Positions 1 to 64,000 of a stretch of 64,000 bases of DNA are shown piece by piece (positions within the stretch are counted from its first letter, which is position 1; every line of letters begins with the position of its first letter). This DNA is from Aquihabitans sp. G128 (GTDB lineage: Bacteria > Actinomycetota > Acidimicrobiia > Acidimicrobiales > Iamiaceae). The notes under the pieces were generated by a model that had not been told where the DNA came from, did no database searches, and saw only the letters and a list, made by a program, of their open reading frames with translations. The DNA is taken from contig NZ_CP077604.1 in the NCBI RefSeq assembly GCF_019048865.1, positions 682,001 to 746,000 on the forward strand. The letters are read 5' to 3'. The translations under genes and the position numbers were made by a program.

Positions 1-261
1 GGCCTGGAGGCGGAAGGGGGTGGCGGTCTTGGCGTCGGTCCGGGTGGCGACGTAGCCGAGGGCGTCGCGGGCCACGTAGCGCCCGGTGGTGTCGTCGCGC
101 AGGGCGTAGCAGCCGTTGGCGAAGGCGTAGACGTCGATCGGCCTGGCCGGGGCGGTCGTCGGCTCGCAGGCGGCGAGCCCGGTCACGGCGAGGGCCAGGA
201 CCAGCAGCGAGGCGGCGGCCCAGCGCGTCGTCGCGCCGATGCGCCCGTTCGTCGGTCCCAC
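1..261 (-). CDS. Putative lipoprotein, N-terminal part only
   Basis: The first 87 codons of a minus-strand gene that leaves the window at base 1. The GTG start follows a GGAGGAG ribosome site on the minus strand. The N-terminus has a basic head, a hydrophobic stretch (about residues 17-31) and a lipobox ending LAAC, so the product is probably exported and lipid-anchored at Cys32. The mature part begins with a low-complexity stretch, then a segment rich in Tyr, Ala and Asp with an NGCYALRD motif. A similar start is seen in some exported amidohydrolase-like or dipeptidase-like proteins, but too little is visible to assign a function. It is divergent from queA. Confidence 0.6.
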   Translation of the reverse strand, partial: MGPTNGRIGATTRWAAASLLVLALAVTGLAACEPTTAPARPIDVYAFANGCYALRDDTTGRYVARDALGYVATRTDAKTATPFRLQA

Positions 262-415
262 GTGTCGATCTCCTCCGTCGTCGGTGCCCGTGCGCCCGCC
301 CGGGCCTCGCGCCGGGCCCGGTGCCGGCGTCCCGGACGGGTTCGCCCCGGCACCGGACGATCCCTGCCGGGCCCGGTGTGACCTGCGGCGGGTGGGGGCG
401 GGGGCGAGCGGTTCG

Positions 416-421
416 TAGGAT
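416..421 (+). promoter_or_regulatory. -10 element for queA
   Basis: TAGGAT lies 9 nt before the queA ATG, with no convincing Shine-Dalgarno sequence between. This matches the actinobacterial TANNNT -10 and suggests a leaderless or nearly leaderless transcript. The rest of 262-430 is GC-rich spacer between the divergent lipoprotein gene and queA, with nothing else I recognise. Confidence 0.5.
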
Positions 422-430
422 CCTCGGGCC

Positions 431-1477
431 ATGGACGCCGCCGAGCTCGACTACGACCTGCCGGCGTCGGCCATCGCCCAGCACCCGGTGGAGCCCCGCG
501 ACGCCGCCCGCCTCCTGGTGGACCAGGGCCCGGGCCGGGCGCCGGAGCACCGCACCGTCGCCGCCCTGGCCGACCTGCTCGACCCGGCCGACGTGCTGGT
601 CGTCAACGACACCCGCGTGATCCCGGCCCGGCTCCACCTCCGGAAGGCCACGGGTGGGGCGGTCGAGGTGCTGCTCCTGGAGCGGCGGCCCGAGGGCTGG
701 TGGGAGGCGCTGGTGAAGCCCAGCCGTCGGGTGGCGCCCGGCTCGGTGCTGGTGCCGGCTGCGGACGGGCCGTCGGGCGACGTGCGCGTGGAGGTGGGGG
801 AGGTGCTGGGGGCCGACGGCCGGCGCCGGGTCACCGTCCACGGTGGCACCGACGACGACCTCGCCGTCCTGGCCCAGGTCGGCGAGGTGCCGCTCCCGCC
901 GTACATCCACGAGCCGCTCGCCGACCCCGAGCGCTACCAGACCGTCTTCGCCCGCCACCCCGGTTCGGTGGCCGCTCCCACCGCCGGGCTGCACCTCACC
1001 GACGCCGTCCTCGACCGGTGCCGGGCCCGCGGGATCACCGTCGTGGCGGTGGAGCTGGTGGTGGGGCTGGGCACCTTCCGCCCGATCACCGCCGACCGGG
1101 TGGAGGACCACCCCATGCACGCCGAGCGCTACCGCATCCCGGCTGCCACCCGGCAGGTGCTGCAGGCGGACCGCGCCGGAGGGCGGGTGGTGGCGGTGGG
1201 CACCACGGTGGTCCGAGCCCTGGAGAGCTGGGCCGAGACCGGCGCGGACGAGGGCGACACCCGCCTCTTCATCCACGGCGATCGCCCCTTCGCGGTGGTC
1301 GACCGCCTGCTCACCAACTTCCACGTCCCGCGGTCGTCGCTGCTCGCCCTCGTGCAGGCCCTGGTGGGCCCACGCTGGCGCGACCTCTACGCCGAGGCCC
1401 TCGCAGAGGGCTACCGCTTCCTCTCCTTCGGCGATGCCATGCTGCTGCGCCCCGACCCGGCAGGACCCCCGGCATGA
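431..1477 (+). CDS. queA: S-adenosylmethionine:tRNA ribosyltransferase-isomerase
   Basis: QueA transfers and isomerises the ribosyl part of SAM onto preQ1 in the tRNA anticodon, giving epoxyqueuosine. The 348-residue product has the family's usual length. Family features include the DYDLP start, the NDTRVIPARL segment near residue 58 and the GSVAAPTAGLHLT motif near residues 177-189. It ends LLTNFHVPRSSLL followed by a short tail, as is typical. Its stop overlaps the tgt start (ATGA), so the two queuosine genes are translationally coupled. Cytoplasmic enzyme. Confidence 0.95.
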   Translation: MDAAELDYDLPASAIAQHPVEPRDAARLLVDQGPGRAPEHRTVAALADLLDPADVLVVNDTRVIPARLHLRKATGGAVEVLLLERRPEGWWEALVKPSRRVAPGSVLVPAADGPSGDVRVEVGEVLGADGRRRVTVHGGTDDDLAVLAQVGEVPLPPYIHEPLADPERYQTVFARHPGSVAAPTAGLHLTDAVLDRCRARGITVVAVELVVGLGTFRPITADRVEDHPMHAERYRIPAATRQVLQADRAGGRVVAVGTTVVRALESWAETGADEGDTRLFIHGDRPFAVVDRLLTNFHVPRSSLLALVQALVGPRWRDLYAEALAEGYRFLSFGDAMLLRPDPAGPPA

Positions 1478-2595
1478 AGCTCACCATCGACGTCGCCGCC
1501 ACCGACGGCGCAGCCCGCACCGGCACGATCGCAACGCCGCGAGGTGTGCTGCCCACGCCGCTGTTCATGCCGGTGGGCACCAAGGCCGCGGTGAAGACCC
1601 TCACCCCGCCGGACCTGGAGGCCCTGGGCGTCCCGCTCATCCTCGGCAACACCTACCACCTCATGCTCAAGCCGGGCGCCGACCTCGTGGCCGACCTGGG
1701 CGGCCTCCACCGGTTCATGAGCTGGGACGGCCACGTGCTCACCGACTCCGGTGGCTTCCAGATCTTCTCGCTCAAGCCCAAGGTGACCGACGAGGGCGCC
1801 ACGTTCCGGTCGACGTACGACGGCTCGACGCACCACCTCAGCCCGGAGGAGGCCGCCGTCATCCAGAGCAAGCTCGGCGGCGACATCCAGATGGTGCTCG
1901 ACGTGTGCCCGCCGCTCCCGTCGACGGACCGGGTGGTGCGCGCCGCGGTGGAGCGGACCGGGCGCTGGGCCGAGCGGGGGCGCCGCTCGTTCCTGGAGCA
2001 GGGCGGCTGGCGGGCGGACCGGGGGCTGGACCAGGCCCAGTTCGGCATCGTCCAGGGCGGCATCGACCACGCCCTGCGGGCCGAGAGCGCCCAGCGCACG
2101 GTGGCCATCGACTTCGACGGCTACGCCATCGGCGGGCTGTCGGTGGGGGAGACCCGGGCCGAGATGGTGCCGGCGCTCGCCGCCGCGCTGGCCCACCTGC
2201 CCGAGGACCAGCCCCGCTACCTGATGGGGGTGGGCGACCCGGCCAGCATCGTCGAGGCGGTGGGCCTGGGGGTCGACCTGTTCGACTGCGTGCTGCCCTC
2301 GCGCCACGCCCGCCACGGCACGGTCCTGACCGGCGAGGGCCGGCTCATGATCAAGAACCTGGCCTACGAGCGCGACGAGGGACCGCTCGACGCGACGTGC
2401 CCGTGCTCGGTCTGCGCCCGCTACACCCGGGCCTACCTGCGCCACCTGCACCGCCTCGGCGAGCCCACCGGCGCCCACCTCCTGACGGTCCACAACGTGG
2501 CGTGGCTGTCGAACCTGGTGGTGGGCCTCCGCGCCGCCATCGCCGAGGGTCGCTACGACGCAGCTCGCCGCGCCGTGCTCGACGTCTGGGGCTGA
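1474..2595 (+). CDS. tgt: tRNA-guanine transglycosylase (queuine/preQ1 tRNA-ribosyltransferase)
   Basis: Tgt exchanges guanine 34 of GUN-anticodon tRNAs for preQ1, one step before QueA. The 373-residue protein shows the catalytic region LTDSGGFQIFSL (Asp near 90), the nucleophile region DLFDCVLPSRHARHG (near 268) and the zinc-site motif CPCSVC (near 309) with a downstream His. The ATG at 1474 overlaps the queA stop and begins MKLTIDV, as in relatives. With queA it forms the queuosine pair; the preQ1-synthesis genes are not in this window. Confidence 0.96.
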   Translation: MKLTIDVAATDGAARTGTIATPRGVLPTPLFMPVGTKAAVKTLTPPDLEALGVPLILGNTYHLMLKPGADLVADLGGLHRFMSWDGHVLTDSGGFQIFSLKPKVTDEGATFRSTYDGSTHHLSPEEAAVIQSKLGGDIQMVLDVCPPLPSTDRVVRAAVERTGRWAERGRRSFLEQGGWRADRGLDQAQFGIVQGGIDHALRAESAQRTVAIDFDGYAIGGLSVGETRAEMVPALAAALAHLPEDQPRYLMGVGDPASIVEAVGLGVDLFDCVLPSRHARHGTVLTGEGRLMIKNLAYERDEGPLDATCPCSVCARYTRAYLRHLHRLGEPTGAHLLTVHNVAWLSNLVVGLRAAIAEGRYDAARRAVLDVWG

Positions 2596-2691
2596 CGCGC
2601 GACCCCGATCATCCGTTGCGGTGATCCCAGGGCGCCGACGGCCAAGGTCTAAGGTTCCCGAGGCCTTTTCCCGCGCTCCTCAGGACCCTCG

Positions 2692-3081
2692 TTGCCCCAG
2701 CTGATCCTCACCCTCCTGCTGATCGGGATCGGGTGGTTCTTCCTCATCCGGCCCATGCAGGCCCGGGCGAAGGCCCAGCAGGCCACCATCGCGGTGCTCC
2801 AGCCCGGCGATCGGGTGATCACCGCCGGCGGCATCCACGGGGTGCTGACCGAGGTCCACGAGGAGACGGTCCAGATCGAGGTGGCACCTGGGCTCGAGCT
2901 CACGCTCGCCCGGCCCGCCATCGCCCGTCGCCTCGACCCCGAGGACGACACCCAGCTGAACAGCAGTGACCTCGACGCCAACGACGGCGTCGAGGACGGC
3001 ATCCCCGGCCGGACCGGGGACCATGCGGAGGACAACGTGACCCACGAGACCGACGGACCGAGCACCGGAGGCCCGGCGTGA
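2692..3081 (+). CDS. yajC: Preprotein translocase subunit YajC
   Basis: A small single-pass membrane protein of the SecDF-YajC complex, which assists protein export. Residues 3-22 are hydrophobic, followed by FLIRPMQARAKAQQ and then the QPGDRVITAGGIHGVL segment typical of YajC. The TTG start is supported by AGGA 6 nt upstream. A possible TAAGGT -10 lies near 2650. The acidic C-terminal tail overlaps the secD start by 4 nt (GTGA). At 129 residues it is slightly longer than most YajC proteins. Confidence 0.92.
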   Translation: MPQLILTLLLIGIGWFFLIRPMQARAKAQQATIAVLQPGDRVITAGGIHGVLTEVHEETVQIEVAPGLELTLARPAIARRLDPEDDTQLNSSDLDANDGVEDGIPGRTGDHAEDNVTHETDGPSTGGPA

Positions 3082-4872
3082 CCCGCCGCAGCCTGCTCGT
3101 CCCCCTGCTCTTCATGGTCGTCGCCGCGGTGGTCGCGGTGGGGGCCTCGGTCGGCTCGGGCACCAAGCCCACGCTCGGCCTGGACCTGCAGGGCGGCTTC
3201 TCCGTCGTCCTCCAGGCCAAGAAGGTCAACGGCGTGCTCCCTTCGGAGGAGAGCGTCGAGAAGGCCAAGGACATCATCCGCCAGCGCGTCGACGGCCTCG
3301 GCGTGGCCGAGCCCGACATCACCCGGCAGGGCCGCACGGTCATCGTGCAGCTCCCCGGCGTGAAGAACCGGGCCAAGGCGGAGTCGGTCGTCGGCTGCAC
3401 CGCCCGCCTCGAAGTTCCGCCCCGTGCTCGCGGTGGCCGCCAACCCCGATGCGGTCACCTCCACGACCAGCAAGAAGGGCACCACGACCACCACCGAGAA
3501 GGGCGCCGCGAGCACCACCTCCACCACGGAGGCCGACGCCGGCAGCACCACCTCCACCACGGTCGACGGCTCCGGCGAGGGCGGCTTCGGCGCCGTCGGC
3601 GTCGGGACGGGCGAAGGCGCCCTGCCGGTGCAGTTCGCCCCCACCACCACGACCACCACGGCGCCCACCACCACGTCGACGGCCCCGCCGGCCACCACGA
3701 CCACGGCACCCGGGGCCAGCACCACCACCGCCCCCGGCGCCACCACCACCACGGCGGCCGGCGACACCAGCACCACCACCCCGGCCGCGGCCGGCAGCAC
3801 CAGCTCCTGCAGCGACACCGCAGCCGGCGGCACCACCGGCAAGGGCACCACCACCACGACCACGGCTCCCACCGCCGACGGCTCGGTGACCGTGCCGTCC
3901 GACGACGGCCAGCTGATCTACACCCTCGGCCCGCTCGGCTTCTCCGGCGACGCCCTCAGCAAGGCCACCGCCACCCTGCAGAACGAGTGGTCGGTGAGCG
4001 TCTCGGTCAAGACCTCGAAGCAGGCCCAGGCCAACGCCGCCTTCAACGAGTGCTACAGCGGCGGCACCACCTGCCCGGCCCAGACCCAGGACGGCCGGGG
4101 CTCCATCGCCATCGTCCTCGACGGCAAGGTCCTCTCGGCCCCCGCCGTGAACGGCCCGGACCTGGCGTCGGACACGTTCACCATCACCGGTGACTTCACC
4201 GAGGGCGAGGCGAAGGACCTGGCCCTGGTGCTGCGCTACGGCTCGCTCCCGGTCGAGTTCGACCAGGCGGCCCTCCAGCAGGTCTCGGCCACCCTCGGCG
4301 CCGACTCCCTGCGGGCCGGGCTCATCGCCGGGCTCATCGGCGTGGCCGCCCTGGCCCTCTACATGATCCTCTACTACCGCGGCTTCGGCATGGTGGTGGT
4401 GGTCAGCCTGTTCGTGTGGTCCGGCCTCATGTACGGCCTGGTCTGCCTGCTCTCGGAGCAACAGGGGCTGGCGCTGACCCTCGCCGGCATCACCGGCATC
4501 ATCGTGTCGGTGGGCACCACGGTGGACACCTACGTCGTGGTCTTCGAACGGGTGAAGGACGAGTTGCGGGAGGGGAGATCGGTCCGATCGGCCACCGAGC
4601 GCGGCTACCAGAGCGGCATCAAGACGGTGTTCACCGCCAACGGCGCGGCGTTCATCGGCGCCTTCCTGCTCTGGTACCTCACGGTCGGCCCCGTCCGGGG
4701 CTTCGCCTACTTCCTGGGGATCTCCGTGATCCTCGACCTCGCCGTCGCGGTGCTCTTCACCCGACCGCTGATCCTGCTGCTCGGCCGCTCGCCCAAGTTC
4801 GCTCGGGCCCGCTTCTTCGGCATCGGCACCTCCACCGACCAGGTGAACCTCTCGAAGGAGGCGTCGGCATGA
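3078..4872 (+). CDS. secD: Protein translocase subunit SecD (one frame break)
   Basis: SecD works with SecF and the proton gradient to pull exported proteins through SecYEG. The N-terminal membrane segment and the GLDLQGGF motif are in the first frame. At about 3408-3416 the reading moves +1, after VVGCTARLE, and continues as [13 protein letters not shown]. Removing one A from GAAG, or restoring two lost bases, gives the expected family sequence. From about residue 126 to 270 there is a long Thr/Ser/Pro-rich stretch not found in standard SecD, inside the periplasmic domain. The C-terminal half holds the usual five-helix RND-type bundle ([24 protein letters not shown]). The stop overlaps secF (ATGA). 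The break is probably a consensus error, since the rest is intact. Confidence 0.9.
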
Positions 4873-6308
4873 CCGGTCCGCTCACCGAGCAGAAGCCCCA
4901 CGGCGTGCTCAAGCGCCTCTACCACGGCGAGACCCGGGCCGACATCGTCGGCCGCTGGAAGATGTGGTTCGCCCTCTCGGGCGTGCTGCTGCTGATCGGC
5001 CTCGCCGGCATCGCCACCGGCGGGATCAAGCTCGGCATCGACTTCACCGGCGGCACCGTCTGGCAGGTCGAGGCGGGCAAGGCCGAGGTGGCCGACGTCC
5101 AGAAGGCCATGGCCGACCTCGGCTACGACGACGTGCAGGTCCAGGAGCTCACCCAGGCCGGCGCCAAGGGCGGCGACGCCCGCTTCCTGCGGGTGGAAGC
5201 CGAAGCCACCTCGAGCCCCACCAAGGCCACCACCTCGGCGCTCGACAAGGCCGGCAAGGGCCTCCGCGGCCTCGACGTGCCCGACGCCGCCCAGGGCCGC
5301 ATCGACGCCGTCCACGACAACCTCGATGCCATCGACGGCCCGTTCCAGACCTCGGTCCCGGCCCCGCTGAAGGCCATCCAGTCCGAGATCGACAAGCTCC
5401 CGGCCCGCCTGAAGGCCATCAAGGGCGACGCCGCCAAGGCCACCAGCGCCCGCAAGGCGGCGGCCCGCATGCAGGCCGACGTCGACCAGCTCGACACCCT
5501 CGAGCAGGCCGAGCGGTCCCGGGTGGGCCAGGACGTCACCAGCGAGCTGGCCAAGCTCACCGGCACCCCGGCCTCGCAGGTCACCGTCGACACCGTGGGC
5601 CCGTCGTGGGGCAAGCAGATCTCGAACAAGGCCCAGACGGCCCTCATCGTCTTCCTCATCGCCATCACCATCTTCATCACCATCCGCTTCGAGCTGAAGA
5701 TGGCCATCGCCACGGTGGTGGCCCTCTTCCACGACCTCCTGATCGTGATCGGCCTCTACGCCGTGTTCCGGTTCCCGATCACGCCGGCCACGGTCGTGGC
5801 CCTGCTCACCATGCTGGGCTTCTCCATCTACGACGGCATCGTGGTGTTCGACCGCGTCAACGAGAACACCAAGCTGCTCAACGCCAAGAGCAAGATGACC
5901 TACACCGAGATGGCGAACCTCTCGCTGAACCAGGTGCTGATGCGCTCGCTGAACACCTCGATCACCTCGCTGCTGCCGATCCTGTCGGTGCTCGTGGTCG
6001 GTGCGTTCGTCCTCGGCGTCGGGACGTTGGAGGAGTTCGGCCTGGCCCTGTTCCTCGGCCTGCTGTCGGGCGCCTACTCCTCGATCTTCATCGCCACCCC
6101 GCTGCTCGCCATGCTCAAGGAGCGCGAGCCGCAGTACCGGGACCTCCGGGCCCAGATCGCCGAGCGGGGCCACGGCACCGTGGTCTCCAAGGAGCAGGCC
6201 CGCGAGGAGGACGATCCCGATCCGGTGAAGACCGCCATCCTCGCCGGCCCGGCGTCGCGGCCCACCGGCCCGCCGCCCCGGCCCCGCAAACAGGGGCGCA
6301 AGCGGTGA
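4869..6308 (+). CDS. secF: Protein translocase subunit SecF
   Basis: Partner of SecD in the inner membrane. Residues about 30-50 form the first membrane helix, followed by the [12 protein letters not shown] motif near residue 57. The C-terminal membrane bundle carries [17 protein letters not shown]. At 479 residues it is clearly longer than the roughly 320 of enteric SecF. The extra length is an Ala/Lys/Asp-rich, probably helical insert at about residues 110-225 in the first periplasmic domain, plus a Pro/Arg-rich cytoplasmic tail. It lies in the yajC-secD-secF-apt run, with 4-nt overlaps on both sides. Confidence 0.95.
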
Positions 6309-6835
6309 GCGGCACCATCGACCTCGACGCCTACATCCGCGACATCCCCGACTTCCCGAAGCCGGGGGTGGTGTTCAAGGACATCACGCCGCTGCTGGGC
6401 GACCCCATCGCCTTCCGGGCCACCATCGACGGCCTCACCACGCCGTTCGCCGACGAGGGGATCGACAAGGTGCTCGGCACCGAGGCGCGGGGCTTCATCC
6501 TCGCGGCGCCGGTGGCGTACCACTTCGGCGCCGGGTTCGTGCCGGTCCGCAAGGCCGGCAAGCTGCCCTGGGAGATCGAGCGCCAGGAGTACAAGCTCGA
6601 GTACGGCACCGACCTGCTGGAGATCCACCGCGACGCCGTGCACCCCGGCGAGCGGGTCCTGGTGGTCGACGACGTGCTGGCCACCGGCGGCACCGCAGCG
6701 GCCACGGCCCGACTGGTCGAGAAGCTCGGCGCCACCGTGGTGGGCTTCGCCTTCCTGATCGAGCTGGCCTTCCTCGACGGGCGATCCGGCCTGCCCGAGG
6801 GCATCCCGATCACCAGCCTGCTCACCTACTCCTGA
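6305..6835 (+). CDS. apt: Adenine phosphoribosyltransferase
   Basis: Salvages adenine to AMP with PRPP. The 176-residue protein has the family start [21 protein letters not shown], the EARGFI segment and the PRPP-binding loop [14 protein letters not shown] at about residues 118-131. The GTG start overlaps the secF stop (GTGA). The order secD-secF-apt-relA is common in actinobacteria and other bacteria. Cytoplasmic. Confidence 0.95.
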
Positions 6836-6864
6836 GCGGCCGCCGGGCGGGTTGCCGACGCCCG

Positions 6865-6870
6865 TAGAGT
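6865..6870 (+). promoter_or_regulatory. -10 element for relA
   Basis: TAGAGT ends exactly 7 nt before the ATG at 6878, and there is no Shine-Dalgarno sequence. The spacing is that expected when transcription starts at the A of the start codon (leaderless mRNA). Confidence 0.5.
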
Positions 6871-6877
6871 GCTGAGC

Positions 6878-9107
<2,230 letters not shown>

Positions 9108-9204
9108 GTCCTGGCCGGGACGGGCCCCGGAGGTCTACGATCACCGCCGCACCGCGCCGCAGCACGGCGCACGTGGGGGATCGTTCAGACGAAGGGGGCG
9201 TGCC

Positions 9205-9651
9205 GTGCAGGCAACGCGCAGGATCACGGGGTTCGCGGTCGCACTGGTGGCGGCCTTGAGCATGCTCACGGCCGCACCGGCCGGGGCCATCACCACCAGC
9301 CAGAAGCAAGCCATCCTCTACCAGGAGCTGGGCTCGGCGAGCGTGTTCAACACGATGTACGCCAACCGCACCAAGGCGCCCAACAACGAGTTCGACTGGT
9401 CCACCGACCTGTGCTCGTGGTCGCCGGACAACCCGTTCGGCTTCAACTTCTCGAGCGCGTGCCGCCGCCACGACTTCAACTACCGGAACTTCAAGGCGAC
9501 CGGGATCTTCACGGCCAACAAGCCCAAGATCGACACCGCCTTCTACAACGACATGAAGGCCATCTGCGCCCCGTACGGCGTGGTGAAGCGCACGGCGTGC
9601 AACGGGCTGGCGTCGACCTACTACAACGCCGTGAAGAAGCTCGGCTCCTAG
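9205..9651 (+). CDS. Secreted phospholipase A2-like protein
   Basis: A 148-residue exported protein. The N-terminus has Arg residues, a hydrophobic core and an APAGA signal-peptidase-like site near residue 31. The mature part carries DLCSWSPDNPFGF followed by SACRRHDFNYRN, the Cys/His-Asp signature of prokaryotic-type phospholipase A2. The HD pair is the catalytic His and its Asp neighbour, and the four mature-part Cys residues could form two disulfides. By family it would hydrolyse the sn-2 ester of phospholipids outside the cell. The GTG start has a G-rich ribosome site (GGGGG). It stands alone between relA and a hydrolase gene. The substrate is not known. Confidence 0.78.
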   Translation: MQATRRITGFAVALVAALSMLTAAPAGAITTSQKQAILYQELGSASVFNTMYANRTKAPNNEFDWSTDLCSWSPDNPFGFNFSSACRRHDFNYRNFKATGIFTANKPKIDTAFYNDMKAICAPYGVVKRTACNGLASTYYNAVKKLGS

Positions 9652-9669
9652 CCCGTCGGGCGGCCCCGG

Positions 9670-9675
9670 TATGGT
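9670..9675 (+). promoter_or_regulatory. -10 element for the alpha/beta hydrolase gene
   Basis: TATGGT lies 7 nt before GTG 9683. The ATG at 9671 is inside this -10, so I prefer GTG 9683 as a leaderless start. Confidence 0.45.
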
Positions 9676-9682
9676 CGCCCGG

Positions 9683-10588
9683 GTGCCGGCCGACCTCGAC
9701 GATCTGATCGCCCCCGACGCCCCCGGCTGGTTCCGCCGGGCGCTGCAGACGCCGTTCTTCGACCAGCGGGTCGAGGTCAACGGGGCGCAGGTCCACTACC
9801 TGGCGTGGGGCGAGCCCGGCCGGCGCGGCCTCGTGTTCGTGCACGGCGGGGCCGCCCACGCCCACTGGTGGACCCACGTGGCGGCCTGGTACGCCCGCCA
9901 GTACCGGGTGGTGGCCATCGACCTGTCGGGCCACGGCGACAGCGACCACCGCGCGTCGTACTCGCTCGAGCAGTGGGCCGACGAGGTGGTGGCCGTGGCC
10001 GGCGACGCCGAGATCGACGGCACCCCGGTGGTGATCGGCCACTCCATGGGCGGCATGGTCTCCATCGCCACCGCCGCCATCCACCCCGACGACGTGGCGG
10101 GCGTGATCGTGCTCGACTCGCCGGTCATCGAGGTCGACCAGGAGGTCGGCGCCGCCCAGGCGGGCCAGGCCTTCGGCGTGCCCCGGGTGTACCCCACCCG
10201 GGACGAGGCCCTGGCCCGGTTCCGCACGGTGCCGCCCCAGAAGCACTACCTCGACTACGTGATGCACCACGTCGCCCGGCGATCGGTCCACGAGGTCGAG
10301 GGCGGGTGGAGCTGGAAGTTCGACCACAACCTGTTCAACGCCTTCACCGGCCACATCCGCAACGTGGCGGTGCCCTACCTGCCGCTGGTGCGCTGCCGCT
10401 TCGCCCTGCTGCGCGCCGAGCACGGCCTGGTGACGCCCGACATCGGCGAGTCGATGTACCAGGCCCTCGGCCGCACCGCCCCCGTGGTCGAGCTGCCGAT
10501 GGCCGGCCACCACGGGATGCTCGACGAGCCCCTCGTCCTCACCACCGCCATCCGCACCCTCCTCGCCGACTGGGACCACTCCACCCCG
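9683..10588 (+). CDS. Alpha/beta hydrolase (no stop codon before the next gene)
   Basis: An alpha/beta-fold hydrolase of about 300 residues. It shows the oxyanion segment VFVHGGAAHAHWW, the DLSGHGDSD strand, the nucleophile elbow GHSMGG and a C-terminal catalytic His in AGHHGMLDEP. The substrate cannot be inferred. The domain ends near LLADWDH (about 10579), but this frame stays open through the palindromic spacer and runs in frame into the next gene, to 12346. Either a stop has been lost through an indel or the two genes are truly fused as an 888-codon ORF. In the +1 frame a stop occurs at 10657-10659. The end given here is the domain end, not a seen stop. Confidence 0.75.
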
Positions 10589-10605
10589 CAGAGGCGGTGG
10601 CGCGC

Positions 10606-10800
10606 TTCGGGCTCACTCGCTCGCTGCGCTCGCTCCGTTCCCCCGAGCTTCCTGGTTGACGGGCTGACGCCCGGCGCTTCTCGCAACGACGGCGGCGGAG
10701 CCGCCGTCGTTGGTCGTGGGGGGGGCTCCGCAAGCTCCGCCCCCACACCCCCCGGGCTCGCTTCGCTCGGAACCCCCAACCACCAACCCCGACCCCGCCC
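10606..10800. repeat. Cluster of intergenic palindromes (REP-like)
   Basis: The spacer 10589-10876 contains several dyads. The clearest is a perfect 12-bp inverted repeat with a 3-nt loop at 10685-10711 (AACGACGGCGGC and its complement). Next comes a GTGGGGG/CCCCCAC hairpin at 10716-10746 with GCTCCGCAAGCTCCGC inside. There are also short GCTCGCT/TTCGCTC-rich palindromes near 10612-10640 and 10753-10771. Such elements are common as repeated extragenic palindromes or two-way terminators in GC-rich genomes. No T-tract follows. Confidence 0.55.
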
Positions 10801-10876
10801 TCGCGGTGGTCGTTTGGTGCGGGGGTGTCACGTGGGCGCGACATGGCGGAAACATGGGGTTGGTGTGCTGGGCCGC

Positions 10877-12346
10877 ATGGCAGACACCCCTGACCCGTCT
10901 GGCGCCGTGGCGGCGCGGCTCGCGAACGTGGAGGCGGTGCGGCGGGAGCTGGCGCACCTGACCATCACCGACGACGCGGAGCTGGTGCGGCGGCGCTCCA
11001 CCGACCGGTCGGCGATGCTCGGCCCGCTGATGGCCAGCGAGGTCGGCGGGTCGCTGGCCGACGCGGTGGCCATCCCGGCCGACGAGGCCCAGGTCATCGA
11101 GCTGGTCGCCGCCTGCGCCCGCCACCGCGTGCCGATCGTCCCCCGCGGCGCCGGCACCAGCAACTTCGGCCAGTCGATTCCGCTGGAGGGCGGGATCGTG
11201 CTCGACCTGAGCCTCCTCCGAGGCATCATCTCGGTCGACCAGGAGCACGTCCGCGCCCTGGCCGGGACCCTGCTGCCGGACATCGACGAGGCCGCCGCCC
11301 CGTTCGGCCGCGAGCTGCGCATCCACCCGTCGAGCAAGCGGATGTCGACCGCGGCGGGCTTCGTGATCGGCGGCCACGGCGGGGTGGGCTCCATCCGCCA
11401 CGGCGGGCTGGCCGACCTCGGCAACGTGCAGGGCCTGCGGGTGGTGACCATCGAGGAGCAGCCCCGCGTCCTGGAGCTGCGGGGCGAGCAGACCGGGCTG
11501 GTCCAGTTCAGCTTCGGCATGACCGGGGTGGTGACCGAGGTCGAGTTCCCGCTGGCGCCGTCGCACGCCTGGCGGGACGTCATGGTGTCGTTCGAGACGC
11601 TGGCCGACGCCATGCGCTTCGGCGGCGACGTGACGTTGGCCGACGGGCTCGACGTGAAGAACTGCATGCCCATGGACCCCGGCATGGCCACCTACCTCAC
11701 GCCGCTCCAGGAGTTCCTGCCGCTCGGCCGGGCGGCGGCGTTCGTGATGGTCGCACCGCACTCGGTCGAGGGGCTCACCGACCTCGCCGCCCGGCGAGGC
11801 GGCTTCGTCACGCTGGACGTGCCGATGGGGGAGACCCCTCGCGGCTTCCCCGGCTACGAGTACACCTGGGGCCACGCGATGTGGTGGCTGCGCAAGGGCC
11901 AGCCGAACCTGGCCGAGGTGCTCTTCCTGCTCCCGCCCGGCGACCCGGCCGGGACGCTCGACGAGCTGCTGCGGCGCGTGGGCGGCGAGACCTGGGTGTC
12001 GTCGACCTGCCAGCGCTTCGCCGGCCGCCCGTCGCCGCAGGTGGCCCTGGGCATCGACGGCTCGATCCCCGGACGGATCGTCGCGGTCAGCGAGGCGGCC
12101 GAGGCGCTCGACTGCCTGGTGGTGAACATCCACCAGGCGAAGCTGGGCGCGTCGTCGATCCGGGACTTCGGGCCGGAGCAGCGGGCCTTCAAGGCCGCCG
12201 TCGACCCGCTCGGCATCTGCAACCCCGGCCACCTGGCCGACGAGGAGCTGGTGCCGGGGGAGGCCGTCACCGAGTCGGCCAAGCTGGTGGCCAGCGGCTG
12301 GTCGTCCCGGTGGGCCGACGACGCCGCGGCAGGGCAGCGGCGGTGA
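10877..12346 (+). CDS. FAD-binding oxidoreductase (GlcD/FAD_binding_4 type)
   Basis: A 489-residue flavoprotein in the glycolate oxidase GlcD / vanillyl-alcohol oxidase superfamily. The FAD-binding PP-loop region is seen in VPIVPRGAGTSNFGQS and GGIVLDLSLLRGI (about residues 80-115), with GFVIGGHGGVGSIRHGG further on. The C-terminus ends in IHQAKLGASSIRDFGPEQR and DPLGICNPGHL, typical of this superfamily. The substrate is unknown. The ATG at 10877 is chosen because the alignable domain starts shortly after it, although the frame is open upstream into the hydrolase. The stop overlaps the next gene (GTGA), so oxidase and amidohydrolase are probably co-translated. Confidence 0.82.
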   Translation: MADTPDPSGAVAARLANVEAVRRELAHLTITDDAELVRRRSTDRSAMLGPLMASEVGGSLADAVAIPADEAQVIELVAACARHRVPIVPRGAGTSNFGQSIPLEGGIVLDLSLLRGIISVDQEHVRALAGTLLPDIDEAAAPFGRELRIHPSSKRMSTAAGFVIGGHGGVGSIRHGGLADLGNVQGLRVVTIEEQPRVLELRGEQTGLVQFSFGMTGVVTEVEFPLAPSHAWRDVMVSFETLADAMRFGGDVTLADGLDVKNCMPMDPGMATYLTPLQEFLPLGRAAAFVMVAPHSVEGLTDLAARRGGFVTLDVPMGETPRGFPGYEYTWGHAMWWLRKGQPNLAEVLFLLPPGDPAGTLDELLRRVGGETWVSSTCQRFAGRPSPQVALGIDGSIPGRIVAVSEAAEALDCLVVNIHQAKLGASSIRDFGPEQRAFKAAVDPLGICNPGHLADEELVPGEAVTESAKLVASGWSSRWADDAAAGQRR

Positions 12347-13575
12347 CGAGTCGCCTGCTCGCGGGCGGCGTCGACGCCGACGGCGACCGCGTCGACGTGC
12401 GCGTCGAGGACGTCACCGGCACCACCACCGCCGTCGGGCCCACGCTCGACCGGGTGCCGGGCGAGGAGGTGGTCGACTGCACGGGCCTGGTGGTGCTGCC
12501 GGCCGCCGCCGAGCCCCACGTCCACCTGGACAAGGTGGCCACCATCCGGGAGGCGCCGAACCCCTCGGGCGAGCTCATGGGGGCGGTCCGGGCGTGGTTG
12601 GACCACGCCCCGTCGCTCGACGCGGCCGACGTGCGCGGTCGAGCCCTGGCGGCGGTCGACGACTACGTGCGCAACGGCGCGACCGCCGTGCGGACCAACG
12701 TGAACCTCCACGCCACCATCGACCTGCAGGTGCTCGAAGCGATCCTCGACGTGCGCACCGCGGTCGCCGACCGGTGCGAGCTGCAGGTCGTCGGGCTGTT
12801 CATGCCCCCGCTCAGCGGCGACGGCGAGGTGGCCGAGGCCAACCGGGCGCTGATCGACGTCGCCTGCGAGCTGGGGATCGACGCCATCGGCTCGGCGCCC
12901 GTGACCGACGCCGACCCCGAGGCGACGATCGAGCTCCTGGCCGCCGCTGCGGTCCGGTGGGATCGGGCCATCGACCTCCACATCGACGAGACCCTCGACC
13001 CCACGTCGCGCACCCTCCTGGCCTTCGCCGCCGCCGTCGAGCGCCACGGCCTCGGGGGTCGGGCGACCGCCGGGCACTGCGTGAGCCTCGGCATGCAGGC
13101 GCTCGACGAGCAGGAGTCGACCGCTGCCCGCCTCGCCGAGGCGGGCATCGCTGCGGTGGCCCTGCCCACCACCAACCTCTGGCTCCAGGGCCGGGCCCAG
13201 CCGACCGGCACGCCGCGCGGCGTCACCGCAGTGCGGCGGCTGCTCGACGCCGGCGTGGTGGTGGCCACCGGATCCGACAACATCGAGGACCCGTTCTGCC
13301 CCTTGGGCCGCGCCGACCCGTTCGACGCCGCTCGGCTCCTGTCGCTCACCGCCCACCTCAGCCCGGCGGAGGCGTGGGCGGCGGCCAGCACGTCCTCGCG
13401 AGCCTCGCTCGGCCTGGCGGCCAGCGGCCTGGCGGTGGGTGGGGCCGCCGACCTGGTGGCCGTCGCAGGCCGCGACCTCGGCGAGGCGCTGGCTCGCGGA
13501 TCGGCCCGGCGGACCGTGCTGAAGGGCGGCCGGGTGGTGGCTCGGACGACGGTCACGACCACGGCGGGCGCCTGA
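12343..13575 (+). CDS. Amidohydrolase, cytosine-deaminase-like
   Basis: A 410-residue metal-dependent hydrolase. The metal ligands expected for the CodA/amidohydrolase fold are visible: EPHVHLDK (about residues 50-57), DLHIDET near 208, TAGHC near 241 and a late Asp in [10 protein letters not shown] near 308. The C-terminal strand region ([11 protein letters not shown]) is standard. The family deaminates cytosine, isoguanine or related ring substrates, or hydrolyses cyclic amides. The exact substrate is not seen. The GTG start overlaps the FAD-oxidase stop by 4 nt, which suggests a two-step catabolic unit. Confidence 0.78.
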
Positions 13576-13596
13576 CCTGGGCGTTTCCCCGATCGC

Positions 13597-13645
13597 GATA
13601 GTGACAATCTATGATGAAGCGGCTCGATTGGTCAGGGAAACTATC
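13597..13645 (+). promoter_or_regulatory. Probable OxyR operator upstream of ahpC
   Basis: At 13598-13612 the sequence is ATAG, 7 nt, CTAT, which matches the OxyR consensus half (ATAGnTnnnAnCTAT) at all but one fixed base. An outer inverted pair GATAGT (13597-13602) and ACTATC (13640-13645) encloses it. An oxyR gene lies at the end of the same operon, so autoregulation is likely. Confidence 0.65.
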
Positions 13646-13655
13646 GGTGGTCGGG

Positions 13656-13661
13656 TAGGGT
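13656..13661 (+). promoter_or_regulatory. -10 element for ahpC-ahpF-oxyR
   Basis: TAGGGT lies 11 nt after the operator. No good -35 sits at 16-19 nt, as is usual for activator-dependent promoters. The predicted leader is about 36 nt and contains GAGAGG before the ahpC GTG. Confidence 0.5.
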
Positions 13662-13703
13662 GGAGCTCGTTCCCCGATTCACAAAGCGAGAGGTCCTGCA
13701 CCC

Positions 13704-14267
13704 GTGTCCCTGATCAACACCGAGATCAAGCCGTTCAACGCCACCGCCTTCAAGGGCGGCGAGTTCATCGACGTGAGCGACGAGTCCGTGAAGGGCGCCT
13801 GGTCGATCTTCTTCTTCTACCCGGCCGACTTCACCTTCGTCTGCCCCACCGAGCTGGGCGACCTGGCCGACCTGTACCCCGAGTTCCAGAAGCTCGGCGT
13901 CGAGGTCTACGGCGTGTCGACCGACAGCCACTTCACCCACAAGGCGTGGCACGACAACTCCGAGACCATCAACAAGATCACCTACGCCCTCATCGGCGAC
14001 CCCACCGGCACCATCACCCGGAACTTCGACGTCTACATCGAGTCCGACGGCATGGCCGACCGGGGCACCTTCGTGGTCGACCCGCAGGGCACCATCCAGA
14101 TCGTCGAGGTGAACGCCGGCAACATCGGCCGCAACGCCGCCGAGCTGCTCCGCAAGGTCAAGGCCGCCCAGTACGTGGCCGCCCACCCGAACGAGGTCTG
14201 CCCGGCCAAGTGGGAAGAGGGCGATTCCACCCTCGCCCCCTCGCTCGACCTCGTCGGCAAGATCTGA
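13704..14267 (+). CDS. ahpC: Alkyl hydroperoxide reductase subunit C (2-Cys peroxiredoxin)
   Basis: Reduces hydrogen peroxide and organic peroxides. The 187-residue product has the peroxidatic Cys47 in [11 protein letters not shown] and the resolving Cys166 in EVCPAKW, as in AhpC/Prx1 enzymes. The start [16 protein letters not shown] is typical. It is the first gene of the ahpC-ahpF-oxyR unit and sits just downstream of an OxyR-type operator. AhpF, encoded next, should regenerate it. Confidence 0.96.
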
Positions 14268-14272
14268 CCCGC

Positions 14273-14316
14273 GGCCGGGGTGCCGTGCGACCACCCGGTC
14301 GCACGGCACCCCGGCC
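14273..14316 (+). terminator. Strong hairpin between ahpC and ahpF
   Basis: A perfect 20-bp inverted repeat with a 4-nt ACCC loop. It begins GGCCGGGGTGCC and returns GGCACCCCGGCC. No T-tract follows, so it may work as a partial terminator or a 3'-end stabiliser that keeps ahpC mRNA above ahpF-oxyR mRNA, rather than as a full stop. Confidence 0.6.
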
Positions 14317-14368
14317 CACCGCCTCCCCCCTCCCACGAAGCCACCTGCTCAAGACCTGGAGCCTCCGC

Positions 14369-15958
14369 ATGCTCGACGCCAACCTCACCGCCGCCCTCAA
14401 GACCCACCTCGAGAAGGTGTCACTGCCCATCGAGCTCATCGCCTCGCTCGACGAGAGCGCGAAGTCGAGCGAGCTGGCCGAGCTGCTGGACGAGATCGCC
14501 GCCCTGTCCGCCCACATCACCGTGAGCCGAGACGACGACGAGCACCACCACCGCCGCCCCTCGTTCCTCATCCGCCGCGTGGGCACCGACGTCGAGGTCC
14601 GCTTCGACGGCCTGCCGCTCGGCCACGAGTTCACCTCGCTGGTGCTCGCGCTCCTGCAGGTGGGCGGCCACCCGCCCAAGGCGTCCGCCGAGGCGGTCGC
14701 GCAGATCGAGGCCATCGAGACCGAGCACACCTTCGAGACCTTCTTCTCCCTGACCTGCCAGAACTGCCCGGACGTGGTCCAGGCCCTCAACGCCATCAGC
14801 GTCCTCAACCCCAAGGTGAAGGTGGTGGCCATCGACGGCGCCCTCTTCCAGGACGAGGTCGAGGAGCGCAAGGTCATGGCCGTGCCGTCGGTCTTCCTCG
14901 ACGGCGAGCTGTTCGACACCGGTCGCATGGGCATCGAGCAGATCCTGGCCAAGCTCGACCCCGACGCCGCCGAGCACGCCTCGGCCGCGCTCGCCGAGAA
15001 GGACCCCTACGACGTGCTCGTGGTGGGTGGCGGCCCCGCCGGCGCCGCCGCAGCCGTGTACGCCGCCCGCAAGGGCATCCGCACCGGCGTGGTGGCCGAG
15101 CGCTTCGGCGGCCAGGTGCTCGACACCATGGGGATCGAGAACTTCATCTCGGTGCCCTACACCGAGGGCCCCAAGCTGGCCACCGCGCTCGAGCAGCACG
15201 TGGCGGAGAACGACGTCGACGTGATGAACCTCCAGGCGGCCGTGAAGCTGGTGCCCGCCGATGCCGACGGGCTCGTCTCGGTGCAGCTGGCCAGCGGCGC
15301 CGCCCTGCGGTCGAAGACCGTCGTCCTGTCCACCGGCGCCCGCTGGCGCCACATGGGCGTCCCCGGCGAGGAGGAGTACCGCAACAAGGGCGTGGCCTAC
15401 TGCCCGCACTGCGACGGCCCCCTCTACAAGGGCAAGCGGGTCGCGGTCATCGGCGGCGGCAACTCCGGCGTCGAGGCCGCCATCGACCTCGCCGGCATCG
15501 TCGCCCACGTCACCCTCATCGAGTTCGACGACGTGCTGCGGGCCGACGACGTGCTCCAGCGCAAGCTCCGCAGCCTCCCGAACGTGACGGTCCACGTGAG
15601 CGCCCTCACCACCGAGGTCCTCGGCGACGGCGAGAAGGTCGTGGGACTCACCTACCAGGACCGCACCACCGGCGACCTCCACCAGGTCGACCTCGAGGGC
15701 ATCTTCGTCCAGATCGGCCTGCTGCCGAACACCGAGTGGCTCGAGGGCGCCCTCGACCTCTCGCAGCGGGGCGAGGTCCACATCGACGACCGGGGCCAGA
15801 CCTCCATGCCCGGCGTGTTCGCCGCCGGCGACTGCACCACGGTGCCCTTCAAGCAGATCGTCATCGCCATGGGCCAGGGCGCCACCGCCGGGCTCAGCGC
15901 CTTCGACCACCTCATCCGCACCTCGGCTCCGGCCGAGGCGGCCACCGCCTCCGTCTGA
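14369..15958 (+). CDS. ahpF: Alkyl hydroperoxide reductase subunit F
   Basis: NAD(P)H-dependent flavoprotein that passes electrons to AhpC. The 529-residue protein has the full AhpF layout: an N-terminal double-thioredoxin domain with the Cys130-x-x-Cys133 pair (TCQNC), a FAD motif [19 protein letters not shown], a thioredoxin-reductase active site Cys345-Pro-His-Cys348 and an NADPH site [12 protein letters not shown]. The active-site numbering equals that of enteric AhpF. GGAG lies 10 nt before the ATG. It is separated from ahpC by the hairpin at 14273-14316 and is followed after 7 nt by oxyR. Confidence 0.95.
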
Positions 15959-15965
15959 TCGTGGC

Positions 15966-16883
15966 GTGAACCTCCGCGACCTCGCGTACCTCGTGGCGGT
16001 GGCCGACCACCGCCACTTCGGCCGGGCGGCCGGCGCGTGCTTCGTGAGCCAGCCGACCCTGTCGGTGCAGATCAAGAAGCTCGAGAAGGAGCTGGGCGTC
16101 GCGCTCGTCGAGCGCGGCTCGCCCATCCTGCTCACGCCGGCGGGGGAGGAGGTCGTGGCCCGGGCCCGCTCGGTGCTGCTCGAGGTCGACGGCATCCGCG
16201 ACGCCGCCCGCCAGGCCACCGACCCCGAGTCGGGCTCGCTGCGGGTGGGGGTGTTCCCCACCCTCGGCCCGTACCTGCTGCCCCACGTGGTGCCGAAGGT
16301 GCGGGAGCGGTTCCCGGAGCTCGAGCTGCTGCTGGTGGAGGAGAAGACCGAGCGGCTGCTCCGGCTGCTGCGCGACGGCAAGCTCGACGCTGCGGTGCTG
16401 GCCCTGCCGGTGCCGGACGATCGGCTCCACGTCGAGCCGCTCTTCGAGGAGGCCTTCGTGCTCGCCGCGCCGGCCACCCACGCCCTGGCCGAGATCGAAG
16501 GCCCGGCACCGCTGTCGGTCCTCGACGGCGAGGCGGTCCTGCTCCTCGAGGACGGGCACTGCCTCCGCGACCAAGCCCTGTCGGTGTGCCGCCTGGCGTC
16601 GGCGCACGAGCGCAGCGGCTTCCGCGCCACCAGCCTCGAGACGCTGCGCCAGATGGTGGCGGCCGGCGTGGGGGTGACGCTGCTGCCCGAGCTGGCCGTC
16701 CAGCCGCCCGTCCCGCCGTCGGCGGCCATCGCCCTGCTGCGCTTCGCCGACCCGGAGCCCACCCGGCAGATCGCCATGCTGTGGCGCGAGAACGACCCTC
16801 GGAGCGCCTTCCTGCCCGGCCTGGCCGAGCTCTTCGTGGTGGCGCCGGGCGACCCGTCGGCCCCGGTGGCGCCCGCCGCCTGA
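15966..16883 (+). CDS. oxyR: Hydrogen peroxide-sensing LysR-type regulator OxyR
   Basis: A 305-residue LysR-family activator. The helix-turn-helix is in residues 1-60 (LAYLVAVADHRHFGRAA, QPTLSVQIKKLE). The effector domain carries GHCLRDQALSVC with Cys at positions 199 and 208, the same positions and nearly the same sequence as the redox-sensing pair of enteric OxyR. This makes the call specific instead of a generic LysR call. It sits 7 nt after ahpF on the same strand and probably binds the ATAG-CTAT site at 13597-13645. Confidence 0.9.
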   Translation: MNLRDLAYLVAVADHRHFGRAAGACFVSQPTLSVQIKKLEKELGVALVERGSPILLTPAGEEVVARARSVLLEVDGIRDAARQATDPESGSLRVGVFPTLGPYLLPHVVPKVRERFPELELLLVEEKTERLLRLLRDGKLDAAVLALPVPDDRLHVEPLFEEAFVLAAPATHALAEIEGPAPLSVLDGEAVLLLEDGHCLRDQALSVCRLASAHERSGFRATSLETLRQMVAAGVGVTLLPELAVQPPVPPSAAIALLRFADPEPTRQIAMLWRENDPRSAFLPGLAELFVVAPGDPSAPVAPAA

Positions 16884-16923
16884 GCCCGCCGGATCCCTTT
16901 TCGGGCACCCGGGCCGCCGCCGG

Positions 16924-16929
16924 TAGGTT
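16924..16929 (+). promoter_or_regulatory. -10 element for hisS
   Basis: TAGGTT lies 9 nt before the hisS ATG, with no clear ribosome site between. Probable near-leaderless start for the hisS-aspS unit. Confidence 0.45.
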
Positions 16930-16938
16930 GGCTGGCCC

Positions 16939-18231
16939 ATGGCACGAGCGAAGTTCCAGGCCCCCAAGGGCACCCACGACGTCCTGCCGCCCACCTCGGC
17001 GCGGTGGGAGCGCCTGCTCGCCACCTACGCCACGGTCGTGGAGCGCGCCGGCTTCGGCCTGCTCCAGTCACCCATGTTCGAGGACCTCGGCGTGTTCCAG
17101 CGCGAGACCGAGGGCGCCGACGCGGTCCGCAAGGAGATGTACGACTTCGTCGACAAGGGCGGCCAGCACGTCGCCCTGCGGCCCGAGGGCACCGCGTCGG
17201 TGGTGCGGGCCTTCGTCCAGCACAACCCGCTCACCCCGTGGAAGGTCTGGTACGCCACGCCGGCGTTCCGCTACGAGCGGGCCCAGGCGGGTCGGTACCG
17301 CCAGCACCACCAGGTGGGCCTCGAGGTGCTGGGCTCGGCCGACCCCGACGTCGACGTCGAGGTCATCTCGGTGGGCTGGGAGCTGCTGCAGGCCCTCGGG
17401 CTGCAGCAGGTCGAGCTGCTGCTCAACACCATGGGCACCTCGGCCGACCGCCTCGCCTACGTCGAGGTCCTGCGGGCCTGGCTGGTCGAGCGCCGCGACG
17501 AGCTGGCCGAGGACGATCGCGACAAGGTCGACACCCACCCCATGCGGGTCCTCGACTCCAAGCGCCGCGCCACCCAGCAGGTCACCGCCCACGCGCCGGC
17601 CATCGCCGACCACCTCTCGCCCGAGAGCGAGGCCCACTTCGCCCGGGTGCAGGAGGGGCTCACCGCTCGTGGCATCCCCTTCACGCTGGCGCCCCGGCTG
17701 GTGCGTGGCTTCGACTACTACACCCACACCACCTTCGAGCTGGTGCCCACCCTCGTCGACAACGCCCAGGCCACCATCCTCGGCGGCGGTCGCTACGACG
17801 GCCTGGTCGAGGAGCTGGGCGGGCCGCCCACGCCCGGCATCGGCTTCGGGTCCGGCATCGAGCGCCTCCTCATCGCCTGTGACGCCGAGGGCGTGTTCCC
17901 GGCGCCCGAGGCCCGCATCGACGTCTTCGTCATCGACGTCACCGGCGGCGCCGAGGCCCGCGACCTCACCGCCGAGCTGCGCGCCGCCGGCATCCGCTGC
18001 GACCGCGCCTTCGACCAGAAGGGCATGCGCGCCCAGATGAAGGGCGCCGACCGCTCCGGCGCCCCGTTCGCCGTCATCGTCGGCGACCAGGAGCTGGCCG
18101 ACGGCGTCGCCACCGTGCGCCCCCTCCGCCACGACTTCGACGGCGACCAGCCGTCGGCCCAGCAGACCGTTCCCCGGGCCGACCTCGTCGCCCACCTCCG
18201 AGACGCACTCAGCAAGGACGCCACCGAATGA
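16939..18231 (+). CDS. hisS: Histidyl-tRNA synthetase
   Basis: Class II synthetase that charges tRNA-His. The 430 residues include the start [13 protein letters not shown], motif 2 ([21 protein letters not shown]), the histidine-specific [14 protein letters not shown] and motif 3 ([12 protein letters not shown]), then an anticodon-binding domain ([19 protein letters not shown]). It overlaps aspS by 4 nt (ATGA), the common hisS-aspS pairing. Confidence 0.97.
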
Positions 18232-20042
18232 CCATCGCCGTAGGCCTGCGCACCCACCACAGCGGGGAGCTGACCGAAGCCGACGTCGATGGTGAGGTCA
18301 CCCTCTGCGGCTGGGTGGCCAAGCGCCGCGACCACGGCGGCGTGGCGTTCATCGACCTGCGCGACGCCAGCGGCGTGGTCCAGGTGGTCATCCACGACGA
18401 GGCCGTGGCCGGCCCGCTGCGCTCGGAGTTCTGCCTGCGCATCGTCGGCACCGTGACGCGCCGGCCGGAGGGCAACGACAACCCGAACCTGCCCACCGGC
18501 ACCATCGAGGTGGAGGCCACCACCGTCGAGGTGCTGAGCGAGTCGGCCGTGCTGCCGTTCCCGATCGAGGAGCACGAGACCACGCCGGTCTCCGACGAGG
18601 TGCGCTACAAGTACCGCTACCTGGACCTGCGCCGAGCCGGCTCGGCCGCAGCCATCCGCCTGCGCAGCCAGGTCAACCAGGCGGCGCGGGGCGTGCTGCT
18701 CGACGACGGCTTCGTGGAGGTCGAGACCCCGACGCTCACCCGCAGCACCCCCGAGGGGGCCCGGGACTTCGTGGTCCCGGCCCGCCTGCAGCCCGGCTCC
18801 TGGTACGCCTTGCCCCAGAGCCCGCAGCTGTTCAAGCAGCTGCTGATGGTCTCGGGCCTCGAGCGGTACTTCCAGATCGCCCGCTGCTACCGGGACGAGG
18901 ACTTCCGCGCCGACCGCCAGCCCGAGTTCACCCAGCTCGACATCGAGATGAGCTTCGTGGTCGAGGACGACGTCATCGCCCTCGGGGAGCGCATCGTGGC
19001 CGCCCTGTGGGCCCTCGTCGGGGTCGAGGTCGCGCTGCCCATCCCGCGCATGACCTACGCCGAGGCCATGCGCCGCTACGGCTCCGACAAGCCCGACCTG
19101 CGCTTCGGCGTCGAGCTGGTCGACTGCACCGAGTACTTCGCCGGCACCGAGTTCGGCGTCTTCCAGGCAGCCCACGTCGGGGCCGTCGTCATGCCCGGCG
19201 GCGCCTCGCAGACCCGCAAGGTGCTCGACGGCTGGCAGGACTGGGCCAAGGCCCGCGGCGCCCGCGGCCTGGCCTACGTGCTCGTCAGCGACGACGGCGA
19301 GCTCAAGGGCCCGGTGGCCAAGAACATCTCCGACGACGAGCGGTCCGGCCTCGCCGCCCACGTCGGCGCCGCGCCCGGCGACGCCATCTTCTTCGGGGCC
19401 GGCACCGAGCGCAGCGCCAAAGCCCTGCTCGGCGCCGCCCGCCTCGAGATCGGCAAGCGGTGCGACCTCATCGACGAGGCCGCCTGGGCGTTCACCTGGA
19501 TCGTCGACGCCCCGCTGTTCGAGCCCACCGGCGAGACCGACGACGTCGCCGTCGGCTCCGGCGCCTGGACCGCGGTGCACCACGCCTTCACCTCGCCCAA
19601 GCCCGAGAGCCTCGACACCTTCGACACCGACCCCGGCTCGGCGCTGGCCTACGCCTACGACATCGTGTGCAACGGGAACGAGATCGGCGGCGGCAGCATC
19701 CGCATCCATCGTCGCGACATCCAGTCGCGGGTGTTCGAGGTCATGGGCCTCGGGCCCGAGGAGGCCGAGGAGAAGTTCGGCTTCCTGCTCGAGGCGTTCA
19801 AGTACGGCGCCCCGCCCCACGGCGGCATCGCCTTCGGCTGGGACCGCATCTGCGCCCTGCTCACCGGGGCGTCGTCGATCCGCGAGGTCATCGCCTTCCC
19901 CAAGACCGGCGGCGGCTTCGACCCCCTCACCAGCGCACCGGCTCCCATCACCGCCGCCCAGCGCCGTGAAGCCGGCGTCGACGCCAAGCCCGCGCGCCCC
20001 ACCGCCCCCGCCGACGCCCCTGCCGCTGCGCCCGAGACCTGA
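18228..20042 (+). CDS. aspS: Aspartyl-tRNA synthetase
   Basis: Class II synthetase of 604 residues with the bacterial layout: an N-terminal OB anticodon-binding domain ([23 protein letters not shown]), motif 2 with [15 protein letters not shown], a large GAD insertion domain, and motif 3 [14 protein letters not shown]. The tail is Pro/Ala-rich. Whether it also charges tRNA-Asn cannot be decided here, as no gatCAB genes are in the window. Translationally coupled to hisS. Confidence 0.97.
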
Positions 20043-20108
20043 CGGTCCGTCAGCAATCGGGGTGGGGGTGGCCTACGGTCCGGGCCACGTCGACGACAGG
20101 GGACCGAC

Positions 20109-20624
20109 ATGACCGACACCACCGCCGCAGACCGCACCGCCGAGGCCAAGGCCACCTACTTCCGCTACGTGGAGGGTCGCGAGGCCGTCGCCCGGGGGGA
20201 GCGCTCGTGGTCGAGCCTCGGCGAGGAGTTCTTCACCGAGGACGCCGTGTTCATCGACCCGGCGTGGGGCCGGGTGGAAGGTCGCGACGCCATCGTCGCC
20301 TTCATGGACGAGAGCATGCTGGGCCTCGAGGACTGGTCGTTCCCGGAGACGTGGACCATGGCCGAGGGCGACCGGGTGGTCACCATGTGGTGGAACCGGC
20401 TCCCGGGGGAGCGCGCCGACGGCACGCCGTACCAGGCCGTGGGCATCTCGGTCATGCACTACGCCGGCGACGGGCGCTTCTCCTACGAGAGCGACCTGCT
20501 CAACATGGCCGAGGTGGGCGAGCTCATCGGCGACAGCGGCTGGCGCCCGAACGGCCCCATGAACCTGCCGCCGGCCCGCCCGAACCGGGACGTGACCCCA
20601 CCCCGGGGCTGGCTGCACGACTGA
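20109..20624 (+). CDS. SnoaL/NTF2-like protein
   Basis: A 171-residue protein with the small alpha+beta fold of the SnoaL/nuclear-transport-factor-2 group: an N-terminal helix, then EEFFTEDAVFIDPAWGRVEGRDAI, and a later strand pair with DRVVTMWWNRLPGERADG. Members are enzymes (isomerases, hydrolases) or binding proteins, and the activity here is unknown. AGGGGA precedes the ATG, and TACGGT near 20075 is a possible -10. It converges on the membrane-protein gene, with only 3 nt between the stops. Confidence 0.7.
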   Translation: MTDTTAADRTAEAKATYFRYVEGREAVARGERSWSSLGEEFFTEDAVFIDPAWGRVEGRDAIVAFMDESMLGLEDWSFPETWTMAEGDRVVTMWWNRLPGERADGTPYQAVGISVMHYAGDGRFSYESDLLNMAEVGELIGDSGWRPNGPMNLPPARPNRDVTPPRGWLHD

Positions 20625-20627
20625 GCG

Positions 20628-21377
20628 TCAGGAGTAGGTGAAGCCGAGGGCCAGGCCCTCGTTCACCGGCGGGTGGTGGCGCGGTCCGGCGAAGCGGCGC
20701 AGCCCGGCGTCCAGGGCGGCGGCCACCTCCGGGAGGTCGCCGAACGGGATGCGGATGATGGCCTGGCTGGAGCCGACGTCGTCGGCCCACGGCGCGGGCG
20801 GCAGCTGGCCGCCCGGCGGCTTGGTGAAGCGGCGGAACGGCTTGAGGTTCGGGTGGCGGTCCAGGAACGAGCGGTCGGCCGGCACCAGGTCGAGGCGGAC
20901 GAACGTGCTCACGGCCAGGTGCCGGGCCGGGTTGCCGCCGGGCGGGGCGTCGTCGGTGACGCCCCCCAGCGCCAGCGGGCTCCGCAACGGGGAGGCCTTG
21001 CGGGCATAGGACACCCGCGCCTGGGTCAGCTCGGACCACTCGACCTCGAAGGCCCGGCGGTCCACGGCGACCTGCCGGATGCCCCGCCCGTCGAAGACCA
21101 GCGAGCGGGGTGCGAAGACCCGGGCCCGCAGCCGGACGAGTTGGGCGGCGCCGGCGAGCAGCAGCAGGCCGAGGACCGCCAGGCCGACGTTGGCGGCGAC
21201 CGCCGGGGCGGTGACGGCCCCGACGAGCACCAGCACCGCCAGGGCGGCCACCACCGTGGTGCCCACGTGGTAGGTGATCCGCTGGCGTCGGCCGAAGGTG
21301 ACGTCGACCTGGATCGGCGCCGTGGGATCGGAGTCGCCGGAAGGAGGGCTCGGGGGAGCGGGGAGGTCGGTGGCCAT
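20628..21377 (-). CDS. Membrane protein of unknown function
   Basis: A 249-residue protein I do not recognise. A Pro-rich cytoplasmic start is followed by two close hydrophobic helices (about residues 41-60 and 63-82). The soluble C-terminal part has a strand-rich character (SLVFDGRGIRQVAV, FEVEWSELTQARVSY) resembling PH-like domains of two-helix membrane proteins, though this is only a resemblance. The ATG at 21377 is close to the divergent rarA promoter. Function not assigned. Confidence 0.65.
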   Translation of the reverse strand: MATDLPAPPSPPSGDSDPTAPIQVDVTFGRRQRITYHVGTTVVAALAVLVLVGAVTAPAVAANVGLAVLGLLLLAGAAQLVRLRARVFAPRSLVFDGRGIRQVAVDRRAFEVEWSELTQARVSYARKASPLRSPLALGGVTDDAPPGGNPARHLAVSTFVRLDLVPADRSFLDRHPNLKPFRRFTKPPGGQLPPAPWADDVGSSQAIIRIPFGDLPEVAAALDAGLRRFAGPRHHPPVNEGLALGFTYS

Positions 21378-21409
21378 CGCCGCCGGTCTACCCCGACCCG
21401 GGCCCTGGG

Positions 21410-21451
21410 TAGCCTCGCCCGATGACCTCGCACCGGGCCGCTCGTGGCTGA
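21410..21451 (+). promoter_or_regulatory. rarA promoter and leaderless 9-codon minigene
   Basis: TAGCCT (21410-21415) is followed after 6 nt by ATG 21422, which opens a 9-codon frame (MTSHRAARG) ending at TGA 21449-21451. That frame overlaps the rarA GTG at 21444. It may be a coupling minigene, or the true rarA start if a frame error lies between. Confidence 0.35.
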
Positions 21452-22781
21452 CGACCTGTTCGGGGCCGCCGCCGAGGACCGCCTGGCCCGGCGGGCACCG
21501 CTGGCGGACCGGCTGCGACCCCGCCGCCTGGACGACATCGTCGGCCAGGACCACCTGATCGGGCCCGGCCAGCCGCTCCGCGTGCTCATCGAGGCCGACA
21601 AGCTCTCGTCGGTGATCCTGTGGGGCCCGCCCGGGACCGGCAAGACCACCCTCGCCCGGGTGATCGCCGGCCACACCGCCAAGTCCTTCGAGACGCTCTC
21701 GGCGGTCACCGCCGGCGTGAAGGACGTGCGAGAGGTGGTGGCCCGGGCCGAGCACCGCCTGGGGGAGCGGGGCCAGGGGACGATCCTGTTCCTGGACGAG
21801 GTCCACCGCTTCAACAAGTCCCAGCAGGACGCGCTGCTGCCCTCGGTCGAGAGCGGGCTGCTCACCCTCATCGGCGCCACCACCGAGAACCCGTACTTCG
21901 AGGTCAACCCGCCGCTGCTCAGCCGGAGCACCCTGTTCCGCCTGCACGCCCTCGACGACGCAGCGGCGCGCTCGCTCATCGCCAAGGCGCTCGAGGCCGA
22001 GGGCGTCGGGGCCGACGAGGACGCGGTGGCCCACCTGGCGGCCCGGGCCAACGGCGACGGCCGCCACACCCTCACCAGCCTCGAGGTGGCGGTCGCGCTG
22101 GCCGCCCAGCGGGCCGAGGCCGACACCGCCGGCGCGCCCGCCGTGGTCAGCCTGGCCGATGCCGAGGCGGCGCTGGGCACCAAGGCCATGCGCTACGGCC
22201 GCGACGACCACTACGACGTGATCTCGGCGTTCATCAAGAGCATCCGGGGGTCCGACCCCGATGCCGGCCTCTACTGGCTGGCCACCATGCTCGAGGCGGG
22301 CGAGGACGCCCGCTTCATCGTGCGCCGCCTGATCATCCTGGCCAGCGAGGACATCGGCGAGGCCGACCCCACGTCGCTGCTGGTGGCGGTGGCGGCCGCT
22401 CAGGCCGTCGAGCACGTGGGCCTGCCCGAGGCCCAGCTCAACCTGTCCCAGGCCGTCATCCACCTGGCCACCGCCCCGAAGTCGAACCGGGCCACCACCG
22501 CCATCGGCCGGGCGGTGGCCGACGTGCGCGAGCGCCCGTCCTCGGGCGTGCCGGCCCATCTGCGCGACGGGCACTACCAGGGTGCCGCGAAGCTCGGGCA
22601 CGGCACGGGCTACGAGTACCCTCATGACGACCCCCGCGGCTGGGTGGAGCAGGAGTACCGACCTCCGGAGGTCGCCCGCCGCCGGTACTACGAGCCCTCG
22701 CCCCACGGCCACGAACGGGAGATCACCGAGCGCATGGCCAGCCGCCGCCCACCCTCGAAGCCCCAGGACGGTCCCCGATGA
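21444..22781 (+). CDS. rarA: Replication-associated recombination protein A (AAA+ ATPase)
   Basis: RarA (MgsA) is a clamp-loader-like AAA+ protein acting at stalled replication forks. Of its 445 residues, LADRLRPRRLDDIVGQDHL is near the start, Walker A GPPGTGKT at about 61-68, Walker B ILFLDEVHRF near 115 and the sensor segment IGATTENPYFEVNPPLLSRS after that. The C-terminal tetramerisation region includes AIGRAVADV and the GYEYPHD motif. The GTG start has no clear ribosome site and overlaps a small leaderless frame. The stop overlaps the next gene (ATGA). Confidence 0.93.
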   Translation: MADDLFGAAAEDRLARRAPLADRLRPRRLDDIVGQDHLIGPGQPLRVLIEADKLSSVILWGPPGTGKTTLARVIAGHTAKSFETLSAVTAGVKDVREVVARAEHRLGERGQGTILFLDEVHRFNKSQQDALLPSVESGLLTLIGATTENPYFEVNPPLLSRSTLFRLHALDDAAARSLIAKALEAEGVGADEDAVAHLAARANGDGRHTLTSLEVAVALAAQRAEADTAGAPAVVSLADAEAALGTKAMRYGRDDHYDVISAFIKSIRGSDPDAGLYWLATMLEAGEDARFIVRRLIILASEDIGEADPTSLLVAVAAAQAVEHVGLPEAQLNLSQAVIHLATAPKSNRATTAIGRAVADVRERPSSGVPAHLRDGHYQGAAKLGHGTGYEYPHDDPRGWVEQEYRPPEVARRRYYEPSPHGHEREITERMASRRPPSKPQDGPR

Positions 22782-23155
22782 GCGCGGCGGTGCTCGCCGA
22801 GCTCTCGGCCGGCGACCTCGCCGTCGTCGTCGTCACCGGGTGCTCCATCGTGGCCGTCGTGGCCGTGCTCTTCGCCCTCCAGCGGGTGCTGAGCACCCTG
22901 CGCCGGGTGCGGGCCACCCTCGACGGCATCAACGAGGTCGCCCTGCCGCTCATCGACGACCTGGCCGCGAGCGTGGCCGACGCCAACGAGGAGCTGGCCA
23001 AGGTGCAGCGCCTGGTGGGCAGCGCCGAGTCGATCTCCGCCACCGTCGACGCCACGTCGAAGCTGGCCTACCGGGCCCTGTCGGCACCGGTCATCAAGAC
23101 GGTGGCCATGACCTCGGGCGCATCCCGCGCCGCCAAGCGACTGCGGAAGGAGTAG
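22778..23155 (+). CDS. DUF948-like membrane protein
   Basis: A 125-residue protein. One membrane helix lies at about residues 13-35, followed by a long amphipathic helix (LQRVLSTLRRVRATLDGINEVALPLID), the pattern of DUF948 proteins. The function is unknown. It is coupled to rarA by a 4-nt overlap and followed after 2 nt by another small gene. The same cluster precedes alaS in other actinobacteria, as far as I recall. Confidence 0.65.
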   Translation: MSAAVLAELSAGDLAVVVVTGCSIVAVVAVLFALQRVLSTLRRVRATLDGINEVALPLIDDLAASVADANEELAKVQRLVGSAESISATVDATSKLAYRALSAPVIKTVAMTSGASRAAKRLRKE

Positions 23156-23157
23156 CC

Positions 23158-23520
23158 GTGTTCAAGCGGATCATCTGGATGGGCACGGGCATGGCGGTGG
23201 GCGCCGGAGGCGCGTTCTGGGCCAAGCGCAAGGTCGAGACCACCGTCGAGCGGTACCTCCCCGAGCAGGTGGCCGACCGTGCCGCGGCCACCGCTCGCGG
23301 CCTCGGCGTCACCGTCAAGGCGGCGGCGGTCGAGGGCCGGGAGGCCATGCGCCAGCGCGAGCAGGAGCTGCGCAGCCAGGTGGAGGCCCGCACCTTCGTC
23401 GGCGGCCGCGACGCGGCCCCCGCGCCGACCCCGCCTGCTGCCGGCCACGGTCGCCGAGCGGCTCGCGTGGCGACGCCCCGGCCGGCCACGCCCGGCTCGC
23501 GCCGCAAGCCCCGCCGCTGA
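23158..23520 (+). CDS. Small membrane-associated protein, function unknown
   Basis: A 120-residue protein with a short hydrophobic N-terminus (IIWMGTGMAVGAGGAFW), a basic segment, a helix rich in Glu, Arg and Gln, and a Pro/Arg tail. The GTG start has a good GGAG site 6 nt upstream. It lies between the DUF948-like gene and alaS and is probably co-transcribed with rarA. No family assigned. Confidence 0.6.
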   Translation: MFKRIIWMGTGMAVGAGGAFWAKRKVETTVERYLPEQVADRAAATARGLGVTVKAAAVEGREAMRQREQELRSQVEARTFVGGRDAAPAPTPPAAGHGRRAARVATPRPATPGSRRKPRR

Positions 23521-23531
23521 CCGCCGACGCC

Positions 23532-23774
23532 GTGCCCGGTCCGCCGCCCCGGCGGCGGGTGCCCACGTGGGAGGCCGCGCTCATGGCCCTCGCCTCGCTG
23601 GTGCTCGGCGCGGTGGCCGCCACCCTGCTGGTGGTCGGCCACCACCCCTGGGACGGCGACGTGATCGAGGTGTTCACGCCCTACCACGGCCTGCACCGGG
23701 GCGACGTCCTGGCGGTGCTGCCGGCGGTCGCGTCCCTGGTCCTGGCTGCCTGGTGCTGGCGCCGCCGGGGCTGA
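23532..23774 (+). CDS. Small two-helix membrane protein
   Basis: An 80-residue predicted membrane protein with hydrophobic segments at about 15-35 and 58-74 and a basic C-terminus (CWRRRG). It starts at GTG 11 nt after the previous stop, without a clear ribosome site. The coding call rests on its position and hydrophobic pattern. It could be a chance frame. Confidence 0.4.
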   Translation: MPGPPPRRRVPTWEAALMALASLVLGAVAATLLVVGHHPWDGDVIEVFTPYHGLHRGDVLAVLPAVASLVLAAWCWRRRG

Positions 23775-23816
23775 CCGGGGGCCGGTACCGGCTCTCGGCC
23801 CCGGACCGGGCGCCGA

Positions 23817-23822
23817 TAGGGT
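23817..23822 (+). promoter_or_regulatory. -10 element for alaS
   Basis: TAGGGT, with transcription expected near 23829. This gives a leader of about 58 nt that ends in a strong GAGGAGGCGAC ribosome site, unlike the leaderless genes nearby. Confidence 0.4.
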
Positions 23823-23886
23823 GGTCCGACCGCGCACGCAGGCGCGCCGCCCGCCCGGGGCCGCGCCCGACCACCGAGGAGGCGAC

Positions 23887-26487
<2,601 letters not shown>

Positions 26488-26490
26488 GCG

Positions 26491-26943
26491 TTGCGCGTGC
26501 TCGCCCTCGACCTCGGCGCGCGGCGGATCGGCGTCGCCGTCTCCGACAGCGACGGCCGCGTCGCCACCCCGATCGTGGTGGTCGAGCGGCACAAGGACCG
26601 GCCGCGGCTGCACCGGGAGCTGGCCGAGCTGGTGGCCGAGTGGGACGCCGAGCTGGTGGTCGTCGGGCTCCCGATCGACCTGGCGGGCGAGCTGGGACCG
26701 GCCGCCCAGGGCGTGCTCGCCGAGCGTGACGAGCTCGCCGCGGTGCTCGGGGTCCCGGTCGAGGTGCACGACGAGCGGATGACCACCCGGATCGCCGATC
26801 GTGCGCTCCGCGAGCGGGGCGACCTCGACGGCCGTGCCCGCCGCAAGGTGGTCGACATGATGGCGGCGGCCGTGATCCTGCAGGATTGGTTGGACCGAGG
26901 CGCTGCCGGCGAGGCGCCTCTCGAGGAGGAACCCACCCCGTGA
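26491..26943 (+). CDS. ruvX: Putative pre-16S rRNA nuclease / Holliday-junction resolvase-like (YqgF)
   Basis: An RNase-H-fold protein of 150 residues. The start LALDLGARRIGVAVSD carries the first catalytic Asp, VVVGLPIDLAGELG is the middle motif, and DERMTTRIADR then VDMMAAAVILQDWLD complete the family pattern. YqgF matures the 5' end of 16S rRNA in E. coli. The start is TTG, 3 nt after alaS. The tail overlaps a short ORF leading to mltG. Confidence 0.92.
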   Translation: MRVLALDLGARRIGVAVSDSDGRVATPIVVVERHKDRPRLHRELAELVAEWDAELVVVGLPIDLAGELGPAAQGVLAERDELAAVLGVPVEVHDERMTTRIADRALRERGDLDGRARRKVVDMMAAAVILQDWLDRGAAGEAPLEEEPTP

Positions 26944-26999
26944 ACCCGTTCGCTCGAAGCTCCACCCCCGTCGAGCCCCCGGCCGTGGTCGCCCGATGA
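26940..26999 (+). CDS. 19-codon ORF linking ruvX and mltG
   Basis: GTG 26940 overlaps the ruvX stop (GTGA) and has GAGGAGGAA 9 nt upstream. The frame encodes MNPFARSSTPVEPPAVVAR and its TGA overlaps the mltG ATG (ATGA). It may be a coupling peptide, or the true N-terminus of MltG if an indel separates them. I see no similarity to anything known. Confidence 0.35.
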   Translation: MNPFARSSTPVEPPAVVAR

Positions 27000-28357
27000 G
27001 CGACCAGCAGGGCGGCCCGCCGTTCGACGACGACATCTGGAGCACCGCCGACGAGCCCGTCGAGGAGGCCGCGCCCCCGCCGCCCGACCCGAGCCGGAGG
27101 CGCGCCCGCGGCGCGGCCCGGCCCGGCCGCCCCGCCGGGGTGCGCCGCGGTCGTCCGGTGGGGCGCGCGGCGATCGCCCCGGCGAGCCCGGCGCGGTGCC
27201 CACCGGTCCCAGCACGGGCCCGGTCCCGGTGGCCACGGCCATCGCCGGCCCGGTGGTCGACGACGACGACTACGTCGACCTGCCTCCCGAGGGCTCCATC
27301 CCCCGGTGGCTGGGCGTGGTGATCGTGCTGCTCCTGGTGGTCGGCGTGGTGGTGGGCGGCGGCGCCTGGTGGTACGGCCGCCAGGTCGACCCGCCCGGCG
27401 GGCCCGGGGCCAAGGTGTCCGTGGAGGTGCCCGAGGGCTCCTCCACCAGCGGGATCGCCTCGATCCTCGAGTCGAAGGGGGTCATCACCAACTCGATGAT
27501 CTTCACCTTCTACGCGGGTCGCCACGACGCCGGTCCCTTCGAGGCGGGGGTCTACGACCTGCGCGAGAACTCCAGCTTCGACTCGGTGATCGCCTCGCTC
27601 GACAAGGGCCCGAGCTCGCGCCCGCGCTCCTCGTCGGGCGAGATCGCCAAGGTCACCATCCCCGAGGGCTACACGGTCGCCCAGATCCTCGAGCGCATCC
27701 ACAGCAAGGTCCCGCGCCTCACCGTCGAGGACCTCCAGAAGGCGCTCGACGACCGCAAGGTGCCCTCCACGCTGCTGCCCGACGGCCAGACGTCCTACGA
27801 GGGCCTGCTGTTCCCAGCCACCTATGAGGTCGGCGGGAGCGACACCGCCGTCGAGGTGCTGACCAAGATGGCGAAGGAGATGGAGTCCCGGGCGGGCGCC
27901 CTCGGCATCGACGCCGCGCGCCCACATCAAGCGCCAGTGGGGCCTCGACCTGACCGCCTACGACATGATCAAGGTGGCGTCGATGATCCAGTACGAGGCC
28001 GCCATCCCGGCCGACGGCCCGAAGATCGGTGCCGTCACCTACAACCGCCTCAAAGCCAACATGCCGCTGCAGTACGACTCCACCTCGATCTACGAGGCGG
28101 GCCTCGACGGCCGGGGCCCGGACCAGGTCGACTACACCGCCGACACGCCCTACAACACCCGCGTGAACCCCGGCCTCCCGCCGACGCCGATCGCCGCACC
28201 GGGGGAGTACGCCCTCGAGGGGGCCATGGAGCCCGTCGACGAGCCGTGGCTCTACTTCGTGTTGACCGACACCAAGGAGGTGACCTTCACCGTGAGCTAC
28301 CAGGAGTTCCTCGATGCCAAGGCCCTCTGCAAGTCCCGGGGCCTCGGCTGTGGCTGA
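26996..28357 (+). CDS. mltG: Endolytic peptidoglycan transglycosylase MltG (two frame breaks)
   Basis: MltG cuts nascent glycan strands at the inner membrane. The order of parts fits: an acidic/Pro/Arg-rich cytoplasmic head, a membrane helix (WLGVVIVLLLVVGVVVGGGAW), a LysM-like region with KVTIPEGYTVAQILERI, and the catalytic YceG domain with ASMIQYEAAIPADGPKIG (catalytic Glu) and MPLQYDSTSIY. The frame drops by 1 between about 27130 and 27195 in the low-complexity linker. It returns by +1 at 27913-27922 in a GCGCGC run, where two added bases would give DAARAHIKRQWGL. The stop lies 5 nt beyond the aroE start. Confidence 0.85.
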
Positions 28358-29201
28358 CGGCGGTCCGGTCTCGGTGCCGCTCACCGGCGCCACCCGGATC
28401 GCCGCGGTGATCGGCTCGCCGATCCACCACTCCCGGTCGCCCCTGCTGGCGAACGCCGCCTTCCGCGCCGCCGGGCTCGACTGGGCCTTGGCCGCCTTCG
28501 AGGTGGCCCCCGGCCGGGCGGGCGACGCCGTCGCAGCCGTCCGCGCCCTCGGGTTGGGGGGCCTCATGGTCACCATGCCCCACAAGGCCGACATCATCGC
28601 CTTCCTCGACCGGACCACCCCGGCGGCGGCCGCCCTCGGTGCGGTGAACTCGGTGGCCTGGGAGGGCACCGAGCTGGTGGGCGACAACACCGACGGCCCC
28701 GGTCTGGTCGCCTCGCTGCGCACCGACGAGGGCATCGACCCCACCGGTCGGCGCTGCCTGGTGCTCGGCGCCGGCGGAGCGGCCCGCTCGGTGGCGTGGG
28801 CCCTGGGTGACGCCGGTGCCGCCGAGGTGGTCGTGGTGAACCGCACCAAGGCGCGGGCCGCGGTGGCTGCTGCGCTCGCCGGTCCCTCCGCCCGGGTCGG
28901 TACCGAGGCCGACGTCGCCCGGGCCGAGATCGTCGTCAACGCGACGTCGGTGGGCATGGGCGCCGAAGTGGGCGCCGCCGGGCCGCTGCCGGTGCCGGGC
29001 GGAGCCCTCCACGACGGGCAGGTCGTGGTGGACCTCGTCTACCAACCGCTCGAGACCCCGTTGCTGCGGGCGGCGGCGGCGGCGGGCGCTCGCCCGGTCG
29101 ACGGCCTCGGCATGCTCGTGCACCAGGCCGCGCTGTCCATCGAGCGCTGGACCGGGGTGGCCCCGGACGTCGCCGCCATGCAGGCCGCGGCGCGGCGCTG
29201 A
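28350..29201 (+). CDS. aroE: Shikimate dehydrogenase
   Basis: NADP-dependent step from 3-dehydroshikimate to shikimate. The 283 residues include the substrate-binding IHHSRSP, MVTMPHK with the catalytic Lys near 79, DNTDGPG (catalytic Asp), and the Rossmann motif GAGGAARSVAW with NRTKARA. The GTG start overlaps the mltG 3' end by 8 nt. It belongs to the same stretch as aroC-aroK-aroB-aroQ, interrupted by two unrelated genes. Confidence 0.95.
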   Translation: MADGGPVSVPLTGATRIAAVIGSPIHHSRSPLLANAAFRAAGLDWALAAFEVAPGRAGDAVAAVRALGLGGLMVTMPHKADIIAFLDRTTPAAAALGAVNSVAWEGTELVGDNTDGPGLVASLRTDEGIDPTGRRCLVLGAGGAARSVAWALGDAGAAEVVVVNRTKARAAVAAALAGPSARVGTEADVARAEIVVNATSVGMGAEVGAAGPLPVPGGALHDGQVVVDLVYQPLETPLLRAAAAAGARPVDGLGMLVHQAALSIERWTGVAPDVAAMQAAARR

Positions 29202-29336
29202 CGCAACGCCACCGAGCCGCACCGACGGGGGTCGTCCGGGGCCGGGGTGGCGAGATGTGGGCTTTGCCTTGATGGTCGGCCTCGGCGTGCCGATGGAGGA
29301 CCACTTCGGACATCGACACCTCTCGAGGAGGTTCCC

Positions 29337-30461
29337 GTGGCCCTTCAGGGCGATCTCAGTTCCTTTGCGCTCCCGGACGTGCTCCGGCTCCTGGCCGGCA
29401 CGGCCAAGACCGGCCGCCTGGTGGTGGACGGCGACCACGGCAGCGGCGAGGTGTGGCTCCGCGAGGGCAGCCTCGTCGGCGGCACCGTCAGCACCTCCCC
29501 GCACGCCGCCGACGCGGCGGACCTGGTCTTCGAGCTCCTGCGCTTCGACGGCGGGTCCTTCGCGTTCGACGACGGCGAGCAGCTCGTCGACGGCACCGAG
29601 CCGGCCGGCGTCGAAGCCGCCATCGCCGGTGCCGAGCAGCTCGTGGCCGACTGGGCCGAGGTCGAGCCCTTCGTGCCGTCGATGTGGTCGACGGTGACCC
29701 TGGCCCCCGAGATCGGCGCCGACGTCACCGTCAGCCCCAAGCAGTGGAAGCTGCTCGCCTCCCTGGGCACCGGCGCCACCGTCGGCCAGCTCGGCGACGC
29801 GATGGAGCTCACCGACCTGGCCGCCTCCCGCCGGGTCAAGGCCCTCGTCGAGCTGGGCCTGGTCGAGGTCGGCGAGGCCCAGGAGGCCCCTGCGGCCGAC
29901 CCGGCCCCGGTCGAGGCCGCGAGCCCGGAGCCCGCCGGTGCCCCCGCGGAGGACGAAGGCCACCAGGCCCCGTCGGTCCACGACGCCTACGCACGGGACC
30001 TGGCGCTGCTCAGCGCCGAGGACGGCCCGGTCGTCCTGGAGTCCAGCGACGACGCCCTGCTGCCCGAGCCCCTCCCGGGCGAGGGCACCTCGTTCGTGGG
30101 CGACCTGGGGAGCCTGGGCACCGTCGACGGCCGCACCTTCGAGGCCATCGAGGCCGAGGCGGCAGCGGCCGCCCCGGCCCTCGGCGAGGCCGAGGTCCAC
30201 GACGCCGGCTCCTGGTCGTCCTACGGGTCCTTCGGCGAGCCCGAGGCCGTCCCCGCCCCCGAGGCCGCCGGCTCCTGGGCCGACGCCGGTGCGGGCTGGT
30301 CCGAGCCCGCCCCGACGTGGGGCGAGCCCGCCGAGCAGGCCGAGGCACCCTTCGCCGCCGCCGACGCCGCCCCCGCCGAGGCCGACGCCTCCGGCGCCGA
30401 GGCGGCCGACGGCGACGACCGCGGCTCGCTGCTGAAGTTCCTCTCGTCCGTCAAGCCCTGA
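29337..30461 (+). CDS. DUF4388 domain protein
   Basis: A 374-residue acidic protein. Residues 1-105 form a DUF4388 (PATAN-like) domain: [39 protein letters not shown] and [17 protein letters not shown]. These are usually regulatory modules in two-component or gliding/pilus-related systems. Residues about 120-180 look like a winged-helix end, and the rest is a long low-complexity Ala/Glu/Pro tail ending [21 protein letters not shown] lies 6 nt before the GTG. Gene neighbours are aroE and a prepilin peptidase. In 29202-29336 I see nothing definite. Confidence 0.75.
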
Positions 30462-30508
30462 CCCCGGGGGATCGGGCCGAGAGGCCCGATCCGCCGAGGT
30501 CGGGCCAG

Positions 30509-30514
30509 TAGGGT
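30509..30514 (+). promoter_or_regulatory. -10 element for the prepilin peptidase gene
   Basis: TAGGGT lies 8 nt before ATG 30523 with no ribosome site, suggesting a leaderless mRNA. Confidence 0.5.
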
Positions 30515-30522
30515 GCCCGCCG

Positions 30523-31309
30523 ATGCCCACCCCACTGCTGCTGGTGCTGCTCGCCCTCTTCGGGCTGGTCATCGGCTCGTTCCTGAACGTGGTGATCGTC
30601 CGGGTCCCCTCCGACGAGTCGATCCTGCGGCCGCCGTCGAAGTGCCCGCAGTGCGAGGCGGCGATCGCCCCCCCGGGACAACATCCCGGTCCTGTCGTGG
30701 CTGCTGCTGCGGGGCCGGTGCCGGTCGTGCGGTGAACCGATCCCCGCCGGCTACCCGCTGGTGGAGCTGGGCAACGCCGTGCTCTGGGTCCTCGCCGGCC
30801 TGCGCTTCGGCGCCGACCCGGTGATCATCCCCTACCTCGTCTTCTTCTCGGTCCTGCTCGTGCTCTCGGTGATCGACCTCGAGCTCTACATCCTCCCGAA
30901 CAAGATCACGTACCCGGCGATCGTGGTCTCGGCGCTGGCCGTGCCGGTGGCCGCCCTGGCGGTCGACAACCACGGTGGCGCCATGTGGGGCGCCCTCATC
31001 GGCGGCGTCGGCTACGCCGGGTTCCTCCTCGTCGTGCTGCTCGCCTACGAGCTGATCGTCCACAAGGACGGCATGGGCATGGGCGACATCAAGCTCGCCG
31101 TCATCCTGGGGATCTGGGTGGGCTTCCTGCAGCCGTTCCTGGTGCTCTTCGCCCTGATCGCCGCCAGCGTCATCGGCTTGGTGGTGGGGGCGGCGATCCT
31201 GGCCGTGCGGCGCTCGAGCCAGCCGTACCCCTTCGGTCCCTGGCTGGCGCTGGGCGCCGTCGTGGTGATCCTGTTCAGCCGCCAGATCCTCGACGTCTAC
31301 GGCTTCTGA
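30523..31309 (+). CDS. Type IV prepilin peptidase (one frame break)
   Basis: An inner-membrane aspartic protease that processes and methylates prepilins or pseudopilins. The N-terminal helix [18 protein letters not shown] and CPQCEA lie in the first frame. A run of seven C at 30668-30674 then breaks it. With six C the sequence reads on as [18 protein letters not shown], giving the second CxxC pair (CRSCGEP). The catalytic Asp motifs follow: [13 protein letters not shown] and [10 protein letters not shown]. Seven to eight hydrophobic segments in total. No pilin or pilus ATPase gene is in the window. The homopolymer break looks like a sequencing error, although phase variation cannot be excluded. 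Confidence 0.88.
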
Positions 31310-31371
31310 GGGCGGTCCCGACGGGGCCCGGACCACGTCGAAGGGGTTCGTCCGACCGTCGGGCCGACCGG

Positions 31372-31377
31372 TAGGTT
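31372..31377 (+). promoter_or_regulatory. -10 element for aroC-aroK-aroB-aroQ
   Basis: TAGGTT lies 6 nt before the aroC GTG with no ribosome site, a probable leaderless start for the aro operon. Confidence 0.5.
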
Positions 31378-31383
31378 TGCGCC

Positions 31384-32571
31384 GTGCTCCGCTACCTCAC
31401 CGCCGGCGAATCCCACGGCCCGGCCCTCATCGTGATCGTCGAGGGCCTGCCCGCCGGGTTGGAGGTGTCGGCCGCCGACGTGTCCGCGGAGCTGGCCCGT
31501 CGGCGCCTCGGCTACGGCCGCGGCCCCCGGATGCGCTTCGAGCAGGACGTCGTGACCTTGGTGGGCGGCGTGCGCCACGGCCGCACCCTCGGCTCGCCGG
31601 TGGCCATCGAGATCGCCAACTCCGAGTGGACCCGCAACCCGGAGAAGTGGGGCACCGAGATGTCGCCGGAGGCGGCCGACGGCCCCACCAAGGCCCCGCT
31701 CAGCCAGATCCGGCCCGGCCACGCCGACCTGGCCGGCATGCAGAAGTACGGCTTCACCGACGCTCGTGACGTGCTGGAGCGGGCGTCGGCCCGCGAGACC
31801 GCGGCGCGCGTCGCCGCCGGCACGCTGGCCAAGAAGCTGCTGGCCACCCTCGGCGTGCAGATCGTCTCCCACGTCGTGCAGCTGGGCCCGGCCAAGGCCA
31901 GCGGCGGCGTGCGCCCGGGGCCGGACGACCTCGATCGGGTCGACGAGAACGAGGTCCGCTGCCTCGACCCCGAGGCGGCGCTCGCCATGGTCGAGCAGAT
32001 CAAGGAGGCGGCCAAGGAGGGCGACTCGCTCGGCGGCGTGGTCGAGGCCATCGCCTACGGCGTTCCGGTCGGCCTCGGCAGCCACGTGCACTGGGACCGG
32101 AAGCTGGACGCGGCCCTGGCCCACGCCGTCATGAGCATCCAGGCCGTCAAGGGCGTCGAGGTGGGCGACGGGTTCGACGTGGCCGGCCGCCGCGGCAGCC
32201 TGGCCCACGACCCCGTCACCTGGTCCGCCGAGGGCGGCTACGAGCGCGGCTCGGCGCTGGCCGGCGGCGTCGAGGGCGGCATCTCCACCGGCGAGCCGGT
32301 GGTGGTCCGAGCGGCCATGAAGCCGCTGGCCACGCTCAACCGCCCCACGCTGGCCACCGTCGACACCGCCACCAAGGAGCCCGGCGTGTCGTTCAAGGAG
32401 CGCACCGACGTCACGGCCGTGCCGGCGTGCGGCGTGGTGACCGAGCACATGGTCGCCCTGGTCCTGGCCGACGAGGCCACCCGGAAGTTCGGCGGGGACT
32501 CCGTCGAGGAGCTCACCCGCAACCACCGGTCGTTCCTCGCCGCCCTCGCCGAGGGCCCCGTCGGTGCCTGA
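31384..32571 (+). CDS. aroC: Chorismate synthase
   Basis: Forms chorismate from EPSP using reduced FMN. The 395-residue protein starts LRYLTAGESHGPAL and has RPGHADLAGMQKYGF, RASARETAARVAAG and the late GDSVEELTRN segment, all expected for the family. First gene of the aroC-aroK-aroB-aroQ operon, and overlaps aroK by 8 nt. Confidence 0.97.
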   Translation: MLRYLTAGESHGPALIVIVEGLPAGLEVSAADVSAELARRRLGYGRGPRMRFEQDVVTLVGGVRHGRTLGSPVAIEIANSEWTRNPEKWGTEMSPEAADGPTKAPLSQIRPGHADLAGMQKYGFTDARDVLERASARETAARVAAGTLAKKLLATLGVQIVSHVVQLGPAKASGGVRPGPDDLDRVDENEVRCLDPEAALAMVEQIKEAAKEGDSLGGVVEAIAYGVPVGLGSHVHWDRKLDAALAHAVMSIQAVKGVEVGDGFDVAGRRGSLAHDPVTWSAEGGYERGSALAGGVEGGISTGEPVVVRAAMKPLATLNRPTLATVDTATKEPGVSFKERTDVTAVPACGVVTEHMVALVLADEATRKFGGDSVEELTRNHRSFLAALAEGPVGA

Positions 32572-33172
32572 GCCCGCCGCCGGCACCCCGGCGCCCGGCC
32601 ACGTCGTGCTCGTCGGGCTGATGGGGTCGGGCAAGACCACCGTCGGCAAGAAGGTGGCCAAGCTGGTCGGCCAGCGCTTCGTCGACGCCGACGTCGAGCT
32701 CGAGGCCCGCACCGGCCGCTCCGTCGCCGAGTGGTTCGCCGACGGCGAGGCGGCGTTCCGCACCGCCGAGGCCGACCTCCTGGCGGACCTGCTCGCCGGC
32801 GCCGAGCCGCTGGTCGTGGGGGCCGGCGGGGGCGTGGTGGTCCTCCCGGCCAACCGGGAGGCCCTTGCCGCACCCGGCTCCACGGTGGTCTACCTGCACG
32901 GCGAGCCGGCGTTCCTCGCCTCGCGCGCCCAGGCCAAGCCCCACCGCCCGCTGCTGGCCGACGCCGACCCGATCGAGGTCTTCGAGCGCCTCCACGCCGA
33001 GCGCGACCCCTGGTACCGCGAGGTGGCCGACGCCGTGGTGGAGGTGCGCCCGGCCCACGAGGCGGGGGAGAAGCCCAAGTGGCGGCTGGCCGAGCAGGTC
33101 GTCGAGGCGCTGCTGGCGCTGGGCGTGATCGACCCGTCCCAGGTCACCGACGTCGAGGCGGTCCGGTCGTGA
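32564..33172 (+). CDS. aroK: Shikimate kinase
   Basis: Phosphorylates shikimate with ATP. It has a P-loop GLMGSGKTTVGKK at about residues 19-31, the substrate Asp in FVDADVELEARTG, and the GAGGGVVV segment. The 202 residues exceed the usual 170 because of a short Pro-rich head and a C-terminal helix (WRLAEQVVEALLALGV). Stop overlaps the aroB GTG. Confidence 0.95.
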   Translation: MPEPAAGTPAPGHVVLVGLMGSGKTTVGKKVAKLVGQRFVDADVELEARTGRSVAEWFADGEAAFRTAEADLLADLLAGAEPLVVGAGGGVVVLPANREALAAPGSTVVYLHGEPAFLASRAQAKPHRPLLADADPIEVFERLHAERDPWYREVADAVVEVRPAHEAGEKPKWRLAEQVVEALLALGVIDPSQVTDVEAVRS

Positions 33173-34169
33173 TCGAGCTCAGCGTCCCCCTCGGCGATCG
33201 CACGTACCCCGTCCTGGTCGGCGCCGGCGCCCGGCACCGCCTGCTCGAGGTGCTGCCCGTCGGCGTCGAGCGCGTGGCGGTGGTGACCCAGGCGTCGATC
33301 CCCGTCGACGTCGACCCCGGCGTCGAGCACCAGGTCTTCACCATGGCCGAGGGCGAGCACGGCAAGGACCTCGGCACCGTCGAGGACCTGTGCCGGGACT
33401 GGGCCCAGTGGGGCCTCACCCGCGGCGACTGCGTGGTGGCGGTGGGCGGCGGCGTGGTCACCGACACCGCCGGCTTCGCCGCCGCCGTCTACCACCGCGG
33501 CGTCCCCGTGGTGCACGTGTCCACCACCCTGCTCGGCCAGGTCGACGCCGCCATCGGCGGAAAGACCGGCGTCAACCTGCCCGAGGGCAAGAACCTGGTG
33601 GGCGCCTTCTGGCAGCCGGCCGCCGTGATCTGCGACACCGACGTGCTGGCCACCCTGCCGCCGCGGGAGTACCGCAACGGCCAGGGCGAGATGGCCAAGT
33701 ACGCCTTCCTGGGCGTCGACCGGCTGACCGACCTGCCGCTCGACGAGGCCGTCGCCGCCTGCGTCGCCTGCAAGGCCGAGGTGGTGGCCTCCGACGAGCG
33801 CGAGGGCGGCCGGCGGGCCATCCTCAACTACGGCCACACCCTGGGCCACGCCCTGGAGACCGCCGGCTCCTACGACCTGCGCCACGGCGAGGGCGTGGCC
33901 ATCGGGCTGGTCTACGCCGCCGAGCTGGCCCGGCGCCTCGGCCGCATCGGCGCGGGCGCGTGGCCGAGCACCGCAAGGTCGTCGGCGGCTACGACCTGCC
34001 CATGCACCTGCCGCCGGGCTCCGACCCGGACCAGCTGATCGCCCTCTTCGCCCGCGACAAGAAGGCCATCGGCGGCACCACCTTCGTGCTCGACGGCCCT
34101 CGCGGGGTCGAGCCGGTGAAGGTCACCGATCGCGCCCTGTTGCTCGACGCCCTCGAGGCCCTCCGATGA
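33169..34169 (+). CDS. aroB: 3-dehydroquinate synthase (one frame break)
   Basis: NAD- and metal-dependent enzyme that closes the first ring of the shikimate pathway. GDCVVAVGGGVVTDTAGFAAAVYHRG, GKTGVNLPEGKNLVG and the metal-site segment NYGHTLGHALE are in the first frame. At about 33948-33961 (GCGCGGGCGCGTGG) the frame shifts by -1. Adding one base gives VAEHRKVVGGYDLPMHLP and the intact C-terminal domain. The stop overlaps the aroQ ATG. As the pathway is otherwise complete, I read the break as a consensus error. Confidence 0.92.
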
Positions 34170-34612
34170 GCTCGGCCCCGATCGTGCTGCTGCTCTCGGG
34201 GCCGAACCTGAACCTGCTCGGCGAGCGCGAGCCGGACGTGTACGGCACCGCCACCCTGGCCGACCACGTGGCCACGGCCGAGGCGGCGGCGACGGGGCAC
34301 GGGCTGGTGGTCGAGCACCTCCAGAGCAACCACGAGGGCGTGCTGATCGACGCCATCCACGCGGCTCGGGGCCGCTGCGCAGCCATCGTCGTCAACCCGG
34401 GGGCGTTCACCCACTACGCCTGGGCCATCCACGACGCCTTGGCCGCCTTCGACGGTCCGGTGGTCGAGCTGCACCTGTCGGACCCGAAGCAGCGCGAGCC
34501 CTGGCGCCACCTGTCGGTGGTCGAGCCCGTGGCGGCCCGCACCATCGCCGGCCACGGCGGCGACGGCTACCGGCTCGCCCTCGAGGCCGTCGCCGAGCTC
34601 CTCGCACCCTGA
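34166..34612 (+). CDS. aroQ: 3-dehydroquinate dehydratase, type II
   Basis: Dehydrates 3-dehydroquinate. The 148-residue product has the type II start LLLSGPNLNLLGEREPDVYG (Arg and Tyr of the lid), QSNHEGVLIDAIHAA, NPGAFTHYAWAIHDAL and the substrate-binding ELHLSD. Last gene of the aro operon, overlapping aroB by 4 nt. Confidence 0.96.
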   Translation: MSSAPIVLLLSGPNLNLLGEREPDVYGTATLADHVATAEAAATGHGLVVEHLQSNHEGVLIDAIHAARGRCAAIVVNPGAFTHYAWAIHDALAAFDGPVVELHLSDPKQREPWRHLSVVEPVAARTIAGHGGDGYRLALEAVAELLAP

Positions 34613-34664
34613 GCTCCGCGCCGGACGGCCGTAGGCTGGGCCCCACCCCGACCCGGAGAGCACC

Positions 34665-35795
34665 GTGCCCGACGCCCCCACCACCCCGGACCTGACCGCC
34701 CTCGCCGCCATGGACGTGGTCGGCCGGGCCACCCGGCTGCAGGCCGCCCTGGAGGGCGCCGAGGTCGGCGCGCTGCTCGTCACCAACCTCACCAACGTCC
34801 GGTACCTCACCGGCTTCACCGGCTCGGCGGCGCTGCTGCTGGTCTCGGCGGCCGGCCTGACCTTCGTGACCGACGGCCGCTACGGCCAGCAGGCCGAGGC
34901 CCAGCTGGCGGCGGCGGGGGTCACCGCCACCATCGAGGTCTCGGGCACCGGCCAGAAGGCGCTGGTCACCGGAGCCGTCGCCGCGGCCGGGATCCGGGCC
35001 CTCGGCCTGGAGGCCGACGCCGTCACCTGGGCCGCCCAGCGGACCTACGACGAGCACTGGTTCCCCGAGCTCGACCTCGTGCCCACCACCGGCCTGGTCG
35101 GCGGCCTGCGGCTCCACAAGGACGACGGCGAGGTCGAGCGGATCGCCGCGGCGTGCGCCATCGCGGATGTCGCCCTCGGCCAGGTCCGCCACCGGCTGGC
35201 CGAGGCGCCCACCGAGGTGGAGTTCGGGCTCGAGCTCGACACCGCCATGCGCCGCCTCGGCGCCGACGACGTGAGCTTCGAGACCATCGTCGCCTCGGGA
35301 CCCAACGGCGCCAAGCCCCACCACCGGCCCGGGCACCGGTCCATCGCCGAGGGCGACCTGGTGGTCATCGACTTCGGCGCCCTGGTCGACGGCTACCACT
35401 CCGACATGACCCGCACCGTCATGGTGGGGGAGCCGTCGCCCACCCAGGCCCGCATGTACGACGTCGTGGCCGAGGCCCAGGCGGCCGGCGTGGCCGCGGT
35501 GGCCGACGGCGTCCCGGCCAAGGCCGTCGACGACGCCTGCCGCGCCGTCATCGACGGCGCGGGCTGGCTCGACGCCTTCCTGCACGGCACCGGCCACGGC
35601 GTGGGGCTCGACATCCACGAGGACCCCAGGGTCGGGCAGACCTCCACTGCTACGCTGTCGAGCCGCTGCGTGGTCACCGTCGAACCGGGCGTGTACCTCC
35701 CCGAGCACGGTGGTGTCCGCATCGAGGACACCGTGGTCGTCACCCCCGACGGCTGTCGACCCGTCACCCTCACCCACAAGGCCCCCGCGGTCTGA
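34665..35795 (+). CDS. Xaa-Pro aminopeptidase-like M24 metallopeptidase
   Basis: A 376-residue pita-bread-fold peptidase. The N-terminal creatinase-like domain (VRYLTGFTGSAALLLV) is followed by the catalytic domain, with the metal ligands in DFGALVDGYHSDMTRT, HGTGHGVGLDIHED, TVEPGVYLP and GVRIEDTVVV. By family it removes N-terminal residues before proline. The GTG start has GGAGAG upstream, and TAGGCT near 34632 is a possible -10. It precedes efp, the usual context of such peptidases. Confidence 0.9.
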   Translation: MPDAPTTPDLTALAAMDVVGRATRLQAALEGAEVGALLVTNLTNVRYLTGFTGSAALLLVSAAGLTFVTDGRYGQQAEAQLAAAGVTATIEVSGTGQKALVTGAVAAAGIRALGLEADAVTWAAQRTYDEHWFPELDLVPTTGLVGGLRLHKDDGEVERIAAACAIADVALGQVRHRLAEAPTEVEFGLELDTAMRRLGADDVSFETIVASGPNGAKPHHRPGHRSIAEGDLVVIDFGALVDGYHSDMTRTVMVGEPSPTQARMYDVVAEAQAAGVAAVADGVPAKAVDDACRAVIDGAGWLDAFLHGTGHGVGLDIHEDPRVGQTSTATLSSRCVVTVEPGVYLPEHGGVRIEDTVVVTPDGCRPVTLTHKAPAV

Positions 35796-35823
35796 CCGAT
35801 CTGCCCTGCACCGAAGGAACCCC

Positions 35824-36384
35824 ATGGCCATCACCACGAACGACCTCAAGAACGGCATGAGCCTCAACCTCTCCGAGGGGCTCTACCAGGTGGTCGAGTT
35901 CCAGCACGTGAAGCCGGGCAAGGGCGGTGCCTTCGTCCGCACCACGCTGCGCAACGTCCGCACGGGCAACCAGCTGGAGAAGACCTTCCGCGCCGGCGAG
36001 AAGGTCGAGCAGGCGATGATCGACAAGCGCGAGATGCAGTACCTGTACCACGACGGCACCGACTACGTGTTCATGGACAACCAGTCCTACGACCAGCTCA
36101 ACGTGCCGCCGGCGTCGCTCGGCTCCGCGGTCGACTACCTGCGCGAGACCGACACCGCGGTGCTGCAGATGTACGGCGACGAGATCGTCGGCGTCGACCT
36201 GCCCGCCAACGTCGAGCTGCTGGTCACCGAGACCGAGCCCGGCGTCCAGGGTGATCGCGTGTCCGGCGCCCGCAAGCCCGCCACCCTCGAGACCGGCAAG
36301 GTGCTGCAGGTCCCCCTGTTCGTCAACATCGGCGACAAGCTCCGGGTCGACACCCGCACCGGCGACTACATCACCCGGGCCTAG
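35824..36384 (+). CDS. efp: Elongation factor P
   Basis: EF-P relieves ribosomes stalled on polyproline. The 186-residue protein has three domains, with the tip Lys33 in KPGKGGAFVRTTLRN, the DYVFMDNQSYDQ segment and the C-terminal GDYITRA. The ATG has AAGGAA 8 nt upstream. Many proteins here are Pro-rich, so EF-P would matter. The enzyme that modifies Lys33, if any, is not seen. Confidence 0.96.
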   Translation: MAITTNDLKNGMSLNLSEGLYQVVEFQHVKPGKGGAFVRTTLRNVRTGNQLEKTFRAGEKVEQAMIDKREMQYLYHDGTDYVFMDNQSYDQLNVPPASLGSAVDYLRETDTAVLQMYGDEIVGVDLPANVELLVTETEPGVQGDRVSGARKPATLETGKVLQVPLFVNIGDKLRVDTRTGDYITRA

Positions 36385-36433
36385 CGCCCACCCCGTCGCC
36401 CCCTCGCCGCCCACCGCAGAACTGGCTCCTCCC

Positions 36434-36967
36434 GTGACCGATCCCCGCGACACCTATCCCGCCGAGCTCGCGCTGGCCGAAGACGACGTCGTCGAGGCCG
36501 TCGAGGTGGTCGGCGAGCCCGAGGAGGAGGACGAGGCGCCCGAGGCGCCGCGCGTCTCGGGCTTCGACGGGATCGGCACCCGCCGCGAGTCCCGGGAGCG
36601 GGCCCTCGCCCTGCTCTACGAGGCCGAGCAGAAGGGCATCAGCCCGCTGAGCGACATCATCGACACCTTGCCCCTGCCCCCGGAGGCCTTCGCCGGCGAA
36701 CTGGTGGTGGGCGTGAGCGACCACCTGGCCGAGGTCGACGACCTCCTCCGCGAGTACTCCGTGGGCTGGTCGCTCGAGCGCATGCCGTCCATCGACCGGG
36801 CCCTGCTGCGCCTCGGCACCTACGAGCTCGTGCACACCGACGTGCCCGTCGGGGCGTGCATCTCCGAGGCCGTCGAGCTGGCCAAGCGCTACTCCACCGA
36901 CGACTCGCACAAGTTCATCAACGGCATGCTGGCCCGGGTGGCCCGCGAGGTCCGGCCTCCCGCCTGA
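36434..36967 (+). CDS. nusB: Transcription antitermination protein NusB
   Basis: An all-helical RNA-binding protein that helps rRNA antitermination. The core (RRESRERALALLYEAEQKG, MPSIDRALLRLGTYEL, ISEAVELAKRYSTDDSHKFINGML) is preceded by an acidic head of about 45 residues, making 177 residues instead of about 140. The efp-nusB pairing is common, and here nusB is followed by a GNAT gene and the pyr locus. GTG start, with no strong ribosome site. Confidence 0.94.
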   Translation: MTDPRDTYPAELALAEDDVVEAVEVVGEPEEEDEAPEAPRVSGFDGIGTRRESRERALALLYEAEQKGISPLSDIIDTLPLPPEAFAGELVVGVSDHLAEVDDLLREYSVGWSLERMPSIDRALLRLGTYELVHTDVPVGACISEAVELAKRYSTDDSHKFINGMLARVAREVRPPA

Positions 36968-37082
36968 GCCGGCGCGCCACGCCGCTGGCCGGCGTCGACG
37001 GCACCGCGTCGGGGCGGCCAGACTGTCGAGCATCGACGCCACCGATCCCGCCGCACCACCGCCGCCGCCGGTCCAGCCCCTG

Positions 37083-37607
37083 GTGCTGCCGTGGCCCCCG
37101 CTGCGCCGCAACGAGCCGAGCGTGGCCCTGCGCCCGTGGGGTGCCCAGGCCTCCGACGCCGCCACCCTGGCCGCCGCGTGGAGCGAGCCCGACATCGCCC
37201 GGTGGACCGCGGTGCCCGACGCCCACGACGAGGCCGCCGCCGCCCGGTGGGTGGCCGGCGAGGGCGCCCGGCGGGACCAGGGCGTGGCGCTGGACCTGGC
37301 CATCACCGAGTCGGGGGTGCCCGAGGTGGTGCTGGGCGAGATCGGCCTGGCGCTGGTGGAGGCCGATCGCCGCTGGGCCGAGGTGGGCTACTGGCTGTTC
37401 CCCGCCGAGCGGGGCCGGGGCCGCGCCTCGGTGGCGTTGGAGGTCTTCACCGACTGGGTGTTGCGGGACCTGCCGATCAACCGGCTCTTCGCCCGCACCC
37501 ACGTCGACAACCCCGCCTCGGCGGCCGTCGCCCGGCGGGCCGGCTACGAGCTGGCGGGGGAGCTGCCCGACGGCGCGCAGGTCTGGGTGGCCGACCGGGA
37601 GGGCTGA
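37083..37607 (+). CDS. GNAT-family N-acetyltransferase
   Basis: A 174-residue acetyltransferase of the RimJ/RimL-like group: VALRPWGAQASDAATLAAAW, then GLALVEADRRWAEVGYWLFPAERGRGRAS with the acetyl-CoA loop, and ARTHVDNPASAAVARRAGYEL. The substrate is unknown. GTG 37083 is the only good start in frame. A -35-like CTGACG for pyrR overlaps its stop. Confidence 0.82.
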   Translation: MLPWPPLRRNEPSVALRPWGAQASDAATLAAAWSEPDIARWTAVPDAHDEAAAARWVAGEGARRDQGVALDLAITESGVPEVVLGEIGLALVEADRRWAEVGYWLFPAERGRGRASVALEVFTDWVLRDLPINRLFARTHVDNPASAAVARRAGYELAGELPDGAQVWVADREG

Positions 37608-37633
37608 CGGCCTCGCGTCGGCCCTGCTACCTT
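37604..37633 (+). promoter_or_regulatory. Promoter of the pyrR-pyrB-pyrC operon
   Basis: CTGACG (37604-37609) as -35, an 18-nt spacer, and TACCTT (37628-37633) as -10. Transcription is expected near 37640, right at the start of the PyrR hairpin. Confidence 0.5.
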
Positions 37634-37638
37634 CGGGG

Positions 37639-37678
37639 CCTGACCGTTAACCGGGTCCCGTGAGGCCCAACGGACAGG
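37639..37678 (+). promoter_or_regulatory. PyrR-binding hairpin in the pyrR leader
   Basis: The lower stem CCTG-A-CCGT pairs with ACGG-A-CAGG (one A-A mismatch). The upper stem GGGTC pairs with GGCCC (one T-G pair) and closes a CCGTGA hexaloop, which fits the known PyrR consensus CNGNGA. The 3' side contains the CAGGA ribosome site, so PyrR-UMP binding should hide it. The same element is found before carA at 42968-43008. Confidence 0.8.
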
Positions 37679-37715
37679 AAGCGAGCCGCAGTGGCCGAAC
37701 GAGAACGACGCCAAG

Positions 37716-37734
37716 CGCCCCCGTACGGGGGGCG
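37716..37734 (+). other. GC hairpin at the pyrR start
   Basis: CGCCCCC, GTAC, GGGGGGCG. With five instead of six G this would be a perfect 18-nt palindrome, and the frame from GTG 37691 would then run directly into PyrR. It is the counterpart of the carA leader terminator but lacks a T-tract. Confidence 0.45.
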
Positions 37735-37757
37735 TCTTCGCGCCCCGGACCCGCGTC

Positions 37758-38258
37758 ATGGACAGCGCCGACGTGCAGCGGGCGGTCTGGCGCATGGCCC
37801 ACGAGATCATCGAGGCCAACAGCGGCACCGAGTCGGTGGTGCTGGTGGGCCTCCAGACCGGCGGCCTGCCGGTGTCGGAGGCGGTGGCCGACGCCCTGAC
37901 CTCGATCACCGGCCACGAGACCGAGGTCGGCAGCCTCGACGTCGCCTTCTACCGGGACGACATCGGCCTGCGCCCGGTGCTGCCCGAGGCGGTCACCCAC
38001 ATCCCGTGGAACCTCGACGGCCGCACCGTGGTGCTCTGCGACGACGTGCTCTTCACCGGGCGCACCATCCGTGCCGCCCTGAACGCCTTGTCCGACTACG
38101 GGCGCCCACGAGCGGTGCAGCTCCTCGTGATGGTCGACCGCGGCCACCGCGAGCTGCCCATCCGCCCGGACTACGTGGGCAAGAACCTGCCCACCCGGCG
38201 AGACGAGGTGGTCGACGTCCACGCCGACGGCGTCGACCTCGGGGAGATGCTGCGGTGA
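37758..38258 (+). CDS. pyrR: Bifunctional pyr regulator / uracil phosphoribosyltransferase PyrR
   Basis: Binds UMP/UTP and pyr mRNA, and has uracil phosphoribosyltransferase activity. From ATG 37758 it has 166 residues: VMD then RMAHEIIEANSG, LDVAFYRDDIG, and the PRPP loop VVLCDDVLFTGRTIRAAL near residues 90-107. Most PyrR proteins have some 10 more N-terminal residues. GTG 37691 with an AGGAA site would supply them (MAERERRQAPPYGG and on) if one G of the G6 run at 37727-37732 were removed. I give the uninterrupted ATG form. Overlaps pyrB by 4 nt. Confidence 0.93.
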   Translation: MDSADVQRAVWRMAHEIIEANSGTESVVLVGLQTGGLPVSEAVADALTSITGHETEVGSLDVAFYRDDIGLRPVLPEAVTHIPWNLDGRTVVLCDDVLFTGRTIRAALNALSDYGRPRAVQLLVMVDRGHRELPIRPDYVGKNLPTRRDEVVDVHADGVDLGEMLR

Positions 38259-39220
38259 AGCACCTGCTCGGGATCGAAGACCTGGGCGGGGCAGAGGGCA
38301 TCGACGAGGTCATGCGGCTGACGGACTCCTTCGTGGAGGTGTCGGGCCGCAACATCCCGCGGGTCCCGGCCCTGCGGGGCAAGACCGTCGCCTGGCTGTT
38401 CTACGAGGACTCCACCCGCACCCGGCTCTCGTTCGAGACCGCCGCCAAGCGGCTCACCGCCGACACCATGAACTTCTCGGTGAGCTCGTCCTCGGTCAAG
38501 AAGGGCGAGTCGCTCCGCGACACCGCCCGCACCATCGAGGCCATGGGCATCGACGCCATCGTCGTGCGCCACGCGTCGGCCGGCGCCCCGCACCGCATCT
38601 CGCGCTGGGTCGACGCCGCCGTCATCAACGCCGGCGATGGCTGGCACCAGCACCCCACCCAAGCCCTGCTCGACACGTACTCGCTGCGCCAGCGGTGGGG
38701 GAGCCTCGACGGCCGCCACATCGCCATCGTCGGCGACATCAAGCACAGCCGGGTGGCCCGCTCCGACGTGTGGGCCTTCACCGCCATGGGCGCCGAGGTG
38801 ACCCTGGTCGCGCCGCCCACGCTGCTGCCGCCCAGCCTCGAGGGGTGGCCGGTCAAGGTCAGCCACGACCTCGACGCCGTGCTGCCCACCGTCGACGCCA
38901 TCTACCTCCTGCGCATGCAGCGCGAGCGCATGACCGAGGCGCTGCTGCCGTCGCTGCGGGAGTACACCGCCTGCTTCGGGCTCACCGCCCGGCGGGTCGA
39001 CGCGCTGCGCGACGACGCCCTGGTGCTGCACCCCGGGCCCATGAACCGCGGGGTCGAGATCGCCGCCGAGGTGGCCGACCTGCCCCGATCCCTGATCCTG
39101 GACCAGGTCCGCAACGGCGTGGCCGTGCGGATGGCCGTCCTCTACCTGCTCCTCGGCGCCGGCTCCGACCTCGTGGCTGCGCCGGCGCCCGAACCCCTCG
39201 AAGGAACCCCCCGTGGCTGA
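38255..39220 (+). CDS. pyrB: Aspartate carbamoyltransferase catalytic subunit
   Basis: Condenses carbamoyl phosphate with aspartate. The 321 residues include the carbamoyl phosphate loop EDSTRTRLSF (near 51-60), SSVKKGESLRDT, HPTQALLDTYS, and GDIKHSRVARSDV. GTG start overlapping the pyrR stop. No pyrI regulatory subunit follows, as usual in actinobacteria. Overlaps pyrC by 8 nt. Confidence 0.96.
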   Translation: MKHLLGIEDLGGAEGIDEVMRLTDSFVEVSGRNIPRVPALRGKTVAWLFYEDSTRTRLSFETAAKRLTADTMNFSVSSSSVKKGESLRDTARTIEAMGIDAIVVRHASAGAPHRISRWVDAAVINAGDGWHQHPTQALLDTYSLRQRWGSLDGRHIAIVGDIKHSRVARSDVWAFTAMGAEVTLVAPPTLLPPSLEGWPVKVSHDLDAVLPTVDAIYLLRMQRERMTEALLPSLREYTACFGLTARRVDALRDDALVLHPGPMNRGVEIAAEVADLPRSLILDQVRNGVAVRMAVLYLLLGAGSDLVAAPAPEPLEGTPRG

Positions 39221-40496
39221 CGCCGGATCGCTGGTCATCAAGGGCGGGCAGGTGGTCGACGCCACCGGCGAGCGCACCGCCGACGTCGTGGTCGTCGACG
39301 GTCGGATCACCGCGGTCGGCACCGGGCTCAGCGCCGACCGCACCCTCGACGCCACCGGCTGCATCGTGGCCCCTGGCCTCGTCGACATCCACAGCCACCT
39401 CCGCGAACCCGGCAAGGAGGAGGCCGAGACCGTCGAGACCGGCGCTCGGGGTGCCGCGCTGGGCGGCTACACCGCCATCCTCGCCATGCCCAACACCACG
39501 CCAGCGATCGACAGCGCGGCCGTGGTCCAGCAGGTGCTGGAGCTGGGTCGGCCCGCCCCGTGCGACGTGTTCAGCTCCGGCGCGATCACCGTGGGCCGCG
39601 GTGGCGAGCAGCTGGCGCCGATGGCCGAGATGGCCGCCCTCGGCGTGCGGATCTTCACCGACGACGGCGCCGGCGTGCAGGACAACGGCCTCATGCGCCG
39701 GGCCATGGAGTACGCCAGCGGGCTCGGCGTGACCTTGGCCCAGCACTGCGAGGACGACGCCCTCTGCGGCGGCGGCCACATGCACGAGGGCGAGTGGTCG
39801 GCACGGCTGGGCATCCCCGGCCAGCCTGCGGAGGCCGAGGAGCTGATGGTGATGCGCGACATCGCCCTGGCCCGCCTCACCGGCTGCCGCATCCACTTCC
39901 AGCACCTCAGCACCGCCGGCTCGGTGGCCATGGTCCGCGCCGCGATCGCCTCGGGCCTGCCGGTCACCGCCGAGGCCACGCCGCACCACTTCACGCTCAC
40001 CCACGCCGAGTGCCAGGGCTACGACCCCGTGTTCAAGGTCAACCCGCCACTGCGCACCGCCGCCGACGTCGACGCCGTGAAGGGCGCGCTGGCCGACGGC
40101 ACCATCGGGATCATCGCCACCGACCACGCGCCGCACGCCCCCGAGACCAAGGAGCTGCCCTTCGACCAGGCGCCGCCCGGGATGCTCGGCCTCGAGACGG
40201 CCCTGGCCCTGGCCCTCACCGAGCTGGACCTCCCGGTGCAGCAGGTCCTCGCCGCCCTCTCCTGGAACCCGGCCGCCGCCATCGGCGTCGGCGACCTCCA
40301 CGGCCTGCCCGTCGAGGCCGGCAACCCCGCCAACCTGTGCGTGATCGACCCGGAGGCCACCTGGACGGTGCGGGGCTCGGCCATGGCCAGCCGCAGCACC
40401 AACACCCCCTTCGAGGGCCGGGAGCTGCGCGGCAAGGTCCGCCACACCGTCCTGCACGGCGAGCCCGTCGTCGTCGCCGGCGAGCCCCAGCGCTGA
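39213..40496 (+). CDS. pyrC: Dihydroorotase
   Basis: Zinc amidohydrolase that closes the dihydroorotate ring. The 427-residue type I enzyme has the metal ligands His60 and His62 in DIHSHLREPG, the AMPNTTPAID segment, AQHCED, EATPHHFTLT and ATDHAPH. The C-terminus STNTPFEGRELRGKV is typical. Ends the first pyr unit. The 77 nt to the convergent SDR gene show no clear terminator. Confidence 0.96.
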   Translation: MADAGSLVIKGGQVVDATGERTADVVVVDGRITAVGTGLSADRTLDATGCIVAPGLVDIHSHLREPGKEEAETVETGARGAALGGYTAILAMPNTTPAIDSAAVVQQVLELGRPAPCDVFSSGAITVGRGGEQLAPMAEMAALGVRIFTDDGAGVQDNGLMRRAMEYASGLGVTLAQHCEDDALCGGGHMHEGEWSARLGIPGQPAEAEELMVMRDIALARLTGCRIHFQHLSTAGSVAMVRAAIASGLPVTAEATPHHFTLTHAECQGYDPVFKVNPPLRTAADVDAVKGALADGTIGIIATDHAPHAPETKELPFDQAPPGMLGLETALALALTELDLPVQQVLAALSWNPAAAIGVGDLHGLPVEAGNPANLCVIDPEATWTVRGSAMASRSTNTPFEGRELRGKVRHTVLHGEPVVVAGEPQR

Positions 40497-40573
40497 CCGA
40501 TCCGAGTCGGCGTCCGGGGGGCGCGGGTGCGTCACCGGTGGGACGTGGGCGCTCCCGAGCCCGGTGGCGAGGG

Positions 40574-41386
40574 TCAGTCCTTGAGGCCGGGGTGGCGGCT
40601 GGCGAGGAGCGGGACCAACAGGGCCTTCGGCGTGAGGTGGGCGAACATGGCCGCAGCGCGGTTGGCCGGGCCGGGGATGGCCACCGGCTTGCCCTTGTCG
40701 AGCGCCGTCACGCCGACCTTGGCCACGGCCTCGGCCGACTCCCACATGAACGCCGGCAGCGCGGCCTCGGCGTCCTCCTTGGCGAAGCCGGCGGCCTCGC
40801 CGAAGCCGGTGTCGACCGGGCCGGGGCAGAGCGCGGTGGCCGCCACGCCGGTGCCCCGCAGCTCGCCGCCGAGCGAGCGGGTGTAGGAGAGGACGAACGC
40901 CTTGCAGCCGCCGTAGCCGGCCTGGCCGGGCAGCGGCTGGAACGCCGCGGTGGACGCCACGTTCAGGATGCCGCCCCGGCCCCGGGCCACCATGCCGGGC
41001 AGGAAGCGGCTGCACAGGTCGGCCACCGCCACCACGTCGACCTCGATCATCGCCATCTCGGCGGCCGGGTCGGCCTGGGCGATGGGCCCGAGGGTGGACA
41101 GCCCGGCGTTGTTCACCAGGATGTCGGGCTCGAGGCCCAGCTCGGTGACCCGGTCGAGCAGACCGGCCCGGGCGTCGCGGTCGGCGAGGTCGGTGGCGAG
41201 CACCTCGGCCCGCACCCCGGAGCCCCGCAGCTCCGCCGCGAGGTCGGCCAGCTTGTCGGCCCGGCGGGCCACCAGGGTGACCCCGTGGCCCCGGCGCACC
41301 AGCTCGCGGGCGATCTCGGCGCCGATGCCGGAGGACGCCCCGGTGACGACGGCGGTGCGGTCAGGGGCAGGCGTGGGCAGCGTCAT
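40574..41386 (-). CDS. Short-chain dehydrogenase/reductase
   Basis: A 270-residue Rossmann oxidoreductase of the DltE/YqjQ-like SDR group. It has the cofactor motif TGASSGIGAEIA, an Arg-rich beta2 end (ARRADKL) suggesting NADP, NNAG in LVNNAG, and the catalytic Ser-Tyr-Lys in NVASTAAF and GYGGCKAF. The substrate is unknown. With the downstream repeats and the aminotransferase gene it sits on the minus strand between the two pyr units and has no evident role in pyrimidine synthesis. Confidence 0.88.
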   Translation of the reverse strand: MTLPTPAPDRTAVVTGASSGIGAEIARELVRRGHGVTLVARRADKLADLAAELRGSGVRAEVLATDLADRDARAGLLDRVTELGLEPDILVNNAGLSTLGPIAQADPAAEMAMIEVDVVAVADLCSRFLPGMVARGRGGILNVASTAAFQPLPGQAGYGGCKAFVLSYTRSLGGELRGTGVAATALCPGPVDTGFGEAAGFAKEDAEAALPAFMWESAEAVAKVGVTALDKGKPVAIPGPANRAAAMFAHLTPKALLVPLLASRHPGLKD

Positions 41387-41427
41387 GGCCGCCGAGCGTA
41401 GGCGGGCCGACGCGATCGACGGACGAG

Positions 41428-41639
41428 ACGGTTCTGTCGGGGAACGGTGTTGCGTGGCGACCTGTCTCCCGACAGAACGGGGGGCCGGACGGTTCTGTCG
41501 GGAAACGGCCCGGACGGTTCTGTCGGGGGATCGTGTCGTGTGGCGACCAGCTTCCCTGACAGAACGGGTTGGGGGGACGGCCCGGACGGTTCTGTCGGGA
41601 AATCGTGCCGTGGGGCGACCTGTTCTCCCGACAGAACGG
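41428..41639. repeat. Cluster of palindromic repeat units (three hairpins plus one orphan arm)
   Basis: A 14-nt arm ACGGTTCTGTCGGG occurs four times (41428, 41489, 41514, 41586). Its complement CCCGACAGAACGG occurs three times (41468, 41554 with one extra T, 41627). Units 1, 3 and 4 are about 53 bp, each with a 26-27 nt interior containing a conserved GTGGCGACC-like core. The second forward arm has no partner. The cluster fills almost all of 41387-41648 between two minus-strand genes. No ORF of its own. Confidence 0.85.
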
Positions 41640-41648
41640 TGACGCGGC

Positions 41649-42824
41649 TCAGGCGGTGACGACGGCGTGGAGGCGGCGGACGGCCTCGTGGAGCTCGTCG
41701 ACGCTGGCGGTGGCGAAGCTGAGGCGCATCGCCGAGTGGTCCGGGGCGTCGACGCCGAACGCCGAGCCGGGGACGTAGGCCACGCCCGCGGCCACGGCGT
41801 CGAGGAGGCGGGCGGTGGCGTCGAAGCCCTCGAAGCGCGTCCAGACGAACATCCCCCCGCCGGGCACGGTGAACGGCGCGGCGTCGCCGAAGGTCTGGTG
41901 GAGGGCGTCGACGAGGCCGTCGCGGCGCTCGCGGTAGAGGGCGCGCGAGCGGTCGAGGTGCGCCGCCCGCCAGGCCGGGTCCTGGGCGAGGGCGGTGACC
42001 ACGCCCTGGCTCAGCGAGCTGGTGTGCAGGTCGGAGGACTGCTTGGCCACGATGACCGCGTCGAGCAGCCAGCGGGGTCCGGCCATCCAGCCCAGGCGGA
42101 GGCCCGGCGCGACGGTCTTGGACACCGAGCGCAGGCGCACGACGTGCTCGCTGCCGGGGCCCACCGGCCCGGGCGGGGGCGCGTCGAACCACAGCTCGCC
42201 GTAGGGGTCGTCCTCGACGACGACGAAGCCGTAGCGCTCGGCCAGCTCGGCCAGGTGCACCCGGCGCTCGGTGGAGAGCGTGGCCCCGGTGGGGTTGTGG
42301 AAGTTGGTGACGACGTAGGCCAGCTTGGGGCGCAGCCCAGCGGCGAGCCGTTCGGCCAGCACGTCGGTGCGGAGCCCGTCGCCGTCGACGGGGATGGCGG
42401 TGAGCTGGGCGCCGTGGCTGCGCAGGGCCTGCAGCGAGCCGAGGTAGTCGGGGTCGCCCACCACCACGGGGTCGCCGTCGTCGACGAGCACCCGGCTGAC
42501 CAGGTCGAGGCCCTGCTGCGAGCCGGTGGTGACCACCAGGTCCTCCGGCTCGACCTGGGCGTCGGTCCACCCGGCGAGCGCGGCGCGGCATGCCGGGTCA
42601 CCGTCGGTGCGGCCGTACTGCACGGCGTCGGTCCCGCCCTCGAGCGCAGCCAGCGCAGCGGCGCGCAGCTCGGCCATGGGGAACGACGACGGCGCCGGGA
42701 TCCCGCCGGCCAGGGAGATCACGCCGGGGGCGCTGGCGTGCACGAGGATGTCGCGGATGGTGGACGAGGTGGCGCCCTGGGCACGACGGGACAGCAGGAG
42801 GGCGGGGTCGGCGGTTCCGGTCAC
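41649..42824 (-). CDS. PLP-dependent aminotransferase (class I/II, 2-aminoadipate/aromatic type)
   Basis: A 391-residue fold-type I aminotransferase. It has ISLAGGIPAPSSFP near the N-terminus, VTTGSQQGLDLVSRVL, FHNPTGATLS, DDPYGELWF and the PLP Lys in SVSKTVAPGLRLGWMAGP. This pattern fits the LysN/ARO8/MocR-catalytic-domain group, which act on 2-aminoadipate, aromatic or branched-chain amino acids. The substrate is not fixed. GTG 42824 is chosen because TACCGT lies 6 nt upstream (leaderless). Confidence 0.85.
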   Translation of the reverse strand: MTGTADPALLLSRRAQGATSSTIRDILVHASAPGVISLAGGIPAPSSFPMAELRAAALAALEGGTDAVQYGRTDGDPACRAALAGWTDAQVEPEDLVVTTGSQQGLDLVSRVLVDDGDPVVVGDPDYLGSLQALRSHGAQLTAIPVDGDGLRTDVLAERLAAGLRPKLAYVVTNFHNPTGATLSTERRVHLAELAERYGFVVVEDDPYGELWFDAPPPGPVGPGSEHVVRLRSVSKTVAPGLRLGWMAGPRWLLDAVIVAKQSSDLHTSSLSQGVVTALAQDPAWRAAHLDRSRALYRERRDGLVDALHQTFGDAAPFTVPGGGMFVWTRFEGFDATARLLDAVAAGVAYVPGSAFGVDAPDHSAMRLSFATASVDELHEAVRRLHAVVTA

Positions 42825-42830
42825 CGGCCG

Positions 42831-42836
42831 ACGGTA
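42831..42836 (-). promoter_or_regulatory. -10 element for the aminotransferase gene
   Basis: On the minus strand, TACCGT then CGGCCG then GTG: 6-nt spacing and no ribosome site. The same CGGCCG spacer follows the -10 of phzF. Confidence 0.45.
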
Positions 42837-42956
42837 GCAACGCCCGAGCCGCTCGCCGGGGCTCCGTTTCGCCTCGACCGGCCCGCTCGAGGGCACCGCC
42901 GCCTGGTCCGGGGCCCTGGACCCTCGAAGGCTTGGGGGAGCGGGCCGGTCGGCTGG

Positions 42957-42962
42957 TAGCTT
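42957..42962 (+). promoter_or_regulatory. -10 element for carA-carB-pyrD-pyrF
   Basis: TAGCTT, 5 nt before the PyrR hairpin, the same arrangement as at pyrR. A weak TTGGGG at 42932 could be the -35 (19-nt spacer). Confidence 0.5.
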
Positions 42963-42967
42963 CCTCT

Positions 42968-43008
42968 CCTGACCGTGAAGTGGGTCCAGTGAGGCCCACA
43001 CGGACAGG
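42968..43008 (+). promoter_or_regulatory. PyrR-binding hairpin in the carA leader
   Basis: Lower stem CCTG-A-CCGT with ACGG-A-CAGG, upper stem GGGTC with GGCCC, and hexaloop CAGTGA, again fitting CNGNGA. The sequence is almost the same as the pyrR leader element. The 3' arm overlaps the AGGAG ribosome site of the leader ORF at 43018. Confidence 0.82.
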
Positions 43009-43017
43009 AGCGCAGCA

Positions 43018-43089
43018 ATGGCACAGCCCACCTCGTCACCCACGCCCCCAGCCGGGGGCTTTTCTTTTGCCCGGGAGGCGGTGGCGTGA
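43018..43089 (+). CDS. carA leader ORF (23 codons)
   Basis: ATG 43018 follows AGGAG by 7 nt. The 23-residue frame begins [14 protein letters not shown] and ends in a TGA that overlaps the carA GTG (GTGA at 43086-43089). The terminator at 43044-43068 is inside the frame, so a translating ribosome would disrupt it. Its ribosome site overlaps the PyrR hairpin. Likely a regulatory leader peptide rather than a functional protein. Confidence 0.6.
43044..43068 (+). terminator. Intrinsic terminator inside the carA leader
   Basis: Stem GCCCCC/GGGGGC with an AGCC loop, followed by TTTTCTTTT. This is a canonical Rho-independent terminator, placed 18 nt before the carA start and inside the leader ORF. 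T-tracts are otherwise rare in this window. Confidence 0.8.
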
Positions 43090-44305
43090 TCCGCGGCGCG
43101 CTCCTCGTGCTCACCGACGGCACCACGTTCGAGGGCGAGGCCCTCGGGGCCACGCCGGCGAACGGCATCGCCACCGGTGAGGTGGTGTTCAACACCGTGC
43201 TGCACGGCTACCAGGAGGTCATCTCCGACCCCTCCTACGCCGGCCAGATCATCACCTTCACCTATCCCCACATCGGCAACTACGGCGTGACCCCGCACGA
43301 CGACGAGGGCCGCCGGCCCTTCTGCCGCGGCGTGGTGGTCCGCGAGCCCGCTCGGCGCCGCTCCAACTGGCGCGCCACCGAGGACCTGGACGCCTGGCTG
43401 GTGCGCCACGGCATCCCCGGCATCGGCGGGGTCGACACCCGGCGGCTCACCCGCCACATCCGCGACACCGGCGCCACGCCCGGTGCCTTCGGCGCCCTGG
43501 GCGAGGCGCCCGACGGGACCACCGTGACCGAGGCGTCCTTGCTGGCAGCGGCCACCGCCGAGCCCGGCACCGACGGCGTCGACCTGGTGGCCCAGGTCAC
43601 CACCGACGCCTCCTACGTGGTGGGCAGCGACGCCCCGTTCCGCGTCGTCGCCTACGACTTCGGCATCAAGGCCACGATCCTGCGCCACCTGGCCGGGTTC
43701 GCCAACGTCACCGTGGTGCCCGCCTCCACGCCGGCGGCCGAGGTGCTGGCCCACCACCCGCACGGCGTCTTCCTCTCGAACGGGCCCGGCGATCCCGAGG
43801 CCGTGCCCTACGCGGTGGAGGCCACCCGCGAGCTGCTGGGCAAGGTCCCGGTCTTCGGGATCTGCCTCGGCCACCAGATCCTGGGCCTGGCGCTCGGCGC
43901 CCAGACCGTGAAGCTGCCCTTCGGCCACCACGGCGGCAACCACCCGGTCCGCCGCCTGCGCGACGGCAAGGTCGAGATCACCAGCCAGAACCACAACTTC
44001 GCCATCGACCCCGACACGCTGGTCGACGCCGAGGTCACCCACGTCAACCTGAACGACGGCGTGGTCCAGGGCATCAAGGCCACCAAGGTGTCGGCCTTCT
44101 CGGTCCAGCACCACCCGGAGGCTGGCCCCGGCCCGCACGATGCCAGCTACCTCTTCGACGACTTCGCCCTGGCCATGGCCGGGTTCCACGCCGACGCCGG
44201 CCTGCCGACGGCCCCCAAGCCGGAGCTCGTCTGGGGCCAGGAGCCCGACGGCCTCGTGACCGGGCACCTGCAGCGCAGCGACGCCGACCACGGAGGCCAG
44301 GCCTG

Positions 44306-44306
<1 letters not shown>
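43086..44306 (+). CDS. carA: Carbamoyl phosphate synthase small subunit
   Basis: Glutaminase subunit that feeds ammonia to CarB. The 406 residues have the N-terminal [31 protein letters not shown], and the class I glutamine amidotransferase domain with catalytic Cys260 in [13 protein letters not shown] and the His-Glu pair in [14 protein letters not shown]. The GTG overlaps the leader-ORF stop, and GGAGG lies 9 nt upstream. Regulation by PyrR through the leader is likely. Stop overlaps carB (TGATG). Confidence 0.96.
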
Positions 44307-47652
<3,346 letters not shown>

Positions 47653-47656
<4 letters not shown>

Positions 47657-48633
47657 GGCGCCTGTGCCGCGGTGCCGGGGGCGGGCGCGACGGTGCTGCC
47701 GCCGTGCCCGACCTGCCCACCCGCGTCGGCTCGATCGAGCTGCGCAACCCCGTCATGACGGCGTCCGGCACGGCAGGCCACGGCGCCGAGCTGGCGTCCT
47801 ACCTCGACCTCGAGGCCCTCGGTGCCGTGGTGACCAAGTCGGTCTCCGCCGACCCCTGGCCCGGCAACCCGGCGCCCCGGGTCCACCAGGCCACGGCCGG
47901 CATGCTCAACGCCGTCGGCCTCCAGGGGCCCGGCGTGGCGGCCTGGCTGGCCGACGAGCTGCCCGACCTCATCGCCACCGGCGCCACCGTCGTGGCCTCG
48001 ATCTGGGGCCGGTCCGTCGACGACTACCGCCGGGCCGCCGACCTGCTGGCCGACGCCCCGGGCCAGGTGGTGGCGGTCGAGGTCAACCTGAGCTGCCCCA
48101 ACGTCGAGGACCGCTCGGGCATGTTCGCCCACTCCGCCGAGGCCACCGAGGCGGCCATGGCGGTCACCGCCGGCTGCGGCCGCCCGCGGTGGGCGAAGCT
48201 CAGCCCGAACGTCGGCGACCTGGTGCCCATCGTCGACGCGGCCGTCCGTGGGGGCGCCGAGGCGGTCACCCTGGTCAACACCGTCATGGGCATGGCCATC
48301 GACCCCGCCACCCGGACCTACCGGCTCGGCAACGGGGGAGGGGGCCTGTCGGGCCCGGCCATCCACCCGGTGGCCGTGCGCGCCGTCCACGACGTCGCGG
48401 CGGCCCGCCCCGACGTGGCGATCGTCGGCGCCGGCGGCGTCCTCGACGGCGAGACCGCTGCCGAGCTGCTGGTGGCCGGCGCCTCGGCGGTGCAGGTCGG
48501 GACGGCCACCTTCGCCGACCCGCGGGCTCCCGGTCGGGTGGCGGCAGAACTGGTTGACTGGTGCCGGCGACACGGCGTCGAGCACGCCGACGAACTGATC
48601 GGAGCGATCCATGGACACGACCGCCGCAGCTGA
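47653..48633 (+). CDS. pyrD: Dihydroorotate dehydrogenase, class 1B-like
   Basis: FMN enzyme converting dihydroorotate to orotate. The sequence [45 protein letters not shown] and NLSCPN resembles PyrDB (class 1B, cytoplasmic), which normally needs a PyrK partner. No pyrK is in the window. The GTG at 47653 overlaps the carB stop and has AGGAG upstream. A shorter start at GTG 47704 ([10 protein letters not shown]) fits the family N-terminus better and is a real alternative. The 3' end overlaps pyrF by 23 nt. Confidence 0.92.
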
Positions 48634-49336
48634 GACGCCGCTGATCCAGGCCGACCACGACGTGCGGCGTCGACTGGCGCTGGTCATCGACGTCGACGAC
48701 CTGGTGGTCGCCCGCCGCCTCGCCCAGACCCTGCGCCCGTGGTTCGGCGTCGCCAAGGTGGGCCTCGAGCTGTTCAGCGCCGCCGGTCCGGACGCCATCG
48801 AGACGATGGCCGAGCTGGGCTACGAGGTCTTCGCCGACCTCAAGCTCCACGACATCCCCACCACCGTGGGCAAGGCCTCGCGGGTCCTGGGCTCGCTGGG
48901 CGCCAGCTACGTGACCATGCACGCGTTCGGCGGGGTCGACATGCTCCGCGCCGGGGTCGAGGGCCTGCGCGCCGGCGCCGAGTCCGCCGGCCTCCCCGAG
49001 CCCACCGCCCTCGCGGTGACCGTGCTCACCAGCGACGGCGGGGCCCCGCCCCACATCCTCCCCAAGCGGGTGGCCACCGCCATCGAGGCCGGCTGCGGCG
49101 GTCTGGTGTGCGCGGTCGGCGACGTGCGCGAGGCCCGCCTGCTGGGCCCGGCGCTCACCATCGTCACGCCGGGCATCCGTCCGGTCGGCTCGCCCACCCA
49201 CGACCAGGCCCGGGCCGCCACGCCCCAAGAGGCGTTCGACGCCGGTGCCGACCTGCTCGTCATCGGCCGCGCCGTCACCGCAGCGCCGGACCCGGTGGTC
49301 GCCGCCGCCGAGCTGGTCGAGTCGCTCACCCTGTGA
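48611..49336 (+). CDS. pyrF: Orotidine 5'-phosphate decarboxylase
   Basis: Converts OMP to UMP, the ligand of PyrR. The 241-residue protein has the catalytic DLKLHDIPTTVGKA (Lys and Asp), LALVIDVDD for the first Asp and TPGIRPVG for the phosphate loop, the class I pattern. The N-terminal extension (about 15 residues) overlaps pyrD. Last gene of the second pyr unit. pyrE is not in the window. Confidence 0.95.
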   Translation: MDTTAAAETPLIQADHDVRRRLALVIDVDDLVVARRLAQTLRPWFGVAKVGLELFSAAGPDAIETMAELGYEVFADLKLHDIPTTVGKASRVLGSLGASYVTMHAFGGVDMLRAGVEGLRAGAESAGLPEPTALAVTVLTSDGGAPPHILPKRVATAIEAGCGGLVCAVGDVREARLLGPALTIVTPGIRPVGSPTHDQARAATPQEAFDAGADLLVIGRAVTAAPDPVVAAAELVESLTL

Positions 49337-49341
49337 CCTGC

Positions 49342-49360
49342 GTGTCCGTCATTCGGACAC
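49342..49360 (+). other. Perfect dyad between pyrF and mihF
   Basis: GTGTCCG, TCATT, CGGACAC: a 7-bp perfect inverted repeat 5 nt after the pyrF stop and 26 nt before the mihF -10. It could be a short hairpin terminator without a T-tract or a repressor site for mihF. Confidence 0.4.
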
Positions 49361-49386
49361 TCCGAGAATCCGAAGCGAGGCAGGAG

Positions 49387-49392
49387 TAGGGT
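49387..49392 (+). promoter_or_regulatory. -10 element for mihF
   Basis: TAGGGT, exactly 7 nt before ATG 49400, with no ribosome site after it. A leaderless start is likely and argues against the in-frame GTG at 49394. Confidence 0.55.
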
Positions 49393-49399
49393 TGTGCCC

Positions 49400-49714
49400 A
49401 TGGCACAGCCTCCGACCCTGTCACCGGAACAGCGCGCTGCGGCGCTCGAGAAGGCGGGCCAGGCCCGCCGTGCTCGCGCAGAGCTCAAGGAGCGCTTGAA
49501 GATGGGCTCCATCACCCTGGCCGAGGTCCTCAAGCAGGGCGAGACCGACGAGCTGGTCGGCAAGACCAAGGTGCTCGCCGTGCTGGAGTCCCTGCCGGGC
49601 GTCGGCAAGGTCAAGGCCCGCCGCACCATGGACGAGATCGGCATCGCCGACACCCGCCGCGTGCGCGGCCTCGGTGCGCAGCAGCGCGAGTCGCTGCTCG
49701 CCGCCTTCGCCTGA
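49400..49714 (+). CDS. mihF: Integration host factor, actinobacterial type (mIHF)
   Basis: An essential nucleoid-associated protein in mycobacteria. The 104 residues show the family pattern LSPEQRAAALEKAGQARRARAELKERLK, SITLAEVL, and the helix-two-turn-helix region LPGVGKVKARRTMDEIGI then RRVRGLG. It is unrelated to the proteobacterial IHF subunits and restricted to actinobacteria, so it is the best single taxonomic marker here. Followed after 2 nt by a nucleotide kinase gene. Confidence 0.93.
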   Translation: MAQPPTLSPEQRAAALEKAGQARRARAELKERLKMGSITLAEVLKQGETDELVGKTKVLAVLESLPGVGKVKARRTMDEIGIADTRRVRGLGAQQRESLLAAFA

Positions 49715-49716
49715 CC

Positions 49717-50280
49717 GTGCTGGTCACCCTTTCGGGGCTGCCGGGCTCGGGGACGAGCACGGTGGCCCGACTGGTCGCGGCCGCCCTCGGCCTGGACCAC
49801 CTCGACGGCGGCACGGTGTTCCGCACCGTGGCGGCCGAGCAGGGGATGAGCCTGGCCGAGTACGCCAAGCTGGCCGAGCACGACGAGAACATCGACCGCG
49901 CCCTCGACGACCGGCTCACCGAACGGGCCCGCCAGGGCGACGTCCTGCTCGAGTCCCGGCTCTCGGGGTGGCTGGCCACCCGGGCCGGGCTCGAGGCGCT
50001 CACCGTCTGGATCGCCTGCGACGAGGTCGAGCGGGCCCGTCGGGTGGGCGGCCGCGACGGCCACGACGCCGAGGAGGCGCTGGCCCACAACCAGAAGCGC
50101 GAGCGCTCCGAGCGGGCCCGCTACCTCGGCTACTACGACATCGACCTCACGGACCTGTCGATCTACGAGCTCGTGCTCGACAGCACCGAGGCCGGGCCGG
50201 AGGCGCTGGTGGCCGAGATCGTGGCGGCCGCCAGGGCCCGGGCCGATCGCCCGGACCCCGCAGAGGCGCCGGCGCCCTAG
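49717..50280 (+). CDS. Cytidylate-kinase-like P-loop kinase
   Basis: A 187-residue P-loop protein. SGLPGSGTSTVARLVAAALGLDHLDGG resembles the short, archaeal-type CMP kinase / Cytidylate_kin2 group (SGxPGSGTTT and so on). LLESRLSGWLATRAG and the Arg-rich lid (HNQKRERSERARYLGYY, DLTDLSIYELVLDS) also fit. It occupies the place between mihF and rpoZ where gmk is usual, but it does not look like guanylate kinase. A role in CMP/dCMP phosphorylation is inferred from sequence type and the nearby pyr genes. Its TAG stop is interlocked with that of the convergent lipoprotein gene (CTAG). Confidence 0.75.
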   Translation: MLVTLSGLPGSGTSTVARLVAAALGLDHLDGGTVFRTVAAEQGMSLAEYAKLAEHDENIDRALDDRLTERARQGDVLLESRLSGWLATRAGLEALTVWIACDEVERARRVGGRDGHDAEEALAHNQKRERSERARYLGYYDIDLTDLSIYELVLDSTEAGPEALVAEIVAAARARADRPDPAEAPAP

Positions 50281-51005
50281 TTGCCCGGGGCGGGGGCCAC
50301 CGTGACGGTGGAGGCCGTGGCCCCGCCGTCGTCGGCCGTCACCCCGAGGCACGCCGAGGCGCCGTCGAGCGGGTCGACGTCGTCGTCGTCGCCCAGGAAG
50401 CTGGCGATGAACGAGGCTCGCAGGGCCTCGTCGGTGACCGCCTTGCGCAGGCAGGCCTCGGTCTTGGCGTCGATCGCCTGGCCCTCGGTGGAGAACGCCT
50501 TGATGAAGGTGTCCGCCAGGTTCACGTCGCAGGCCTCGAACTGGTCGTAGAGCTCGCCGGCCTTGTCCTCGTCGATGCCCAGGGACTTCGGGAAGTCGTC
50601 GCCGTTGCCGGCGGCGAACTGCTGCGGGGTGAGGCCGGCATCGGTGATCTTGTCGAAGCCGATCACGTCGATGAACTTGTCGGCGACGCACTCGGACTTG
50701 TCCTTCGAGAGGATCTCGCCGGAGGAGTCGAAGCTCTCGGTGAAGGCGTCGACGTAGGCCTGCCGGGAGCGGTCGCCGTCGTCGGCCACGGTGGTGCTGG
50801 GGCCGGAGTCGTCGGAGCCGATCGTGGTGGTGGTCTCGGTGTCGCCGTCGACGGTGGTGGTCGACGCCGTGGCCGCCTTGTCGGGCTTGGTGGTGGTGGT
50901 CTTGGCCGCGCCGTCGGAGCCGTCGGAGCTGCACGCCGCGGCGCCCGTGGCGAGCAGGGCGGCGAGGGCGAGGCCGGCGAGGAGCCGGCGGGGTTGGGTG
51001 GTCAT
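50277..51005 (-). CDS. Lipoprotein with Thr-rich linker and four-Cys domain (paralogue 1)
   Basis: A 242-residue predicted lipoprotein with a signal peptide ending ATGAAAC (Cys25). A Thr/Ser/Asp-rich linker spans about residues 26-78. A helical domain follows with four evenly spaced Cys in SECVADK, EACDVNL, EACLRKA and SACLG. It is clearly homologous to the next gene along the whole domain. Function unknown; extracellular or membrane-attached. No -10 resolved. Confidence 0.72.
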   Translation of the reverse strand: MTTQPRRLLAGLALAALLATGAAACSSDGSDGAAKTTTTKPDKAATASTTTVDGDTETTTTIGSDDSGPSTTVADDGDRSRQAYVDAFTESFDSSGEILSKDKSECVADKFIDVIGFDKITDAGLTPQQFAAGNGDDFPKSLGIDEDKAGELYDQFEACDVNLADTFIKAFSTEGQAIDAKTEACLRKAVTDEALRASFIASFLGDDDDVDPLDGASACLGVTADDGGATASTVTVAPAPGN

Positions 51006-51056
51006 GGGATCCGTCCTAGGTGGTGCTGGTTGGGGGGCAGGCTACGCGGTGGCCGT

Positions 51057-51818
51057 TCAGGGACCGGTGGTCGTGGGGCCGGTGCTGTTGGCGCTGCTGT
51101 CGGCGCTGTCGCCGCCCAGGCCGAGGCACTCGCTGGCCTTGTCGATGGGGTCGTCGGCCAGGTCCTCGCCGGTGTAGTCGGCCACGAAGGAGCGCCGGAG
51201 GTTGTCGTCGGTCAGGTACCGGTCGAGGCACGCCAGCTGGGCGGTCGTGGGCTTGGCGCCGCCGAAGCTGGTCAGGGCCTTGGTGAAGGTCTCCTTCAGG
51301 TCCAGGTCGCACTCGGCGAACTGGTCGTAGAGGTCCCCGGCCAGCTCCTCGTCGACCCCGAGCGAGGCGGGGAGGTCCTCGCCGTCGCCCTCGGCGAGCT
51401 GCTTCGGGGTGACGCCGGCGTCGTTCAGGTCGTCGACGCCGATCACGTCCACGAACCGGTCGGCGAGGCAGTCGATCTGGTCCTTGGTGTAGATCTCGGA
51501 GTCGTCCTCGTCGAAGCTGCCGATCATGGCGGTGACGTAGTCGTCGCGGGAGTAGGCGCCGTCATCGCCCCCGCCGCCGCCCGGCTCGGTGGTGGTCGTC
51601 GGGTCGTCGTCGGGATCGGTGGTGGTCGTGACCTGGGGATCGGGGTCGTCCACGTCGGTGGTGGTCGTGGCCCGGGCGGTCGTGGTCGTGGTGGCGTCGT
51701 CGGCGTCGGAGCCACCGCTGGCGCCACAGGCGGCGACCGAGCCGGACAGCAGCAGGAGCATCGCCGCCGCGGTCAGCGCCCGGCGGGCGGGGGTGGGGGT
51801 GCTACGGGGGGTGGGCAC
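51057..51818 (-). CDS. Lipoprotein with Thr-rich linker and four-Cys domain (paralogue 2)
   Basis: A 253-residue predicted lipoprotein. GTG 51818 has GGAAGGA 8 nt upstream. A signal peptide ends SVAAC (Cys30), then a Thr/Asp-rich linker and a Gly-rich bend. The domain matches paralogue 1: SRDDYVTAMIGSFDEDD, Cys in IDCLADR, AECDLDL, LACLDRY and SECLG, with VDVIGVDDLNDAGVTPKQLAEG between. The frame is open further upstream but lacks a better start. Tandem duplication is the simplest reading. Function unknown. Confidence 0.72.
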   Translation of the reverse strand: MPTPRSTPTPARRALTAAAMLLLLSGSVAACGASGGSDADDATTTTTARATTTTDVDDPDPQVTTTTDPDDDPTTTTEPGGGGGDDGAYSRDDYVTAMIGSFDEDDSEIYTKDQIDCLADRFVDVIGVDDLNDAGVTPKQLAEGDGEDLPASLGVDEELAGDLYDQFAECDLDLKETFTKALTSFGGAKPTTAQLACLDRYLTDDNLRRSFVADYTGEDLADDPIDKASECLGLGGDSADSSANSTGPTTTGP

Positions 51819-51946
51819 AGGGGGGGTCCTTCCAGAGGGGCCGTTCGGCGGAGCATCCGACGTCGGGTGGTGGCGAGGGGTTCCCCCGGCGGTGCGGGAC
51901 CAAACGGGGCGGGGTCCCCATCTCGCCCGGGAGGGGCCGGCCTTGG

Positions 51947-51952
51947 TACGGT
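51947..51952 (+). promoter_or_regulatory. -10 element for rpoZ
   Basis: TACGGT, giving a leader of about 34 nt that contains GAGGAAT before the rpoZ ATG. Confidence 0.4.
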
Positions 51953-51991
51953 GGACTGCCCTGCGCAACCGGACGAGGAATCGGATCTCCC

Positions 51992-52312
51992 ATGACCTGG
52001 CAGCACGACACCATGATGAACCCGCCGATCGAGGGCCTCCTCGAGCGGGCCGACTCCAAGTTCCGCCTCGTCACCCTCGGTGCCAAGCGGGCCCGCCAGA
52101 TCAACTCGTACTTCGGCCAGCTCGGTGACGGGCCCGGCCAGCTGGTCCCGCCGCAGGTCACCTCGGTGGCCCGCAAGCCGCTGTCGATCGCCTTCGAGGA
52201 GATCGCCGCCGACAAGATCGAGGCCGTGCAGATCGACCCGGAGGCCCTCGCCGCCGAGGCGCAGGCCGAGGCCGACGCCATCGCCGCTGCGGCCAAGTCG
52301 TCGGGCGAGTAG
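51992..52312 (+). CDS. rpoZ: DNA-directed RNA polymerase omega subunit
   Basis: Helps assemble the beta' subunit. The 106 residues include MMNPPIEGLLERADSKFRLVTLGAKRARQINSY, the conserved omega core, then PPQVTSVARKPLSIAFEEIAADKI, common in actinobacterial omega. The tail is Ala/Glu-rich. Located between the lipoproteins and coaBC. Confidence 0.95.
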   Translation: MTWQHDTMMNPPIEGLLERADSKFRLVTLGAKRARQINSYFGQLGDGPGQLVPPQVTSVARKPLSIAFEEIAADKIEAVQIDPEALAAEAQAEADAIAAAAKSSGE

Positions 52313-52337
52313 CACCACCCACCACCGAGGTCCGCAC

Positions 52338-53546
52338 GTGATCGACGGATCTCGCATCGTCCTCGGCGTCACCGGGGGCATCGCCGCCTACAAGGCGGTC
52401 GAGGTGTGCCGTCGGCTGGTCGACGCCGGCGCGCACGTGGCGCCGGTCATGACCGAAGGGGCGTCGCGCTTCATCGGCGAGACCACCCTGTCGGCCCTGG
52501 CGTCGGAGCCGGTGCAGACCTCGCTCTGGGACGAGGCCAGCCCCATCCCGCACACGCGCCTCGGCCAGGGGGCCGACCTGGTGGTGGTGGCGCCGGCCAC
52601 CGCCCGCCTCCTGGCCGACTACGCCGCCGGCCGCTCCCACGACCTGCTGACGGCCACCCTGCTGGCCACCCGGGCGCCGGTGCTGGTGTGCCCGGCCATG
52701 CACACCGAGATGTGGGAGCACCCGGCGGTCCAGGTCAACCTGGCCACCCTCCGGGCGCGTGGCGTGCACGTCGTCGAGCCCGAGGCGGGGCGCCTGGCCG
52801 GCGGCGACGTGGGCCACGGCCGCCTGGCCGACCCCGCAGCGATCGTGGCGGCCGTCGCCGCCATCCTGACCCCGGCCGACCTCGCGGGGCTGTCGGTGGT
52901 GGTCACCGCAGGCGGCACGCGCGAGCCCATCGACCCGGTGCGCTTCATCGGCAACCGGTCCTCCGGCAAGCAGGGCCACGCCCTCGCGGCGGCGGCCGCC
53001 CGCCGAGGCGCGGCGGTCACGCTCGTCACCACCGTCCCCGGCACCGCGCCCGCGGGCGTGGCGGTGCGGGCGGTCGACACGGCCGACGAGATGCACGCCG
53101 CGGTGGCCGAGCTGGCACCGGCGGCCGACGTCGTGGTGATGGCGGCCGCGGTGGCCGACTTCAAGCCGGTGGCCGTCGCCGGCGACAAGCTGAAGAAGGC
53201 CGACGGCGTGCCCGAGATCCGCCTGGAGCCCACGGTCGACATCCTGGCCGAGCTGGGCGCCGGCAAGGCGCCGGGGCAGACCCTGGTGGGCTTCGCGGCC
53301 GAGACGGCCGACGTCGCCGCCAACGCCCAGAAGAAGCTGGTGGCCAAGCGGGTGGACCTGCTGGTGGCCAACGACGTGTCGGCCCCCGAGGCCGGCTTCG
53401 AGCACGACACCAACGCCGTGGTCATCTACCGGGCCGACGGGAGCTTCCTCGAGGTGCCCCTCGCGAGCAAGGGCGAGGTGGCCGATGCGGTCCTCGACTC
53501 GGTGGTTGCCCACCGCCTACAGTCGTCCGGTTCGTCAAAATCGTAA
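52338..53546 (+). CDS. coaBC: Bifunctional phosphopantothenoylcysteine decarboxylase/synthetase
   Basis: Two steps of coenzyme A synthesis. The CoaC half (VLGVTGGIAAYKAVEVCRRL, VAPATARLLADYAAG, PAMHTEMWEHPAVQVN) has the active His in its TGGI..H context. The CoaB half contains VVVTAGGTREPIDPVRFIGNRSSGKQG, AAAVADFKP, and KLKK. It has 402 residues and starts at GTG. TTCGTCA repeats overlap its 3' end just before metK. Confidence 0.96.
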   Translation: MIDGSRIVLGVTGGIAAYKAVEVCRRLVDAGAHVAPVMTEGASRFIGETTLSALASEPVQTSLWDEASPIPHTRLGQGADLVVVAPATARLLADYAAGRSHDLLTATLLATRAPVLVCPAMHTEMWEHPAVQVNLATLRARGVHVVEPEAGRLAGGDVGHGRLADPAAIVAAVAAILTPADLAGLSVVVTAGGTREPIDPVRFIGNRSSGKQGHALAAAAARRGAAVTLVTTVPGTAPAGVAVRAVDTADEMHAAVAELAPAADVVVMAAAVADFKPVAVAGDKLKKADGVPEIRLEPTVDILAELGAGKAPGQTLVGFAAETADVAANAQKKLVAKRVDLLVANDVSAPEAGFEHDTNAVVIYRADGSFLEVPLASKGEVADAVLDSVVAHRLQSSGSSKS

Positions 53547-53583
53547 TACCTGACCAGATTCGTCAACTATGAACCGTTCGTCA
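53531..53583 (+). repeat. Three TTCGTCA direct repeats upstream of metK
   Basis: TTCGTCA at 53531-53537, 53559-53565 and 53577-53583, in an unusually AT-rich stretch for this window. The first overlaps the end of coaBC and the third lies 17 nt before the metK GTG. A possible operator for metK; no regulator is identified and no SAM riboswitch fold is visible. Confidence 0.45.
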
Positions 53584-53600
53584 GAACGAAGGAGTGCCCT

Positions 53601-54794
53601 GTGACCCGCTGGACCTTCACCTCGGAGTCGGTGACCGAAGGCCATCCCGACAAGATGGCCGACCAGATCTCCGACGCGGTGCTCGACGCCATCCTGGCCC
53701 AGGACCCGGCGGCCCGCGTGGCCTGCGAGACGCTCATCACCACCGGCCTGGTGGTCGTGGCCGGCGAGATCACCACCAGCGCCTACGTCGACTTCCCGGC
53801 CATCGTGCGCGGCACGGTCAACGGCATCGGCTTCGACAACGGCAACGTCGGCTTCGACGGCAACACCTGCGGCGTCATCACTTCCATCGACGGCCAGTCG
53901 CCCGACATCGCCCAGGGCGTGGACACGGCCTTCGAGACCCGGACCGGCTCCGCCGGGGAGGACGAGCTAAACAGCCAGGGCGCCGGCGACCAGGGCATGA
54001 TGTTCGGCTACGCCTGCAACGAGACCGACGATCTCATGCCGATGCCGATCTGGCTGGCGCACAAGCTCTCAGCCCGCCTCGCCGAGGTCCGCAAGGCCGG
54101 GATCCTCCCGTACCTCCGCCCCGACGGCAAGACCCAGGTCACCTTCGACTACGAGGGCAACACGCCCGTCGCCCTGAAGACCGTGCTGATCTCCACCCAG
54201 CACAACCCGGGCATCGATGCCGAGACCACCATCAAGCCCGACCTGATCGAGCACGTCATCCGCCCGTCGCTGCCGGCGCAGTTCGCCGACGACGACTTCG
54301 AGGTGTACGTCAACCCCACCGGCAACTTCGTGCTGGGCGGGCCCCACGCCGACGTCGGCCTCACCGGCCGCAAGATCATCGTCGACACCTACGGCGGCAT
54401 GGCCCGCCACGGCGGCGGCGCCTTCTCCGGCAAGGACCCGTCGAAGGTCGACCGCTCGGCCGCCTACGCCGGCCGCTGGGTGGCCAAGAACCTGGTCGCC
54501 TCCGGTGCGGCCGACCGGGCCGAGGTCCAGGTCGCCTACGCCATCGGCGTGGCGCACCCGGTCTCGCTGCTGGTGGAGACCTTCGGCACCGCCAAGGTCG
54601 AGGAGTCGAAGATCGTCGACGCCGTCAACCAGGTGTTCGACCTCCGCCCCGGCGCCATCCTCCGCGACCTCGACCTGCGTCGCCCGATCTACCAGAAGAC
54701 GGCGGCGTACGGTCACTTCGGCCGCAACGACCCCGACTTCACCTGGGAGCACACCACCCGGGCCGACGACCTGAAGTCGGCCCTCGGCCTCTGA
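53601..54794 (+). CDS. metK: S-adenosylmethionine synthetase
   Basis: Makes SAM from methionine and ATP. The 397-residue protein has [53 protein letters not shown] and [18 protein letters not shown], all family signatures. GGAG lies 6 nt before the GTG. SAM also feeds QueA and the methyltransferases in the window. Followed by a strong hairpin. Confidence 0.97.
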
Positions 54795-54811
54795 GCCCAG
54801 CCGGCACGACC

Positions 54812-54843
54812 ACGAGGGGACGGGCTCCGGCCCGTCCCCTCGT
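54812..54843 (+). terminator. Hairpin terminator after metK
   Basis: A perfect 14-bp stem (ACGAGGGGACGGGC and its complement) with a TCCG tetraloop, of the stable UNCG class. It has little T-tract, as is typical of hairpin terminators in GC-rich actinobacteria. Confidence 0.65.
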
Positions 54844-54878
54844 CGCGTCCGGGCCCGGCCACGCGCGAGGGTGACCCG

Positions 54879-56774
54879 GTGAGCGAGGACGCCCAGCAGA
54901 CGATCCTGGGGCTGGACCTCGGCCCGGCGGCACCCGCCCCGGCCGCAGCCCGGACGGCGGCCGAGCCGGCAGATCCCGCACCCGACGGGCGCCGGATCGT
55001 ACGCGTGCTCCCGGACGTCGTCGGCATCGACAAGGAGTTCGACTACCTCGTGCCCGAGGGCGTCGTGGTCCACGAGGGCGACGTCGTGCGCATCCAGCTG
55101 GGGCCCCGGCGCGTCGGCGGCTGGATCACGGCCCTGGACGTGACGGCCACGCCGGGGGTCGCCCTGGTGCCGCTGGCCAAGGTGTCCGGTCGGGGACCGG
55201 CCCCCGAGCTGGTGGCGCTGGCCTCCTGGGCCGCGTGGCGCTGGGCCGGCCGGCGGCCCCACTTCCTGCGCACGGCCTCGCCCGGCGCCGTCGTGCGGGC
55301 GCTGCCGCCGGCCATCGCCGCGCCCGCGGCGGCGCCTGAGGCGGCGGTCGAGCCGACGGTCGCCACCGCGCTCGGGCACCCGCGCGCGGTGCTGCGGCTG
55401 GCTCCCGGGATCGACCGGTACCCGCTGGTGCTGGCCGCCGCCCGGCAGCCGAGCCCCGTCGAGGGCGGTCGAACCCTGGTGCTGTGCCCGTCGGTGGCCG
55501 AGGCGCAGGCGCTGGGCCGCCGCCTCCGGCGCGACGGCGTGCCCACCGCGGTGGTCGCCGGAGAGGGCACCGGCACCGCCGGCGCAGGGGAGTGGGCCCG
55601 GGCCCAGGTCGGCGCCACCGTGGTCGGCGCCCGCGCCGCGGCGTGGGCGCCGCTGGCCCGCCTCGGCCGCGTGGTGGTGCTCGACGAGCACGACGAGGCC
55701 TACCAGGGCGAATCCGCGCCCACCTGGAACGCCAGGGACGTCGCCATCGAGCGGGCGGCGCGGGCTGGGGCCAGCTGCCTCCTCGTCTCGCCGACGCCCT
55801 CGCTCGAGGCGCTGGCCTGGGGCGAGCTGGTGGCGGCGCCGCGGCACCAGGAGCGTGCCGGGTGGCCCCGCGTGGAGGTGGTCGACCAGCGCGACCTGGA
55901 CCCCTCGCTCGGGCCGCTCTTCTCCCCGGCGCTGGTGGCGCTGGTGCGCGGCGAGGGCCGGGTGCTCAGCATCCTCAACCGCACCGGCCGGGCCCGGCTG
56001 CTGGCGTGCGCAGCCTGCTCGACCCTGGCGCGCTGCGAGGTGTGCGACGCCGCGGTGTCGCTGGTGGAGGACGAGGGCACCGCCCCCCACTTCGCCTGCG
56101 GTCGCTGCGGGGCCGAGCGGCCCATGGTGTGCACCGCCTGCGGCGGCGCCCGGTTCAAGAACCTGCGCCTCGGGGTGAGCCGGGCCCGCGAGGAGCTCGA
56201 GGTGCTCGCCGGAGAACCGGTGGTGGAGGTCACCGGCGCCACCGCGCTCGACGACCCGGAGGTCGGCTCGGCCCGGCTCCTGATCGGCACCGAGGCGCTG
56301 CTGCACCGCATCGGCCGGGCCGACGCGGTGGCCTTCCTCGACTTCGACCAGGAGCTGCTGGCCCTGCGCTACCGGGCGGGGGAGCAGGCCCTCGGGTTGC
56401 TGGCCCGGGCGGCCCGCACCGTGACGCGCAGCACCGGGGAGCGAGGGCGGGTCCTCGTCCAGACCCGGACGCCCGACCACCCCGCCGTGCTGGCCGCAGT
56501 GCACGCCGATCCGGCTCGCCTCACCGACGGCGAGGCCGACCTCCGCAGGGCCCTGTCGCTGCCCCCGGCCGCCGCCCTCGCCCTGGTGTCTGGCGAGGCG
56601 TCAGCGGCCTTCGTCGCCGCCTTCGGGACGCACGACGGCTTGCGCGTGCAGGGGCCGGTCGACGGCACCTGGCGGATCGTCGCTCCCGGGCACCGCCTGC
56701 TGTGCGGCGCGCTGGCGGCGACCCCCCGTCCGCCCGGTCGCCTCCGCATCGAGGTCGATCCGCTGCGCAGCTGA
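54879..56774 (+). CDS. priA: Primosomal protein N' (PriA), apparently without helicase motifs
   Basis: PriA restarts stalled replication. The 631 residues have the N-terminal DNA-binding fold (VVGIDKEFDYLVPEG, VRIQLGPRRVGGW), a zinc region of eight Cys (CAACSTLARCEVC, CGRCGAERPMVCTACGG) and the late LIGTEALLH and DFDQELLALRYRAGEQAL. Where Walker A (GxTGSGKT) should be there is instead RLAPGIDRYPLVL, and DEEHD is reduced to DEHDEAY. Loss of ATPase motifs is known for actinobacterial PriA, so this is probably a structural form. Its last 174 nt overlap the convergent desaturase frame. Confidence 0.9.
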   Translation: MSEDAQQTILGLDLGPAAPAPAAARTAAEPADPAPDGRRIVRVLPDVVGIDKEFDYLVPEGVVVHEGDVVRIQLGPRRVGGWITALDVTATPGVALVPLAKVSGRGPAPELVALASWAAWRWAGRRPHFLRTASPGAVVRALPPAIAAPAAAPEAAVEPTVATALGHPRAVLRLAPGIDRYPLVLAAARQPSPVEGGRTLVLCPSVAEAQALGRRLRRDGVPTAVVAGEGTGTAGAGEWARAQVGATVVGARAAAWAPLARLGRVVVLDEHDEAYQGESAPTWNARDVAIERAARAGASCLLVSPTPSLEALAWGELVAAPRHQERAGWPRVEVVDQRDLDPSLGPLFSPALVALVRGEGRVLSILNRTGRARLLACAACSTLARCEVCDAAVSLVEDEGTAPHFACGRCGAERPMVCTACGGARFKNLRLGVSRAREELEVLAGEPVVEVTGATALDDPEVGSARLLIGTEALLHRIGRADAVAFLDFDQELLALRYRAGEQALGLLARAARTVTRSTGERGRVLVQTRTPDHPAVLAAVHADPARLTDGEADLRRALSLPPAAALALVSGEASAAFVAAFGTHDGLRVQGPVDGTWRIVAPGHRLLCGALAATPRPPGRLRIEVDPLRS

Positions 56775-57680
56775 GGCCTCCGGGCCCGGCGACGTCCACG
56801 GCGCCGCCAGCTGGGCGAGGTAGCCGCTCGGGGGCACGTAGCCGTCGCAGCCGTAGGTCCCGGGCCAGCCCTCAGGGCGGAGGTGCGTGCCGAAGGCGAG
56901 GTCCACCAGCGGCAGCTGGCCTGCGTAGTTGCGGTTCCAGGTCCCCGGGTCGTCCGAGTGGTGCCAGTGGTGGAAGTGCGGCGACGCGACCAGCCACTCG
57001 AGCGGGCCGAGGCGGAGGTCGACGTTGGCGTGCACGAGCAGGCCCTGGATGCGCTTGAGCGCGAAGTGCGCCACGACGGTCGGCACGGCGAAGCCCATGG
57101 CCAGCACGGGCAGGGCGACCGCCGCGCGGGCGAAGACCTGATCGAGGGGGTGGCGGCGGTTGGGCGAGAGCCAATCCAGGGAGGGCGAGCTGTGGTGGAC
57201 CCGGTGGAAGCGCCACAGCAGGGGGACCTCGTGGCTGAGGCGGTGGCCCCAGTACCCGGCCACCTCGGCGAAGACCAGGGACTCGACCCAGACGAGCCAC
57301 GCGGGTTGGGCCCGCACCGCCTCCGGCACCGCGGAGGGCAGCACCAGGTGGACCGCGGGCAGCAGCACCCACAGCGCCGCCACCAGGCCGGCGGCGGCCA
57401 GGACCTCGTCGGCCACGAAGTGCACGGCGTCGGTGCCTGTGCCGGATCGGGCGACGGCCGGGGGCTGGGCGTGGAGGGGCCGGGCCCGCTCGACGACGGT
57501 GAACACGGCACCGAGCACGACCAGCGCCACCGCGACGTCGGGTCGCAGCACGCACGCAGCGGCGAACGTGGCCAGCCCGGCTGCTCGGAGCGCCCACCAC
57601 CGCCGGCCCCGGCCGGCTGCTGCGGCCCGCTCGCCGGCCAGCCGAGCCTGCACCTGCTCCCGCATCGTCGCTGTCCCCAC
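56601..57680 (-). CDS. Sterol desaturase/fatty acid hydroxylase family membrane protein
   Basis: A 359-codon frame. The core has several membrane helices and the three di-iron His clusters: GHRLSHEVPLLWRFHRVHH, LLVHANVD and SPHFHHWHH. Members hydroxylate or desaturate sterols, carotenoids or lipids. The true domain ends near residue 300. The frame then continues 174 nt into the antisense of priA before a stop, so the C-terminal tail is doubtful. I prefer GTG 57680 (GGAG 6 nt upstream) over ATG 57665. The frame is also open upstream on this strand, all the way to the TrmH gene. Confidence 0.78.
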   Translation of the reverse strand: MGTATMREQVQARLAGERAAAAGRGRRWWALRAAGLATFAAACVLRPDVAVALVVLGAVFTVVERARPLHAQPPAVARSGTGTDAVHFVADEVLAAAGLVAALWVLLPAVHLVLPSAVPEAVRAQPAWLVWVESLVFAEVAGYWGHRLSHEVPLLWRFHRVHHSSPSLDWLSPNRRHPLDQVFARAAVALPVLAMGFAVPTVVAHFALKRIQGLLVHANVDLRLGPLEWLVASPHFHHWHHSDDPGTWNRNYAGQLPLVDLAFGTHLRPEGWPGTYGCDGYVPPSGYLAQLAAPWTSPGPEASAAQRIDLDAEATGRTGGRRQRAAQQAVPGSDDPPGAVDRPLHAQAVVRPEGGDEGR

Positions 57681-57785
57681 GTCCCGCTCCGTCCTCGCCC
57701 GACCGCACCCGACCACCCTCCGACGACCGCCGCCCGATGGGGCGTTCCCTCGAAAACGCAGCCGGGGGCGCCCGGGCGTCCGGCC

Positions 57786-57791
57786 TACGGT
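57786..57791 (+). promoter_or_regulatory. -10 element for phzF
   Basis: TACGGT, then the 6-nt spacer CGGCCG, then ATG 57798. No ribosome site; leaderless start likely. Confidence 0.5.
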
Positions 57792-57797
57792 CGGCCG

Positions 57798-58607
57798 ATG
57801 CCCGTGCCGCTCACCATCGTCGACTCGTTCACCGACCAGCCCTTCGCCGGCAACCCGGCGGGGGTGTGCCTGCTCGCCGAGGCCGCCCCTGACCGCTGGA
57901 TGCAGGCCGTGGCGGCCGAGGTGAACCTGGCCGAGACGGCGTTCCTGGTGCCCCGCCCCGACGGCGACCACGACCTCCGCTGGTTCACGCCCACCGTCGA
58001 GGTGCCGCTGTGCGGGCACGCCACCCTGGCCAGCGCCCACGTGCTCGGCGGGTCCGGCCGCTTCCACACCCGCAGCGGGCTGCTCACCTGCGCCCCGGCC
58101 GGCGACGGTGGCATCGCCATGGACCTCCCCGCCAACCCGGTCACCGCCGGCCCGGACGAGGAGGCTCCCGCCTGGGCGGCGCGCCTGGGGCTGGCGGCCG
58201 ACCGGGTGGCGGCGGTGGCCCACGGCGGCGACGACTGGGTGCTGGTGCAGGCGGTCGACGCCGCCGCCGTCCGCGCCGCGGTCGCGGACCAGGCGGCGAT
58301 CCTCGCCGCGACCTCCCACGCCGTCGTGGTGGTGGCCGACACCTCGGCCGACCCGGGCGAGCCCGCCGATTCGGTGTGCCGGGTCTTCGCGCCCGGATCG
58401 GGGATCGCCGAGGACCCCGTCACCGGGGCGGCCCACTGCGTGGTCGGCCCGTGGTTGGCGGCCCGGACGGGTCGGACGCGCTTCGTCGGGCACCAGGCCT
58501 CGCGACGGGGCGGGACCGTGGGGATGGAGGTCCGAGGCGACCGGGTGGTGGTCTCGGGCCACGCCACCACGGTGTCGGTGGGCGAGCTGCTGGTCGATCC
58601 GAGCTGA
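57798..58607 (+). CDS. PhzF-family isomerase/epimerase
   Basis: A 269-residue protein of the diaminopimelate-epimerase fold. It has VDSFTDQPFAGNPAGVCLLAE, LAETAFLVP with the conserved Glu, RWFTPTVEVPLCGHATLASAH and the late GIAEDPVTGAAHC. PhzF acts in phenazine synthesis, but most relatives are of unknown function, and no phenazine genes are here. It is a lone plus-strand gene among minus-strand neighbours. Confidence 0.9.
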   Translation: MPVPLTIVDSFTDQPFAGNPAGVCLLAEAAPDRWMQAVAAEVNLAETAFLVPRPDGDHDLRWFTPTVEVPLCGHATLASAHVLGGSGRFHTRSGLLTCAPAGDGGIAMDLPANPVTAGPDEEAPAWAARLGLAADRVAAVAHGGDDWVLVQAVDAAAVRAAVADQAAILAATSHAVVVVADTSADPGEPADSVCRVFAPGSGIAEDPVTGAAHCVVGPWLAARTGRTRFVGHQASRRGGTVGMEVRGDRVVVSGHATTVSVGELLVDPS

Positions 58608-59177
58608 GCAGCCGCAGGCCGGGCCGGCCACGCGGGCGTCGGCGCGCCAGGCGCTGGGCCAGGCCTGCCGACGGGCTTCGTAGAGGGCGATGCTGGCCGC
58701 GGTGGCCACGTTGAGCGACCCGATGCGACCCAGCTGGGGGATGAACGCCAGCGCGTCGGCGCCGGCCAGCACGGCAGCGGAGAGGCCCCGGTCCTCGTGG
58801 CCCAGGGCCAGGCAGACGGCGCCGGTGAGGTCGACCTGGTGGATGGGCGTCGCCCCGTCGGCCAGCTCGACGCCGACCACCCGGTAGCCTGCCGCCCTCG
58901 CCGCCGCCAGGGCGTCGGCCGGCTCCTCGACGTGGTGGAAGGTCAGGAAGCGCTGCGAGCCGAGGGCCGTCTTCTGCGTGCCGGGCAGCGTCTCGAGCGC
59001 CGTCTGCCCGGAGATCCAGACGTCGTCGACCCGCAGGGCCGCCGCGGTGCGCAGGATGGAGCCCACGTTGTAGGGCGTGGCCACGGAGTCGAGCAGGAGC
59101 CCGAGCTTGCCGGGGGCCTGGCGCCGCCACTCGCGGTGGAGCCGCTTGAGCTCGGTGCTGCCCAGGGAGCGGCTCAC
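58608..59177 (-). CDS. SpoU/TrmH-family RNA 2'-O-methyltransferase (end not defined)
   Basis: A SPOUT methyltransferase. From GTG 59177 it shows TELKRLHREWRRQAPGKLGLLLDSV, the motif 1 region ATPYNVGSILRTAAAL, ALGHEDRGLS (motif 2) and IPQLGRIGSLNVATAASIALYE (motif 3), so the domain is complete by about 58665. No stop follows in this frame. It stays open through the antisense of phzF and the desaturase gene to 56601. The end given is where phzF stops and is only nominal. The start overlaps the preceding methyltransferase stop (GTGA). The target is a tRNA or rRNA ribose, not known here. Confidence 0.75.
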
Positions 59178-59848
59178 GGTGCGACCTCGTCTTCGGGGGT
59201 GGGGGCGGCGGGGGCCGCCGTGGTGGCGCGGGCGGCGACGCCCAGGATGCGGTAGCCAGCTCGCGACGCCCGGCGCTCGGTGGGCCAACCCTCGGCCACG
59301 AGCCACCGCACCAGCGAATCGGCGCCGAGGTGCTTCTGCACGACGAGCGCCGCGGTGCCCGTCTCGGGCCGCAGGCGATCGAGCCACGTGCGCAGCAGGT
59401 CGTGGAGGGCGGCCTTGCCCACCCGGATGGGCGGGTTCGACCAGAGCTGGTCCACCACCAGGTCGGCGGGCACGGCCTCGGGCGCCACGACCCGCACGCG
59501 ATCGCCCACGCCGTTCGCCTCGGCGTTGAGGCGGCAGAGGTCGCGGGCCCGCTCGTTGACGTCGACGGCCCAGACCACGGCGTCCGGGGCCCGCAGGGCG
59601 AGCGACACGGCGATGGGCCCGTAGCCGCACCCGACGTCGGCGAGCACCGGTCCCGTGGCCGGCGGGCCCTCGCTGAGCAGGGCGCGCGTGCCGTCGTCGA
59701 CCTTGTCCGCCGAGAAGACCCCGACATCGGTGACCAGCGGGATCAGGCGGCCCTCGGGCAGCACCAGCTCGACGGCCCGGCGGTCCGACGCCCGGCTGGG
59801 CGACGCCGAGAAGTAGTGGTCGCTGGGGTCGGGCTGCGGTGGCGGCAC
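59174..59848 (-). CDS. RsmC/YbxB-like methyltransferase
   Basis: A 224-residue SAM-dependent methyltransferase, likely for a ribosomal RNA guanine. It has DHYFSASPSRASDRR at the start, VGVFSADKVDDGTRALL, the SAM-binding VLADVGCGYGPIAVSLAL, VDVNERARDLCRLNAEANGV and the catalytic NPPIRVGK (NPP motif). GTG 59848 is chosen because TACCGT ends 7 nt upstream. Divergent from def with overlapping -10 elements, and coupled to the TrmH gene downstream. Confidence 0.85.
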   Translation of the reverse strand: MPPPQPDPSDHYFSASPSRASDRRAVELVLPEGRLIPLVTDVGVFSADKVDDGTRALLSEGPPATGPVLADVGCGYGPIAVSLALRAPDAVVWAVDVNERARDLCRLNAEANGVGDRVRVVAPEAVPADLVVDQLWSNPPIRVGKAALHDLLRTWLDRLRPETGTAALVVQKHLGADSLVRWLVAEGWPTERRASRAGYRILGVAARATTAAPAAPTPEDEVAP

Positions 59849-59855
59849 CGTGGCG

Positions 59856-59865
59856 ACGGTAGCCT
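59856..59865. promoter_or_regulatory. Overlapping divergent -10 elements (def and methyltransferase)
   Basis: ACGGTAGCCT contains TAGCCT on the plus strand (59860-59865) and TACCGT on the minus strand (59861-59856). They share the TA pair. Each is exactly 7 nt from its start codon (ATG 59873 plus, GTG 59848 minus). Both transcripts would be leaderless, and the two polymerases cannot bind at once. Confidence 0.6.
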
Positions 59866-59872
59866 GGCGCCC

Positions 59873-60418
59873 ATGGCCCCCTACGAGATCCGTGTGATCG
59901 GAGACCCGGTCCTGAAGCAGCAGGCCGCCGACGTCACCGACATCGACGGCCGTCTCGTGCGCCTCGTCGACGACATGGTCGAGACCATGTACGCCGCCCC
60001 GGGCATCGGCCTCGCCGCCCCGCAGGTGGGCGTGCAGAAGCGGCTCTTCGTGTGGGACCTGAACGACGGCACCGGCGCTCACGCCATGGTCAACCCCCGG
60101 ATCGTCGAGTCCGACGGTGAGTGGACCTACGAGGAGGGCTGCCTCTCCGTGCCCGGCATGTCGTGGTCGATCGTGCGCCCGAACCGCGTCCACGTGGTGG
60201 GCCGGGACCTCGACGGCAACGAGGTCTCCCACGAGGCCTCGGAGCTGGAGGGCCGCATGTTCCAGCACGAGCTGGACCACCTCGACGGCGTCCTGCTGAT
60301 CGAGCGGCTGGACCCGGACCAGGCCAAGCAGGCCAAGCGCCAGGTGCGCGACCTCATGCTGGGCTTCGACGCCGAGCCCGCTCCGGCGGCCCCGTCGCGC
60401 CGCTTGTCGCTGCGCTGA
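59873..60418 (+). CDS. def: Peptide deformylase
   Basis: Removes the N-formyl group from new proteins. The 181-residue metalloenzyme has all three motifs: GIGLAAPQVG, EEGCLSVPG (metal Cys) and HELDH at 132-136. The tail is Pro/Ala/Arg-rich. The leaderless start is supported by the -10 at 7 nt. First gene of def-fmt-rsmB-mog. Confidence 0.96.
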   Translation: MAPYEIRVIGDPVLKQQAADVTDIDGRLVRLVDDMVETMYAAPGIGLAAPQVGVQKRLFVWDLNDGTGAHAMVNPRIVESDGEWTYEEGCLSVPGMSWSIVRPNRVHVVGRDLDGNEVSHEASELEGRMFQHELDHLDGVLLIERLDPDQAKQAKRQVRDLMLGFDAEPAPAAPSRRLSLR

Positions 60419-60425
60419 GCACCCC

Positions 60426-61364
60426 GTGACCGACCCCGTCGCCCCCGAGGCGAGCGCGCCGCTGCCGCTCCCGCCTGCCCACCCCCGTCGCCTGGTGTAC
60501 CTCGGCACCCCCGAGATGGCCGTCGCCCCGCTGCGCGCCCTGCACGCCGCGGGCTACGAGGTCGCCCTCGTGGTCACCGGGGCCGACAAGCGGCGGGGCC
60601 GCCGGGCCGAGCCCAGCCCCACGCCGGTCAAGCTGGCCGCCATCGAGCTGGGTCTCCAGGTCAGCCACGACCTCGCCGACGTCCCGGCCGTCGGAGCCGA
60701 CCTCGGCGTGGTCGTCGCCTACGGCCGCATCATCCGCCGGCCCCTGCTCGAGGTGCTGCCGATGGTGAACCTGCACTTCTCGCTGCTGCCCCGCTGGCGG
60801 GGGGCCGCCCCGGTGGAGCGGGCCCTGCTCGCCGGCGACGAGCGCACGGGCGTCTGCGTCATGGCCGTGGAGGAGGGGCTCGACACCGGTGGTGTGTACG
60901 CCTCGGTCGACCTGGCCATCCGCCGCACCAGCACCGCCGCCGAGCTCGGCGCGCAGCTCACCGACATCGGCAGCCGCCTGCTCGTCGACACGTTGGCGGC
61001 CGGCCTGGGAACGGCGGTGCCCCAGGAGGGCGAGCCCACCTACGCCGCCAAGCTCGGCCCGGCCGACCTCCACCTGCCCTGGGAGCGGCCGGCCGTCGAG
61101 CTCGATCGCGTCGTCCGGGTGGGCGGGGCGTGGACCACCTTCCGCGGCAAGCGGCTGAAGGTCCTCCGCAGCCGCCCGTGGCCGGCCGACCCCGCGCCCG
61201 GCGCCCCGGGCGAGCTGCACGCCGACCGGGCCGCCACCGGCCACGGCACGCTGCAGCTGCTCGACGTCCAACCCGAGGGCAAGGCCGCCACCGCGTTCGG
61301 CGACTGGGCCAACGGCGCCCGCCCTGCTGCGGGCGAGCTGCTGGGCGCCGGGGTCGACGCATGA
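60426..61364 (+). CDS. fmt: Methionyl-tRNA formyltransferase
   Basis: Formylates initiator tRNA; functional partner of def. The 312 residues have RLVYLGTPEMAVAPLRAL, the catalytic NLHFSLLPRWRGAAPVERALLAGDERTG (Asn and His) and the C-terminal OB domain (VVRVGGAWTTFRGKRLKVL). GTG start, 7 nt after def. Overlaps rsmB by 4 nt. Confidence 0.96.
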   Translation: MTDPVAPEASAPLPLPPAHPRRLVYLGTPEMAVAPLRALHAAGYEVALVVTGADKRRGRRAEPSPTPVKLAAIELGLQVSHDLADVPAVGADLGVVVAYGRIIRRPLLEVLPMVNLHFSLLPRWRGAAPVERALLAGDERTGVCVMAVEEGLDTGGVYASVDLAIRRTSTAAELGAQLTDIGSRLLVDTLAAGLGTAVPQEGEPTYAAKLGPADLHLPWERPAVELDRVVRVGGAWTTFRGKRLKVLRSRPWPADPAPGAPGELHADRAATGHGTLQLLDVQPEGKAATAFGDWANGARPAAGELLGAGVDA

Positions 61365-62617
61365 CCGACACCGGACCGGCCAAGCGCCCCAGCGGCCAGC
61401 AGCGCCGCAAGAACAAGAAGGCCCGCGGCCAGGGCCCGGCGGGGCGCACGCCACCGGGGACCGCCTCGGTCCGCCCGGCGCCCGCCCGTCCCGTTCCCGA
61501 TGCCCGCAAGGTGGCGGTCGAGGCCTTGTTGCGCATCGAGGCCGACGGCGCCTACGCCAACCTCGTCCTGCCCAAGCTCCTGGAGCGCAGCGGGCTCGCC
61601 GACCGCGATCGCGCCTTCGCCACCCAGCTCGTCTACGGCACCACCCGCCACCGCCGGGCGTGCGACTGGTTCGTCGACCGCTACGCCCTCGGCGACCTCG
61701 ACCCGGCCGTCCGGGCCTCGCTGCGGCTGGGGACCTACCAGCTGCGGATGCTGGGCACCCCGCCCCACGCAGCGGTGTCGGCCACGGTCGACACCGTGCC
61801 CCGCAAGGCCCGCGGCCTGGTCAACGCCGTCCTGCGCAAGGTCGCCGACGCCGAGGACGCCTGGCCGTCCGACGCCGTCCGGCTGAGCTACCCCGACTGG
61901 TTGGTCGGCCAGCTGCAGGCCGACCTCGGCGCCGAGGCGGCCCTCGCAGCGCTCGAGTCGATGAACGGCGCCGCCAGCACGAGCGAGCGGTCCGACGGCT
62001 ACGTGCAGGACCCCGCTTCGCAGTGGGTGGCCGAGGCGGTGGGGGCCCGGGCCGGCGAGCGGGTCCTCGACCTCTGCGCCGCCCCGGGCGGCAAGGCCAC
62101 CGCCCTGGCCCACACCGGCGCCACGGTCGTGGCCGCCGACGCCCGTCCCGCCCGTGCCGGCCTGGTGGCCGACAACCGCGACCGGGTGGGCCTGTCGGCG
62201 GCCCAGCTCCAGGTCCTGGTGGCCGACGGCACGGCGCCGCCGTTCGCCCCGGCCTCGTTCGACCGCGTGCTGGTCGACGCTCCGTGCTCTGGCATCGGGT
62301 CGCTCCGGCGCCGCGCCGACGCCCGCTGGCGCATCGAAGCCGACGCCCCGGCCCGCCTCGCCGCCCTGCAGGGCCGGCTGCTCGATGCGGCCGCCGCCCT
62401 GGTGCGGCCCGGCGGGACGTTGGTGTACTCGGTGTGCACCCTGACGGTGGCGGAGACCACCGGGGTGGCCGAGCCGTTCACCGCCGCCCGCCCGACGTGG
62501 ACCCCGGCCGAGGTGCCGGGCGATCCGTGGGTGCCGTGGGGGACCGGTGCGCTCCTGTTGCCCCAGGCCGCCGGCACCGACGGCATGGCCCTGTTCCGCT
62601 GGACGGCCCCGTCGTGA
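61361..62617 (+). CDS. rsmB: 16S rRNA (cytosine-967-C5)-methyltransferase
   Basis: Methylates C967 of 16S rRNA. After a basic head (residues 1-45) comes a NusB-like RNA-binding domain (DARKVAVEALLRIEADGAY, YGTTRHRR), then the methyltransferase domain with VLDLCAAPGGKATALA, DAPCSGIGSLRRRAD and the catalytic Cys in YSVCTLT. 418 residues. Part of the def-fmt-rsmB operon; overlaps mog by 4 nt. Confidence 0.94.
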   Translation: MTDTGPAKRPSGQQRRKNKKARGQGPAGRTPPGTASVRPAPARPVPDARKVAVEALLRIEADGAYANLVLPKLLERSGLADRDRAFATQLVYGTTRHRRACDWFVDRYALGDLDPAVRASLRLGTYQLRMLGTPPHAAVSATVDTVPRKARGLVNAVLRKVADAEDAWPSDAVRLSYPDWLVGQLQADLGAEAALAALESMNGAASTSERSDGYVQDPASQWVAEAVGARAGERVLDLCAAPGGKATALAHTGATVVAADARPARAGLVADNRDRVGLSAAQLQVLVADGTAPPFAPASFDRVLVDAPCSGIGSLRRRADARWRIEADAPARLAALQGRLLDAAAALVRPGGTLVYSVCTLTVAETTGVAEPFTAARPTWTPAEVPGDPWVPWGTGALLLPQAAGTDGMALFRWTAPS

Positions 62618-63111
62618 GCGCCGTCCCCGGCACGCCCGCCGGGCCCGGGTGGCGAGCCCGGATCCTGGTGGTGTCCGACGGCGTCGCCGACGGCTCCCGG
62701 GACGATCGCGGCGGTCCGGCCCTGCGGGCTGCGCTGGAGGCGGTCGGCGCGCTGGTCGACCCCGTGACCACCTCGCCCGACGGGGTCGGCGCGGTGGCGG
62801 CGGCCCTGCGCGAGCGCACCGAGGGGTTCGCCGGCCTGGTGGTCACGACCGGGGGCACCGGCTTCGGCCCCCGGGACCTCACACCGGAGGGCACCCGCCT
62901 GCTGGTGGAGCGCGAGGCTCCCGGCCTCGCCGAGGCCATGCGGCTCGTGAACCCCCTCGGCCGCCTGTCGCGCGGGATCGCCGGCACGGTGGGCACCGCC
63001 CTGGTGCTCAACGTGCCCGGCTCCCCGAAGGGCGCCGTCGAGTGCCTCGAGGCCGTCCTCGACGTCGTCCCCCACGCCCTCGCCCTCCTGGCCGGCGACC
63101 GCCCCCACTGA
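62614..63111 (+). CDS. MogA/MoaB-type molybdopterin-binding protein
   Basis: A 165-residue protein of the MoCF_biosynth fold: ILVVSDGVADGSRDDRGG, VVTTGGTGFGPRDLTPEGT and NPLGRLSRGIAGTVG, VLNVPGSPKGAVECLEAVLDVVPHAL. Such proteins adenylate molybdopterin (MogA) or are MoaB homologues. No other molybdenum cofactor genes are nearby, so the role is inferred from family only. GTG start overlapping rsmB. Confidence 0.85.
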   Translation: MSAVPGTPAGPGWRARILVVSDGVADGSRDDRGGPALRAALEAVGALVDPVTTSPDGVGAVAAALRERTEGFAGLVVTTGGTGFGPRDLTPEGTRLLVEREAPGLAEAMRLVNPLGRLSRGIAGTVGTALVLNVPGSPKGAVECLEAVLDVVPHALALLAGDRPH

Positions 63112-63221
63112 TCGCCCGCTCCCGCGCCTCCTCGAAGTGGGTGGATCCTGGCCGGCGGAGCGACCAGTTCCCAGCCCGGTTCGGCGGCGGGGCGGGGTGG
63201 TCGAACGGGGAACGGTCGGTG

Positions 63222-63251
63222 TTGTCCGCGACCGGATCGGCCCCGTACACT
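63222..63251 (+). promoter_or_regulatory. Promoter of ribD (riboflavin operon)
   Basis: TTGTCC (63222-63227), an 18-nt spacer and TACACT (63246-63251). This is one of the few places here with both -35 and -10 elements. Transcription is expected about 7 nt further on, just ahead of the riboswitch. 63112-63221 shows no gene. Confidence 0.55.
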
Positions 63252-63273
63252 TCGAGCACAACCTGAACTGAGT

Positions 63274-63400
63274 GCCCCCTCGCGGGGCTGGGTGCAACTC
63301 CCAACCGGCGGTACAGCCCGCGAACCCGGACCTCACGGTCCGGGCCGATCCGGTGAGATCCCGGAGCCGACGGTGATAGTCCGGATGAGAGCGAGGGTGC
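63274..63400 (+). ncRNA. FMN riboswitch (RFN element)
   Basis: P1 pairs GCCCCCTCGC (63274-63283) with GCGAGGGTGC (63391-63400). Inside are the conserved RFN pieces: GGGTGCAACTCCCAACCGGC, GGTACAGCCCGCGA, then CCGGTGAGATCCCGGAGCC, GACGGTGATAGTCCGGATGAGAG. A hairpin follows at 63403-63422 (AACGCGC/GCGCGTT), with another small one (CGTT/AACG, 63431-63444) next to the ribosome site. This points to control of translation of ribD by FMN. Strong T-tracts are absent. Confidence 0.95.
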
Positions 63401-63452
63401 GCAACGCGCTCCTTCGCGCGTTCGCGTGCCCGTTTCCCCGAACGGAGCACAG

Positions 63453-64000
63453 GTGGACGACACCGAGGCGATGCAGCAGGCGATGGACCTGGCGGCGTCG
63501 GTCCGCGGCGCCACCTCGCCGAACCCGTGGGTCGGGTGCGTCATCGAGGCAACCGATGGCCGCGTGTTCACCGGGGCCACCGAGCCACCCGGTGGCCGCC
63601 ACGCCGAGGTGGTCGCCCTCGACGCCGCGGGCGAGGCGGCCCGGGGCGCCACGGCCTGGGTCACCCTCGAGCCCTGCGCCCACGTCGGGCGCACCGGACC
63701 GTGCGCCGATGCCCTGCTCGCCGCCGGCGTGGCCCGGGTGGTCGTGGCCATCGAGGACCCGGACGCCCGGGTGGCGGGACGGGGCATCGAGCGGCTGCGG
63801 GCCGCCGGGGTCGACGTCGAGGTGGGGGAGTCGGCCGACGCCGTGCGCTCGCAGCTGGCGGCCTACGTCAAGCACCGCACCACGGGCCGCCCTTGGGTGG
63901 TCCTGAAGCTCGGCGCCAGCCTCGACGGCCGCACCGCGGCCCCCGACGGCTCCAGCCAGTGGATCACGGGCGGGGCCGCCCGCGCCGACGCCCACCGGGT
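63453..64000 (+). CDS. ribD: Bifunctional riboflavin deaminase/reductase RibD (partial)
   Basis: Carries out the deaminase and reductase steps of riboflavin synthesis. From GTG 63453 (CGGAG upstream) 182 codons are in the window. The deaminase domain has His50 in GGRHAEVVAL and Cys75 and Cys84 in PCAHVGRTGPC, the zinc ligands at the same numbers as in E. coli RibD. The start of the reductase domain is seen in RPWVVLKLGASLDGRTAAPDGSSQWITG. Runs off the end of the window. Controlled by the riboswitch just upstream. Confidence 0.95.
   Translation, partial: MDDTEAMQQAMDLAASVRGATSPNPWVGCVIEATDGRVFTGATEPPGGRHAEVVALDAAGEAARGATAWVTLEPCAHVGRTGPCADALLAAGVARVVVAIEDPDARVAGRGIERLRAAGVDVEVGESADAVRSQLAAYVKHRTTGRPWVVLKLGASLDGRTAAPDGSSQWITGGAARADAHR

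Follow-up and report, generated by a model that had tools for sequence, protein, structure and literature searches.

PyrR-type hairpins and terminators within coding sequence at two pyrimidine units of Aquihabitans sp. G128 and its relatives: a candidate ribosome-gated attenuator

PyrR-type hairpins in the two pyr leaders

The stretch of DNA analysed here (the window: 64,000 nt of Aquihabitans sp. G128, positions 682,001 to 746,000 of contig NZ_CP077604.1) carries two units of pyrimidine genes, each headed by a hairpin resembling those bound by PyrR, and the question it raises is what such hairpins would control: the loading of ribosomes, transcription, or both. An earlier note on this DNA had favoured the translational mode of mycobacteria over the antiterminator switch of Bacillus. 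The units, all on the forward strand and named from Pfam matches, are pyrR-pyrB-pyrC (37758..38258, counted from the first in-frame ATG in this assembly; 38255..39220; 39213..40496) and carA-carB (43086..44306; 44306..47656), with pyrF (48611..49336; Pfam OMPdecase) further downstream. A putative pyrD, recognized from translations only, lies between carB and pyrF, and an efp gene is found near the carA leader. The pyrR product (Pfam Pribosyltran) has as its best solved match 1ufr, a pyr mRNA-binding attenuation protein (E 1.1e-51), and is related to the PyrR of Bacillus (1non, 1a3c).

A PyrR-binding RNA has a CNGNGA hexaloop, an upper stem of the UCC/GG type and a lower stem. Both leaders have all three, upstream of pyrimidine genes in a genome that encodes PyrR. 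The hairpin of the pyrR unit (37639..37678) has the loop CCGTGA (37658-37663) and the upper stem GGGTC/GGCCC; that of the carA unit (42968..43008) has the loop CAGTGA (42987-42992) and the upper stem GTGGGTC/GGCCCAC. They share a mismatched lower stem, CCTG-A-CCGT/ACGG-A-CAGG, and their positions, stems and loops are as described earlier. Each hairpin forms on folding, at -18.9 (pyrR) and -22.5 (carA) kcal/mol; for carA only 2 of 200 shuffled sequences fold as well, and for pyrR 28 of 200 do, so that its energy alone is not unusual. In the 4.94 Mb genome the exact hairpin pattern occurs at these two sites only. A covariance model from 91 leaders (89 hand-picked out of 112 different sequences, together with both window sites) recovers the same two sites, with E values of 4.3e-14 and 2.6e-9; the next match is at 0.75. 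The 91 leaders have 89.1% of their pair cells paired, with two-sided changes in 115 cells vs. 44.8 in shuffles, so the hairpin covaries. Its outermost part, CCTG/CAGG, is the least conserved, each of the four pairs being broken in 19–35 of the 91.

The hairpin recurs before pyrR in relatives: a script found it in 131 of 135 leaders, a set made up of the best 80 of 473 loci, 54 of 56 matching genomes and the window, with some genomes present twice and two genomes left out as partial matches. The -10-like elements noted earlier also recur in relatives. TACCTT (37628..37633) and TAGCTT (42957..42962) both stand 30 nt 5′ of the loop, and TANNNT is found at exactly this distance in 79 of 117 pyrR leaders and in all 14 hairpin-bearing carA leaders; transcripts would start at or next to the hairpin. 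Rfam searches of both leaders returned only matches far under the family cut-offs, and the PyrR family model (RF00515) detects neither site. It has no match in this genome at an E value of 1, and it matches 5 of 14 control genomes. On the motif and its context, the two hairpins are taken as putative PyrR sites, at which binding would presumably depend on UMP.

In Mycobacterium smegmatis, PyrR reportedly acts by translational repression (Fields and Switzer 2007), its hairpin masking the ribosome site in front of the following frame. The same overlap is seen here in both leaders. In the pyrR unit, a Shine-Dalgarno-like AGGAAG (37676..37681) overlaps the 3′ end of the hairpin and is followed by a frame from GTG 37691 that, in this assembly, does not share the reading frame of pyrR; in the carA unit, the first three bases of an AGGAG (43006..43010) lie within the hairpin. 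The earlier statement that the 3′ arm covers the ribosome site of the next frame therefore stands, except that the frame behind the carA hairpin is not carA but a leader ORF.

Terminators inside the carA leader ORF and the start of relatives' pyrR

The leader ORF (43018..43089, ATG at 43018, 23 codons) is the first frame with a ribosome site behind the carA hairpin, and its TGA overlaps the GTG of carA (GTGA, 43086-43089). Inside it is an intrinsic terminator (43044..43068), GCCCCC-AGCC-GGGGGC-TTTTCTTTT, with eight T among the nine bases that follow the stem. A terminator scan of 5.9 kb reported two terminator-like sites, the second on the minus strand, vs. 0.7 expected. The folding energy of the terminator stretch is in itself not unusual (80 of 200 shuffles). 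The pyr leader of M. smegmatis reportedly has neither a terminator nor a leader ORF; both lie between hairpin and gene at carA.

The same design recurs in the family. Upstream DNA of carA was compared at 20 places, 19 in 18 family genomes plus the window; a further place has no carA start and was excluded, and five family genomes are outside the count. The hairpin is present in 14 of these stretches (from 13 genomes) and absent from six; in those six the DNA before carA resembles, by eye, the end of pyrC. All 14 hairpin-bearing leaders have an ORF of 22–31 codons starting 23–26 nt past the loop, with a TGA that overlaps the GTG, ATG or TTG opening the carA frame. Thirteen of the 14, including the copies examined from the window's own genus, have a terminator by the strict rule given below, vs. 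0.2 (maximum 2) in dinucleotide shuffles, and at least two stem types occur (GCCCCC and GCCCTCTGCC). Sensing by a stalling leader peptide was considered on account of the Pro-Pro codons and the nearby efp, and was dropped: by eye, the carA peptides differ outside their PP/GG and Phe positions, and these are shared because of the stem and the U-tract.

At pyrR itself, many relatives carry the terminator within the gene, over codons ~8–18. Their PyrR begins with a conserved stretch resembling MAERERRxxPPYGGVFVAR. A set of 121 distinct leaders was compared, leaving out the window (its frame is broken), one genome with an assembly gap, duplicates, and leaders with N or without a start. Residues 2–6 are AERER in 91 of these, in 56 DNA spellings. 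The strict rule called for a stem of at least 7 and at least five T in the first 26 codons of pyrR; an initial one, with four T and five pairs, was replaced as too lax, since it accepted 94 of 121 leaders where 51 were expected. Under the strict rule 69 of the 121 leaders have a terminator and 52 do not, and in 63 of the 69 the 5′ arm begins 23–25 nt from the start codon.

These terminators bear on the most serious rival reading, which is that repression is purely translational: PyrR-UMP would hide the ribosome site and do nothing more, and the GC-rich hairpins would be a side effect of encoding PPxGG where the genome is rich in GC. Synonymous draws of the same peptides, however, yield 2.3 terminators (sd 1.5, maximum 6) rather than 69, and under a laxer rule 17.0 (maximum 28) rather than 78, relatedness among the leaders being left in place in these controls as in the shuffles. 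Codon choice at the U-tract also speaks against a side effect. GTT encodes the Val preceding the N-terminal Phe in 65 of 92 cases and the Val following it in 52 of 82, vs. 133 of 2043 inside the gene, and the Phe itself is TTT in 47 of 116 vs. 27 of 238. The stem also covaries: in 110 distinct segments, anchored on the Phe codon and chosen regardless of pairing or terminator, 44 cells show double changes vs. 13.4 (maximum 21) in shuffles, a test with the weaknesses that its 16 pair types do not exceed shuffles (maximum 18) and that arms slid by one column still give 25–30 such cells. Together, the synonymous draws, the GTT and TTT codons and the two-sided stem changes are three signs that the terminator at the pyrR start is maintained at the nucleic-acid level, beyond what the peptide requires, with selection probably acting through synonymous codons.

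The window's own pyrR is a less clear case. The GTG at 37691 and the codons following it (37691..37757) match the MAERERRxxPPYGGVF of relatives, but one extra G in the hairpin here, six against the relatives' five, shifts this start out of the frame of the remaining pyrR. This hairpin (37716..37739, CGCCCCC-GTACG-GGGGGCG with a weak U-tract, TCTTC) looks like a remnant or weak form of the relatives' terminator; the stretch 37700-37745 has a folding z of -2.5, and the terminator scan did not report it. Among the compared genomes the sixth G is seen in no other relative, the one with the assembly gap not being judgeable. The assembly is a single contig with 92% completeness. In the same window aroB seems to break frame near its end: its DHQS_C match stops at position 126 of 144, and the remainder reads, by eye, in another frame, for whose protein Pfam gave no match. 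Given the extra G and this apparent second break, an assembly indel is plausible. In the genus, the pyrR hairpin is kept and the U-tract eroded, and two of nine genus-level relatives pass the strict rule. With a weak U-tract and an extra G in the N-terminal frame, termination at the window's own pyrR is uncertain, and purely translational control stays open there.

Distribution through the Actinomycetota

A covariance model from leaders of the order (R1) has matches in 78 of the 149 class genomes and, in a sample of the phylum, in 20 of 197. A broader one (R2), from 51 leaders with 98.8% of cells paired and 79 two-sided cells vs. 22 in shuffles, matches 224 of the 396 genomes searched in the phylum, with an E limit of 0.01, a count from which strict filters lose weak sites and in which matches near the limit may be chance. 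Sixty-eight leaders outside the order were looked at individually: 20 of the 26 R1 hits in the class, eight R1 hits in the phylum and 40 R2 hits, the last hand-chosen, usually with one or two from a family. A strict terminator is present in 23 of the 68, in the 110 nt that begin near the ribosome site, vs. 0.4 (maximum 2) in shuffles, and 45 have none by this rule. Sorted by a script that picked the wrong ORF at least once, 31 hairpins stand directly on a gene (six with a terminator), 25 precede a short leader ORF (11 with a terminator, which lies inside the chosen ORF in 10) and 12 are unsorted (six with a terminator). In nine of the 25 with a leader ORF, the ORF's stop codon and the start of a PyrR-like frame overlap, and six of the 68 leaders have a terminator in the start of pyrR with a different sequence. 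In-gene, leader-peptide and terminator-free forms thus coexist in the Actinomycetota, the first two also in other orders and classes.

The terminator-free form is among the grounds for purely translational repression. Besides the overlap of hairpin and ribosome site and the weak U-tract of the window's own pyrR, 25 of the 68 leaders outside the order have, by the script, a hairpin directly on a gene and no strict terminator. Within the order, the 121 leaders are weighted to near relatives: of 20 further ones, drawn from the class survey and outside those counts, 12 lack a strict terminator and eight have one. As an account of the whole system this rival is nonetheless unlikely, set against the synonymous draws, the GTT/TTT bias, the covarying stem and the terminators that 13 of the 14 carA leader ORFs contain. 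The mycobacterial style of control put forward earlier is accordingly upheld in part. The overlapped ribosome site, a loop of the PyrR consensus, the lack of an antiterminator by folding and a PyrR encoded next door all agree with it; a purely translational mechanism is not supported, the terminator lying in the leader ORF at carA and in the start of pyrR in many relatives.

The ribosome as a possible antiterminator

The hairpin and leader ORF could also act by way of Rho or of mRNA decay: RNA left untranslated in the leader would be exposed, and the stem-loops would stabilize 3′ ends or block nucleases. There is a parallel in the Mbox of M. tuberculosis, which governs a small ORF upstream and works with Rho-dependent termination (PMC12810186). 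The U-tracts kept right behind the stems are, on the other hand, a sign of intrinsic termination, and this explanation is given little credence, although Rho can add to termination where U-tracts are weak, as at the window's pyrR.

What the leader RNA would do by itself was judged from relatives' pyrR leaders, folding each from hairpin to terminator end in 61 of the 69 with a strict terminator, those whose hairpin stands at the usual distance. The minimum-energy fold contains the terminator in 60 of the 61, with the PyrR hairpin alongside in 46; the PyrR hairpin is missing in 15. Forbidding exactly the terminator pairs costs 1.2–10.3 kcal/mol (median 6.6), and 45 of the alternatives keep the PyrR hairpin. 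Given those 15 folds and the range of costs, alternative structures may hold in some leaders. No antiterminator competing with the terminator stands out in this single-sequence folding, in agreement with the earlier note; a pairing of GTGGGT with ACCCAC, picked out by eye as a carA antiterminator in the window, was dropped, its partner being absent from some other carA leaders. An attenuator of the Bacillus type, in which PyrR binding disrupts an antiterminator and frees the terminator and the ribosome plays no part, is consequently the least probable of the readings, for all that hairpin and terminator both lie upstream of carA and that the hairpin drops out of those 15 folds: besides the folding results, the terminators sit within ORFs that have a stop overlapping the start of the gene, and an RNA-only switch needs no such ORF.

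With the terminator dominating the folds and no antiterminator in evidence, an untranslated transcript should terminate by default, and what probably prevents this is a ribosome that follows the polymerase closely. We therefore consider it probable that the translational block by PyrR-UMP is converted into termination of transcription, with the ribosome as antiterminator. The transcript would start at or beside the PyrR hairpin, the 3′ arm of which overlaps the first ORF's ribosome site. With little UMP, PyrR would be off the hairpin and a ribosome could load, trailing RNA polymerase into the first ~20 codons; it would occupy the arms of the terminator, and transcription would continue. At carA, it would end at the stop overlapping the carA start, where it could re-initiate. 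When UMP is plentiful, PyrR-UMP would hold the hairpin, no ribosome would load, the terminator would fold and transcription would stop. The shielded ORF would be a leader peptide at carA (and before pyrR in some other classes) and pyrR's own start in many members of the order; such two-step control appears to be common to many relatives.

The principle has been proposed before. The pyr operon of Thermus strain ZO5 reportedly has a PyrR and no antiterminator, with a translating ribosome proposed to prevent formation of the terminator (Van de Casteele et al. 1997). The best reading of the present system is as a variant of this ribosome-gated attenuation, with the terminator behind the PyrR hairpin, in a leader ORF at carA and in the first codons of relatives' pyrR. 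It would differ from the Thermus operon as described in that many members of the order have a terminator in pyrR's own opening codons and that, at carA, the leader stop overlaps the gene start. With the pyr attenuators of Bacillus (RF00515) it shares a hexaloop hairpin and an intrinsic terminator; unlike them, it shows no antiterminator by folding, is not matched by RF00515 and has an ORF spanning the terminator. Control of an upstream ORF has a precedent in the B12 riboswitch of M. tuberculosis ppe2, where the stop of that ORF overlaps the gene start (AUGA) and re-initiation follows (PMC11260477). That sensor is an RNA aptamer rather than a protein, and no intrinsic terminator of its own is described for it in the text consulted. 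A literature search with most subscription journals outside its reach found no PyrR with terminator-bearing ORFs in Actinomycetota, passages of PMC2965389 and PMC3766115 being within its scope.

On balance, we lean slightly towards a broader view, that ribosome-gated PyrR attenuation is old and widespread in the Actinomycetota, that the regulator's own gene holds the switch, its first codons being dual-coded for the N-terminus of PyrR and for a terminator that ends the pyrR transcript while PyrR-UMP keeps ribosomes off, that the module can be copied to other genes as a leader peptide bearing a terminator, as at carA, and that lineages switch among in-gene, leader-peptide and terminator-free versions. 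If the ribosome-gated reading is true, a switch presumed to be translational becomes a transcriptional one, and the start of pyrR would be a case of a terminator kept inside protein-coding sequence by selection on synonymous codons. The proposal reported for Thermus in 1997 becomes testable in many lineages, and relatives that share the hairpin but differ in what follows it, a strong terminator, a weak one or none, offer natural comparisons. The Rfam PyrR model passes over both sites in the window, and a regulatory reading may be needed for the pyrR start, or for small ORFs that precede pyrR and carA.

Reading frames of aroB and pyrR

The aroB frame of the window (32731-34169) seems to be broken near its 3' end. 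Its Pfam match to DHQS_C ends at 126/144, and no Pfam match was found in the other frame at that end. The apparent break hints at assembly indels. At the pyrR N-terminus, sequence comparison shows six G residues at 37727-37732 versus five in relatives; with this one extra G, the N-terminus is frameshifted, and the in-frame start used by relatives is absent from the window, in either the assembly or the strain.

Other elements of the window

Three repeats of ~70 nt with inverted arms GTTCTGTCGGG/CCCGACAGAAC lie between two genes (41414-41639). Across the genome, five places carry copies with exact arms, eight in all. An FMN riboswitch (105.8 bits) is found at 63274-63400.

Leaders of carA and pyrR in relatives

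Among the upstream loci fetched, PyrR-type hairpins precede the carA-like frames of L272, L273, L203, L211, and L292, and a carB-like frame in L269. One genome, G015, has two carA copies (L066 and L067), both of which have a hairpin, a leader ORF, and a terminator of their own; these are either a duplicate or a mixed assembly. Acidimicrobiales-type pyrR leaders also occur in L086, L156, and L094, from records titled Bifidobacterium breve and Acidobacteria, possibly mislabelled MAGs.

The AERER stretch of PyrR

In 91 of the 121 distinct pyrR leaders from Acidimicrobiales relatives (L081-L160 and order relatives), the start residue of PyrR is followed directly by AERER, in 56 different DNA spellings. 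By eye, it is conserved in the terminator-less leaders too. The stretch is kept as protein in the pyrR N-termini of L081-L160 and the order relatives.
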